A stretch of DNA of 64,000 nucleotides from Paramacrobiotus metropolitanus. Its lineage: Eukaryota; Tardigrada; Eutardigrada; Parachela; Macrobiotidae. Of the stretch, positions 1 through 64,000 are shown one piece after another. The number at the start of each line of letters is the position of its first letter. The first letter of the stretch is position 1. The stretch is taken from assembly GCF_019649055.1 (NCBI RefSeq), contig NW_026570343.1:1-64000 (forward strand), written 5' to 3'. Position numbers and translations under genes: made by a program. The notes under the pieces were generated by a model, which did no database searches, was not told the origin of the DNA, and saw only the letters and a program-made list of their open reading frames with translations.

Positions 1-325
1 TTTTTTGCATTGCTTTATGACATTTTGTAGCCAAAGAGTTTGTGTACGTAGGCGTGAAATCAGTTTGCGCGCGCAACAACAGGTTCGTCAATATTAATGA
101 AATACAATTCCAAAAATTTTAACGCGCGGAGGTGTACCAAAAGTCTCATTATAAACCGATGCTCTTCAGATTGCCCGCGCAAGCGGATTTAACGCCTGCT
201 TATACAAATCCTTTGGCTACAAAATGACATAAAGCAATGCAAATAAGCACTTAGGAGTGCGCGACAGCGAAAGTTGCCGTGGATGTATACAAATTAGGTG
301 CTATGTACCGGGCCAAATCCCTTAA
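1..325. repeat. MITE-like inverted-repeat element, copy 1 (cut by window edge)
   Basis: Bases 7-36 and 211-240 form a 30-bp inverted repeat with 29 matches. After the right arm comes a phrase (GAGTGCGCGACAGCGAAA, then ATGTACCGGGCCAAATCCC) that recurs near 14.3 kb and, degenerate, near 14.5, 17.0 and 61.7 kb. The left outer end lies outside the window. No transposase is visible, so this looks like a non-autonomous DNA element; the class is inferred from structure only. Confidence 0.7.
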
Positions 326-1622
326 GCAATAAACGGGAAGGTAAATAGTACGTACTTGAGGAGTTCGAAGAACCACGCAATGTGCATAGTGGAAATCCTC
401 TCAATTGTGATTGGTCCCTGAAGTAGATGGTCACAAATGAACCGGCCCCGCCGATCTGGGCACAGTTGTTTACGGCATTCGTAGCCATGGATAAAACAGT
501 AATAGAGTACGGTATATCAGTAATGCTGCCTTCTATTGCTAATTGAGTTTTCATTAAGTTGAACGTAATTAAGTACCAGAATTGTAACAGTTATTGTATC
601 CTGGATACGTTGTAATCGTGTAGCCTTAACATGAACTTGGCGAACCTGGCGAATACGCGCGAATGCTGAAAATGTAGGTGGGACCTTAATAGAAGTGATA
701 ACAACGTACGCACTACAACTACCGAGTACTGCACCAAGTAATAATTTAAGAGCGTATACCAAAATCTAAGTATTAGCAATCTATTATTAACACCAATCAG
801 CAACGATTTTTAAAATAATCTAAGTAGAACATTGCTACCAGGAAAGCGAAAAAAATATGAAATTGAACGAGTATACAAACTGTACTCTAAGCGTAAACCT
901 GACGCCCACTGCATGTGCACTACGGCTACGTACACGTACAATATCGTACGGTGATCGTATAAATGAATTACTGGTAAATAACAATTAGTAATAAAATTCA
1001 TTTGTACGACCAAAGCATATGAGCGGTATAAATATGAGCAACCGCCAAAACTCTCAATATCGTACGTAAAAAACAATGCTGGGGTTTGCCATCGGCGTCA
1101 TTACAATAATGTGTCCAGCCGACTGCAGTACAGATACAAGTAATGTATATAATATTGGTACTAAATATATCCCACGTCGTTTTCCCATATTCGCAGTGTT
1201 CGCCAAGGGCACAACAGGGGTCAGCTGCATTGCATCGCAAATTCAGAGTGATTAATATTGCATAATATTCAAATTCACTTCGACTAATTATTCGTAGCAG
1301 TACACCTTTTTGTGTTTCAAAAGTGGCAGTGGTGTGGCTACGCAAAAAAACGTACGCTTGGCCATAGGGGTTGCTGATCTTATATGGAGCCATGGCCGGT
1401 TCAGGCAAAGCATTGAAAGCAGTACTTCCGTTGTGGCTAAACTGAAAGATGTCTGTCAAAAGGACAGGAAGTGACGTAAAGCTTGTGTAATATGCCCTGT
1501 GTGAAATGCCAATGACGTACCCGTCGGCTAGTAGAATTTGAGAGTAGGACGCATGTCGTGAGTTCGTCAATAAACGTTAACCGAAATGATCGCATGCCGC
1601 CGAAATGTAACGCGGCCAAAGT
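294..1622 (-). other. Possible exons of an unrecognised secreted or membrane protein
   Basis: Open frames lie head to tail on the minus strand: about 1570-1083 (up to 190 aa, Cys-rich near its end with a CNAADPCC motif), 762-517 (a hydrophobic stretch LKLLLGAVLG followed by a basic segment) and 554-294 (Ser/Thr/Asn-rich with two cysteines). The composition is protein-like, and a Cys-rich ectodomain plus one membrane segment would suggest a cell-surface protein. I cannot recognise a family, find a convincing ATG, or join the pieces with clean splice sites. The last frame runs into MITE copy 1. It may equally be chance open frame. Confidence 0.25.
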
Positions 1623-1859
1623 AATCGGACGCGTTCGTCAGAAATACTTTAGAATCACATGAATTCTTTTAGATATTTTATTGCTTTGCGTTTTGGAATG
1701 GTTTATAGGTTCTCCCAGAATTTCTTAGGCTACTTTAATCGTGTTTGAGAAGCTTCTGTTACGTGACCCTCACAATTAGAATGTCGTCAGTGAAAAGTCG
1801 GTTTCTATCAAACGATGTTCGCCAAAACTGTTAGTTGTCGGCTAGTCATTTACCTAAGA
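1623..1859. other. Intergenic, nothing recognised
   Basis: AT-rich sequence between the possible minus-strand exons and the first fold-back element. I see no gene, RNA or repeat. Confidence 0.5.
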
Positions 1860-2640
1860 CGCACCCGGACAATTGGGAGTGGGACATTTCGCCGCACTCA
1901 AACTCGACGCGCGACTTTTCGCCGCGACGACATTTCGCCGCCGGACATTCGGACACTGGGACACTTCGGCTCGAGACATTATTCTTTTAGACATTATACC
2001 TTTGCGACATTTCGTGCGCAAGACTTGGTCGCGGACATTTCGTTTTGGGACTTTTCAAACGATGCGAATAATCGCCGCATAACTAAATCACCGCGCTTAA
2101 ATCTCACTAGATTTTCAGTTTTTAGGCTTGTTCTTAATTTTTCTTAAGTTTGTTAGACTATCTTTAGATCTGCTAATGCTTTCTTAGATTTACTTAGGCT
2201 TCTTAAGTTTCCTAGGTTCTTAGTTTTTTTGGGTTTCTCAGGTTTTTTTGGTTTCTTTGGTTTCTTAGGTCTCTTAGGTTATTCTTAGGTTTCTTAGGTT
2301 TTCTTTGGTTTCTTAGGTTTTTTAGGTTTTTTAGAATTCTTAGGTTTCTTGGGCTCGTTTGGTTTTGTCTTTTAGTTTTCCATTTTCTGACTCTTTTATT
2401 TAGCTCGGTAAATCATTTATCCGATAGGCGAAATGTCGCTTGGTCGGGATATCCTTGCTGCGAAATTTCCTTGCGTCGAAGCGGCCATGCGACGGAAAGT
2501 CGCGCGGCGGAAAGTCCTATAGACGAAATGTCCTGCGACGAAACGTCCCGCGAGAAAATGGTCTTGCGGCGAAATGTCCGCGACTAAAAGTCCTGCGACG
2601 AGTTGTCGGCGGCGAAATGTCGCGGTGCCATTTAAAAAAT
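1860..2640. repeat. Modular fold-back element A
   Basis: The left arm (about 1880-2070) is made of many degenerate copies of GACATTTCGCCGC. The right arm (about 2420-2635) is made of copies of the reverse complement (GCGGCGAAATGTC). Between them lies an array of TTTCTTAGG-type words (about 2150-2370). The open frames across the arms come from the repetition and are not genes. The same arm-array-arm plan, with different words, is seen at 3.1 and 12.6 kb. Confidence 0.7.
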
Positions 2641-3090
2641 TGCGGGATAAGCATTCTGCCGGTTTTCAAAAAATTTGTCATTTTGCGATTTTGTCGTAAC
2701 TTCGGAAATTTTTCTTTCAGTAGCTACTAAAATTGGTAACTGAACGAATCTGAAATGCTTATGGTAAGCAAAGTTGTTTAATCGGAGCGAAAACAAAAAC
2801 AAAGGCCGCCATTTTGTTGGCCCATCCGGTAAAACGGGCATTGAAACCCATTGTTATGTACAAAATGTCAGGTTGCTAGTCAATTTGCTGCCCGATCTTC
2901 TTGAAACTTTGATTTGAAGGAGACATGGCTTTAAAGTAGAAAACGAAATCAATTTCACTTTTCAGTTGATAGCGCTTTCCCATAATTTTATACTTAGTTT
3001 TAATATTTTTGAAATGTATTTAAAAATCGAAAGAAGGTACCATGAATCTGATATTAAAAATCTCAAGTAACATATGAATCTGTATGTTGG
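2641..3090. other. Spacer between elements A and B
   Basis: AT-rich, no gene or repeat recognised. Confidence 0.5.
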
Positions 3091-3094
3091 AAGC

Positions 3095-3645
3095 CATAGT
3101 CGCGACCGGTTACTTCGGCCGCGTTAGACTTCGGCCGCATGCGATCACTTCGGCCAAAGTTCATTTCGGCCGAGGTTCACTTTGGGCAGCACTCATTTTG
3201 GCAACCGCAAATTTTGGCAACAAGACATTTGGCCATCTTAAATTTCCCAAGTTCTCCTAGTTTTCGTTTGTTGCTTCGGTTTTCTTAGGCTTCTTAGGTT
3301 ATTTTTCGTTTCTTGGCTTTCTTAGGTTTTTTTGATAATTATTTTTTGTTAGGGTTTCTTAAGTTATTCTTGGGATATTCTTAAGTTTTCTCAGGTCTCT
3401 TAGGTTTTCTTAGGTCATTCTTAGGTTATTCAGAAGTTGTTATCTTCAATCTTTTGTTAATCTTAAGTTATTCGAAAGGTTATGGTACCATCAAAACGTA
3501 GTTAAATCGAAAATAACGTTTTCTTGCCCAAATTCGATCAAAATAACGTCGGCCGAAATAAACTGCGGCCGAAGTTATGGTCGACCAAAGTGAATGCCGG
3601 CCGAAATGAACTTGGCCGAAATGAAAACGGCCTTAGTGATCGGTA
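3095..3645. repeat. Modular fold-back element B
   Basis: The left arm (about 3095-3230) repeats CACTTCGGCC and TTCATTTCGGCCG. The right arm (about 3535-3645) repeats the inverse (CGGCCGAAATGAA). The pair 3144-3190 and 3590-3640 is the clearest inverted match. The centre (about 3240-3470) is a TTTCTTAGG-type array like that of element A. No coding capacity is visible. Confidence 0.7.
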
Positions 3646-3911
3646 CAGCGCACGCATGATCCAAATCAAGTATCAAAAAGGGAGGTGAATGTTCATTTCC
3701 GCGCGAAGCGCGACACAAGATAAAGTCGTTACTGCAAAAAATGCGGTACAGCAATAAGAATCAAATTATTTTTTAATAAAACAGTAAAGAACCGAGTTAT
3801 GTCTTACTTGAGGCTGAATTAGTACAAGCTAGCGGAAGTCTAAGCACCGAATGCAATCCTAAAATCAGAGTAAAATTTAATGATCATAATTGTTTCGCGC
3901 GAAGCCCTAGA

Positions 3912-4712
3912 GGGCTAGTATGGGAGCATGCCGGGTTGTGACATTGCACGTGGTTCCATTGTGGTTCTATGGTGGTTCTATGGAGGTTCTATGGTGGTTC
4001 TATGTGGTTCTATGGGCGCCAAAAAAGAAGGCTAGTATGGGAGCATGCCGGGTTGTGACTTTGCACGTGGTTCCATTGTGGTTCTATGGAGGTTCTATGG
4101 GGGTTCCATGGTGGTTCTATGTGGTTCTATGGGCGCCAAAAAAGAGGGCTAGTATGAGAGCATGCCGGGTTGTGACTTTGCACGTGGTTCCATTGTGGTT
4201 CTATGGTGGTTCTATGGAGGTTCTATGGTGGTTCTATGTGGTTCTATGGGCGCCAGAAAAGAGGGCTAGTATGGGACCATGCCGGGTTGTGATTCTGCAC
4301 GTGGTTCCATTGTGGTTCTATGGTGGTTCTATGGAGGTTCTATGGTGGGTCTATGTGGTTCTATGGGCGCCAGAAAGGAGGGCTTGTATGGGAGCATGCC
4401 GGGTTGTGATTCTGCACGTGGTTCCATTGTGGTTCTATGGTGGTTCTATGGAGGTTCTATGATGGTTCTATGTGGTTCTATGGGCGCCAGAAAAGAGGGC
4501 TAGTATGGGAGCATGCCGGGTTGTGACTTTGCACGTGGTTCCATTGTGGTTCTATGGTGGTTCTATGGAGGTTCTATGATGGTTCTATGTGGTTCTATGG
4601 GCGCCAGAAAAGAGGGCTAGTATGGGAGCATGCCGGGTTGTGACATTGCACGTGGTTCCATTGTGGTTCTATGGAGGTTCTATGGAGGTTCTATGGTGGT
4701 TCCATATCCATA
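3912..4712. repeat. 117-bp minisatellite, seven copies
   Basis: Units start at about 3912, 4031, 4148, 4265, 4382, 4499 and 4616, so the period is 117-119 bp. Each unit starts GCTAGTATGGGAGCATGCC and holds a run of TGGTTCTATGG sub-repeats. Because 117 is a multiple of three, long open frames appear on the + strand. These are by-products: the translated repeat has no recognisable domain and the array has the copy-to-copy uniformity of satellite DNA. Confidence 0.9.
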
Positions 4713-4753
4713 GAACCAGTAAGTCACTAATGTCCTAACTTGGACATTCTCTC

Positions 4754-5086
4754 AGAGAGAGAGAGAGAGAGACGTCCCCGGACAGGTGCGTGGGAGCTGC
4801 TACGGAAATATCGTTTCTACCGTCAGATAGTGAAATTAGGAGCGACCGTACGCCGCTGTATCAGTGCCAGGTCTGCCGTCTTCACTGGGACGAAGAAAAC
4901 GAATTCCTGCTGCATTTGGCGGACAAACCGCATGAACGGCTTTTTGCTACTGGGATTTTCTTACATTGCACAGGATGTAAATTCAAAACCCGCAAACCAG
5001 CAAAGATGGGCAAACACATTGTTAAGTATCAATCGCAAAATGCGATGCAAGACTGTATCTTGCATGGTGTTACAACTATCCATTGA
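4754..5086 (+). pseudogene. Truncated paralogue of the zinc-finger gene at 11.75 kb
   Basis: From about 4772 the + frame encodes SPDRC..., then a C2H2 finger (YQCQVCRLHWDEENEFLLHL) and a second CxxC block (HCTGCKFKTRKPAKMGKH), ending in a stop at 5084-5086. The order and spacing match the intact gene at 11753-12172. Homology stops at a GA microsatellite (4754-4771) beside the minisatellite, and no in-frame ATG follows the upstream TAA. It is therefore either a 5'-truncated copy or an internal exon entered at the TTCTCTCAG acceptor. I favour truncation. Confidence 0.6.
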
Positions 5087-5460
5087 TTTATTGGTGTCAA
5101 ACTAAATATCATCAATTACTAGTGATCGTTGGCATTTCTACAAATTCATGAAATTTTCAGTACAGTGATTCGGGTACATTTACTTTTGCGACTCATGAAA
5201 TGCGATGACTTGGTGATCTCCGTGGAGGTATTAATTGGAGATTTTACGTTTCCGTCTGACAATAATCCGAAGCACTAATGTTTGGCTTGATGCTTTTGCA
5301 GCTGAAAATGAGAATAAAATACACGTGTCGTTTTTTTAAAGTACTTTGCTGAGAGCTAGAAAGAAACAAATTATATTTGCTTTCTATTTGCAAAATTTTC
5401 GCCTGGTAGCTATGCTTAATAACTACAGCAAGGATTGAACGGGCTTCGGTAAGAAACAAG
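5087..5460. other. Intergenic, nothing recognised
   Basis: AT-rich sequence with no supported gene or repeat. Confidence 0.5.
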
Positions 5461-5780
5461 ACACCACGGTTATCTCCAGCCGTAAGTCTTATGCGGTCGG
5501 CGTCCCCTTACCCTTTCAACTTCCGGCGGCGTTGACCGATGGACGGATACCACGTCCACGATTATCGTAGGCCGTTAGTATATACGGCCATCCGTGGGCA
5601 TAAATAGAAGGTGGCGGCAGCTGACAGAAGGACACCACCAGTGGTGGGAGAATATACGGTCACGGCGCATATTTCCATTCGTTAGCAACAACAATTATGC
5701 ACTTGTGCATTCAGTGGTGGTGACCAACGGACGGATACCTTCTATAAAAATAACATTTTTCTACAGTATAATCCGTGAAC
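5461..5780. repeat. GC-richer block with repeated GACGGATACC phrase
   Basis: GTTGACCGATGGACGGATACC at about 5530 recurs as GTGACCAACGGACGGATACC at about 5718. The stretch between holds small palindromes such as ACCACCAGTGGTGG. It resembles the word-based fold-back elements but the arms are not clear. Confidence 0.4.
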
Positions 5781-6399
5781 ATGGAGTCCTTCGGTATGCA
5801 CCGGTCGACTATACTGTCTATACCCTTTAGTAATATAAATTTCTGTTAAGTTTGTGGTCATTTCTGTTAAGGATATGGTTATTATAGTCTCATATAATTA
5901 GGTTTAGCATCCTTCATGAGCCGCTTAAGTACGCAGCGATAGTAAACGAAAAAATTGTTAAGGAATTTTGAGGTTTGACTAACTATGTTTCAGCTAGTTT
6001 TAAGCGTACTGTGGCATCAGCTTCAGTCGATAGTAATATTTACAACGTTACGCATTTGCACAATCACAATAAAATAATAATACTAGGGAAGTGCACCGCT
6101 GTTCGCTAACACTGGTAGACCGAAGCGAAGCTAGGAGTACTCGTATTTAGAGACGTATCTTCTCTTTAGACGCAGGGAAAAGAATTACACGTAGAAACGT
6201 TAATGTACTAATATATCTTAGTTTATTTTCGAGCAGAAAAACTCTGAGCCGCTCACTATCTGGTCGCGATATGGGATAATTAAACAGCAGTTATTCTTAA
6301 CACTGACTGCTGTATTTGCAATGATGGCTGACGGCAGACTGCATCTGAGAGAATTTTTCTTGATTTATTAATAATATTTACTCACGACATATTATGTAT
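5781..6399. other. Intergenic, nothing recognised
   Basis: AT-rich with no supported gene, RNA or repeat. Confidence 0.5.
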
Positions 6400-6500
6400 G
6401 TACTATGTATAATGTAATTATCGAATTTGAAGCCCCCCCCCCCCCAATATGTACAATGTAATTATCGAATTTGAAGCCCCCCCCCCCAAATAGAATCGCC
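6400..6500. repeat. Short tandem duplication with C-runs
   Basis: The phrase TACAATGTAATTATCGAATTTGAAG occurs once after 6409 and again after 6450, each time followed by a run of 11-13 C. It looks like local duplication; the minus-strand open frame through it (Gly-rich) is a product of the C-runs. Confidence 0.6.
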
Positions 6501-6892
6501 CCCGTAATTAGAGCCCACCCATAAGATCGTTTGAAAGTTATAAGCCCCCCCTGAAATAGAGGCCCATGGGCTTGATTACGGTATTCGAAGAAGATGGCAC
6601 AGGCGCTCCAGTTCTTTTTTTTTAACGGAAGCTTTTTCTGCTTTCTGCAGAAAAACTGGCTGTTTGTTTTTCCAAGCGACTTCATGTTTTCACGCGGGAA
6701 ACGCCGACATAGATAGAACCGGAAGCAGATTCTCTTTTGCCAATAGCTAGTGAACTTCCCTTTTAGTTTTAGCTGTCTAAGTACGGTACGCATAAAAATG
6801 AAACTCTCCATGCAGCGATTTTTGTTCGAAGATCGAGTATATAGTGGGAAACCCAAAACTTAAAAAAGTAGTTTCATCAGCAATGGTCCAGT

Positions 6893-7243
6893 GTACAAGC
6901 CCGTCCGGATGATGAGCACGATAGAGAACAGCGATAAATGTAAATTCATGGGTTGCGCCAAACGAGATACCACGCAACGCCACGCCACACTGTTCAAACA
7001 CGTAACATACGTTTGGCTGGCTGGTGGCCTGGTGCACGCCATATATTTCAAATGGGAATAATGGTAGTTGCCTGGCGCCAGGTGGTCAGAAAACGGTCGG
7101 TGCAGTAAGGGACAATCTAACTGCGGAGCGCATTTACGCATTGTGGCAAACGTAGTGCAGTGGCCATCGTGCTAGGCGCTAACATCGCGCTCAATATGCG
7201 TTAGCTGTATCTTCACGTGCTCATCATCCGAACGGGCTTGTAC
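6893..7243. mobile_element. Small inverted-repeat (MITE-like) element
   Basis: Bases 6893-6920 and 7216-7243 form a 28-bp inverted repeat with 27 matches. The 351-bp unit has no coding capacity. Just inside its right end (7153-7163) is TAGTGCAGTGG, the same word that heads the SINE-like copies in the introns of the right half. Confidence 0.65.
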
Positions 7244-8015
7244 ATGGCCAAAAACCAATAATTATAATTTTAGAGGATGCAAAAAGTGCACTGTATGTAC
7301 TGGCAATGTACTGATTGCCATGCTGTTCCTTTTGTGCTGAGAATATGTATTCGCGAAGCACACTGCTGCCTGATAACAACCTTGCTTCCTCACTTTTAAT
7401 ATGATTGGTTTGCCATATACTAAAATGTTTATGTTACTCTAATGCTACAATAATACTTGACACTTGACAGGCGGCAAGGTATCCTAGGATGCTTTGTTAT
7501 GGCAAGCAAGTTACTGGAAATAAAATCAAAACTAATCTGCAACCATAGACGGTGACGAACACTGCGTTGGGAAAACATAGGTAGTTCCTTTTGGCGAAAC
7601 AGGAACAGGACAATAACTCTACAGAAGTATGGTAAGTTCAATATTAAATCCAATGACAGTACACTGGATTACTGGCCATTGCCGGTGTTTGGAGTGTTCC
7701 CACTACATAAGCTGTCTTTAAACAAAAATTAACTTTTTCTGAGGGGTCCCTCTGACCGGTCCCTGGCAAGTAAGAAAGTAAGTACTAAGTACAGTATATC
7801 ACCGTGTAATATATATGTACCTAGTATCTACGATATTCAGGAAGGCCACGATTGCGCAATAATTTATTGTTGCGTGACCGACGTGACCGACGTGACAGAA
7901 AGTCCCGTTTTCTTGAACATAGAGGACCTTCGCTTCGCTTCGGTCGATCACAGTGCAAGTACTCTTACATATACAACGCCAATTCATATGCGGCATTTTG
8001 ATTCGGACTGATACA
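7244..8015. other. Intergenic, nothing recognised
   Basis: No supported gene. Minus-strand open frames here lack recognisable motifs. Confidence 0.5.
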
Positions 8016-8068
8016 GATGCAAACTGACTTTGCGAGTGGCCATACTGACTCGCAAAGTCCGTCTGCAT
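8016..8068. repeat. Hairpin (inverted repeat)
   Basis: Bases 8017-8037 pair with 8048-8068 (19 of 21) around a 10-base loop. It is isolated in non-coding DNA and may be the remnant of a small inverted-repeat element. Confidence 0.6.
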
Positions 8069-9505
8069 GACCTCCGGCCAAGGTGCGGTGTTGAATGAAC
8101 ACTTGGGATAATTTTGAAAATGAAGTGAACATCCGAAGCTGAATAATTACGTGAAAGGCTGCCATTTTTACGCAGTTTTTTAGCACGAGTTATCATTCAG
8201 GTGAACACGTGCACGTTGCATGACCACACTTTGTGTTACGTGGGCATAAGTTTGCTGGGCCTGCTTGTGGGGGAAGTCCATAAAGCGAGCTCATGCAGAT
8301 AAAAGTTCACATTGGACGGCCGTAAAAAGTTTTACGGTATTGCCTTTTTATGTCATTTCAGAGCCAAATAGTTTCAAATTGGTCCGGAAGGTCTTTGGGT
8401 GCGCAGCATCCAAGACTTTTTTAAAGAATCATGTAATGGACTGTGATTCAGAACTTCCGATTCGAGAATATTTTTATGTGCCTATTTCACCAGAGGTACT
8501 TAGTATTCACAGCTTTCGGCGCAGTCCAGTTACATTGCCTCACGCACTCGTAACGCTGTTAAATTGTACCATCGGCACTGTGGCGTAGCGCGTCGCTCAC
8601 GGCAGCGGCTCGCAACCCATGCTTTTGATTTTTCCCGCTCATACAGATCGGCTATTCTGATCAGCGGATGTGACTCTTCCAGACGGCGTGACGTATTTTT
8701 GTAAAAACTCCGCGTTTTCCATATGGTGCAGCTTTCTTGATCTTGTGTGCTCGAGCGGCCGGGCGCGGCTTGCAACCTTGAAATATTTCATCCGTGAGTA
8801 ATAATCGTGCCAAGGGCGAATTTGCCATATACTGTTTAGTAATATGTACATACATACTCGCGCATACATACAATACAGACTATAATGCAGTTCTGCAGGT
8901 CTACTCTAGGAAAGGTACTCTGTATATATCTGTAATCTCTATTCGATCGTATAAAATATTATTTCAGTGCCCCGTGCATGTACTTCCGTTGCAGACAGTA
9001 TAATGTTGAATTTAGTATTACGCTTTTTAACCGCGGTCCTATTTTAATTTTTGCTTTGCAGGTACTGTACAGGGAAGTAACGGTGCAGAAGAGAGTATAG
9101 ACTGCAGTGCTAACCTTGCACAGTGGAACATATCAATCTCAAATTGTTCAAATCTTAACCATTTTGCCGTACTGTAGAATTGTTCACAATATTTCATGAT
9201 TTTAAGTATACGCTCGCTCATTATGCCCATTTTATTCTGGGGTGCGCTGCCAAAAAGGATGCAGTTCCACAGTACAGGTTAGAGGTACTGCGGCCGGAAT
9301 CGGTTCGTTCTCTGTATCGAGAAACGTAATACGTATCTGTACATACGTACCCCTGGAGCGTAACATGATACCCAAAAAAGGTTAAGTGTAATGTAGCTCA
9401 CAAAAGCTCACGTAACTCTGTAAGCTTATATAAACATCGTCTATGGGGTATAATCGTTAGTCGGGGTATAACTCGCAACCTTGTGCCGTTATGGAAAATA
9501 AACTC
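8069..9505. other. Intergenic; one unrecognised 107-codon frame
   Basis: A + strand frame at 8265-8588 encodes about 107 aa with no motif I recognise, so I do not call it a gene. The rest is AT-rich with scattered TACGTAC words. Confidence 0.4.
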
Positions 9506-9509
9506 GGTG

Positions 9510-10065
9510 TCAGAATCAGAGGTTGCCCATCTCCATTTTATTATGGAATGGATCCCATTTTTCCCCATTTACCATTTTTCCATACTAAAATGGTATGGAT
9601 GGGGAAACTGTATTTATGGATGGAGATGGATGGGAAAACGAAGAAATGGGCGGAAATGGGAAATTTAGAAAGTAGGGCAAAATGACGAATTAATACATTT
9701 CTACAACTATTTTGGTTGGCAAAATTCACAAAAATCCCCGAAACCTTCGCGCTTCGCGCGAAGATTTACGAAGGTCGTAATATTTTACACGTTAGGATCG
9801 AGAAAATTTTGGCAAAAACAGCGCTGAATTCTCGCTTTCCGTGAATAGCTGATTGCCAACGATGTATTCCGTAAGCCGGCGTCAAGCAAGTTTTTGGTTG
9901 TACGTTGTAATTTTATTTTTAAAAAATGGGGCGCTGAAATGGGGATGGAAGAAAATGGGTCTGATCCAAAAATTATGAAACGGAGATGGGCGGGAAAAAT
10001 TGTAAGAAAATGGGGTATGGATGGGATATGGAAAAAGCAGAAATGGGCAAAATTCAATTCGTCAC
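9510..10065. repeat. Modular fold-back element E (ATGGG words)
   Basis: The left part (9525-9680) holds CCCATTT words and then ATGGATGGG/GGAAATGGG words. The right part (9925-10050) is packed with AAATGGG, GATGGGCGGG and GATGGAAG words. The phrases near 9675 (GGGCAAAATGACGAATTAA) and 10045 (GGGCAAAATTCAATTCGTCA) are partly inverted. The centre contains a TTCGCGCTTCGCGCGAAG palindrome near 9747. Confidence 0.55.
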
Positions 10066-10245
10066 GATTTATTTGCTAGAAATAGCATAGCATCGATACG
10101 TACAGAAATATTATTTCTTGTAGGCTCGAAACATGATGGACCTTCTCCCCCAAATAAACTGCAAAATTTGGGGGTGAAAATTACAACGACTACATTGGAG
10201 TCTTAATATTAGATTAGAGTCTAGAGAACTGGTGCCGCTAGCATT

Positions 10246-11184
10246 ATGAATTATACTGCGAGGGACGCGAATTCTCCCAAACCGCTGCCGTTCCTGTGCA
10301 GCCAAGACGAATTCCGAGGAACCAAAATCCTGAATGCAGTCTTGATGCGGGCGATATGTCCATTTCCCGCTCCGGAAACAAGCGAAATGCAGTGCGGTAT
10401 AGTGCCGCACCACGTGATTGGTTTAACAGCTGAACCGAATGCGTCGCCAGGATGTGCAAATCGCTTCACTGAAGCAACGGCTGTGAGTGTCCATTCCCGA
10501 GACACTTCCGACCCTCCTCCGAAAGAAGAACAGGAAATCGTGGACGAATTCGATAAGGGTCGCACGTGCCGTTATCTAATGCAAAAATTCGGTCTCTCGC
10601 GGCAGTGCATTCGCCAGCGGCTGCGCGCCGCGGGGAGACCGGTTACTTTTCGGGAAAGGGATCGAAAGCGGTACGAAGCGTTGCGGCCGACTGTTCTTCA
10701 GCTGTTCCAGCAGCGCTGGACGATACGAGCCATAATGCGTCACACGAAAACGTCACGGTTGTTGGTGCAAAATATAATAGAGAATGCCAGTTCGTCTCTA
10801 ACAAAACCGCGACACCGGTCTAGATCGATCTATGAGCCGGCGTCAGTCAGCTCTGCTTCGAAATCCCCAGCTAAGCACAATCGTAGCGTTGTCACGATTA
10901 CGAGTCAGGGCGCTGTTGTGAGCAAACAACGTCCCAACGAAAGACCGGATCCATGGAATGGGCGTCAATACGATCGAACCGCACAAGAGCATATACCATC
11001 GCAGAACTCCGAAAGCGCATTAGCTGCAGGTGCCAAACTGTTTCTGGATGACGGGAAGTGCGAAAACGAACGCCGTACTACAGAAGTTACGGAGATCCAG
11101 AAAAAAACCGAAACCAATAAAAACCGGAGCGGTATGGCGAAAAACCACATTTCTTCTAAATTTCTTGGAAACAACTTTGAATAA
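10246..11184 (+). CDS. Protein with two tandem helix-turn-helix motifs
   Basis: A single open frame of 312 codons runs from ATG 10246 to TAA 11182-11184, with an AATAAA polyA signal at 11191-11196. Residues about 96-130 (EIVDEFDKGRTCRYLMQKFG, then LSRQCIRQRLRAAGR) have the pattern of a resolvase/transposase-type helix-turn-helix. Residues about 147-180 (LQLFQQRWTIRAIMRH...) look like a second one. The rest is Ser/Lys/Arg-rich and probably disordered. No DDE or other catalytic domain follows. I infer a DNA-binding protein, perhaps a domesticated transposase DNA-binding half or a transcription factor. The first 85 or so residues lack a domain, so an upstream exon could replace them. It lies between fold-back element E and a zinc-finger gene, among repeats. 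Confidence 0.6.
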   Translation: MNYTARDANSPKPLPFLCSQDEFRGTKILNAVLMRAICPFPAPETSEMQCGIVPHHVIGLTAEPNASPGCANRFTEATAVSVHSRDTSDPPPKEEQEIVDEFDKGRTCRYLMQKFGLSRQCIRQRLRAAGRPVTFRERDRKRYEALRPTVLQLFQQRWTIRAIMRHTKTSRLLVQNIIENASSSLTKPRHRSRSIYEPASVSSASKSPAKHNRSVVTITSQGAVVSKQRPNERPDPWNGRQYDRTAQEHIPSQNSESALAAGAKLFLDDGKCENERRTTEVTEIQKKTETNKNRSGMAKNHISSKFLGNNFE

Positions 11185-11379
11185 GTTGTTAATAAAACCG
11201 CTTTAATTAGAACTAGTTGCAAACTGTAGTTTTCGTCTCCAAAAATTACAGACCAAATCATGTCAATACCGAAAGCACAAACAATGGCAAAGCGATGTAG
11301 TTGTAAGCGTGCCAGCCTCGTGAAAAAGCCCTTTTGTGCGATATAACTCTGTGTTTTGCGAACTCATTGCGAAAAAGCA

Positions 11380-11675
11380 AAAAATTAAGTAATTTTAGTG
11401 AACAGCCTCGTTTACGTAAAATTAAGAAATTTAAGTAAACAGCCTCGATTAATTGTATATATTAATCTCCTGGGATGCTTAAAATACATACGGGATATTT
11501 TATTGTACTATTCTATCATTATGAAGGTACAGTAAGCACAAAAATATACAAAAGCTACACAGTAAAAAGTATTTATTTTACTGTACTATTCTATCATTAT
11601 GAAGTACTATTCTATCATTATGAAGGTAAGCACAAAAATATGCAAAAGCTACATGGTAAAAAGTATGGTATTAAT
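11380..11675. repeat. Two short direct duplications
   Basis: AACAGCCTCG is repeated near 11400 and 11440 with similar flanks. A unit of about 85 bp (GTACTATTCTATCATTATGAAG ... AAAAGTA, with CACAAAAATATACAAAAGCTAC inside) occurs at about 11502-11570 and again at about 11583-11668, with an extra copy of its head between. Confidence 0.75.
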
Positions 11676-11752
11676 CGCATGCTTTAAAACGTACTATTTT
11701 ATATGAAAACGTAACATAGGTATTTTTTTACTATTCAGTTCGCAGAAATCAG

Positions 11753-12172
11753 ATGAAAACCGATAATCCGAAACCTGGTTTCGAAATGGACACTGCATTT
11801 GAACAACGTTTCTCCGACCTACAAAAGGCAGATGAAGAAATTACGGATTATTCCAGTATTTCGCCGAATAGGTGCGAGGAGACTGCTTCCGAGATATCGG
11901 TGTTTCAGTCAGAGAACGCGATCCCGAGCCGCTGCAGCGCTAGGTACCAGTGCCGGATGTGCCATCTATTCTGGGACGAGCAGGAAGCATTCCTGTCACA
12001 TTTGGCCGGCGCAGAGCATGAGCAACTCTGTGCCGCCGGGATTTTCTTATACTGTACAGGTTGCCTGTTTAAAACTCGAAAACCGGTGAAGATGGGCAGA
12101 CACGTTATGAAATACCAATCGGAAAGTACGCTGCGCGACCGCTGCTTTCATGCTGTTAAATCTAGCCACTGA
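11753..12172 (+). CDS. Small two-finger C2H2-type zinc-finger protein
   Basis: A 139-codon frame starts at ATG 11753, right after CAGAAATCAG. The N-terminal 65 residues are acidic and Ser-rich. Then comes YQCRMCHLFWDEQEAFLSHL (spacing C-X2-C-X12-H-X5-H, the U1/matrin-like form) and YCTGCLFKTRKPVKMGRH, where the second histidine is replaced by Ser. Zinc fingers with this spacing often bind RNA or double-stranded nucleic acid; the role here is not known. A partial paralogue with the same order lies at 4754-5086, which supports real coding history. It could be the last exon of a longer gene. I do not recognise the family. Confidence 0.6.
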   Translation: MKTDNPKPGFEMDTAFEQRFSDLQKADEEITDYSSISPNRCEETASEISVFQSENAIPSRCSARYQCRMCHLFWDEQEAFLSHLAGAEHEQLCAAGIFLYCTGCLFKTRKPVKMGRHVMKYQSESTLRDRCFHAVKSSH

Positions 12173-12485
12173 ACTGGTGATGTACAGTTTTAGTGATTTC
12201 TGAGTTTGCTACTTGTTTGTAGTGTGAATTGTTACTTGTTAGTGAGCATCGGTTGTCATTTGCCCGTTTACTGATTGCTAAAATGTCATCAGTTTCTGGA
12301 GCGCTAAAAAAAAGCAGCCAAATTGGTCTGATGTAGCCAAGGCGTATTGATCATGTACACATATAGTATTAGATATGGCACACTTCGAACACAACAATTT
12401 TTTATGACCGCACTTCCAGGTCGTAGTCCAGTAGCCACCGTAGTAACCCATACACTTCATATTCTGTTTGTCGACTTCCGAAAAT
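12173..12485. other. Spacer, nothing recognised
   Basis: No gene or repeat supported between the zinc-finger gene and element C. Confidence 0.5.
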
Positions 12486-13710
12486 CTTAGTAGTCACTCT
12501 TAGTCTGGGTAGTAACCTGTAGTTTCCTGTAGGCCCGGTAGTTTACGTAGTTTTCTGTAGTCCCGGTAGTTTACGTAGTTTTCTGTAGTTTCCTGTAGTC
12601 TCAGTGGCCAATGTCAAAACGCCGGCCGAATTTCCTGCCGACCGAATTTTTGTGTGGTCAAAACGCCGACCGAATTTCCTGCCGGCAGAATTTTTGATGG
12701 TGAAAATGCCGGCCGAATTTCTTGTGGTCAAAACGCCGGCAGAATTTTTTCAACATTTTCAACTTCTAGTATAGTCATATTTCAAGTATTGTAAAAATAG
12801 TACCTGACACACGGTCTATTACTAGCGCTGATATAAGTGCAGTCTCTTTATCGGCACGCTTTTGGTGCTGCATTGACAGCTTGCACAGAAAGCTCGAAAG
12901 AAAACACAAAGGGCGTGCAAAAGAGACAAACAGGGTGTACAACAATGCTACTGCGGCAATAACGCCAAAGTTTGAGTTAGTCTAATCGTACCTGAGATTA
13001 CACAAACCTTTAATAAGTATCATGGTACGAGTACAAACTATGCACCAGAACAAAACGGCATTTACAAAACGGCACCTGAGATGAGTAAGAACTAAGCCAG
13101 GATTGCTGCAGGTTTAATAGGCGCTATTATTACATCCAAACTACGCTAACTGCAGCTTTTTTTTAGCATGTGATCGATTAAATTTATATATGATGATCTT
13201 ATATGCCCACATCCAATGCTTCCCTGTTTATTTGAATGGAGCACTGCGGCGGCATGTCGACAGAAATTGTAGACCAAAGCGAAAGACGAAATTATGATAA
13301 CAGTACACAAAGCTTTGTTATACACCGCTTGGAAAGTGTACTCCGATGCAGCCTGCCGGTACTATTTTGTTTTACTATTTTTACTTAAAGTTGAAAAAGT
13401 TGACAAAATTCTGCCGGCGTTTTGACCACAAGAAATTCGGCCGGCGTTTTCACCACCGAAATTCTGTCGGCAGGAAATTCGGTCGGCGTTTCGACCACAC
13501 AAAATTTCGGTCGGCAGGAAATTCGGCCGGCGTTTTGACATTGGCCGTCTCAGTAGTTTGCGTAGTTTTTTGTAGTTTCCTGTAGTCTCGGTAGTTTGCG
13601 TTGTTTGCTGTAGTCTCGGTAGTTTACGTAGTCTTCTGTAGTTTCCTGTAGTCTCAGTAGTTTGCGTAGTTTTCTGTAGTTTCCTGTAGTCTCGGTAGTT
13701 TTGCGCCTAT
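12486..13710. repeat. Modular fold-back element C with flanking arrays
   Basis: Arms at 12606-12763 and 13389-13546 are inverted; the outer 25 bp are identical, and the rest is close. Each arm is an iteration of about GTCAAAACGCCGGCCGAATT plus TCCTGCCGACC. Outside both arms lie direct (not inverted) arrays of GTAGTTTCCTGTAGTCTCGG and GTAGTTTACGTAGTTTTC (about 12490-12605 and 13547-13700). The 620-bp centre is not repetitive and encodes nothing recognisable. Confidence 0.8.
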
Positions 13711-13794
13711 GTATACTACAAGGACTACCGACACTACTGGGGGCCTCACAAACTACACAACTACAGGCGACTACGCTGGCTACACGAACTAGGG

Positions 13795-13960
13795 TATTAC
13801 AGGAAACTGCACAGACTTCCGGGACTACTGGTGACTACCGAAAACTACGCAAACTACCGAGACTACCAAAAACTACACAAACTACCAAGACTACCGAAAA
13901 CTGTACAAACTACCGAGACTACCGAAAACTACACAAACTACCGAGACTACGAGTTACTAC
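13795..13960. repeat. GACTACCGA/AACTACACA array
   Basis: Tandem words such as GACTACCGAAAACTACACAAACTACC run for about 160 bp. They are the complement of the GTAGTTT... array flanking element C, so this may be the opposite-orientation end of the same unit. Confidence 0.7.
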
Positions 13961-14150
13961 AGGCCAACGCACAAAATAATGAAAATGCAGGTAACTACGG
14001 GCATGGCGGAAAAATTTTGCCATTGTATAAACAGCCTTTGCGAATACATAGGCTACAACGGAAAGGTGCACTACATCGTCTAAGGATGGCCGTAAAAAAA
14101 TGTCGTGTTCAAGGTGTGCCATAGGTGTATAGTATTACGGGAATATTCGA

Positions 14151-14392
14151 TTTCGCGCACTTCAGAACACTTTTTGGAGTACTTTTTGACATTGTGTAGC
14201 CAGATGATTTGTACACATACCTAAGCGTGAAAACCTTTTGCGCGCAAACGGATTTCACAGCTACGTAAACAATTCTTTTGGCTACAAAACACCGTACAGC
14301 AATGCAAAAAAGTGTTTGGGAGTGCGCGACAGCGAAATTCCCGTGGATGTACACGAATTTCGTGCTATGTACCGGGCCAAATCCCTTAATAA
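14151..14392. mobile_element. MITE-like inverted-repeat element, copy 2
   Basis: The left arm (about 14151-14205, TTCGCGCACTTCAGAACAC... TGTAGCCAGA) pairs imperfectly with the right arm (about 14274-14335, TTTTGGCTACAAAAC ... GTGCGCGACAGCGAA). It is followed by CACGAATTTCGTGCTATGTACCGGGCCAAATCCC. The same layout is seen at 1-325. Confidence 0.75.
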
Positions 14393-14486
14393 GTCGCCAA
14401 CCGAAAATGAGATCCAGAAAAATTTCTGATCAACCGGGTGGAACGGAAACAATTTACAATAAATGAGGGCTTTATTTACTTCAATG

Positions 14487-14530
14487 CTCACGAATTTAGT
14501 GCTATGTACCGGGCCAAATCCTTTAAGAAA
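14487..14530. repeat. Partial MITE tail
   Basis: CACGAATTTAGTGCTATGTACCGGGCCAAATCCTTTAAG repeats the outer end of copy 2 about 145 bp downstream. Confidence 0.7.
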
Positions 14531-14814
14531 TGCAAATTCAGTTAAACGAATTGTAGCCCGAATTTTTGCCGCTCGGTATTGTTACCAGATGCTCGTTAGT
14601 TCTTCTTGTGCAATTTGGTGTGCTGGGAAAAGCACAATCAGGCATTTGGACTGATATTGTAAAAATCTGATTATTATTGAACTGACCGAGCAACTTAATG
14701 TTATCTTAATTATGCCGCCTGTTTATGCCTCATTAATAAGCCAGTTATATATGGAACGTTTCTTACCAAAGAAAAAAGCTGGAACGTTTTTCTGGTTCTT
14801 GTAGTCACTGTAGT

Positions 14815-15300
14815 CATCTGTAGACAACCTGTAGACACCCTGTAGACAACCTGTATACATCCTAAGAAAACCTAATACCAGGTGACTACAGTATGTCTAC
14901 AGTGGTGTCTACGGATGTCTACCAGTGACTACCGGTGTATACAGGCAGAGTATCGAGCTGAACCTAAGAAGGGCTACCTGTATACAGCGGTAGACATCCT
15001 GTGGACAGCCTGTAGACAACCTGTATATATCCTAAGAAAACCTGAAAAACCGAGAAACCAGGTGGCTACAGTATGTCTACAAGGGGGTTTACGGGCAGTC
15101 TACAGCGTGTCTACAGATGTATACAGCAGAACATCCAGCTGAACCTAAGAAGGCATGCCTGTATACACCGGTAGACATCTGTAGACAACCGGTAGACACC
15201 GTTGTAGACACGCTGTATACATCCTAAGAAACCAGGAGACTACTGATAGGTCTACAGGGTGTATGTATACAGATGTCTACTGTGACTACAAGGAGCTAAA
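14815..15300. repeat. GTAGACA/TGTCTAC word array with CCTAAGAAAACC
   Basis: Words such as CCTGTAGACAACCTGTAGAC alternate with TGTCTACAGTGGTGTCTAC, so parts are inverted. CCTAAGAAAACC, the complement of the centre word of elements A and B, occurs near 14862 and 15032, and a variant near 15223. About three units of roughly 160 bp can be seen. Confidence 0.65.
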
Positions 15301-15659
15301 AAACGATTCACTTTTTTTCTTTGGTACGAAACGTTCCACAGGTGACATCACGTTCCACAGGTGACATCGCTATTTATCGTTAATTCCTGCCAGTTGTAGC
15401 GGTAATAGCAAATACGCAGTTAAATTATCCGCAAATTCTGATGTGACATTTCGATGTGTGAGGTGATGCGACGTGCGGTTTGTGGAGTTAAAAGTCACCG
15501 GCATGGCCGCAGGTGCGCATTTGCAGCTGAGAGTCTTACCTGTCGGTACAGACTGCTCACTGCCGGCACCCTCCGCCTGTGCCCGATTTCTTAGTTTTAC
15601 CCAGGGGAAAATCAAAGAAACCGTTATGGCTTTAGCAAAGGGCGCCGTATATGGCAGGG

Positions 15660-15808
15660 TAATGCCACCAAATTCGTGCACATATGCGAAAAAATGTCCC
15701 TTTCACTCCAGAACACTTTTTGCATTGTTTGATCAATTTCTGTAGCCATGCAGATCATATGTACTCGTATACAGTGGCGTGAAAACCGTTTGCGGGCCCA
15801 TGCAGCCA
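15660..15808. mobile_element. MITE-like element, copy 3 (half)
   Basis: CCACCAAATTCGTGCACATA, CACTCCAGAACACTTTTTGC and GTGGCGTGAAAACCGTTTGC follow the order of the left half of copy 2. Fold-back element D starts directly afterwards, so D may have inserted into this copy. Confidence 0.55.
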
Positions 15809-15820
15809 ACAGGAAGGCTC

Positions 15821-16325
15821 ACGGGATAAAGGTTTACGATCAAAGGCGTTGCGTAAACATTTTCGCCGAAATTCGGCAGAAAGGTTTACGATACGATACG
15901 TAAACCATCCTGCCGGACTGCATAAACCTTTCTGCCGGCGACATCCATAAATCAGACAATGCCACCACAGGAGCCTTCGGGCTCTTAGGCTCATTCAGCT
16001 GCAAGTTACAGTACATCGTTCTTGTACTTTGACGCTTTTCGCAATCCGGACGCGTTTTCGCAATCCGATATAAATGCGCGTGTTGGACATTAAAGCCGTG
16101 GTATTCACTACGGTATTCCCTGCATTGTTTTACACTTCAAAAAACGTGCTAATTTTTCATTAACATCGTGTACAAGATTATATACAAACAACGCAGAGAA
16201 AATGCCTCTGGTCTTCTTTATGCAAATTCCAGATAGTGAAAACTCCAGATGGAGTCCTGCCGTTTTCGCAGTCCGCCAGGATGGTTTACGCGGCCGGCGC
16301 CTTTGATCGTGAACCTTTAACCCGT
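15821..16325. repeat. Modular fold-back element D
   Basis: Bases 15821-15848 and 16298-16325 are inverted (26 of 28). Inner bases 15899-15921 and 16268-16290 are also inverted (22 of 23). The arms repeat CAGAAAGGTTTACG and CTGCCGG words. The 505-bp unit has no coding sequence. A related arm lies at 23.2-23.4 kb. Confidence 0.8.
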
Positions 16326-16865
16326 AAACTTTTCTTCTTTAGCACATTTTTTTCCACAGGAAACCGAATGAGATCCACAAAAACACGAGACGACGGGGAA
16401 CAGGAGGCGAGTAACCCTGATAAATCAGCTGCTCAGGAGAGCAGGAAACCGTTGCGTGTGCGCTCTGTGGGCTTTGCTTGAACGCTGGATCCTGGTGTTA
16501 ATTTCTCGTATGATGTTCTGTGCATTCCTCCCGTTTCCGCTGTTGGGGCTGACTGTTTCAGAGCAGTACCAGTTGCCGGTTTTGCTGCTGGTACTCAGTG
16601 TCGGTGAAGTTATCGAGCCGTGCCTGTTTGGCATACTTTGGGCTGCGAAAACTGTACGCTATCGAATTCGGTGGCGCTCGCGTTCCCCGTGTGAAAGCTA
16701 CACCCGAAGATAATGATGATGCACCGTTGTTGACTCCTTCCTGATACCCGTTAAGCATGCCTTTTTAGGAATGTACCCTTGCGCAGTTAGAATTATTCAT
16801 ACCGTTATAATATGTCATTTATTTGTTAACGATTTCTTTATTTAGCTTGCAGATTATACTTTTTG

Positions 16866-17045
16866 GAATTTTCGTGTATCCATAACTCCCAAACCGGATG
16901 TTGCGTGTATACTCGTATACGGCTTCCACGTCCGTTTACACAAACCATTCGGCTACACAATTTTAACCATGCAAAAGCAAAAGCTTTCGTGCAAGTACAC
17001 GATTTTCGGGCTCTGTACCGGGCTATTCCCCTAAATCTTGTTACT
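16866..17045. mobile_element. MITE-like element, copy 4 (degenerate)
   Basis: CTCCCAAACCGG ... CGGCTACACAATTTTAACCATGCAAAAGC ... CACGATTTTCGGGCTCTGTACCGGGC matches the order of copy 2 with more substitutions. Confidence 0.55.
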
Positions 17046-17978
17046 CCAATCAAAACGTAGCTAGTAAGAAAATACTTATGACACAATACAATGCATACAA
17101 TAAAATATACTGTAGTACAACAAATCTGTAGTATGAGGTGCCGGCTCGCGAAAACCTGAGCAGAAAAGCAGTTCAGATTGCTTTAAAAAATCGATATCTA
17201 CCATTAGTATTAGCAAGATTTGCAAGTCTACCAACAGCGTGCAGAATGTGTAATATTCAAAATAAGCTGAATTATAATTATAAAATATTACAAAAACTAC
17301 ACTACGGTACGGGTGGTCGGCACGAATACCGCAATACGATATGACATCAACACCGGCATTGGAAATCAGCGGCAATACGGAAGAAACAACCGTAGAGCTG
17401 CTTTATTGAGGTTAAATGCCAGTTGTTCGAAAGAGATTGTAAACAGTGTCAATGCACTTAAATGCACAGGAAAAGTTCAAAACATCAGCTACGAGAATAC
17501 GCAAATGGGTGTGTCGGCCGCGTACATAACATGAGACTCATTAAACCATAATACCATTAAACAGCCTATACAGGGCACAATGGTAATTATAAATTATGGA
17601 TTTAAACCTGTTTTACGGAAGTAACAGAACGGAAGTAACAGAACTTCGGTCATATGTGTAGTACTGTATATGGATTCTGTCACCAACCACAATAATATGT
17701 CAGTTATTCTGACATATGTTGTAGGTGTTGTGTCAGCGCTTCCGCCTGTGGAAATCCCCCGCACCCATACAAAGTTTATTAGGTCGTAATTGAAAAATTA
17801 GGGATGATGGCTGGTTGTTGCGCGTTGAGGGGAATCAGGAAATAAGACGAGAAACCTGCATTAACACGTCACTTGGTTCTATCAAAAACAACCTAAGGTA
17901 ACAACAACAAACGGAACTCATCTCGTTTTCTCCCTCCTCCCGGCAGAAGGAAGCCAAGCGTTTACACACACACACGCT
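17046..17978. other. Upstream region of the GPCR gene
   Basis: No supported gene. A CA run (CACACACACACGC) lies just before the GPCR frame at about 17966. Confidence 0.5.
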
Positions 17979-18968
17979 TTGATGCCGACCTCGATCCCGC
18001 TTGTAGTTATTCGCATACCCACAACTGCCACATTTTCATCCACACCGTTGCGGTTTGGAATGGCCAATAACAGTTCAAGTTCATTCGTTATCGCATCTGT
18101 CGAACGCGATGCGCTGCTATGGTGGTACGGCGTGCAGTCTGCCGTTTCCGGCAGTGGCTTCCTGGCGGGCCTCTTCTTGACCTGCACCCTCCTCGGCAAC
18201 CAACCCCTCCGCGAGGGCGCCCACGTGCTGGTGATCGGGCTGCTCTGCCTGGATACGTTGTCGGCATTCCCGGCCTTCCTCATTACCACCTCCACCCTCA
18301 TCACGCAACTCCGCCACGCCCCGCCCATCAACTGCATCCTGGTGCAATTTCCCCGGCACTTCCTCTTCACCATCATCCACTGGTTTGCCGTCGCCCTGGC
18401 CCTCAACCGCTTCGTCGCCATCCTCCTGCCCCGTCGCTACCCCCATATCTCCAGTCACCGGGCCACCGCCTGCCTGGTGGCGGTGTGTTGCCTCATCGCT
18501 TGCCTATCCACGTTTCCTTTTGTGTTCAACGCCCTAGGGCATTATGGGTTCAGTCCCGTCCTGGGTGCCTGTGTGCTCATTCAGTATCCCCTTCGGATGG
18601 TCCCTTTCCTAATAGAGCTGAGCGTCACCGTGCCCTTTTGCCTACAGGGCGGACTGTATCTGTGCGTGGCCGGCAGCATCTTCCGATCGCGACAAGAACG
18701 TGCTCGGGAAACTGCTGCAAGGTTACGGCAGCGGAAGATTGCCGTGATGCTGATGGGGTCGTTTGTGTGGTACACGGCCTGCTACTGTCCGATGCCCATC
18801 ATTGACGCGCATTTCGCGCCGGTATGGCGCAAACGGCCGATTTTATTCTATTGGCTCAACTCCTTGACGCACTTCGGCTCAGCAGGAACGCCGGTATGTT
18901 TGAATATTATTCACATGCACACAATCTACGACGTTGTTCCCATTTTTGTTGGAGCACCAAACCGGTAG
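17979..18968 (+). CDS. Divergent rhodopsin-like (class A) G protein-coupled receptor
   Basis: An uninterrupted 329-codon frame encodes seven hydrophobic segments: about 52-74, 81-104, 125-150, 163-184, 208-236, 253-275 and 288-312. Class A marks are the TM2 LD pair (91-92), Cys119 before TM3 with Cys198 in loop 2 (likely disulfide), and a basic third loop (residues 236-253). The TM3 DRY motif reads NRF (143-145), TM1 lacks a clear GN, and TM7 lacks NPxxY (LNIIHMHTIYD), so it is divergent. NNSSSS near residue 30 gives glycosylation sites. Translation could start at 17979 or at the ATG at 18060; the second gives a more usual short N-terminus. It is GC-rich compared with its AT-rich surroundings and intronless. 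The ligand cannot be inferred. Confidence 0.8.
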   Translation: MMPTSIPLVVIRIPTTATFSSTPLRFGMANNSSSSFVIASVERDALLWWYGVQSAVSGSGFLAGLFLTCTLLGNQPLREGAHVLVIGLLCLDTLSAFPAFLITTSTLITQLRHAPPINCILVQFPRHFLFTIIHWFAVALALNRFVAILLPRRYPHISSHRATACLVAVCCLIACLSTFPFVFNALGHYGFSPVLGACVLIQYPLRMVPFLIELSVTVPFCLQGGLYLCVAGSIFRSRQERARETAARLRQRKIAVMLMGSFVWYTACYCPMPIIDAHFAPVWRKRPILFYWLNSLTHFGSAGTPVCLNIIHMHTIYDVVPIFVGAPNR

Positions 18969-19327
18969 GCCAGCCGAACAAAATTTCAGCGGCAGACAGA
19001 AGTTTTGTTTGTTCAATTTTTATACAAAACATATGCGCACGATGCGCGTTGTATGAAAACGAATGTCCTGTCTGCGCTTCAAACGATAAGCTATGGAGGA
19101 AAAGGTATTTTTATCCTAGATAACACAATGTACTGGGTAACGCAGCATACGCTGACAGCTGGTTAGTGCCCAACACCGTACTTGAGCACAAACGGGAAAC
19201 TGCAGTTGATTTCCACAGTGAATTGTTACAGATAGTTGATGGTTTCTGCAAGCAGTGCGTAAATACGCACGGGTTATCGTAACCTTGAGCATCGGGAAAA
19301 TGGTTCTGTAAGAAATTTAAAACTTAA

Positions 19328-19648
19328 TTAAGCCTCGAGCTGGCCGGTGTTGTAATGACGCACGTTTATCGATAAAAATACCACTCCAGTTAGTCCATAG
19401 GCATTCTCGAAGCACGTGAATAATAGAACATATGTGCTCGACCGGAGACGTGCCTGAAACCGGTGCCTGAGCCTACATATTTCAGTGACTCTTCCTTGTA
19501 GATGATCTGCATTCTGCTGAGCAGCGATTATCGGCGTGCCGTCCATCTGACCTTGCGTGCCGTGCTGCGTAGGATTAGTGGGGAGCGGCTGTGTGCTCCA
19601 GCGAGGCGGAACACCCTCTCCACTCATGTCGGCGTTAACAGGACTCAT
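19328..19648 (-). other. Possible exon with one membrane segment
   Basis: A minus-strand frame of 106 codons starts MSPVNADMSGEG, is Pro/Gln-rich, then has a hydrophobic run YVLLFTCFENAYGLTGVVFL resembling the first membrane helix of tetraspanins. A donor (GTATTT) lies within this run, so it could be a 5' exon. No downstream tetraspanin loop or CCG motif was found, so the call is weak. Confidence 0.25.
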
Positions 19649-19699
19649 ACACCCGCTAGCGGCCGCATTGGAGATACACCCGCGTAAGGAGGAGGCCAG

Positions 19700-21415
19700 C
19701 TTGAAGACCGCGGTAGCGGGCTAATTATTTACTATCAGTCGTTCGTGTTCTACACTCCACCGCTATCTTAGTGACCAATATCCGTTAATCTTCCCGGGAG
19801 CGCTTCTTCCCTTGCACGATAAAGTCAACATAAGTAATAGGCCGGGCGAGGAGAACGCAGGGCCACCGATACAAGTTGTACAACCGATCCGCAGGCAGGT
19901 TAGTGATTTCGATATAATGGCACAACTACTGTTTTACACATTTTACAATAAGCAATTTTGTAGAACAAAATATTCAGAAGTAACAAAAAATTTTCTAACA
20001 TAATTAAACTTAAATTATTTCTGAAACTTTAAAAAGATTAAATGGATTAACGTAAAAGCTTAAACTAATTAATATATAAAGGGAAATTTCACTATTAAGT
20101 ATCACCGGTAATTGTAGATTAATTTGCAAGTTAAGACAGTTAGAGATAAGTTAAGGCGTTAGCAACTGCTGCAAATTACAAAAACGAGACCTGTAAGAGA
20201 AACATAAGAAACATAAATTACAGAAACGTAAGAGACGCTGTCTTTATCGTATTCACTATACCGTAGTCTACTCGTAGCTGAACAAGCAGAGAGGTAGAGT
20301 AGAACAGGCAGGTTCAGCTAGATTATGGTATGACCATACAATTTCGCACTGCTCAATGCACATTACTCTTCTATAGTCGCGGGCCACGTGAAAAGTTGAT
20401 AGATCCAGTCGATAGTGGCGACTGGCGCGTATAATATTTAATATTACTATATACTCGTACTCCTCGTATTGATTTTCTAGCCGCATGGGATGCTAATGGC
20501 AACCTGTACTCCACAGTTCACACTGGCAGGCAGCATCCGCTCGGTACTGGCACAGTACAGATATACGGCGCCCCTTGATCGTCGATGCTATCCTTATGAG
20601 TTAAGAGTAATGTTTAGGCTCGGTACACATAATTTGCTGCATATATCCTGAAATCATCAAGAAATATTACCGTAACTTACTAATACTCAAACCGCTGAAT
20701 TCAGCAGTTTTTTTTTAAAATAATATTTCTAACATACACTCCATCATACGAATTGGCATATATCCCTTGTTTTCTCTTTTTACCTTGGAACTGCGCATTT
20801 TACGGACGCCAAACTGTAAGTACAGCTGTATTGAATCGTCGAATTATTGTATTTCATGGGTCGAAGAATTCGTGAACTATTAAACTGGAAAAGCGCGTTC
20901 TGCTGCTTTACTTACGCAATGTGTTGATTTGGCTGATATTACAGTACGTAATCGAAATGCTGCGGCAGCGTAAGATTTAACCCCCAGGAGGACATATTGT
21001 ACATGCAGATACAGTGCTTGCGCTCAATACAGGGATTTAATTTTTTCTCAATAATAAGTAAATTGTACCCAATAAAAGATGCTCGAGCATTCTAATCAAA
21101 ACAAGGTAACCGCCGTTTTCCTCGGGATTGTTACTAATTATTTTTTCTTATTGCTGCCCTTATGGCCTATGCATGCGCTCATATTACATGATATTGCGTA
21201 CAACCCTGAGAACAAGTGAACGACCGCGGTAATTTATGATCTGAATTCTGCCGAATCTTATATTTCTGACACAGTCAGGTGGATTTTGAAGATTCCAAAT
21301 TTTTGTTCTGCCACTGTAATCTCTTGTTCAAAAAACGGTTGTTCTGTTTACAGCATTTGTACATTCACGATAAACCGTTCATCGCCGTAGAAGCCTGCAA
21401 CAGAGAACGAATTGC
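19700..21415. other. Intergenic, AT-rich
   Basis: No supported gene, RNA or repeat in about 1.7 kb. Confidence 0.5.
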
Positions 21416-21439
21416 AATTTGCCATCTGTATATTTGTTG

Positions 21440-22301
21440 ATGATCGCAAAAAACATAATGGAAGAGGAGATCAGGAAGCAAGATGATACCCCCACCGACT
21501 CAGCTAGCCAAAGAGTGTGTAGTAACGAAGCACGCTGGACTCCCGACGTGGAGAATGCTTTCCGGGAGGCAACAAAATCTCACCCACCAGAAAAAGACTA
21601 TTCTACGGATACGAACAACGACGATTCGGTAAAAAGTAAGCAATCGAAGGCAATTCAGAAATACTAGAATGTTTCTGCAATGTTTAATTCCACTGAATTT
21701 TGATTTTCGGCATTTACAGTACATATCAATAAACACATTAAAATTTAACGCAAATTACGCCATATAAAGCATAAGTGATCAACTGTGATAATCTAACTAC
21801 AGTACGTGATAAAATATGATGCACACAAACAATGTTACAGGCCGGAACCAGCTGATTGCCAGTTATATATGCGAACAAACCGGACTCAACATCACTCCGG
21901 AGCAAGTGGCTCGTCGCGAAACATTAGCTCGCCTTGAAAAGAAATTGGTGAGTTATGCATTATCAAAAATATTCGTTCGAGTGGTACTTTCAGTCTTGCA
22001 AAATGCTTTTCCGCTAATTGAACAGAGATGGCCGATAGTATTTCAACGCGTCGAAGCGGAACTGTCTGAAAGGTTAACTGCTTCTCTTCCAACCACTGCG
22101 ACAGCAAGCCAGACTGTGACGGTAGCGCCATCAACCAATGCCTGTGACAAGTCGACGAGCCAGGACAAAGTTTCCGGGGAAACAATCTCGAACAGTGTTC
22201 GCAGTTGGTGGAGCGCTGTTACAACATGGCGGCCGCGCTCGTGGTCATCTTGGTATCCTCGAAATTTAAAGCAGCTGTCTCTAAAAGGGAAGCAGGTGTA
22301 A
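21440..22301 (+). CDS. Divergent TEA-domain (TEAD-like) protein
   Basis: Exon 1 (ATG 21440 or 21458 to 21635) contains ARWTPDVENAFREATKSHPP, matching the first helix of the TEA DNA-binding domain (WSPDIE..FQEAL..YPP in TEAD proteins). The donor GTAAGC (21636) joins in phase 1 to the acceptor TTACAG, exon 2 from 21841, giving SRNQLIASYICEQTG and then ITPEQVARRETLARLEKK. This matches TEAD GRNELIARYIKLRTG and its recognition helix. Exon 2 may end at TTG 21947 (GTGAGT follows) or read on to 22301; a donor CAG/GTGTAA also lies at the end of the long frame. TEAD proteins are transcription factors of the Hippo pathway; a Yorkie/YAP-binding domain is not visible here. The known K/R-rich recognition helix is changed, so DNA specificity is uncertain. 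Confidence 0.65.
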
Positions 22302-23149
22302 ACACTTTATCTTCATATTCCAAATTTTATGTTGACCAATTTACGCATTTTCCCGTTACTTCTCACACTGCTACCTTTAATCATGTGTCAGCGCAGTATT
22401 AAGATATGTTTTTCGTTATTTTGCGTAAATGTTCGAGGTACTCATTCGTTACGCTTGGAAATCAGTTGGTATAGCGCTATGGGTGCATGTTTTAGGCATT
22501 GTCTTTTCTTGTGTTAATTGCTGTGTGCTGTATGTCGTGTTGCTGTGGATGCCGTCTGACTCTAAATAAAGATAAATGTGCTTAATGCAATTAACTTATT
22601 TACGCGAAGTGTCTCGGGGCAACCGTTTTTATTGGAATTGCAATACTTTGTACTGGTATTGTTGTCTGGAAATGGAATCCAAGCAATAAAAACAAAATAT
22701 TGCGGAAATCGAAAATTTTAATTATTTTTTTTTACCCTTCCTGAAATATGTAGGGCCCCTTGGGGGCCGGGGGCCTCTTGACAACCGCTTCGTTTAGTAA
22801 ACTTTAGTATAACTTTATAAAATTCATACTACGGTTAACAGAAACAGAATTAGTTAATAATTTAAATGTAATCTGGCACAGATGATTAGGATTTAAAACT
22901 TTTGCATTTACCGATTGTCATCGCCCGCTCCCCGTATTTTTATTTTCGTTCTGTTGCTGATTTTTGTATTAATTTAATTTTACTAAGTCTTTACATTTGA
23001 CTATTTGTAACCTTTCTGCGTTACTTTTACCCAATCTTTATTTTTCGTCGCACCTTGAAACGAATTTTGCTAAATTCTCACGACGTGACTTTACCTTAGC
23101 ATGCTTTTGTCAAGTACTATCTACTGTAGCGTTAATACAGTGGCTCTGC
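22302..23149. other. Intergenic, AT-rich
   Basis: No supported gene. Possible further exons of the TEA-domain gene were looked for and not found. Confidence 0.45.
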
Positions 23150-23390
23150 AGGATGGCCGTAGCCGTGTCACTGTCTGATCGATGGATTCCGCCAGCAGTC
23201 CGACAGAAAAGGTTAACGGATCCGGCAGAAAAGTTAACGGATCCAAGGTGGGGCCGGCAGAAAGGTTAAGTGCAGTCCGGTAGGATAGTTTACGTAGATA
23301 GCCTTTCTGTTTTGCTGGATTTCGGCAGGAAGGTTTACGCGGCTCCTTTGATCGTAAATCATTAACCCGTGAACTTTGCTACCGGCTGCA
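23150..23390. repeat. Single arm related to fold-back element D
   Basis: GCAGTCCGGTAGGATAGTTTACG (about 23272) and CTCCTTTGATCGTAAATCATTAACCCGT (ending 23370) match the right arm of element D in order and orientation. It is preceded by repeated CAGAAAAGTTAACGGATCC words. Confidence 0.65.
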
Positions 23391-24255
23391 CGCGCTGTTT
23401 CAGCAAACACAGTTATTACAACTGGGAAAAGATTCCATAATTAGGAACGCTAATAATAACACGACTCTGCACATATTTATTCGCATTTTGTATGTCAACA
23501 GTTGATTGTTACAACAATACGGGATGCAAGCGCTTGTACGTCGGCAACAGACCGCTATTAAAGCAGGATAAGACAACAGTCAACTGTCGACATGCTTTGT
23601 CGTTTTACTCGGCATGCCATCCACACAGTCAGAGCAAAAATAATGAGAATTCAGGTTATAAAAATTCATTCTTCTGACTTCCCTGCACGTTTCGTGAGCC
23701 TGTCATGCCTGACCTCCTCATTCATCGTCGCCGGGTGGTGGAAATATGGAGCTGCTGGATCTTCACGTCGACGTCATGGTGCGTCTGCCGTTCGTTCTGA
23801 CTTCTGTTCGGGCTCAATATCAGCAACGACGAATTGCTCGATAGACAACTTATCTAAGGATGTACAGACGGTGTTTTGTAATTAATCGAACGACTGTTTT
23901 TCTGTTTTCAGTATTGTTTTCAAAACAGTTTTGTACTGCATGTTTTCACAGTCACAAACGCTAGCGTTTGTTATTCATTATGCCACCGCTTTCATTCAAA
24001 CGCCTAATGATTTTGCGTGCACCGCGATGTCCATGTTGTCTTCTCAGGCGAAGCCGGTTTCGCGACAGTCGGCATACGTACCACGAGCAGTTCTCCTTAA
24101 ACGTTTAGCGCTTCTGCCGTCTGTGGTAGACGATGGGTTTGTGGTACTTGACATCGTTAAGGCGAACCACTTGGTGAACAACATTATCCAGTAACATCCA
24201 AAACTTCAAACCTTTCTATTCGCTACAATAACAAACTTTTCACTGTTAATATAGC
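23391..24255. other. Upstream of the XK-related gene; no confident gene
   Basis: Open frames at 23592-23885 and 23931-24194 encode 97 and 87 codons without recognisable domains. They may be chance or untranslated leader. Confidence 0.35.
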
Positions 24256-25942
24256 ATGGAGACGACGCAGCACTCCTTTGGCGGTAGCAATATCTGTAAG
24301 CATTGCTTCTTGAGCTCTGACGAGGAACAACAATTCATACGTGGAAAATTGACCGATGATTTAAATGTACCCACATCGCCAGGAAGAAAATTATTAGTTC
24401 CATGTAAAAAGGCTAAAAATGTAGGAAAATATCTGGGTCCCGTTGTGCAGTGGCTCCACTGCCGTCCGGAGCGGTACTCGTACTCCCAGTGGCCCACTGT
24501 GTCAGCTTGTTTGGGTATGTGTTTGGTTGCAGCTGACACGGTTTCCGATGGCGTGTTAGCATGGAATTACTTCTGGGAAGGACACTTGGTTTGGGCAGCG
24601 CTGACAGCGCTGTTCGTTGCTGCACCTGTTGTTTTCGCCCTTTGTTATCGGGTGGGGTAAAAGAAAGCGAAGTGGTACCAAGTGCATCCCATAGGGCCAT
24701 TTTACTGGTGAGTCTTATTTAGCGGTGGTATAATTTCAATCCGTACAATTGACATGTAATATGAGATCAATTGTACATGCAGCTAGTACTCTGTAAGATC
24801 GATTTTTAAATAGAGAGTCCTTCAGCTGGCTTTTCTTCGACGTCAACCGGCTGTTGGAGAATCTGTGAACTTCAGTCGTTTTCCAGTTTAATTCCAGTAG
24901 AACTGAAATCACATGTTAAGAATCATGATCTTGATTATTTTGCCTTGCCTGCACCATAATAGCTTGCCTTTTTAGGCCAATAAAGGTCTGCCAAATTCAC
25001 CGCGAACAAAAGCGGCTTCAGTGGGATTACAGATGGGCTGAAACGGACGAAAATGCAATTCGCTTTGCCCAAATAACGCAAGAGTTGCTTGAGTGCCAGG
25101 AGAAGAAGGTCATTGGATTTGCAGATGAGAAGTACCTTGAATCATATCCACAGCTGATTCTGCAGGCCTATATTGTGGCTAGTTCTGTCCTTTATTCCCA
25201 AGAGCCACTGAACCTTCCACAACGTGTCATTGGATGGGACGCCTACATCTCCATGGCCACATCCGCCATATCGTTGCTTAGCTATGAAACGTTTGGGGTA
25301 TACAAGCCGCTGCCTTTCCCGATGGATTACTATGGGATATCAAACCTTTTCCTTATCATTCGCGTTGTACTCGATGCCATGTGACTCGGCCCGAAACTGA
25401 TGTGTCTGGTGTGCTTCTTCACAGTGGAGCCAAAATTTATGACAATCCCAGCCTTCTGCATCTTGCACATAATAGTTTGCAGCTGCATTTTTTGGCTCAG
25501 AAAAAGAAATAACAAACGGCTAGAATCTGCTGATACTGGCTTAGTCAGTTAGTCGGCACATTTTTCCTGCAAAAATTCTTTCGCGGATACGAGGCTCATA
25601 AATCGGCGGTTGTGGACATTTTAAGGGCGGCAGTTGTGACCATACTGCTATCGGCGTCGACGAATAGCGAGGCTTTGTTTTACTTTGTCGTTGAAAAAAA
25701 CCGCCTACGATTGTGGTTGTCACTTATTGCGATTGATTTATTTCAGTTTGTCGAAAGTGCGATCCTTATGTCCATTTGGTTGTGGTTGTACATTCGTTCC
25801 GATGAAATCCAGTCTGGATACAAAATCGTTGTGCCATCCACGGTGTTCACAATGTTGCTTTTTCGTGGTGTCTTAGAAGCCATTACCGTCAAGGTTTCGG
25901 GTACAATGAACCCCGACAACGTTTACTGTTTGCGAAATACAG
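24256..25942 (+). pseudogene. XK-related (XKR) family membrane protein, broken
   Basis: Exon 1 (24256-24707) encodes an XKR-like first part with membrane segments VSDGVLAWNYFW and WAALTALFVAAPVV. It joins in phase 2 (GTGAGT 24708; acceptor TTTTAG before 24976) to exon 2 with the family signature YLESYPQLILQAYIV. Further helices follow in order to 25942. Three lesions interrupt it: TAA at 24658-24660, with the family-like sequence continuing in the same frame (KKAKWYQVHPIGPFYW); TGA at 25382-25384, again continuing in frame (LGPKLMCLVCFF); and a frame change near 25530-25550 before QLVGTFFLQKFF. XKR proteins are lipid scramblases or their relatives. Either this is a decayed gene or the assembly has errors. 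Its 3' donor (GTAAGT 25943) fits in phase to the next exon at 26411. Confidence 0.7.
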
Positions 25943-26410
25943 GTAAGTATGTAACTACTAACTACATAGGGTAGACAGCGCAACAATCTGTGTCTATGTA
26001 CTATATACGAGCTAAATCCTATATGTCCTAAATTAAAATTATATATGTGCTAAATTCATAACATATACGTGCTTTTTGTAAGATAAACTGGAATAACGTT
26101 TCCGGAAAATAAATTTTCGTTTTCTGGTAATACTCTCAAACATTTGTCTGCGTTTGGCATTACGAGCAAAACCCGCTACCGAAACGGTCGATCGATCTGT
26201 TTTAAAACTGCAGGTTCTTAGCTCATTTCCCCTTTTAAGGCGGTCAGGAGGCGTTCGCAGGTTCGCTCTACTTTACTGAAAGTTAACGCTCTTCAGCAGT
26301 TCTGGTGCCACCATAGAATATAACATTTTCAGCGTTCCAGCCGAGTATCCGTGCATGAATTATGAACGTACAAGCTGTTAAAATTAGTTAGTATTATGGT
26401 ACTCTTGTAG

Positions 26411-27368
26411 GGCTAGACGAAAGTGAAACGATGATACGCTCCGCAGTGAGGATCCTCAGTTTCTACGAAACATGTCTACCAAACCTTCGCCGTTTGGAGC
26501 TGTGGTTTCGAGTTTACAAGAAGACTGATCTTGATGAACATCTGGTTGGAGTACAATATTCGAATTCTTTCCCGTCATCGAGTACTCCAGAACTTTTCAT
26601 CAAAGGCCTTTTGGTACTGTTAACGCACATTGCTTTTCGCGCAAGTCCAGACAAAACAACTCAAGCCAATTTCGAGTCTTATGTGGCGAGCGCTGATGAC
26701 CTTAAGCTGCGCTATCCATTGGCCCGGTGGAATTGTCTTGATTATTTGACTGACTGGCATGTTTTTTGCCATTTTGTTGACACGCAAAAATTACTGGCGA
26801 ATTTCCGCAGCTCCCAAATTGATCTTCACCGAGCGATTGTCGATGTTCTACTTAACTGCGAAGGTAAATTTGAAGTACCACAATTAATAAACCATTACCG
26901 TAATCTGTGCACATAAACTTTTAACTAACCGCAGCTGTGCAAGTGGAAAGCAAAACGTTGCAAGTTTCAGTGGCTTTTATCTCGGTTAACTAGCAAGTAC
27001 TACCCCTAACTATAAATCAACGAATGAGTCTTTCACATTTTAAGCAGCATTTGTCACAGATTAATGGCTCCTACGAAATTATTGCAGAACTAATTGCGTT
27101 ATTATTCTTAAGTGATACTTAAACCAACAAACATGTAGTAAAATTCGAGAGTGTAAGACTTCGGTTTGTTTCAGAGCGTGCACTCTTCTGGAGAAACACA
27201 CTTTTAGCGTGTCTGAATTACGACGCGCTTCCGGCAACTGTCACAGCCAAACTTCTTATCGATGATGGTATTTCTAACGGCCGCGAATTTAATGCTTATA
27301 ATGAACTGATAAGTACAAACGCCGCGCTTTGGAGCAGCTTGGACAGTTCAACAATGGAAGTTGGCTAA
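26411..27368 (+). CDS. Unrecognised two-exon coding region (possible 3' part of the XKR unit)
   Basis: Exon A (acceptor CTTGTAG before 26411, to 26863) joins through GTAAAT and the acceptor TTTCAG to exon B (27175-27368) in phase 1, giving NCEERALFWRNTLLACLNYD across the junction. The stop TAA 27366-27368 is followed at 27385-27390 by AATAAA, so this is a true 3' end. From the internal ATG 26431 the product is about 208 aa, helical, Leu-rich, with no signal peptide or motif I know. Exon A also accepts the phase-1 donor of the broken XKR gene, so both may belong to one transcription unit. XKR proteins do not normally carry such a tail, so it may instead be a separate gene. Confidence 0.5.
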
Positions 27369-27390
27369 ACGCAATATTGCGTTAAATAAA

Positions 27391-28268
27391 TGCAAAATTT
27401 AAATGAATGCACTGTCACGAAGGAAAGTTCTAAGCGATCTACAGCCTTAATATCAAAACTGGCGAGTTCTTGTAGCGGTAAACGCGGACCATTGCATTCC
27501 GTACCGTTTGGCGAGCCCTCAGGTGTGGTTTCGCGACGTACGCCAATATTGAGAAGAAGAGCTAAAGTAAAAACGCACATATTAATTTGCCTTTGAAGAA
27601 AACTGTCTTTGGCAAATAAGTGGGCGGATACTAAAAACTATACAAAAGGCGAAAATATGTCCCAGAGGCATCTTTTTTTGCCCGTAGGTAGCTCGAAAGG
27701 CGGGCCAAATTCAGAGTGAACAACAAGCGAAACAAATACAAAATTGTAAATTGAAACTGCTCAAAGATGAAATTTACTTACAAAAACAGGTTGATCAGGT
27801 GGCATGCGTTTCGCCACCAATGGCACATTCGACTTTGATTCATTTTTGTAAAACGGCACTATTCGCGTCGCCTGTAAACCGAAAGCGGCCAATGGTCCGC
27901 CACTCAGGCCATGGTTTGTCTAAATAAGCGTACACCTATTACTCGTGAATCATGATCAGTGTCGTATAAAAAAGCTTAGGGTAAAGTTGCGTGTCGCGTG
28001 TGTGTGAGGCCGCTTCACACCAGTAATTGTCGACACAGGTGAACTGCCGTCCCGAATTAAAGAACGCTCGAAATGGGAAAGATTCTTCGAAAGAATCTGA
28101 GTATAACGAGGTCAAAGGGTCGCCCTGCCACGAGCGTATGAATGGAGTGAAGACGAATGCCGGATTTGGAGCAGGACGAAGCAATAGTCTATTTAAGCAT
28201 GATTGTATTCGACAACAACTTCCAGTTTGTAAAATTACTTTGTGCCGTTCTTCTAAATTTTCGGTAAA
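27391..28268. other. Intergenic; no confident gene
   Basis: A short open frame at 27390-27596 follows the polyA signal. It has no motif and is not called. Confidence 0.4.
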
Positions 28269-29473
28269 ATGAGTAAAACGCAGGAAGAACTTGAAGTTAT
28301 GACATGTGAAGAATTGGAGGTCCTGGTAAGAGAGCCCGTGCTCACGGTTACCGGCAACAAAGCCGAACTCGTTAAACGTATGCGTGATCACCAGCCCGGA
28401 TGTGCTGGCCATGGTGGTAAGAGTAATTCACAGCTAAACGTGTCGGGTAATACGGTCAATGATTTGGCTAAATCATTGGGATTGTGTGAAAGCACTGTTG
28501 CCATTTTGAAGTAGGAGCGTTTTGTTATCATTGAGAATCCTTTTCCTATCCAAAGATGACCTTTGGACGACTCCGCTGATGCCATCCCCCTGTGCGACCG
28601 CAAAGATATTTGGAACTACATCACGGATGGCCGAAGTGAAGAGTCAGTGATTATTGTTCGACCTGCACCGTTCAAGAAGGTCAGCAAGCCCGCATCCGCG
28701 TTGGCAGAATTCGACCGAAGGGTCATGCCGGATCCGGTTGACTTTCCACGTGGCAGTCCCAGTCCTATTCCACCGGTCGAACAATTCCGCAATGGTGAGT
28801 TTGGCCTAAGAGAAGCTTTTAACTTGAAGGTGACTCGTTGTCGAAGTTGGCAAGAAATTTGCCACGACCACACGAGGTGGTGTATTCCCGCGCGCAAGCA
28901 GAGAAGAAGAAACCAGTTGGCGCCTTAGAGTTAACATACGCAGAATTCATGAATGGGTCGCTTATGTTGATTAAGCAGTTGAGTAGAATGCCGAGCCACG
29001 CAGAAACGTTGTGTGGATATGCCGAGCAGGTTGAGTTCTTATCCAATAAGGTTCCAGATTATGACCCAAAAGCTATTGTGAAATTTGATGCTGGTTTCCG
29101 GCAATATGCGGAGCGGTTTGGTTTTTCACTGAATGACTTCAGTGCGTGTGGAAATTTAATTCATCAGTGTTTTCACGCTGGTTCACTGTTGCCGGTTGAC
29201 GCTTACGCTGTGAGCGAAGGTTTTCGAGGTGGTCACGATGGTCGGTCTCGCGGGTACGATCGTGAAGCGTACAATGGTCGAGGAAATAATTATAGTGGCG
29301 ACGGGCCGCAAAAGCTGAGCTGTTGGGCGTATAACGAAGGGCAATGCCAGCGTGAAGAAGCAGAATGTTGGTACTCTCACGTATGCGGCTCCTGTTACGA
29401 GAAAGGTCACAATTGGCACGAGTGTCAGCGTAACCAGAAAAATATCAAACGGGGCGGGCGTAACGGCGCCTGA
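28269..29473 (+). pseudogene. Gag-like gene: SAP motif plus Cys/His knuckle, broken
   Basis: The ATG at 28269 opens a SAP motif (TCEELEVLVREPVLTVTGNK, then AELVKRM), a DNA-binding fold. The frame hits TAG at 28512-28514 and TGA at 28557-28559, yet coherent sequence continues in the same frame to about 28820. It then shifts to another frame (28823-29473) that ends in a Cys/His block (CWAYNEGQCQREE, HVCGSCYEKGHNWHEC). SAP plus such a Cys/His module is known from gag-type proteins of tyrosine-recombinase (DIRS/Ngaro-like) retroelements in invertebrates. No reverse transcriptase or recombinase is in the window, so this is a relic or a solo gag. No restored sequence is given. Confidence 0.55.
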
Positions 29474-29479
29474 TACTGC

Positions 29480-30060
29480 GACATTTTGATTGTGCATATT
29501 AAGTTGACGTTAAATCGTTTTTGTTATTCAGTGACAATTCTCTGTGTGAATGGTATTGTAAATAGTTGCAGTTTTCAGTGTGAATGGTATTATTATTGTT
29601 TATTTATTTAAAATGCATTGAGTCATGGCATAGTTTTCATGGAAATTTGGTTACTGAAAGGTCAGTGAAAATGGTTGAATGTAATAATCATTAACGGTCA
29701 CTTCCAGCAAAATTCAAAACATTTAATTAGTGATTGAATTCGTGAAATGAACGATTGAATGAAATTATTTGTGGTAAATTTCCGCAAATGCTGAAATTAA
29801 GGATTAAATTTGTGAAAATGATGAAATGTATTCATTGTATGCATTGTATTTTGGTCATCTCCAACAAAACTGAGAAATAAGAAGTTGAATTTGTGAGAAT
29901 GATTGAAAGTAATTTGTATTAATAGTCAGTTCCAGCAAGTATTGAGATTGAACGTTGAATCTGTGAAAATGATTTAATGTAATAATTTATGGTTGATCTG
30001 CGAACTGCAGAAATTTAAAGTTTCCATGTGTGTTAAAGAATTGTGGTAATGGATTGCAGC
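29480..30060. repeat. AT-rich degenerate repeat
   Basis: Phrases such as TTGAATTTGTGAGAATGATTGAAAGTAA and TTGAATCTGTGAAAATGATTTAATGTAA recur about every 60-120 bp. It lies directly after the gag-like gene and may be its untranslated tail. No gene is seen up to 30638. Confidence 0.5.
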
Positions 30061-30638
30061 TGGTTGTGTAAAGTGCAAAATGAATTCAGCTTAAGCCCAT
30101 TGTTGAGGCAAAATGTTTTGAATAACTGAAATTGCTGGTGGTGTTCCTTTTGGGTTGCTTGGCATTTGAAAAATATGATGATTTTGTTCTCGTAAACTTG
30201 TACACTTTGTGCTGCTACTGTTTTATGTTCACTGTTTGTTTGCCAAATTGCCATGAATGTGAGAACGTAGAGGACCCGGTGCACAACCATCGCGCCCAAA
30301 TGAATAAACCCATGGCTGTTAAGAAGTTCCTTTCCTCTTGCTCCCCGTAGACCGTAGTTATGCGTACATTACACTCAATTTGACCCAAAGACGATCATGA
30401 CATTGAACTCTTCCAATACAATTTCCAATACGAATCGCAAAATGAGGCCCAATGAGCTCCAAATGAGGTTATCGCTTTGACGTACAAACCGATAAGAAAA
30501 TAAGATAGCAAGCCGCTGCCGAAAAAGTCAAAAACGAATAATTATTTACAGCATATTTGACACAACAAAACGAAAATACGCATGAAAGACCAAATAAAAC
30601 AAAAAATTCGTACTATAATACAATGCCAGCGTGCAGAT

Positions 30639-32688
30639 TTACTCGTTTGGAAGGACTGGATTCTGTAACCATTCTCTGTGCTGCGTTTGTGGGGCTTCGC
30701 ACCACTCTTTCCCATGCCACCACTTCCCCATGTCCGTAATGATTTTGTGCGGTGGCTGACGCGTGTTAGGAATCGTGCAGAGTTGGCACCTAGACATCTC
30801 ATCAATATCCACTGCCAGCCGGGCAGTTACCGGACTCATCCGCCACTCAAAATACTTGCGGTACGCGGAGGCGTTTTCGCTCAGGAAGACAAGATAATCC
30901 GCCAGGATCTTCGGGCTGGCAAAATCCAGAACGTTGATGAAGGAGTGTGGCGGAAAGTGGGCGAAATAGTTGGCCCCGCCGTACACCACCGGCACCGCGC
31001 CGTTGCTTAAGGCCCGGTGGATCTTCTCGGTGACGTAATCTTTGCAAACACTGCAGAAAATCACAGCGTTACAGCACTTAAAGATTCCAAAACGCTGCTC
31101 AATTACGGTACGGTTTTCATAAAATCGGTCGCGGGACCTCGATGTTCGACATAGCGTGGTCCATGCCCAGTAATCTTCAACACCACTATGTGCGACTAAC
31201 GCTGCGTCGACGGTAGACTGTCACAAGACCACGCTACAACCCTAAGAAAACTTCAAAACGTAATTAGTCTAAGAACGTTAACAATTCTAAAAAAGCTTCG
31301 GAACCTAAGACAAATTAGACGGTTTAGTGTAACGCTCGCTCGACTTCGTAACGCGTCGAAATGGTAATTGTTCGACTTGGTAATGGCGAGACAAACTTCC
31401 ACCTTAGACAATGGCGGGCTACGGCCGTCTGTGGACAGCAGCCAGCAGGATAAAAGCGCCCGTTCTGACAGCAAAGAAAGTGACCGCGCTATGATAAAAG
31501 TCGGACCAGAGGTGCAGAGTCAGACTGTACGTAGACTCATTACTAATACTGTACAGTAATACTGTACTTAATAAATCGGTTCCATGGACCTGTGTTTTTT
31601 CGATAACTGCTGAACTGTTTCCCGCTTTGCTTTTCCCAAATTTATCCCGCCTAATTTTTTTCCGAATCCCTACTACACAGTTACGGTTACATTATTATCC
31701 ATGCAGTAAGGCAAAAACGGCTATGCGACAGCTATGCAGCCTTTTACTTTTACTCGTACAGTACTATTCAAGATTACGGAATTACTGCCCATATTTTGGA
31801 AAATTTTCAAAAAAAAGGGAAAAGATTGCGACGTATTCTGTAGCTCGTTGCACGGCCAGGAATAAATATCTGCACAGATTGTACTAACCTGTTTTCCAAG
31901 GCGAGGTAGAACTTGTACTTCATCACCAATCTGTCGCAGATTTCCGGCGTACTGATATTGCATTGTTTTGTGCCGCAATCACCGTAGACGTCTACGCTGA
32001 CGCACTGTGCTAGGTTAGCCGTATACACGTCGCGGCGGCTGGGAACCGAGAAACAATTGGACACGAATGTCACGGCGAACCCCGTTTTGTTTCGTAGGAG
32101 TTGATCCAGTTCACTGCTGCTGTTCCACACCGTCGGCTGGAAATCGCGAAAGTATCCGTCCGATAAGATATCCGAATCCAGGCGGTATGTAAAGGTCAGA
32201 TTGTAAAAATCCCGAATCGCATCCAGGTTGCCCCACGTGCGCACCGGCGATTCCAAGAGAAAAAAGATATAATACTGTGACGGACGACGTTCCGCTGGCA
32301 GGTCGTCCCACGAATGATCACACTGGTGAAAAATGACCCCATCGCTCTGCGCCAAGCGACTGTGGTTGGCCGACACGACACAGTTGGAATATGGGCACTG
32401 CTCGATGCGGTTGCGTGCTTGCTGTAGAATTGTATGGGACGGTGTGACTTCCGTTCCAAAGCATTTCGTCCAGAACAGTATGTGATGTTCCGTGTTAATA
32501 TTGGGGACGTTGAGGTTTGGCACAAAAACTTCTTTAATCGGCGGTCAACAATCATTTTCTATGGGAGGCTGGAAGACGAGATTGCCTGGTTCCGTCGTTG
32601 ATTGCATATAGCAGACTAAGTACAGGATGTACAATGTACAGCCCACCAGAAAGGAACAGAACAGAGCCGGTTCTTGTTTTAGCACTGG
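30639..32688 (-). CDS. Alpha-1,3-fucosyltransferase (GT10), with an in-frame TGA
   Basis: The minus-strand exon 32688-31889 is joined (donor GTTAGT; acceptor TTCTGCAG) to exon 31050-30639 in phase 2, giving the GT10 hallmark KFYLALENS-VCKDYVTEKI and then NGAVPVVYGGANY, SFINVLDFASPKILADYL and KYFEWR. Upstream are DDLP-RRPSQYYIFFLLESP and YRLDSDI, also typical. The enzyme class moves fucose from GDP-fucose to GlcNAc on Golgi glycans. At the 5' side LFCSFLVGCTLYILYLVCYM is a type II signal-anchor. Between anchor and stem the frame has TGA at 32545-32547 (DC-stop-PPIKEV). No in-frame ATG follows before the catalytic core, so translation would have to pass it. The first exon with the start codon was not found. 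The catalytic half looks intact. Confidence 0.75.
31100..31400. repeat. Word-based fold-back relative in the fucosyltransferase intron
   Basis: TCGATGTTCGACATAGCG ... CCTAAGAAAACTTCAAAACG ... GCTCGACTTCGTAACGCGTCGAAATGG follows the arm-CCTAAG-arm plan of elements A and B. GCTCGACTTCGTCACGGGTCGA is found again near 62750. Confidence 0.5.
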
Positions 32689-32700
32689 CTGTTACTGCAG

Positions 32701-34510
32701 AAATATGAAAATTGTTTTGAAGTCTGCGGTATATAATACATACTTAGTATAGACATGAAAATATATCAATGAGCAATACGATATACATATGTATATGTTT
32801 TAATGTGAACAACAGCACTATGAGAATGTGAATAAAAACCGTGACATTGTTTTAATTTCCAGCATTTACATTTTCTTTCAGCAAATGTTTGCTTTCAGCT
32901 TTTCGGCTTTTTTATTTTTACGTCGTACTATAGTCATCAGTGTTGTTATTCAAACACTTAATTGGAAATTAAAAGGGAAAAATCAAAGTCACTATTACAT
33001 TTATTTTTCCTTGTAGGTTTGAAGAAGTTAAACACAGTTTAACAGCCTAATTTTGGGTGGAAATTTCTGCGTCAAAGATTGTCGTTGGCGATACAGCGGG
33101 GAATGCGGCCTCAGTTTTGGGAAAATGGAAGGAGCAGAAAAGTTAAACGAAGTTTTACTGTTGTAAAATTGTGATGTTTTTTTGATTATCTAATAATACG
33201 TTGTACCACACACAGGTGAACAAAGATATACTATTTCGGGTACTAACTAATTTACTTACTACTATAAATATTCACTTACTTGTGTTTACGAAATTACAAC
33301 GCGCCTTATGACCTGACGTCGTCATATTGTTCCAATCATGTAAGGTGAAATCTCCAGGAAGATATGCAGATTGCCACAGATACGTCTTTAGACAAACAAG
33401 GATTCCTTCGCAGTGGATGGTGAAATGTTCCAGTGCCAGTTAGCGGTAGTTAAATTACGACAACGCCAATGTGGCAACACGAAAAATGGTTTTGAATGCG
33501 AACAATCGGTGTTGGCCTGGAAAATTGACGCGCTAAATCGAGAAACACGTTCGAAGTCTTCTTTCTGTAAAGTAGCAAAATGTTTACGGCTTAAAACTGA
33601 GTACGTAGTATCTACTGAATACATAGTGTTCATGTGGTGATGCAAGTACTTACTATAGTGTGAGAAGGACTGGTAACAAACCGTTTGACGTCATCACTCT
33701 CGCATACACGAAAGGGCGGCTGCCATGGGGACAGATGCGCGTTTTTCACGGTTTTCGTCAGTTTTCTCAGCAGATTTCTGTTCTCTTCTAGTTCTACCCC
33801 CCGAAACTGGGATTTAAATATTCAATATAATAATATTAAAGTCTCAGAAAGCTTTTAATGAGAAAAAACTTCAGAATACCTTTTAAAAGGGACCACAAAG
33901 TCTGTGGGACTATGGTAAGCATTAGCACAGCAGTGCTTTCTGTATGCGACAGTGATGACGTAGTCGACCGCTGCGCAGTTCGTTCCCAGTCCTTCTAGCT
34001 ATAGTAAGTTCTTGGGTGATGCCATATTATTCCGTTTCACTACAGCCAGATTACGAGAGAGCGAAGTTGGGAACATGCACTCATGCAGCAACCACGAATT
34101 CAGAGAAATGCCATACGAAAAGTCGAATGCACTTCCCAAAAATCCTTTCCGTTAAAAATATGATTAATTTTGTTCAGAGTCTAAATTTAAAAACTAAATT
34201 CTTGTGACTGTTTGAGTTTGACTGTTGACAGACTCTTGACCATTTAAACCCCCGTTTTCGACATTGGGCATAAAAAACTCATTTATTGAAACTGCCGCTT
34301 TGGGCGGTTAGGTAGTAGTTCGCTGGACGCAATACGATTATACGCCCAGCTGCTCGATTGCGAAATCTGCAAGCTGCAAATTTGCAACTTCAGAAGGCAG
34401 AAAATAATTAGTTTAAACTTGGATAATTTCGCCATCGTTTTAATCATCCAGATTTATTCCTCCGGATCAACTGGGTATTTGTCCGAACAATTTGGCGAGG
34501 ATTCGCTATT
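32701..34510. other. Region upstream of PWP1; no gene supported
   Basis: AT-rich. It may hold the missing 5' exon of the fucosyltransferase on the minus strand, which I could not identify. Confidence 0.45.
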
Positions 34511-37500
34511 ATGAATTTCATCTCGTGTGCTGCATGGGTACGGCGATATAGTCTTCTGCAGGCAACTGTAACATGCTAGAACATGTTTTGATTATACTGC
34601 AGATTCCCCGCGGAGTCGCCAAATCCACACCCGACACGGTATCCCATTTTTCCTCTATCACCAATGAATTTCCTTGTAAAATTGGTGATTTTTCGCAGGT
34701 CGTCCTGACCACGGAGGAGCTGCGGGATTTGTTTGCCGAGCAGCGCGGTGACGAACCCAAAGAAGAGCCAGGGTGGGTTCTCTGGCTTCTGCCCGCGTTT
34801 TCTTGGGATTTATGGCGCTGTGTGTTTGTTGCATGGATAGATCGGAAGCAGAAGATGATGATTATGACAAAAAGCGAGTGAAGAAGGAGGACGATGAAGA
34901 GAGCGATGCGGAGTGGGAGGAAGAAGAGGGCGCTGAGGACCCCAAAGGATCGGGTTTCGCTGTCAGCAGTCTCTCCCACTTTCCCTCCAACCAGGACGAT
35001 CCCTACGTCACCGTCAAGGATGATGTGAGTGGGAGTTTTTTCGTGCATTGCGTTTCGTTTTTCCCATATAATGTAACGCTCTTCCGACATTTTAAATTAT
35101 TTTCTGAAATTCTTCAAATTTCCTGATATTAAAATTTTGGATAAATTACTGTTTTTAGTGATTGATCGCACCATTTTACATAAAATGGAACGTTATTTTT
35201 CCTCTAGAATTTATGATATTGTGCTGGTGTTGGAATGACTGGAATCTTCGAATAAAATTTAAATGAATCGTTTTGGATCTGGTTTTGTTGCGAAATTTTG
35301 CTGATAAGATACGCTTTTATTTTCCTGACTGTACTGTTTTTAGCTTTTAAATGTAAATAAGTAAACGTTGTTGATATGAAATGTTTTTGTGTCGCATACT
35401 TCCATTTCCTGTGCTTTTCTTGACCATATATAATTCGATTTGATTACGGAAGCAATTAGTGCTAATTATTTTGTTGTTGGTTGCTGATGTGACTGACGAA
35501 TGTTTGTAGTGCAGTGGCATTAGTTCAACTAGAGCGTTAAGGCAGCTTGTCGATATTTTGAATACTTCTATGTGAGAGAAAAATTGGACAGTTTTTGTTA
35601 AAATAAATTTCATTCATCACGCGTTGAACAAGAAAATACTGTAAATGACTAGCGACGCTTAACGGGATGTAACTGTTTCCAACATGCCAATTTTATTGAC
35701 AACTTTGAGAATTTGTTGTGCGCCTTTGGTTGGTCTGTTCTCGAAGTGCAAAGATTCATTAGAAACCTTATAAATTGCACTTTTTAACATATAAGTTTTT
35801 AAAATGAAGCCTAAAAGTGCAAACGGGATATAAAATATTATGTTGTATGTGCCCCAAAAAAACAACGCTGAAGCACCCAATGGGGCAACTTCAAGTTTGC
35901 TGTTTCTAAATATAACGTATAATTTTTTTACATATTGGATTTATTTGGAAAAAATCTTGTGTAAAAAATAGTAAAGATATAAATTTTTAAACATGAAACT
36001 AATTCCCCTAACTGAGAAAACCACTGAGCGTTGGAATTCGAATGACTCAATTCCAAAACCAAAAAACCCAGTATGTAAAATAATTTTGTCTTTCCAACGG
36101 TACCAAGAACAGCCAATTCCATTGCGGCAATGGATTACAAGGCGCGTAGAACTGTCCAAACTTTAATTCTAGTAAATATGGGTTTTTGTTTTTCGAAAAT
36201 GGTCCTCTGCATCGGCGCAGAAAAGTAAACATACCACCACGCTACCTGCAGGCTGCATATAGCGTTCATCAAATCGCAGTCTGCGCGCGGTAGCACCGCA
36301 ACGTAGACACGCAGCCCGCGTGCGGTTGTTTGCGGTTCGGTTTGAGAGGAGATGGCAGTTAAGTGAATCGAACGTACTGCTGGACCCGAGCGTCGTTTTA
36401 GACCCACGGTACCTTTTGATCTTTTACACAGTTGTGCTTTTATTTGGATCTTCGATTTTCGAAAAAACATCCATTTTAAAGAGCATTTTTTTCTACCTGG
36501 GAAACTGTAGCTATTGTAACTCCTCTGAAAATGAAGGCAAAACAGTTACCTCGCCTTAATTAGTCCATATATGTTTTATGTATTAAATGTTTTCAGTCTG
36601 AGTTCTGCGGTGAGTTGCACCGTGATCGCGCTTGCGAACGGAAGTTGTGTGATTGAAATCGCTTGATATTTGTTTCAGGAGGAGGAGGATTCGGAAGCGG
36701 AGGATTTCCAGATCCGCCCCGGCGATAATCTCTTGGCGGTGGGCCATGTTGACGAAGATGCCAATATTTTGGAAATTTACGGTAAATTCGGCATGAACGT
36801 TCGCCACATTTGTGTTTTTCTGCGGTAAAACATTGATATTAGTTTTTCGGTTAATTTCTGTCACTTTTTATTTTCCATGACTGACATAATTATCTATTGC
36901 AGTGTTTTATCACGCTTTCTTTATGGTATAAGTACCGTATTGCAGTTTTCTATTTCTTTTTTTTATTCAATAATTATTGCATTACACTTGTCTGCTTCTC
37001 TTTTTTACTGCAGTAATTATTACACAATTATTATAGTTTTTTGTTTTTTTTCATTCCATAATTACTGTCTTGCAGTTTTCTGTAAGTTCTTTTTAATCCA
37101 TAATTAATAAAATTTCCTGTATCATTTTTTATTACATTGTTACGCATTATAATTTTCTGTTGATTTTTCCACCATTTTTTTGTGTAATTCTTACAATAAT
37201 TTTTTGACACGATGGATGTGGGATTTGTAGTGTATAACGAAGAGAACGATGATTTCTACATCCATCACGACATGATTTTGCCATCATATCCGTTGGCGCT
37301 GGAATGGTTGAACTACCAATCCGGACAAACCGAAGAATCAGGTGCCATTTTCGCTTTTTTTTAAAATTGTCCGCAGTAAAATCTTTTTTCTTTTGCGTTT
37401 TCTGTTGTTACATGTACTGCGTATATTATACGTTTATGGCCATTGATTACGTTTACGATTATACGTTCAATACGACGGTCTTGGAAGCGATAAAAACATA

Positions 37501-40500
37501 AAAAGAAAACCATTTAGAGAGAATTTCAAGATTTTTGAACATTTTGAACGTTATCAATCTGTTTCAGTTTTTTGTCGATTGTGTCAATAAGCCATTGCAC
37601 TACATTATTCGTTGTCTTGACGTACTGTTCGCTCGCTTTTGGTATTCTGAACGTGGTGGTCACAATACTTAATTTTCAAAATTAAACTAATTACAACTGT
37701 ACAGAAACTAGAAAAATAAAATTTTGAAAATTTATTTATAAACGAAACAAAACTTACTTGCAGAAAAAAAATATAAACAAAATTCTGCTGAGCAAAGAAG
37801 GAAAAATCATTTTTAAAAAAAATTCGCTAAGAAATGAAAATGATGTTTTTCAAAATTGTTCGGAATATTTTCATAATGCAGTTGTGCGTCTGACGTCTGC
37901 AGGCAACTTTGTGGCCGTGGGCAGCATGGACGATGTCATCCAGATCTGGGATGTGGACGTCGTCAACGCCCTGGAACCGGCCTACGAATTAAAAGCCCGC
38001 AGAAAGCGGAAAAAGACCGGCGCAGCGGTGAGTAAATTCGTAGTTGGTTAAGTAATTTTTTTGTCCTATTTTTCGCAATTTCTTAGGCGACTTCCGGTCA
38101 TTCGGACGCCGTCCTGTGTCTAACCTGGAATACGTTGGCGCCGCACGTCTTGGCTAGCGGTTCGGCGGATCAGAGCGTGATTTTATGGGATTTGGATGAA
38201 TTAACCGCCAGCACCGTTTTAAGCGATTTTTCAGATAAAGTGCAGAGTATTCGGTGGCGTCCGCATCATGCGCAGCAGATCCTATGTGGCTCCTGTGACA
38301 AGTGAGAAAATTGTTTGTTTTTTTTATTTTGATTATATCCAAATATTTTCTCAGCTTTTCGGTTTCATTTTTCACTTTGGATTTTTCGGTTATTTCGTCG
38401 TTTGCTTGCAATAGGTTTCGTTATAATAAATATTTTTATAGAAAATTGTCAGTTATTTATTGAATTAAATTTCTTTCCTTTTTTAACACTTAAACATCGA
38501 AAAATTATATAAGCGGCAAATTGAACATTGTGCTTGAAATCCTTAAAAATTTAAATTTAATAATTTCCCGTTTGAAGCTAACTAAGAAGGCGACCGCTGG
38601 ATGGCGTTCATCTATGGTGCCGCTGTTCTGCGTTTCTCTACGCTGTTCCTTTTGTAAAGACTTTTAGCGGTGCTGTGTTCTTTGTTACACTTTTTCTCCG
38701 TGTTAAATTTCATTCCCCACTTTGCATTCTTTTAATGTTTTTGAAATAAGTGCAGTAAAAATTAATTTTCACTTATTTAAATTGTTTTATAATCGGTAAA
38801 TGGTTATTTCCAGTGAACGGTTTTTATGGTTATTATTTTATAAACATTAAGTGTTTAATTATTGTGTTGTTATTGTATGATTACGTTGTATGGTTGTTTT
38901 CTGATTATTTCCCTTTTTTTGAACTTCCGTCGCGGTGCGTTTTTATTAAAAGTGTATGTCTTTCAGAGTTGTCCGCTTGTTTGATTGCCGTTACAAAAAA
39001 TCCAAATCCACCGCGTGGAATGTTGCCGGCGAAGTGGAGCGCGTGTTGTGGTCTACGCGGGATAATTCGTATTTCCATGTAAAGAATTAGCACATTAATT
39101 CATATTTTTTTAAAAAAATAATTAGCGCAATAATTCGTATTTCTGTGTCAAGAATTAGCGCATTAATTCATCTTTTTTAAATAATTAGCGCAATAATTCG
39201 TATTTCTAATTTTTATGCACATAAATCAGCGAATTAATTCCTATTTTGTGCACATAATTCGCGCATTAATTCGTATTTATATGCAGATAATATGCGCATT
39301 AGTCGTTTCTTATGTAAATAATTAGCGCATTAAATACACATTTTTATATAAATAATCAGCGCATTCATTCGTATATTTAAGTAAATAATTAGCGCGATAA
39401 TTCATATTTTTGTACAACTAATTGCTGTTTTTGTACAAATGATTTGCGCAAGATTTTATATGTTTATGATAATAATTTGCCAATTAATTCTAATTTTTAA
39501 ACAAGTCATCCCTCTGATAATTCGTCGATCGCATTGGGCGATTGCTAAATTTTTAGAAATGTTGTTTGAATACAGGTGAGTGATGACGCCGGTGGATTGT
39601 ACATGTTCGACGTGCGCAACACGGACAATCACGTCTTCCACGTGGACGCCCACGAGAAAGCCGTCGGCGGACTGACGGAGAGTGCGCTGGCGCCCGGACT
39701 GCTCCTCACCGTCTCCGAGGATAAATACGTCAAAATCTGGGATGCGGATCCCGCGCGCAACACCATCGAACCCGTTTATTCCCAGCGACTTAAAATGGTA
39801 CCAATTTTTATTCTCGAGTTTTGCCGAGGTTTTTGGAAAAGGTGTATTTCGATTTTACAATTAATTATTTTCTATCTTTGGTAGGCGGGTAAATTTTGAA
39901 TTAGTAAATTAAACTGTCGAATCGTTTGAGGAATTTTATATACTTGCTGTTATTTTTTAAATTTTTTCCGTGTACTGTGAAAATTAGAATTGGGAATTTA
40001 CTGTAGTTTAAATTTATTTTTGGAGTTCTATCACGAATGGTGTGAATGCTTTATAATTTACTTTAATGAATCTGTTTTATAAATTTTTTGTAAAATTTAT
40101 TTCTAGAATTCTTTCCAAATTATGTTAATGGGTTTTTAAGTAAGCAGTTGTTATTTATGTAATTTGCTTTTTAAATTATAATATCAGTCTTGTAAGGTGT
40201 GTGATTACCTATTTTGTTTTTCTTTGCAAATTATTTGGGAACGTATTCCTTTTAAATCTGGAATATTTTCCTATCTTAGAACTTGATTTGTAAACTTGAT
40301 TTGTAAGGGGAATTGTGTGAAACCGTTTTGGGAAATTATTCTTTGGGAGTCGAGAATATTCAATTTCGCTGATTTTATTGGTGTGGCGCGTCCACTGCAT
40401 TTTTTATTGAAATTATATGCAGATAATTGTCCGGCGTTAGATTGACGAAATTGCTGATTTTTCAGGGTGAGTTGCAGTTTGCCACATTTTCCCCGAATTC

Positions 40501-41375
40501 TCCCTACATCGTCGCAGTGGCGGGTGATGATTCGGATTCCAACCTGCGGGTTGTAAATTTGCTCGGTTATTCCGACGGTAATTGGATATTAATTTCTGGA
40601 ATTTAAATCGCCTTTTAATTAAATAAAAATATAAGCAATGATATCATTAAAAAATTGAAGGTGGTTTAAATGATTAACTGAAGCTCAACAGGAACAAATA
40701 GAATACTGTAGAAATAAATTCAGTAATTACGAGATAATTGATAACACAATTGTGTTATTAATAATTGATAACACAGTTTTTTTTTATTTGAATTTTTGAA
40801 TAGTTTGCTTATCCAAATCCCTTTGTTCGTAATTGATGATTGATTAATGAAATTTAAATGAATAATTCAGTTACAGTACAGCGTAGAATATCATCTTGGT
40901 GCGTTTCTTATGTAATTCACTCGTAATATACGCGCAAATTTTCATGACATATTTTATTTTAATAATTTTGTTGTAATTGAATTTTGTAATGTTTTTTGTA
41001 TTTATTAGTATTTGTGATGTTTTTTTTGTAATTTGTAAAAATTGATTTTCCCATTCGTAAGTGTATCGTTTTGCAGAAATCAGCCGGAGGTTTCAGTCTC
41101 GCATTCCGCAAGAATTTCAGCCTAAAGCCGAAGAAAACGCGGATAACGGCGGAGAGATTGCGGAGCCGAAGAGTATAAATCAGCGAAAAATCACACTGAA
41201 GAATCGAAAGGCAGGAACGGCACCGACAGTCCGCAACAACGCCGGAAAACGCAAAGCGGGAAAAGCCACGGAGCGGTCCAAAAAGTGGAAGAAAGACCAG
41301 AAGATCCCGGGCAATAAATATGTGAATAAATCCGGGAAGAAAAAGTTTTTTAAAGTCGGCAAAAAGCCGCAGTGA
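34511..41375 (+). CDS. PWP1: PWP1 homologue, periodic tryptophan (WD-repeat) protein 1
   Basis: Twelve exons: 34511-34537, 34603-34638, 34699-34772, 34841-35024, 36679-36781, 37231-37341, 37903-38027, 38087-38301, 38967-39078, 39576-39797, 40466-40577, 41077-41375. All junctions are GT-AG and in phase; the product is 539 aa. The start MNFISCAAW|IPRGVAK and TPDT|VVLTTEEL match the PWP1 N-terminus only when two tiny introns are removed. An acidic segment (47-90) is followed by DPYVTVKDD, FYIHHDMILPSYPLALEWLN, and WD units (VIQIWDVD, SVILWDLD, VVRLFDCR, KYVKIWDAD, LRVVNLL). PWP1 acts in the nucleolus in ribosomal RNA production and growth control. The last 95 residues are unusually Lys/Arg-rich (KRKAGKA, KKWKKD, KKKFFK), a likely nucleolar signal longer than in vertebrate PWP1. 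AATAAA is at 41449-41454. Confidence 0.93.
35500..35535 (+). repeat. SINE-like tRNA-related copy in PWP1 intron 4
   Basis: TAGTGCAGTGG (35507-35517) fits a pol III box A, followed by GTTCAACTA near 35523, close to box B but with short spacing. Confidence 0.4.
37588..37606 (-). repeat. SINE-like head in PWP1 intron 6
   Basis: The minus strand reads TAGTGCAATGG (37592-37602), the same box A-like word as other copies. Confidence 0.4.
39083..39500. repeat. AT-rich minisatellite in PWP1 intron 9
   Basis: About a dozen degenerate units of roughly 30-35 bp, of the form AATAATTAGCGCATTAATTCGTATTT, fill nearly the whole 497-bp intron. Confidence 0.8.
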
Positions 41376-41448
41376 ATTAGAAATTTCTGTTTAAGCAGGA
41401 TGTTGTGTTCTTTTGTGGATTAAGCAAAGAAAGTGCCGGCTTGGAGAA

Positions 41449-41454
41449 AATAAA
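41449..41454 (+). promoter_or_regulatory. PolyA signal of PWP1
   Basis: AATAAA 74 bp after the stop codon. Confidence 0.7.
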
Positions 41455-41459
41455 ACGTA

Positions 41460-42295
41460 ATAAGAAGGTTATGTGGTTGACGAACACATCAAAAGCACAT
41501 TACCCTGGTAAATAAATTGAATAAGTTTTTTTCCGATTTTCCATGGTTTCTATATGCTAATTTTTTAGTATTACTCTGTATCTTTCAAGATTATACAAAA
41601 AAATGTGACACAGGAATGAACAGAAACAAAGCTACGAATTTTCGAAGACGTACTCTAGGTTTGAACAGCGAGTGGTATGGGCCACCGCACACGAGCGTCA
41701 GTTACGTTGCCACGTGCCAACCAAGGATGTGGCACTCGGCTCGCTACGCTACGATCAACTCCAATGCGTGTTCGCCGTTGGCTCACGAAATTCACCCAAA
41801 TCAAAACGTCAAATTTTGCGTGGCGTTTGATTTTTAGATAGAGTGACTGATAGACAAGCGTTTTTCTGATTTTACCATAATTGTGGCTTCGAAAAGATTA
41901 TGATGTTGGAAATCATCTAATCAACGATTCTATCTGAGTCAAAATGGTAAACGCGCTGCTGAAGTCGTGAATATCGTGCGTGCACTTTCCGTAATTTGAG
42001 TTTTCTTCGGATTTTTCATTTTTGAATTTGCCTAATTTGACCTGATTTCTGCTCGTCCGATGGGCTTCTGACGAACAGCATGTGTCGTACAGTTCTCTCT
42101 GCCTTATCTTATCAGCGCCCTTGAGTCCTCCTGATTACACTGCACTGCTTGACAATCAGGCCAACTGGGGCATGCGAGTGTCTGGTGAGAAAGTCGCGTT
42201 GATGCTGCGAGATTCAGGAACCTTGATCATTTAGCTCCACATTCACGGATTTTCCGATAGTTTAGTTTTATTTTCCCTCGTATCTTTTCCCGAAA
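41460..42295. other. Interval between PWP1 and the transporter
   Basis: No gene; an 106-codon frame at 41517-41837 has no motif. Presumably holds the promoter of the downstream gene; no clear TATA or initiator stands out. Confidence 0.5.
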
Positions 42296-45200
42296 ATGAT
42301 GCCATCCGACCCATTATTATCCCCTGCTAATCCCGAGGAGCGTCCGCGGTACGAGAACTTCTTCTCCGTATCGCGCGACAAGAAGATCATTCTGGCGACG
42401 TTATGCTTGGTGAGTTGAAAATATTCCGAAAAATAACCTGTAACGCCTGAGAAATACGGGAAAATTGTGGTTAAATTTGGGATTTTATTGTGGTTTTTAG
42501 CATTTTTAAATGAGAATGTTACGAATGTACTCGTATTTCGCTAGCTAAGAGAACCGAGAACGGCTACAAACTCAGTACAAAGTACGTAGGATGTAGCGAG
42601 CAGTGTAGTGCAGTGGCTTTACACCGGCCTGATCGTTCAAGTCCGATGCTTTACGAATGGCTGCCACACTGTGACAAAAATGTACTAAAATAGAAAACTT
42701 ATGGAAACGGATAAATTATATGAAAGCGGTAGATAATTTCTGCTGGCGAATTATTATGATAAATAATTTTTAATAACAGTAAATTATAAGTTATTACGGA
42801 GAGGCCGATTAAATAAACTTTCGGAGATGCGGTGAAACTGTGTGAAATTAACCGATTTTATTTTTGCAGGGGAATTTCTTCACATCGACTTTCTATGCGT
42901 GCATCGCCGTGTTTTTTCCCTCCTTTGTAAGTAATAAAACATAACGCAGTGTTATATTTTTTCCGTATTGAAAACTAATCAGTTTTTAATTGTGCCGTAA
43001 GGAAATTGATAAATTGTAAAGTATTAAATGTTCTTTTACTAAAATTAATAGGTTTAAAAGTAGTAAGTCTTCCCACATTGAAACTTAATCCTTCGTGTAG
43101 GCGCACGAGAAGGGGGCGACGGAGAGCGATGTGGGATTGATTTTCGGGATTATGCAGCTGGTCATCTTCGTCTTCTCCTTCGTCTGGGGTTTGACGGTGA
43201 GTTGCTTCGGAATATTGAAATTTTCCTTGAATTATTTGTAGATTATCGACACTTTGTTGCCTGAATTAAATCAACCTTCATCTCGCCTTCGAAGTATGGA
43301 AAAATAGTCAAAAATCAAATTAAAACGTTCGAATCAAGTTTTTCTGCATTAAATTTACGCCATATACGTGTGGGTTTTTAGTAATGTTGTTGTGAGAGTC
43401 ATTCTTGTATTTGACACTTACTCTTGTTAATGACCGTTATAAATATCGACGTGTGGAATTTTGCACTTTTTAGGTGAAAATACTGCGAATTCCGCTTGCT
43501 GTTGTATCTGTAGTGGAGTGGCGTAGTTTTCAAAAAATGACATTTTACTGCCGCTTTAGTATGCAAGAATTATGACGTTTTGTTGAATTTGTGATCACGT
43601 CACCTTAATTTTTTGCGTTTGGTTCTGTACTGTACCCGCTTTGTAATTTATTTAGTGATATTCTTGTGACGGTATCGATTTGTTTTGCTATAATTTTAAT
43701 ACATGTACATATTTTTATGTTTGAAATTTGTAATTATTTTTAAATACAGGTACATATTTTCTAAATACACGTACATATTTTGCTGTTGCTTGTCTTTCAA
43801 TGCGGTTAAGAGTTTATCTAGTATCTTTTTGAATTACTGTTTGCAGAGTTGTTTTTCATGGTAAATTAATGTAAGCTTTTAATTGATCCACGGCAGATCC
43901 ACAACATCGGGACCAAGTTCATGTACGTGTCGGGCATCATGGTGGCCGGGAGTGCGGCGGCGCTGATGGGCGTGCTGGAGTACTGTCCCTCCTCCAGCTT
44001 CGTCGCCATGTGCTTCCTCACCCGTCTCGTCGAGGGACTGGGCGCTTCCGCCGTTGTCACGTGTAAGTGTACCTCGCGCATAACCATTGACATACATATC
44101 TGCATACATTTCTGGGAAAAATTTCGAGAAGTGTTTATCGAAATAGCTCGCTTGTTTTATGGTAGACGGTGTAACTTCTTCCGGATTTTGCTACATATTT
44201 CTTTGCAAATGACTTATGAATTAAATTATTTAATTAAATCATGAATTATTAAATTATTTCCGGCATGTTTTGTCAGCCTCTCCGATTTTTCATTTATATT
44301 TGTAAGCGTCCGTGAGTTTTTGGCATTGGTTTTCGTTTAATTTTTTTTTTATCTTTTTTTGATTTAATAAAGTTTTTATCATTGACATTTATAATGTGTT
44401 TTTTATATGAGTTTTTAGACTAAAAAACTGGTGTTAAATGTCATTGAGATGCTGTGTTGTTTAATATGTAAGTATTTAATATTCGGCTGTGCTAGTTGCA
44501 TTTTAGTAATGAGGTTTCGTAGTACAGAGGGTTTGCAAGTGCTTCGGTGTTTAGATGCAACTTATAATTGCTAAGATTTACTGATGGCCAATAACTTCAT
44601 ATTTATTTTCCCCAATGTGTTAATTTTTTTGAATGCCCATTTTTAAAATTTTCAGATGCATAATCTTTTCGGCCGGATAATCCGGTGCTTTTTTTTGTAT
44701 TTTTCCTTGACAGTATTAACCAGACACTACTGCTACAAAATTAGGTACTACCGAAACTTCCATTTGTATTGTGGTAAATCATGCTAGTGTTGCGTTAGTT
44801 GTGGACTACTTCGTAGTGTAGTGGCAGTATTTGAGTCTCTTGGGTAGTCGTTTAACTACAGTTTCAGAATGTGGTAAACTGTGTAAATAATCTGAATAAA
44901 GATATAAAGATTTTACTATTTTTTTAAACCATCTTTAACGCAAAACAGACATGGTGAGTGTTGCATGATGGCTTCCAGATTTTCAAAGGCTACCGCGGTA
45001 TTTGATTCAACGGGATTGCACTTTCACCAGAGCTATGGATGCGTTTTTTTAAATTAGCGGAGTTTTTTTGTTTGTTTGCATTAATTTTTCGGCATTTAAT
45101 TTTTCCCGATTGAATTTATGCAGGAGTTTCACGGTGATCGTGGTCGATTTAGCCAACTAGCATCGGTTGTATTGTAACTTACAATTATCACATTGCAACC

Positions 45201-48200
45201 TACTGTGTTTAATTGTCTGTTTCTCATTTTTACCATTTTATTTGAATTTCTGGTGACCACGCTGTTTCGCAGTATATATGTAGCGTTATTTTCGATGATA
45301 AACGGAATTTCGGAAATTAATGATTTGTCTGTTAAATGATACTGAGATCAATTGATGTTTCTTTTAATGGATATTCGTTTTTCTTTTAATGGATATTCAG
45401 ATGAGTGGGTATTTTTCTTTTAATTAATATGTGAATAAATTAATATTTTGGTGGTAGCTAACATTTAATTGATATTTTCTCGTTAATTAATAGTTAAGTG
45501 GATTACTAGTTGTATTTTAGATAATTTTTAAACCAGTTAATATTTATTTGTTAATTTTTGCCGGTTGAATCGGTTGTAGCCAGTTTCACGGTGATCGCGG
45601 ACGAATTCCCCAACTCGGTGTCGACCATGTTCGGGACGTGCGAGACCTTCAGCGGACTGGGCTTCATGCTGGGCCCGGTGATCGGCGGTAGTTTGTTCCA
45701 TCTGGGTGGCTTTAAGACGCCCTTCCTGGTGCTGGGTGGCGTGGTGATACTGTGCGGATTATTGGCGCTGAAGACGCTGCCGCTGAACAAAACCAGCCGC
45801 GGCCGCGACTACGGCACCTTCAAGAATTATATCAAAATCCCCGCCGTGCTGGTGACGCTCTTGGCGGTGTTCACCATCACCTGCGGGATGGGATTCATCG
45901 ATGCATCCTTTTCCAATCATCTCAGACAGGTAAAACCGCGGACGTTGACGATAATTAATAAAATAATTAAATTTGTTAGTATTATAATAGTAACATTTTA
46001 TTAGCAGTAATAAAAGTCTAGTTGCACTAATTAATTGCATTGTACGAATTAAAAAAATTAGGTAAAATAAATTATATGGCTGTCTAAGTGGGATTTATCC
46101 GTGCATCCTTTTCCAGCCACTTCAGACAGCAATGATAGGGCACCTTTTAAAAGAATCAATTTATACTAACAATATGTAAAATTAAAATCTTTCTTTAAGC
46201 GATTCAACCGAATAAATTACATGATCCTGAAATGTTGTTTGCCGTGGAAGGATTTATTCAATATGAAATGGAATAAATTTTGTCCAAGAATGTGTTGTTC
46301 AAAGCACGGAATTACTTCGGGTGTTTTAAATTTTTTCGGAAAATTGACATTGACAGGATTATTTATTGGAATCCGATCGCTTTTAAACTGTACTGAAAGA
46401 TGATTATTCAGAAGCTTTCTACCTCAAAAACTTAGGAGCTGACGTGAGCAATTAGACATGCGTGATGTACGTCATGGCACAGATGAATTAGCGTGGCATA
46501 ACGTTGTGGAGTGGCTATAGTTGGAGTACAAGTATACCAAATCCCCTTCACAATCAGTAACATTTTGAATATGAATATTCCTTGCAATTAGCAATATTTT
46601 TATGTAGTTTACTTTTATTTTGATTATTACGGTGCTTACTTTCTGAAAACGGTAAATAATTTCTTTGGTGAACGGTAAATAAATTTTGGAATAAATAAAG
46701 TGGTGGAACGTTTTTACTGGCGATGAATCCATTGCATGAAGCGCACTATGTACATACTGTTCTTTTAAAATGGCGATAAAGCGTAGTGCAACGGCATTAA
46801 AGAGACCATTACAGAACGTTAAATTCAAGCATGTGATCACAAGATCGTGTAATAGTTAAGAGTTGGCTATTTTGTTTTGCTTCTAGAGATCGAATAACGG
46901 CGTTTTGTTTTTCCCCTATGCCCTTTTTCGTCGTCTTTTAAGCGTTTGGAAGTTTTATCTAGATTCTCAAGTTTAGCTGCTGATTAATAAAATTGTCCAC
47001 CGGTTGTCAACACATCTGAAGTTAGAGTTGTTTTTGTTTGCAGTTCGTCCCGCAGCAGATCCTGCTGAGTCTGGTGTTCATGATCCCGACAGCGGTGTAC
47101 TTCTTCTCGGCGCCCCTGATCGGCTACGCTCTAGACCGTTTCGGGCGGGCCTGGGAGTTCATCCTGGCGGGTGGCGTCTTCTCGGTGGTGGCCTACTTAC
47201 TCATGGGCCCCTCGCCCATCTTCCCGGCCGATCTGCACCGTCTCTGGCTGATCATCATCGGTAACGTGTGCATGGGCTTCGGCGTCGGTATGCAGCTGAT
47301 TCCGCCCTTTGGCAAAAATCTACAAACAGCCATGTGAGTGCTCATCGCTTGTAGGACAGTTGTTGACGTGGTAAACATTGAGGAAATACCGCATTTAAGT
47401 TCTACATATTAACCTAAGTTACACATTGTATTTATAGTGCATTTTTTTCCAGTAAACTATTCGACAAAATGATTGTTACTGTTTAAATATTAAACGTTTT
47501 CATTTAGCGCATTCATATTCGTATTTTACGGTACCATTAATTTTGAGCCCTGTACAAACTGTACTGTACAGTTTCTATTGATACCTGTACCATGGTATTA
47601 AAGTAGGAACATCGTGTTATTACGTAGTACAGTGGCCGGCAAGAAGGAAATACGTTATTCCACTGGAGGTTACAAGCGAATCATCTTTTCAAGTTGAAAC
47701 ATGTACATTATACTGCTACTCTCAAGTTTGATTTTGATTTACATAATTTTTTTAATCTAAAATAAAGTAATATTGCAGTTTTCTTTGCACTGTTTAGTTC
47801 TTCGCTGATGTTTAAATTATAAATCATAACTTTGTTTTTTTTTAATATTTTTATGACAGTTTATTTTTAGGTATGTGGATTGATGATTGCAGTTTTTCAT
47901 TCTTGTGGTTCTGTATTAGTTCTACTACAGAATTTTATGTTATTTTCACACGGATAATTCCTAATTCCAGTTATGCTTTCATATAGCTGCAAATACATGT
48001 GGTTTTCGTACAATTTGTTATGAATTATTTGTAATACTTAATTGGTACTATATGGAATTTTTTGATTTGTGTTAAATTTGTATTAATTTTATTTTATCTG
48101 ATTGTTGATCTGATATCCGACATTTGTCGGTGTTGATGATGACGGGTTGATCGTTTCAGAGAGCATGGATTTCCGGAGACTATTGACACATACGGCATGG

Positions 48201-48962
48201 TGTCGGGCAGCCTGAATTCCGCAGTATCCTTAGGGTGAACATAATTCTTTTAATTTTTTTCAATTGCTTACGGTTAGGAGGAACAGTTTTATCCGATAGG
48301 GCGTTTCTTGGTCCGACGATCGGGGGTGCATTCTACGATGATGTCGGTTTCGAGTGGACGCTGAGTGGCTTCGCGATACTGCAGATCTGCGTGGTACGTT
48401 CGTATTATCAGGAAAAAAAACGTAGTACAGAGGCTGTATGTTGTTCCGTCGTTGTCCTCTACCACGCATTAATACTGAAACTTCTGATAGATACAGAGTA
48501 GTTATGTATTTTCCTCGTTTTTTATCTTGATACCTTTTTTTTACAATTTTTTATTGTTAATTCTTTCGTTTTTTTTTCTGGGTTATCGTCTTTAAAATAA
48601 TATCCTTTGTATTATCGTGTTGCGGACATTATTGATGTCGTTTTTAAATTATTAGTTATTAGCGAAATATTACATTTTCGTGCCCCTGATGTTTTCAGTT
48701 GCTATTAACGATCTACATATATTTCGGTTTCTCATAATTTTACATCCGCGTTTTTCGCAGCTGCTTTTTATGGATCTTTTTGGTTTGTTATCGTGTTATA
48801 TTTTTTTCTTAATTTTTTTTGCAGACGTTGATAACGGGGATTTTATTCCTGTGGCTGCGCTACCGACGGCGCTCCGACTCCATGGGCTACTCGTCGTACA
48901 TGGGACGCCCGCGGGTGGCCTCCGCCGCCGAGGAGGATGAGCCGTTTATTTTGCGGGCGTGA
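42296..48962 (+). CDS. SLC18B1: SLC18B1-type major facilitator transporter
   Basis: Nine exons: 42296-42409, 42870-42926, 43101-43196, 43897-44062, 45580-45929, 47044-47333, 48160-48234, 48300-48393, 48825-48962. Every junction is GT-AG and in phase; the product is 459 aa, close to the 456 aa of human SLC18B1. Family marks are IFGIMQLVIFVFSFVWG, GTKFMYVSGIMVAG, the motif FPNSVSTMFGTCETFSGLGF with LGPVIGG, YALDRFGRAWEF in the second half, and TYGMVSG ... SLGAFLGPTIGG. It should have twelve membrane helices. The N-terminal DPLLSP and C-terminal acidic DEPF tails face the cytosol. Mammalian SLC18B1 is a vesicular polyamine transporter; the same substrate here is an inference. The 65-bp intron 7 is needed to keep the LGAFLGP motif. 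Confidence 0.93.
42600..42650 (+). repeat. SINE-like tRNA-related copy with boxes A and B
   Basis: TAGTGCAGTGG (42606-42616) fits box A (TRGYNNARNNG), and GTTCAAGTC (42635-42643) fits box B (GWTCRANNC) at tRNA-like spacing. It lies in intron 1 of the transporter gene. This is the best-preserved copy. Confidence 0.65.
45121..45166 (+). repeat. Echo of the 5' end of transporter exon 5
   Basis: From 45125 the intron repeats AGTTTCACGGTGATCG, identical to the start of exon 5 (45582), then continues at reduced identity through CCAACT. Even a preceding CAG sits where the acceptor would be. The copy has in-frame differences and is not a usable full exon. Confidence 0.75.
46090..46129 (+). repeat. 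Echo of the 3' end of transporter exon 5
   Basis: Forty bases match the last 40 of exon 5 (45890-45929) at about 33 positions, including TGCATCCTTTTCCA and CAGACAG, exactly 200 bp downstream. The donor GTAAAA is replaced by CAATGA, so it cannot splice as exon 5 does. Confidence 0.8.
47625..47682 (+). repeat. SINE-like copy in transporter intron 6
   Basis: TAGTACAGTGG (47625-47635) is followed by GGAGGTTACAAGCGAATC (47665-47682). The same pair of words is seen at 58321 and 58353. Confidence 0.6.
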
Positions 48963-49114
48963 AAGGGATTTGGGCGTGGATATCTGCTGCCTGTACATGC
49001 GCTGCTTTCTCATTCTGTACCATGCTGTAAAGACGAAGTAGGTGGATGTCTTGGTCTTTTTTTCCTATTAATTCAACCCGAATTTCTCCCTGGTTTCCTT
49101 TGATCTGCTGTATC

Positions 49115-49175
49115 CAAAGCGTTTCAGAGCGTTTCAGAGCGTTATGTTGCTGGCGTTTCAGAGCGTTATGTTTTG
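49115..49175. repeat. Short repeat after the transporter gene
   Basis: GCGTTTCAGAGCGTT is repeated three times over 50 bp. Confidence 0.6.
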
Positions 49176-49639
49176 TTTGATAGTTTTTTAGAGACGTTTT
49201 TATTTATTTTCTTTGATATTCTTTAACGCGGAAACAACTTCGGGATTTTTTGCGATCGTCAGTAAAATGTTACGATTTTAATTTCATCCGTTTCGCTTAT
49301 TTGTGATTCGAATTAAAAAGTTGACAGCATCGGATTTTTTCTCGTTTTCCGTGAAAACTTTTTTTTAATTTTTTTCGTTGTATTAATTTAAATTTATTTA
49401 ATCACCATAAATTTCCCGAAAATTGAGATTTTTATAATAATTTATTAATTCGTCCAATTTTGCTGTTGAATGACTTAATGCGATTTATTTTTTCAAATTC
49501 GATTTTTTTTACTGCATTTTATTTCTCCATAATCATGCAACAAGTCATGTTTCAAAGTTAGACAACCACAATTCAAAATTAAGTTGTTTATTGTTTATTA
49601 GCGTCTTAACGATGCCAGGGCTGTCCTATTGAAATTTAC

Positions 49640-50770
49640 GTTTGGCGGCCAGTTTACTTGAGATTTGGTCAAGTTTTCGCTGCATGGTGAACAATAGTTT
49701 TCATTCATTGCGCGGGCAATGTCAATTTGGACAGGCGTCGACTTGGCCGCTGTGTAAACATCCTTCGGTGCAAGGCAAACCGTGCTGGATCACTAGATCC
49801 CTGTATTACTCAATGCCACCCGTCACAACAATGAACAACGAGGTTTTTTTGTACAGCTCAAGTGTGCTCACGGTCAGCGGATATACAGTACGTAATAGGC
49901 GCTGCACAAAGCTGTACGAATATTATAATATTTTGCGCTCAGTGCACCGTACCAAGCGTACCTGTGCACAGCGGATATACAGTTGTACAGTCCGTTGTAC
50001 AAAGCTCTACTGACCAGTGAGCGAGTGCGTACCCGGTGCCGCTTGTACGTCCGGTAGAAGCTGTACGAACTCACCGTCAGATAAAAGCGCGCGCAAATCC
50101 GTACCTGCGTACAGCTCACCATTGCACCTGTGTACGTACAAGTGCATCTCGCCCACTTCGCTCAGGTCATTGATCTTTCCGTTGCGGTTCCATTAGAGCA
50201 TCTCGCTCTCTCTCTCTGTTTGCTCTTCACTGCCAGCCATGCGCAGCACATTGCTGGTTTCATTATGAAAAATGGCCCCCCATCAACCACAGCCTGACTT
50301 CCGCCGGAAATACCAGCACCGTCCATTCTCAGCGGAATTTCAATTTGACCACTCCATCATCAGCTCAAACGTGTGCTCGTACGCGCGCTTAATAACACGG
50401 CGCAAGCGGCACCCGTCCCGGTTTCCTCAGCCCGCGCATTTAACCGTTGTTTGTTCGGGTTTTTTGTGAGAAATCAGGGTTATCCATTAAAATGAATAAA
50501 TCCACAATTAGAATTACTTTGTAAATATTTAGATAGCGTTAGGTTTCGGCGTAGCGGTCAGCACAGAGCCGCGCCTGCAATGAGTTATTCGAGGTTTCAT
50601 CGATCGATTGACACAGTACGTAGACAGGTGCGCAGGTCGTCACGTACCTGTACGCCGCGCTCGACGGGTACAAACACGTATTAGACGCGGCCGTTTCAGC
50701 GCAGTCTTGAAATATCCGATGGACGCAAATCCGTATCTTTAACCAATACAAACCCTCGATGCTGATGCAC
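49640..50770. repeat. GTAC-rich word repeats upstream of the filament gene
   Basis: Words such as CTGTACGAA, GCGTACCTGTGCACAGCGGA and GCAAATCCGTACC recur (for example near 49910, 49965, 50095, 50640 and 50728), partly inverted. A TCTCTCTCTCT run is at about 50207. It resembles the word-based fold-back units but I cannot define ends. No gene is supported here. Confidence 0.4.
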
Positions 50771-51001
50771 GCACATTCCGCTCACGCTGTGAGAGAGTCG
50801 TTTTTTTGTTTAAACTTGTTTTGTGTACTGGGGCTGCTGCATTATGTAATGACCTGAAGTATCTCGGTATTGTATTTGGCTGGGAGCGTTATTTTTCGGC
50901 TGGTTTTCTTTTGCTCCGTCGCACCGTATTCGCAGCATAGTGGATGATTAAAACACTGTTGAAGCAGTGTGTGTTTTGGAACGGTGTTCTAACTGTTCCC
51001 C

Positions 51002-54000
51002 ATGGCCTCCTCCATTCGGGGCTCCACGGCCCATCTGGACCGCGTGCACTCCAAGGATGAGCTGCAGGCGTTGAACACGCGATTAGCGAAGTATATCGAC
51101 CGGATCCGCAATTTGGAAAATGAGAATGTGGCGTTGCAGGTGAGTGGAAGAAGTTTGCGGTGATTGGTGTGTTAATTGCGGTGTGTGTGGTTGTTTTTTT
51201 GTGACATGTCGATGCGTGTAACGGCAGATGAACAGGGATCGTAATCAGGTGCGCGACGTACTTTTATAAATTTTTTAACACTGCATTTTATTTTAATATA
51301 GGTGGTATGATAATCGCCCTGTTAAAAATATTACGTTAATATTCTTTTTAATAAAAATATTTTTTTGCATTACGTAAATATTTTTTAATAATATTAGTTT
51401 CTTGTATTTTAGATAGTAAAACTGTAAAAATAATTGTCGTTATTATCGGGTGACTGGAAATTGTAGCATAAATTGTTAGGCGGTAAATGCTTTTGTGTTC
51501 AATGGCTATATTATTATTATTCGCTTTTTTTCCCGGTCATTTAATGGTATTTTTGTGGCCAAGTAAGGTAGTGTGTGTGGTTCAGCGTTTTATGGAGCGG
51601 CTGAAAGAAAAACCGGCGATAAAAGCAACATGAAAAATATCGTAAATGTGCTGGTTATGCGTGTGCACATGCGCCCGGTCGTCTTCCGTTAAGCAAATAC
51701 GGAAGGAAACCGCTTTTCTCGTTTCCGATAAAATGTTGCGCAGCCGCGCTGTGCTTCCATATCTGAGGTTATTTTGTATTAAAAAATTTTCTAAGGTTTT
51801 AATAAACGAGAAATGTCCGCCATTACATTACCCCTACTCAGTATGAATTTTCAGTGTTGCGGATCCTTAATAATTAAAAATTTTAAATAATGCGCATTTA
51901 AATTTTTATTGGGCATAATAATTTTAGTTCATCTTTTAGTTCATCAGTTCAGCTAAAAAATATGGTTTCTTAAATCCGGTCGAATTATCAGTTCTAAGTT
52001 ATTTTGACTCTGTAGAATTTAAATTTCGATAGAATGGGTTGTGGATAAGCCATTACACTACATTGCTGGTTATGTGTTAGGCACTGAATAGCCGATCTTT
52101 TCGACGCAGTATTTACAAAAAAGCATGTTTTCCTAGGAATATTCGTTAAAAATTACACTATGATTTTGTGTATAAACCGGCGCTATTTTCGAACGTCTAC
52201 CGCATTCCTGTTTTTGCATAAAAAGAATAAGCGAGCTGGACTAAAAGAGATATACATAAATGTTTTGAAGTTCACCTTATTAATTAACACGGATTTCTGC
52301 ATTTGGCTCGACGGTGTGTTTTGGTAATACTACATTATTTTCTCTTCGCTCGGTTGCTTTCGCTCGGCAACATTGGCCAGCGTGGGCAGCATGCGCTGTC
52401 ATTCTGTGGAGCGGCCATCGATTTGTTTCCTTTTTGAATTCGGCTGGGTGCTGCGCTGCACCTGAGCACGGGGCCCACTCGAGTCCCGTCAACCGCAACC
52501 GTCTGCACGTCCTTCGCCGCTATCGAGTGCCATCATCCACGCTGGCACACCTGATACTTACTCATTCCGCTGATAGCCGCACCGGCAGATCGGCGTGTTT
52601 ATGTGTTGACGCAGAAAATAAAACTATGCGCAGCGCGTAAAACATCTTTACTATTTGTTGTCAGAAATGCCGGTCATTTGCCAGTCGTTAACGCAGGAAT
52701 TTTGGCCGTGAATCCGCCAGGAATTTCTCGTTTCATTGAAAAATACCGGGTTTTATCGGCTGTGTACGGAAGAAGTCGTAAACGTAGCGCCCGGCGCCGG
52801 TATCAGAAAAATCAGTTTGCTTCAGACGAGAAAAAAACTGCCTTTTTTGCGATTATAAATGCTGTTATATGGGCGTTAAAGTTTAATTGTAGTTTATTTT
52901 AGTTAATTTTTACTCGTTAAATTTTGAAAGGTTGCCTATCCTGAGAAGCTGTAAAAATTTCGGCGAACGATGATTGTTATAGTAAGTCATTTTTTATGTT
53001 TTCTAAAAGGTTTTGCAATTTTGTAAATTTTTTCGACTCATTTTTTTGCAGCATACAGCGCCGATAGACAAATCGAGTTGCCGACGAAATAAAATTACCA
53101 TTTTTTCAGCGAATATATATAGTTTTTGATCGGCTTTTCCTTTTGGTATTGATTTTAATAATTTTATATTTGTAAAGTGTATTTTTGTTTATTTGTTCTT
53201 TACTGCCAAAAAGCTGGAGACGATGATTATTTTTGCAGGATTTTACGATTTTGCTGCAGGATTTTACGATTTTATTAAGAAAGGTTTTATGATGTTTTTA
53301 AATTTTTTAATTTTTTTTGCAGCGTCAGTTGCAGACGGCGGAACACCATACGGTAACGGAAGTGACCCGTGTATCGAAGAACTACGACGATGAACTGGCT
53401 AAACTGCGCAAACAGCTGGAAGATGTGCTGCGCGACAATGCACGCCTGCAGATGGAGCGGAACGCGTTCGAAACAGAGAACAAATCGCTGAGCAGTCGGT
53501 GAGTTAAACTGTTACAAGCAGAGCGATTTAACGGTAACCGCAATAAAATCTCCATCAGACCACTCGAGTGGGACGTTTTCGAGCACACCGGCCAACACTA
53601 GTCGCTACCGATGACCTACAAAAATTTGATACAGTATTTATGCTCGCTACTTGAATTAGAAAACCAGCAATTTTATTGCCAAGAATTTTTGTGCTGTTTT
53701 GTCGTGGTTTTTAAGAGCATTTAAAAATTTAAAAATGAGCCAGCTTATTTTCTCCTTTAAATTTTTTATTCTACATTTCGTTGCATTTGTCTTTTGAAAA
53801 AATAGAGACTATCGTCGCTAAATGCAGAAATGGCTGTTTTATTTTACGAAAAAAATTTCTGACTATTTAAAAGAATGTCAATTACATATTTCTGAAAAAT
53901 CTTTTTAAAATCCAGTTTGTTACATATTGAATTTGTATGATTATGATGTGATTGCAATTGTTCCGAAGTTTGCCGTTTCACTACACTATTCGTTGAAATT

Positions 54001-57000
54001 TCTTTTTGACGAATACTCGTTTTTTCTTGTCAGGGTTGTCAGTGTGTTTTTGAAAAATTACTGAAAAATTGTGTTATCTATATAGTTCCGTAATTTTTGG
54101 CGCTTGGCAGTCCTTTAAAAACATTAAACTTATTCGCTAAATTCTGTTTTTTTTTTATTTTTAAATACATGCATTTCTTGAATTTTATATAAATATAAAT
54201 GAATAATCATAAATTTTTTTTGTCAGTAGTTTTAGTTGTGGATCCTGACTTTCAGTTTTCTGGGACTATTTTTCTGCGCTGGTATGACGGAAAAATATGC
54301 AGGAACGCGGAACTTGTAATGTTGAAGATTAAGAAGAACATGATTTGAGTGAGAACCAGTTTTCTTTGATCATCTGCTGAACGATCAGTACTCACAGTTT
54401 GCGGTCGGGTGTGCCATGAATGCAGTTCATTTTTTCTCTGCTGTCGTGGCCAGTCGCAGTAATTTTCCGCTTGAACTTCTCGGCCGGCCACCTGTTTGCC
54501 CGCCGCGATTTAATCTGTCCATCTCCATTCACATAATCTTAATCATTATATGAACTGTGTCACCTGGTTCAGTTTTGATGCGGTGATGTTGGATGATTTG
54601 TGTGGCATTTTAATGGCGGTTGCATTGTCTTCCGGCGCACCGCAAACAAATCCGCTGAGAAACTTTTTAATTTGGCTTATCTGGAAGCGTGTCGGCAAAA
54701 GTAGTAGCATAATTTAAATTAAATTTACCATTGGTTGGATTTACTGACAAAAAATATTTTTTAAGTATCTACGTACTGCGTTAATTTCATTGGATTTTGA
54801 CGACTTGAGAGTTGAGAACAGCATCGCAAGTTTTTCGTCGCGCACTAAAGCCGAAGCACTACGATCATTCTCAACGTGAATTGGATGCGGCACACACTTC
54901 GTGAAATTAGTTCGTTTTTCGGTTTTTAATTGGCTTAAAGACGGTTTTACGGTGATTAAAATTTGCCGGAATTTCATTAAAACACAGACGCGTCGTCGTA
55001 TGGATTTAATATTGTATATGCTGTATGATGTTTTTGATTAGTGATTTGTTTGGCAGTTTAATGGTTGCTGAATTTTCTTCCGCTGCACTACAGCGAAAAA
55101 TCCGCTAAGAAAATCTTTTAAACTGGAAGCCCGCGTGTCTGAAAATGACCATTTTAAACTGTGTTAATTGTGCCCTTTATTTATGATTAATTCGCCAAAA
55201 AATGAACCTATTTTGATCGGCGTTAGTTTTCGAATTTAAAATTTAGACAGCAGTAGCGAGTTCGGAAGTGATTCGTTGGAATTTGAAGCCGACACACTAC
55301 GATCATTCACATGTCTAACAAAATTCCGGCAAACACCTTCGTAAAATTAATTTTTGTTTCTTTGGCTGTACAAGGAAATTCGGTTTTATGGTGATTAAAA
55401 TTTGGCGAAATTTAATTAAAAAGCAGCCACGTTGGCGTACAGATTTAATATATGCTGTATGATATTGTTGATTGTGTGATTATTTGGCAACAGCAACATG
55501 CCGCCGGCATCCATCGGTGCTTTGTTGCATCCATTATTCGCCTACTGATTATCATAATGGTTCGCGTAATCCGCGCAGTTTCTTATGTCAGTCAGCACCG
55601 AGTAGTTTGTTTGTTCTCCACTTGTCTGTTTCTTAAGCAGTCCGGCCTGTCAACATCAACCGATGATAGATAATTTTGTGGTTTAAGACGGAAATTGTGG
55701 TAAAACATTTTTCTTAAGAGTTACAAACAAAATTAAAATGGCGTGTATTTTAACCATTTGAAAAATGATTTATGAACGCGGTAATATTTTCTATCCGGCT
55801 TCCCGGTGTTGCTATCAAACTGGCCATTTATTTCATGGTAGTACAGTATTCGTATAGTTCGTTATGAAATTTTATTAGTTTTATTGTATCATTATTTTAT
55901 TTATATTTTAATCTTATTATTTTTTAAATGTCATATCAAGTCTGAAGCGTATTGACGATATGAATGTAATTGGTCGTAGTGCAGCGGCATATTGCCCGGC
56001 AAATCTGATGGTTGCAAAACGTTGATTATGATTTAAAGAATAAGAAGATAATGCCATCTGCGAGCGATACGTTTTTTTATCAATACGCCAGTATTGCAGC
56101 ATATTTCGTTTTATAAGCGCATTCATAGAAATATTTTCAGTAAAATATGTAATGAAAATCTTTAATGCCGAATAATATCGTGCTATTTCATCTTTACGTT
56201 GAATAAGTACTTTAATATTATTTTTTTCATTTTATTTCAGTGGTGCAAAATTTTATTAATTCGTACTTTTTTTAAAATTTTAATACGTTCGTATGCGAAA
56301 TTGTTTTAATATTTTTTTAAAAAATACTCTTTTTGCTAATTTCAACGATTTTTATATTTTGGTATTTGATTCATAAAATTTTTATGATATTTCGGTTATA
56401 GAGCGGCGACGTTGGAGCGTCAGAACGCCGCCCTGGAAGCCAAACTCCGACAGGCCGAGGACACCATCGCCGACCTCCAGCACCGACTGTCACAAGCACT
56501 GGACGCGCGCCAACAGCTGGAGAGCGACAACAAAGTGAGCCTGTTGTTTTACCGTTCAACCGGCACGGTAATCTGCAGCGTTGTGCTGTTTGTGTAGGAC
56601 CTCCGCGTGCAAGTCAACACTTTACGCGCCCAAGTACAGCAGCTACAAAAAGACTACGATAATGAGCGCGTCCGCGTGGCCGATCTGGAGAACAAACTGC
56701 AGACCAAGGAGGAGGAGTACGAATTCGAGAAGAACACGCTGCATGAGGTCAGTACGGCCGGTCACTTCCGGTGCAGCGTAAATAGTGGTTCGTCAGTTTG
56801 AAAATAATTTATTAGCGATTTTAAAAGAATTTTCGTGTGTTTTTCTAAATACTTATGCCTTCGAGTGGAGATAATTCCCGAATCCCAAGGGTAAATTAAA
56901 GGCCAAAAAGGCAGTGTGATAGTCATTACTCATATTAGTATGTTTTTTTTAATGCGACGCTAAAATTATTTATTTTAATTTATCGTGTGTGTTTTCATAT

Positions 57001-60000
57001 ATTGGACAATATGTGTATTGTGTATCCGTTTTCACTGTTTCCGAGAAACCGAACAGTATAAAATCGAGGAGTTCGTAGTGCAGTGTATATACAGAGTATT
57101 CGGACACAAAAGTGATGACGTGCTACTCAACAACTTTAACTGTATAATCTGTATTTATTAGTAAAATTTTGTTTTTCTACTTAGCTTTTTTAAGGATTAC
57201 TTTTTGGTAGATTTACGTACTTACCAAATCTTTACATGGTGATTTTAGAGGATTTCTTTCTCTTTTTTTGTGTATGTATGTATGTATCAGTGAATCTGTT
57301 TACTCGGTCAGCACGAAGTGTTTTACACTTAACAGTTAATATTATTCAGAGATATCTTTATGGTAACGCGTGTTAATAAGACAAATTAATTAAAAATGAC
57401 GGAAGTAATGGTGATCTGCTTTGAACAAACATAATCACTGTACACTGACTCGTAATGATTTTGCAGATTTGAAAACTTTCCGTTGGAATTGTAACATCAT
57501 AATGCTATTTCTGAATTTGCATTTATTATTGAAGGTTATTTACTGCTGTTGTGGCTTTACTCTGGGCAAGTAACTAAATGATAATCAAGTTTAAGTTATT
57601 CAATAATCAATAAATAAATTTATTAAATGAGCAATCAATAGCTTAATGAATAAATTAATTAGTAATGTGTTAAGTTATAAATAGTTAACTATCTGTCTGT
57701 GTTATAGACGTTGCGTGAGGAACGCACGCAGCGGCAGTACCTGCTGAACGACCTGCAGAAGGGCCTGCAGGATGAATTCGAGTCCAAGCTGGTGCAGCAG
57801 CTGCAGGAGTTGCGCAACGAGTACGAGGACATGATTAAGAATGTCCGGGCGGAAGTGGAGGGCCGCTCCGAGAGCCGCATTCGCGACCTGCTGACCCTGT
57901 CGGATCGCAACGCCGAGACGGCCGCCCGTCTCCAGGATGAGCTGGAAGAGTGGCGCAAACGCACCACCTCCATGCAGCCGGAACTGGATCGTCTCCGCAA
58001 AGAGGTACATCATGCTGTTTTTGTTCTGAATTCTTCTACATTTTCTTCTGCAGCTTACCTGTGCGCTTTGAAAATTTAAACTTGAAATTATTGTATATAA
58101 TGTGATGACTAATCATCTGCAGTTGCGCACCGTTAAAAGAATCTCACTGAAAAAGCTTTTAAATTAAAATTTAACTATATTTCATTTTTTAAAATAAAGG
58201 TTTTCTTCTATTTAAAATTACTCTAAAACATTTACTGTATTTTAATCACTATTTTCCTTTGCAGCTCAGGATATTATGTACTTAGACGTCGTTTATCGGA
58301 ATCTGTTACGTCGATGATTGTAGTGCAGAGGCTTTAAGCCGGGTCAGGATACGGAGGTTACGAGTATCATTTTGCAAGAAGAGAACGCTATCTCAGTAGT
58401 CGTAACTTATAGAAATTATTTTTTGATAAATAAATTATTATGTGTTGAACTTGAATTAAATTAAAAAATTCGGGGAGTAATTTTCGAAGTTTTATGAAAG
58501 AGCGAGCTAGTTGGTGTGCGCGTCGGCGCTGTATGCATGATAAATGCAGTACGGCGAATAGCGACTTTCTGGTTGGTAAATTTGTTTGCCAGCCCGGTTT
58601 ATTCCGTATTTTTTGCATGAATTTGGCTTTGTCGTTTTTCCTCACCCAACGGCGCTGATTGTTAGTACTGGTGATACTGCGGCAAATCACTGATTTTTTA
58701 ACAGTTTTTTTTTGCGTACAGTGCAGCTATTTTTTATTATTCAGATGTAATATGAGTATTTAAATAATAATTTTGTCTGCTGTTTTTTTCTCGTTATTCT
58801 TAACTTATTTATTGCTAAACATTTACTGCAAAGAACTAATTTTTTAAAACGTTTTTTCTTGCTCTGGTGCATTGGATGTTTTTTCTCTATCCAAGATTCT
58901 GTGGAATGCCGGTTGCTATTAATGATAATGATAAATTATTATTTTTCATGAATAAATGGTTATCCGTTTTTGATTTGTGTAGAATGCCGATCTGAACCAG
59001 CAGCTGAGCACGATCCAGCGCACCAAGGACGAGCAGATCCGGCAGCTGCAGTTGCAGCTGCAGAAACTGCAGGAGGAACTGCAGCGTCTGCACGAAGATC
59101 TGGCCGAACTGACGCGGCAGTATCAGGATCTGTTGTACGTTAAACTCGCGCTGGACGCCGAACTTGCCACGTACAATAAACTCCTCACCGGCGAAGAGCA
59201 ACGGTAAATTAACTTCCGCAAATTTACTTGATTTGTTATGTTATTCAGTGTTTTTAAGATAACATAAAATGCATCCAGAAAGAATCATCATCAGTGAGCC
59301 GAAATTAATTTTAATCGGAATTCATAGTCGGTGAAACGTGTGCCGAAAGCAGAAAAATGATGAAAAAATTTTCAGTTAAAAATAAATCCAGTCTAACCAG
59401 CCTGAAAATTTCTTCAGTATTGCAGTTTTCCGTAATATTATTATCAGCTCCCATCTTATCGCAGATTGTTTAAAATTAATTAGAAATATTTACTCATAAA
59501 ACTTAAATCTCGTCTCAATTCGCCTAAACATTTTTCAAGTAAAACAAATAATTGTAGTGATTTTATGTGTTAATGTGTGAAATATTATGTTTTAAACTGT
59601 ATTACATAACGATGAGGTTGTTGCATTGCAAATTCTGTTAAAATGTAACGATTGTGAAGTTGCGATCAGCTAGTCTTATCTTCGTTGTTCAGTGTGGTAC
59701 TGTGGTGCAGTGTATTTAACCTAATATTCCTTGCATCTGTCCGGTGGGTTAATAACATCCTGCAAATCCGAGTATTTAGCGCTTAGCGCACATTGAATAT
59801 TTTTTTTTATAAGAAAACTCTGTAAAAAGGAATAAAAATTCAACCCAAATTAGCATGGTAATCCTACCAACAGATTTAGATTATTTATGCAAACCAGTAA
59901 AACTAATAGGAGAAATATTCAAATACAGTAAATAATAAGCCTAATTTAACCTGAGCGCTTTTCCAACAAATAATACCATTTATTATAAGTTTAATGAGGG

Positions 60001-60318
60001 CCTAACTTTAGATTGGGCATGGACGGCAGCGGTTCGATGCGCCGGCCCCCGACGGCCGCCTCCACGGGGTACGGCCGCGAGACGGCCATCAAGACGGCCT
60101 ACACCTCCCGCCCAACCTACACTTACACCCCCATCGCCGTGACCCCCGTCGGCAGTCAAGGCGCCGGCACCCTGGGCGGCCGCTACACGCCAGTGACACG
60201 CCAGCCCTCGCCGTCCACCTCCCTGGGGCGGGAGCGCGACATCCCCGTCATCCGCGAGCAGAAGATCACCGAGACCTTCAAGGCCACCGGCCGGGTCGGT
60301 CCGCGGACGGACTGGTGA
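51002..60318 (+). CDS. Lamin-derived, cytoplasmic-type intermediate filament protein (cytotardin-like)
   Basis: Seven exons: 51002-51139, 53323-53498, 56402-56534, 56598-56747, 57708-58004, 58983-59203, 60012-60318. Junctions are GT-AG and in phase; the product is 475 aa. A short head (1-16) precedes the helix-start motif [20 protein letters not shown]. The rod runs to about residue 371 and ends in the helix-end motif [22 protein letters not shown]. About 354 rod residues is the long, lamin-type length, not the roughly 310 of vertebrate cytoplasmic filaments. The tail (372-475) is Gly/Ser/Thr/Pro-rich and ends GPRTDW, with no nuclear signal, Ig-fold tail domain or CaaX box. It should build a cytoplasmic coiled-coil network, as tardigrade cytotardin does in epidermis. 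A lamin lacking its tail is the alternative. Two polyA signals lie at 60690 and 60700. Confidence 0.92.
54575..55500. repeat. Tandem duplication of about 433 bp in filament intron 2
   Basis: Copy 1 (about 54580-55016) and copy 2 (about 55017-55450) share ordered blocks: GCTGTATGATGTTTTTGATT, the CTTCCG..GCAC..AATCCGCT..GAAA block, CACTACGATCATTC and GGTTTTACGGTGATTAAAAT. A third start (GCTGTATGATATTGTTGATT) follows at about 55452. Confidence 0.75.
55970..56020 (+). repeat. SINE-like copy in filament intron 2
   Basis: TAGTGCAGCGG (55977-55987), with ATGGTTGCAAAAC about 30 bp later, a degenerate box B. Confidence 0.45.
58315..58372 (+). repeat. SINE-like copy in filament intron 5
   Basis: TAGTGCAGAGG (58321-58331), then GGAGGTTACGAGTATC (58353-58368), the same arrangement as at 47625. 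Confidence 0.6.
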
Positions 60319-60689
60319 AATTTCCCGCCATTTTTATTCGATATTATCTTAACGCAGGAATAATCTCTCAGGAAGAATGCAGACCCCGGTGAATCGCGCA
60401 GCTACGGTGTGGGAATTTATTTTAGAATTTTCTTCGTTTTATTTGTAGTTTTTATTCGGTGCTTTGGTGAGGGTGTGTTTTAGTTGGATTTGTTTGTATA
60501 AAAAAATGAGTTGATAAAAAATTGGTTTTATTGAATTTTCTGCTCGGTTTTGAATTTGTTTCCACTGCCTCGTCATTCTGTGGTTATTTCTGTTTACGGT
60601 TTGAAATTTTGCCCGGTTTTTAGAAATTCTTTGCGTAGTTCTTTAAGTGGAAAAGTGGTTCTTTGTTGGTGCGTTGTGAATGGTGATGT

Positions 60690-60705
60690 AATAAATGGAA
60701 ATAAA
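60690..60705 (+). promoter_or_regulatory. PolyA signals of the filament gene
   Basis: AATAAA at 60690-60695 and again at 60700-60705, about 375 bp after the stop. Confidence 0.65.
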
Positions 60706-61039
60706 AATCGCAGTTAAAATTGAGTGGAAAATGCAGCCTGTGTTGTAATCGGGAGCGTTTTAGCACACACTGACTGATAAGGCGGATTTATTGGTTAATA
60801 AAGTCCGTGTATGGTAAAAAGGCGAACTTACCGAAACCGTCTTGTGATGATTATTTTTACTGTAAGCGCCTCCGGCAATTAAAAGAAAATTTCCGCAGAA
60901 ATTCGACGTATTGAAGAAATGAGTTTTTCGTAAGTTCAGCCTGGAACCACGCGGTTTTCTAAACAGCTGTTTTTTTGCTGGGTTAGTCGCGCACGCTGGT
61001 GCTGCCATACTTAACAAGCTAGCGAATATTTAACGTAAC

Positions 61040-62259
61040 ATGAGGAAATTATTTTCTCTTTGCGGCATATTAATTATTTTGGCGCTGAATTTCGGTAAGA
61101 TGCTTGACATTGCAGAAAGCGTATACTATCATCTATCTGTGGAAGAAAGTAATGATGCACATACGTAAATTTTGATGAACGATTGTGCTCCTGCAAGGCT
61201 GTAATAGAATTAGTTAATAATTTGTAGACGCCGCGCTAACGCTGCGGTGCTATGAAACCCACTCGGACGATGCGGCTGGTCAGATGCGGATAACCACATG
61301 CCGGAATGCGCAGGCAGTCTGCATGAAGGAATTGGGCGTCACACACGACAGTAAATTCTGTACGTACAATAACGTATTTTTCATATTTTTAGGAAAGTGT
61401 GTCTGTATTAAAATTGTACATGGCAATGATGGCACCGGAAACATACGCTTTCGCGATCTCCCAAACACTGTTTTTTGCATACACTTTCCTGACATTTTTG
61501 TTGGCATATGATGTATCAAGTATGCACTATTTGTACATAATAATACATTTGCGTGAAAATTGTTTTGTTTTGGCCAGAACGCCGGAGTAGTGGATACTGT
61601 GACTTGTGAGCAAGCAACGGTTTTCACACTACTGTAATGTACGAGTATTATGTGCACTCAGCATTTGGCTACTGAATGCCGTAGAACGATGCAAAAAATT
61701 TATCTGGGACGTTGGAGTGCGGCGAAAAGTAGGGTTTTTCGTGAATGCACACGAATTTGGTACGGTGTATCGGCATACTTCCTTTGATACAGGGAAAAGT
61801 GAAACAGAAAATGGTAGCTATATTATGAAACAAATATGCGATTACGAGTTACGACTAAAAGGGTTTTGTGGAAATACGGTGGCAAAAAGTGTTCCTAGTT
61901 AATGGTTTACGTTTTTTGCTCGAAACGTCGTCGGGACAGAAACTCGAAAGTGCTCAATACCGGGTATGATCTGGTTTCTGACCGGGGTCGTGCGAAAAAA
62001 TTGCAGTGCGCCGACATGTTGTCCGTGTAGAGAAGTGATGAAAACTGGGTAAACCGTTGCAGATGTGGAGCGGACTTGCGTGCACGGATGGGTCGGTCAG
62101 CTGGGGTGCAATTCGGAACCGGAACACTACGGACATGTTATCTGCATCTGCAACACGGATCTCTGCAACGCCGCCCAAAGAACGCGATGGCGCAGCTACG
62201 TTGGCGTAGTGTTAGTTGCCGTTGTGACGGTCGGCAGTACTTGGCTAACGCTTCCGTAG
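61040..62259 (+). CDS. Secreted, probably GPI-anchored Ly6/uPAR three-finger protein
   Basis: Three exons: 61040-61094, 61228-61359, 62063-62259; phases fit and the product is 127 aa. Exon 1 is a signal peptide (MRKLFSLCGILIILALNFG). The mature part starts LTLRCYETHS and ends with the family hallmark CICNTDLCN. Between them are TTCRNAQAVCMKE and TCVHGWVGQLGC, giving eight cysteines, so one of the usual five disulfides (the early CxxC-type pair) is missing. A final hydrophobic run (VGVVLVAVVTVGSTWLTL) after polar residues fits a GPI signal. Such proteins act at the cell surface as modulators of receptors or junctions; the partner is unknown. Intron 2 (703 bp) contains a complete MITE-like element. 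Confidence 0.88.
61393..61806. mobile_element. MITE-like element, copy 5, inside the Ly6 intron
   Basis: CGCGATCTCCCAAACACTGTTTTTTGCAT (about 61454) mirrors ATGCAAAAAATTTATCTGGGACGTTGGAGTGCGGCG (about 61689). The right side continues CACACGAATTTGGTACGGTGTATCGGC, the family's outer end. The unit spans nearly the whole intron, so its insertion may explain the intron's length. Confidence 0.65.
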
Positions 62260-62394
62260 CGCAGGTTAACATTTCGTAACCACGCTACAAAGCTGTTGTC
62301 ATCTTTGCACGACGTGTGTTTGGCATACGACTTTTGCTTCCATGTAAAAAATTCTTAGATGGCATGTGGTACCACTGTAACTGTTTTTCATAAA

Positions 62395-62830
62395 GATTGC
62401 AAAAAGTTAGCGGTCCGCCAAGTCACATGGTGTAGGCGCCGTTTGGAAAGCGACTGAAACCACCGTCACGGCATCGTCACCAAGGATATCGTGCCTTGAC
62501 GGATCCACCGGCATTATGGCGACTGGGACATATGTATCGTGGCTGTCTTCACGTGGGCGACGGCTAGAAATATAAGGGCGCATAAGAAACTACAGTATGT
62601 GAAAATTCTATGAAGACTTTGGAAACTATGAAGACCTAAAAAACCAAAGAATCTACGAATTCAGTTTAAGAAACCTAAGCGACCTAAGAAAACTAAGAAG
62701 CCTTATAAGAGAAACCAAAAAGAACTGGCAAAACGTCAGCTCGACTTCGTCACGGGGTCGACATTGTGTATTTTCGACCTATTGACGGACGACGCATGTC
62801 CTTCAGCGAAATGGTGGTGTCCAGCTGGAC
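62395..62830. repeat. Word-based fold-back relative with CCTAAGAAA centre
   Basis: A GC-richer left part (CACCGTCACGGCATCGTCACC) is followed by CCTAAGCGACCTAAGAAAACTAAGAAGCC words (about 62660-62710) and GCTCGACTTCGTCACGGGGTCGACATTGTG (about 62741). The last phrase recurs near 31335. Confidence 0.5.
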
Positions 62831-63655
62831 TCCGTACTTCTACCACAGCAGAGCGAAGCAAGATGGTAGGTAAGAATGTTACAGAAATTCTTTACCGCAC
62901 CCACCCAGCATCATCCGTCTCCTTCCGGCGCTCAGACGTAAATCGTACAGTACTCCTGCAAACCGAAACCGTCGATAGCTGCGAATCTCTATATTGAATT
63001 ATGCATTGATTGTATGATTGTATCAGCTGTTCCCGACTTTATTTAGGCGTTTTGTTAAATTTTTACCTACTGAGTAACCATTTACGACGCAACAAAGACT
63101 CTGATCGTGGGATTCGTGGCACTCAACAGCAGCGGATATTTCTACCACCTACAGTACCACAGTTTCTCATAACATGATTAAGTTGACTGTACCCACAGCA
63201 GATCCGCAAGGTACGCATGTAATTGGACTAAGATTACCTGCAGCATGATAAGCTGTGCGATTCCGCTCGTTGTTTGTCGAGAAATTTAAGCACGCGCGCG
63301 TGTGGATCCGGGAATTTCAGTGCTTTAATCGAGGCACTGTCGGGCGAAAAAATATTGATTCGCTACAAATATGTTGTATTTGGCCTGGATACTTTACAAG
63401 AATCATGCGTAATCCTGCATGGAAGGCATTTCATTCTTGTTTTCGCGCTTTGTACATCCGTAACCCGGGAATGCCGTGCACGTATTAATGCAGTAAATCA
63501 GCGGCAATGTACCTGTAAGACGTCGTTAATATGCCTGCACAATATCACGTCTGGTAGTCGTAACGCTGCCTTTGCGGCTACTGATTCAGATGTTGACCTT
63601 TGTCTCAAAGAATTTTTTCTTTAATTTGTAGCTAGCTGTAGTTTTACCACCGTTA
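62831..63655. other. No confident gene; one Cys-rich open frame
   Basis: A + frame at 63274-63624 encodes 116 aa with several Cys (QCTCKTSLIC) but no signal peptide or clear fold. It could be a decayed relative of the Ly6 gene; I do not call it. Confidence 0.3.
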
Positions 63656-63660
63656 GACGA

Positions 63661-63719
63661 GCAATCCACACCAAATTTTCATCCTAAAGAGTCTTCAGGA
63701 TGAAATTTGGGTGTGGATT
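63661..63719. repeat. Hairpin, 23-bp arms
   Basis: AATCCACACCAAATTTTCATCCT pairs with AGGATGAAATTTGGGTGTGGATT around an 11-base loop, nearly perfect. It may be one end of a further inverted-repeat element running off the window. Confidence 0.7.
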
Positions 63720-63834
63720 TCTCCGATGGAATAGGGAGCTCGATAAGTCCATGCGAACAACCGCAAGCTCCCACCGGAGGCTTATGTTTTCCGACAGGCG
63801 TTTGGTGATGTAATGGCGGGATAAGGATTCACGC

Positions 63835-63920
63835 GTTACAGCGACGGTTAACGTTCTTGCAACGTTAGGACGGTTGTTGTTTCCAAGCGTCGACAACGTT
63901 CTAACAACGTCGTACAAATC
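63835..63920. repeat. AACGTT-word repeat
   Basis: CAACGTT/AACGTTCTTGCAACGTT words occur in both orientations, as in the arms of the fold-back elements. Confidence 0.5.
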
Positions 63921-64000
63921 GCTTCCATCATGATGGACTCCGCAAATCGGTATCACTCAGCGGTTATTTTATACTGCGGAACAGAACTCGGCATAATAAA

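Follow-up and report, generated by a model that had tools for sequence, protein, structure and literature searches.

The window, the stretch of 64,000 nucleotides of a Paramacrobiotus metropolitanus contig (NW_026570343.1) that was analysed, contains seven fold-back elements, A to G, all given on the + strand. Element A (1860–2629) has arms of GACATTTCGCCGC-like words and a centre with a TTTCTTAGG array (2180–2350), and element B (3101–3648) has arms of TTCATTTCGGCCG-like words and a central TTCTTAGG array. B is nested in a larger repeat that is common to the loci L021, L022, and L024. Element E (9517–10056) is gene-less and looks hAT-like; its intact copies end with CAGAGGTTGCCCAT and ATGGGCAACCTCTG, and the right end of the window copy is decayed. 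Element F (12370–14128) has arms of GTAGTTT/GTAGTC words, is interrupted by the inserted element C, and is bordered on both sides by the target-site duplication (TSD) ATAGTAT. Element C (12606–13546), nested in F, has perfect-tip arms (GGCCAATGTCAAAACGCC) made of CGCCGGCCGAATTTC words and the TSD GTCTCAGT. Element G (14746–15344) has arms of CTGTAGACA words and the ends TATATATGGAACG and CCACAGGTG, and element D (15801–16346), a diverged copy, has arms of AGAAAGGTTTACG words and ends that resemble TGTAGCCGGCAGAAAGG. F and G are two further fold-backs within the range of the initial annotation, where they had been missed.

The arms were verified by the best local alignment of each left arm with the reverse complement of the right arm, and the scores were compared with those of 200 two-base-block shuffles. 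The scores (shuffle maximum in parentheses) were 58 (21) for A, 37 (20) for B, 143 (19) for C, 28 (16) for D, 25 (21) for E, 58 (20) for F, and 96 (23) for G. Inverted arms built of words were thus present at all five places proposed in the initial annotation, and they exceeded 200 of 200 shuffles. The weakest arm pairs were those of E and D, and E, which had already been described as less clear, cleared the shuffles narrowly. The proposed constancy of the plan, with words that change from element to element, was upheld, and the Foldback-type structure, in which long inverted arms contain tandem repeats, was found both in the window and in transposase-bearing elements elsewhere in the genome.

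All seven elements turned out to belong to dispersed multicopy families in the genome of 170 Mb. For each of them the best candidates of the genome copy searches were scored. No element was a single-locus satellite; copies of A, B, E, and G matched along most of the query, while those of C, D, and F matched mainly via the arms. The left tip of A occurred 147 times with at most one mismatch, and the reversed pattern did not occur. TSDs of 8–9 bp were found at 11 of 21 copies of A and 16 of 21 copies of C (0–1 of 420 in mismatched-pair controls), 8-bp TSDs at 8 of 12 copies of E (control 0/132), and 7-bp TSDs at 4 of 7 copies of G. The TSDs of F were also 7 bp long and lay above the mismatched-pair control; 7 bp is also the length of the TSD of Galileo from Drosophila. 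For B, a TSD was present in 2 of the 9 copies having both tips, and for D, a 6-bp TSD was present in 3 of 9 rows. The window copies of B, E, and G had no TSD, and that of A had no clean one. Several entries of the TSD table are mispairings. The window copies of B and D were paired falsely, with 7 and 9 mismatches, respectively; in several rows of B, inner words were mistaken for tips; the pairing of L062 started at an inner word; and that of L044 spanned two elements. The inner pair of L044 is flanked on either side by the 9-mer CAAACTAGG, which would raise the count for C to 17 of 21. Exact 9-bp TSDs were found at L098, L099, and L093 (control 0/182); at shorter lengths, chance matches in the controls amounted to 6/182 at 7 bp and 2/182 at 8 bp. 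C is inserted into F with an 8-bp TSD, and the joined flank was found exactly elsewhere in F, a paralogous empty site at 13637. The expectation that the elements are flanked by TSDs was therefore borne out above the mismatched-pair controls for A, C, E, F, and G, whereas the support is weak for B and D.

Based on the tips and the TSD lengths, the elements are of several kinds, i.e. A/B, C, E, F/G, and D, which contradicts the initial view of one family of siblings. The fold-back clusters are non-autonomous transposons, and neither satellites nor a new class. Words and tips group A and B with FLYWCH+MULE transposons found elsewhere in the genome, for which the label Phantom-like is taken from the combination of a FLYWCH zinc finger with a MULE domain, and C appears to group with a divergent SWIM-type Mutator-like protein, the C matches being below the cut-offs. 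The TSDs of A and C lie within the 8–11 bp that characterize Mutator-like elements. For E a hAT-like origin is suggested by the TSD of 8 bp, the length typical of hAT, and by the tip CAGAGG, which fits hAT.

The initial annotation had noted that no transposase is visible. This holds for the elements of the window, but elsewhere in the genome transposase genes lie between the same kind of arms. The genome contains at least 39 loci with a MULE domain, and 14 of the 22 that were fetched had word-built inverted arms; at the other eight, no such arms were found in the stretch fetched. In all 14 arm-bearing elements, the words occupy both terminal arms in mirrored order. FLYWCH and MULE domains were found together in L095, L096, L098, L099, and L100, with the FLYWCH matches of L095, L096, and L098 above the curated cut-offs, and those of L099 and L100 as well as the MULE match of L095 just below. 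The frames of L101 and L103 are without the N-terminus. In L095, L098, L099, L100, and L101, the MULE-domain transposase is located between arms with words and tips that are related to those of A and B, and the tip layout agrees among B, L098, and L099. No transposase-bearing copy was found whose words are exactly those of A or of B, and no autonomous partner with the tips of A was found beside MULE places among about 100 of the 147 A-tip places. One close pair, C38/L092, was considered as a MULE element with A arms and was rejected, as the A copy merely adjoins the MULE element and does not form its arms. With 22 proteins as queries, a set without the C-type protein, no MULE homology was detected at E 1e-3 inside the fold-back loci L001–L081.

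The C protein matches MULE, Transposase_mut, and SWIM, in all cases below the curated cut-offs. L104 and L105 have weak MULE matches, also below the cut-off, and C-like arms on one side only (60% alike for L104). The frames of L055 show a weak SWIM match only, and the link to MULE came via relatives. L090 and L102 belong to the transposase clade of L103 (91–98% in the compared stretches), and no flanking arms were found for them. At L086, a single inverted pair of 45 nt with 80% identity was observed.

The initial annotation had attributed a private vocabulary to each element. This is partly true, but the words of several window elements resemble each other (B–C z 9.9, F–G z 6.0, A–C z 5.0, and A–B z 3.5). 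The words of B are closest to those of L098 (z 17.9), followed by L095 (z 13.2), those of A to L099 and L100 (z 11.1 each), and those of C to L105 (z 16.8). The words of C are also similar to those of B and of L095, L096, L098, and L101 (z 6.4–7.0 for these four loci), and therefore, word similarity is not fully specific. Among the transposases of L095/L098, L099, L100, and L101, the identity is 54–76% in the compared stretches; L095 and L098 are 96% identical and have a word in common. The similarity of the words tracks that of the transposases (Mantel r 0.83, p 0.0002, 12 elements; L092 was excluded because of its short arms and L097 as a duplicate of L096), a co-variation that is also expected from shared descent alone. 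In 9 of 10 pairs, the FLYWCH domain shows less conservation than the MULE domain; the pairs are not independent of one another. The combination of fairly constant tips with words that vary in step with the transposase is of interest.

We hypothesize that the window holds a nest of short gene-less copies of cut-and-paste DNA transposons of several kinds. FLYWCH+MULE (Phantom-like) elements would be the source of A and B, a divergent Mutator-like element of the SWIM type that of C, and a hAT-like element that of E. A transposase made elsewhere would bind the two arms, cut at either tip, and insert the element, leaving a TSD, so that A, B, and C would be mobilized in trans. The repeated word of each arm would most likely be an array of binding sites for the transposase of its own lineage. 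In this model, the divergence of the words accompanied that of the transposase, which would explain the differences in words between families, while the tips would have changed less, as would a short core (ATTTCG/ATTTTG) in the Phantom-like group. Taken as a whole, from the origins of the four elements to mobilization in trans and the words as binding sites, we regard this explanation as probably correct. A more far-reaching idea is that one genome keeps related FLYWCH+MULE transposases that each read their own word, that the word array and FLYWCH drift together behind nearly constant tips, and that a change of the word splits a lineage into mutually deaf ones; this is conceivable, and we propose it tentatively and with some doubt. 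If each transposase reads its own word, L095/L098, L099, L100, L101, L103, and L096/L097 would be six natural transposase–word pairs. If the words are addresses of transposases, these are related transposases with different addresses, and the joint change of a transposon and its recognition site can be asked about directly.

The same transposons might have words that are not binding sites and that instead have a role in expression or escape from silencing, like the VANC target arrays, or that arose by slippage and have no function. The VANC targets offer a parallel, as VANDAL elements are MULEs as well and their targets form tandem repeats that are not the same in related elements (PMC5735166), but the mirrored order in both terminal arms of the 14 elements and the retention of the words in gene-less copies, which need no expression, argue against it, as do comparable repeats of Galileo that are reported to hold secondary binding sites (PMC3573991). 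We consider non-binding words improbable.

Far less probable is the view of the initial annotation that a single fold-back family has its arms continually rewritten by local amplification. It agrees with the constant plan, with the varying number of words per arm (3–8 per strand in A and 3–9 in C), and with the detectable B–C, A–C, and A–B word similarity, but not with the differing tips and TSD lengths. Furthermore, words from different copies that share an alignment column are 92% alike in A and 88% in C, while words within one copy are only 65% alike, as are words from other columns of other copies (the comparison covered A and C, and 4 of the 21 C copies were omitted by a length limit). 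The words were thus fixed before the gene-less copies of A and C spread, and copy-by-copy rewriting was rejected for these two elements; from one transposase-bearing element to another, there are differences in the words. A further alternative, local satellites or hairpins amplified without any transposition, would fit the partly tandem arms and the long arrays in copies of F, but has next to no probability, since the copies are dispersed and their tips fixed, the TSDs exceed the control, and the empty site is clean; copies and TSDs led to the rejection of a single-locus satellite for A, C, E, F, and G, the TSD evidence for B and D being thin.

The word-built arms can be compared with four known systems. 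Galileo of Drosophila, a Foldback-like member of the P-superfamily, shares with the elements described here inverted arms that are long and repetitive inside, the coexistence of several subfamilies in a genome, and the occurrence of the same centre with different arms (PMC3573991). Its transposase is of the P type. VANDAL elements of Arabidopsis have tandem arrays of short motifs; as seen here, the motifs vary from one related element to the next and change with an element-encoded protein (PMC5735166). However, this protein, VANC, acts in anti-silencing, and its motifs occupy non-coding parts of elements whose inverted ends are short or absent, instead of long mirrored arms.

Word-armed MULE elements have already been published, namely Tm1 of Meloidogyne and Muta of Aedes, and the window elements thus join an already known kind. 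Tm1, of the Mutator/Foldback family, has a Phantom-like transposase with FLYWCH, a 9-bp TSD, MITE-like derivatives, composite arms with tandem repeats of 13–15 bp, and asymmetric 7-bp motifs at the ends (PMC3169594), all of which are shared. One word family (CGATTCAGTATCCGC) is described for Tm1, whereas the tardigrade genome has several dialects. In Aedes aegypti, many Muta families of MULEs with many gene-less derivatives coexist in one genome, with long inverted arms, TSDs of 8–9 bp, and FLYWCH in 13 families and SWIM in one; Muta1 was called a type 2 Foldback element (PMC5225508). Short subterminal tandem repeats occur in 10 of the 12 long-armed families, and siblings with family-specific repeats are therefore not as unusual as had been assumed. 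In these respects the tardigrade elements resemble Muta, and the genome and the words are different. The arms and transposases were compared for co-variation here, and no such comparison was encountered in the available portion of the Muta source. In the tardigrade genome, the words are seen to change together with the enzymes that probably read them.

Inverted arms built from short tandem repeats, here called words, had been claimed at five places and were present at all five, i.e., in elements A (1860-2629), B (3101-3648), C (12606-13546), D (15801-16346) and E (9517-10056). In each of them, the similarity between the left arm and the reverse-complemented right arm lay above 200 of 200 shuffles, narrowly for E. 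Two further fold-backs, F (12370-14128) and G (14746-15344), had escaped the initial annotation; C interrupts the left arm of F. The genome containing the window comprises 170 Mb in 533 contigs, the window belonging to contig C123, and searches with each of the seven elements found places elsewhere for all of them. The copy counts are lower bounds because scoring covered only the best candidates. The left tip of A, with at most one mismatch, occurs 147 times in the genome, the reversed pattern 0 times.

Target-site duplications (TSDs) were quantified in 80 stretches fetched around element copies, with tips set by alignment. Flanks paired across different copies served as control, and one mismatch was tolerated at 7 bp or more. 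TSDs of 8 bp were found in 6 of 21 copies of A and TSDs of 9 bp in another 5 (controls 0/420 each); the respective numbers for C were 9 and another 7 of 21 copies (controls 0/420 and 1/420). Duplications were also observed for E (8/12 copies at 8 bp, control 0/132), G (4/7 at 7 bp, control 0/42) and F (3/4 at 7 bp, 6 copies examined and 2 without a tip, control 0/12). For B (1/9 at 8 bp and 1/9 at 9 bp, 10 copies of which 1 lacked a tip pair, several tips set on inner words, controls 0/72) and D (3/9 at 6 bp, 11 copies of which 2 lacked a tip pair, control 1/72), the evidence is thus weak. The window copies of C and F are bordered on either side by GTCTCAGT and ATAGTAT, respectively; a clean pair was sought in the flanks of the window copies of A, B, D, E and G, and none was found. 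Joining the C flanks across one TSD copy yields a 36-base string, which has an exact counterpart inside the window copy of F, at 13637, and one-mismatch counterparts in three fetched stretches (L076, L079, L080).

The window copy of B lies inside a larger repeat shared with the fetched stretches L022 (2747-3907), L021 (from 2762) and L024 (from 3001), which are 76-86% alike, and therefore B was multiplied as a passenger. A tandem array at 3909-4702 (6.8 copies of a 117-bp unit containing 11-bp GTGGTTCTATG repeats) has a unit that also adjoins the B copy in L021. In another stretch (L081, 422-8131), two D elements lie 6.9 kb apart and only the outermost ends share the 6-bp AACGCT, as if 7.7 kb had moved as one composite with the D elements.

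The Pfam MULE domain was found at no fewer than 39 genomic places among the matches listed, and 22 of these loci (14 + 8) were fetched. Word-built inverted arms surround the domain in 14 of the 22; none were recognised within the fetched stretches of L084-L090 and L102. The words, read by eye, are TTCATTTTGGCCACCA in L095 and L098, GGACATTTCGGCATA in L099, GACATTTCGCCTAACA in L100, GACATTTCGGCCGCCT in L101, GTAACATTTCACAACC in L103, GACAATTTGCTGACC in L096 and L097, GACTACGCGCGAGAG in L082, L083 and L092, GCTTTGCGCCCCGA in L091, GACTATAGGCACCCC in L093 and GCTATGCGCCAGGAAA in L094. FLYWCH and MULE domains (Phantom-like) occur together in L095, L096, L098, L099 and L100, some matches being slightly below the cut-offs; the N-terminus is missing from the frames of L101 and L103, and matches to MULE and to ZSWIM-type RNaseH domains were obtained for L093, L094 and L086. 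Exact 9-mer TSDs flank 3 of the 14 armed loci (L098, L099, L093; control 0/182), and 8-bp TSDs flank 4 (control 2/182). The transposase-bearing L096 and L097 lie on different contigs, share 99.7% and 99.5% identity over two aligned pieces and have differing 9-bp TSDs by eye (GAGCTCGCT and ATTGTGACA); therefore, they probably moved recently.

The closest words were those of L098 and L095 for B, of L099 and L100 for A, and of the L105 arm for C, whereas the words of D, E, F and G reached at most z 2.6 against any MULE arm. The words of C also resembled those of L095, L096, L098 and L101 (z 6.4-7.0) and of B (z 9.9), which counts against full word specificity. B, L098 and L099 have tips of a common layout (CGCGTCCGATCACTTCGG, CGTGTCCATTCATTTTGG, CGTGTCCGACCATTTCGG at one end, GGCTACCGATCACTTCGG, GCGCCCTATCATTTTGG, GGCGTACCGACATTTCGG at the other); those of A are CGCACCCGGACAATTGGG and GGCACCGCGACATTTCGCC. 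None of the transposase-bearing copies found has exactly the words of A or B. For C, a 7.1 kb copy (L055) has C arms at either end, an 8-bp TSD and fragments of a protein carrying a SWIM-like motif. Genome-wide, this protein has 20 matches, counting itself and second pieces. In two of its relatives, L104 and L105, the frames are longer and match MULE, Transposase_mut and SWIM under curated cut-offs, and C-like DNA was seen on just one flank of each (similarity 60% in L104, 71-80% in L105). An array of TTTCTTAGG fills the centres of A (2180-2350) and B (3281-3431) and recurs at L104 4919-5051, adjoining a transposase frame: a common centre with differing arms.

The window fold-backs belong to an already known kind of element. 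In Aedes aegypti, FLYWCH was reported in 13 of 14 MULE families and SWIM in one, and short subterminal tandem repeats in 10 of 12 long-armed families (PMC5225508). Muta was placed within Phantom (PMC6446971), and Tm1 was described with a Phantom-like transposase, 13-15 bp arm repeats and asymmetric end motifs (PMC3169594). TSDs, tips and autonomous relatives were demonstrated. We propose that the transposase of an autonomous element would bind both arms, cut at the tips and insert the element at a staggered cut, the filling-in of which would generate the TSD; gene-less copies retain the arms. That the words are bound is suggested by their position in the arms and by the parallel of Galileo, for which such repeats were reported to contain secondary binding sites (PMC3573991). 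The nearest functional parallel is given by the VANDAL motif arrays, reported to change along with the VANC protein (PMC5735166).

The part worth pursuing is the association between words and transposases that was measured here. Arm and transposase similarity were correlated in 12 elements (Mantel r 0.83, p 0.0002), in the 7 Phantom-like elements (r 0.79, p 0.0012) and in the latter without the near-duplicate L098 (r 0.78, p 0.031), but shared descent alone would yield the same co-variation. The MULE domain was more conserved than FLYWCH in 9 of 10 pairs. The proposal that arms are rewritten by local amplification did not hold within A and C: words of the same column were 0.92 alike across copies of A (21 copies) and 0.88 in C (17 of 21 copies), compared with 0.65 for words inside one arm of one copy in both. 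Hence, there is no word turnover during the spread of these gene-less copies, and words differ between families because the founding transposons differed.

Two further features were seen. An open frame of 319 codons (10225-11184), which matches a helix-turn-helix domain (Pfam HTH_28, E 1.6e-6), directly adjoins E, and a 29-nt inverted pair (6892-6920 and 7216-7244, 97% complementary, 295 nt spacing) is situated outside A-G.
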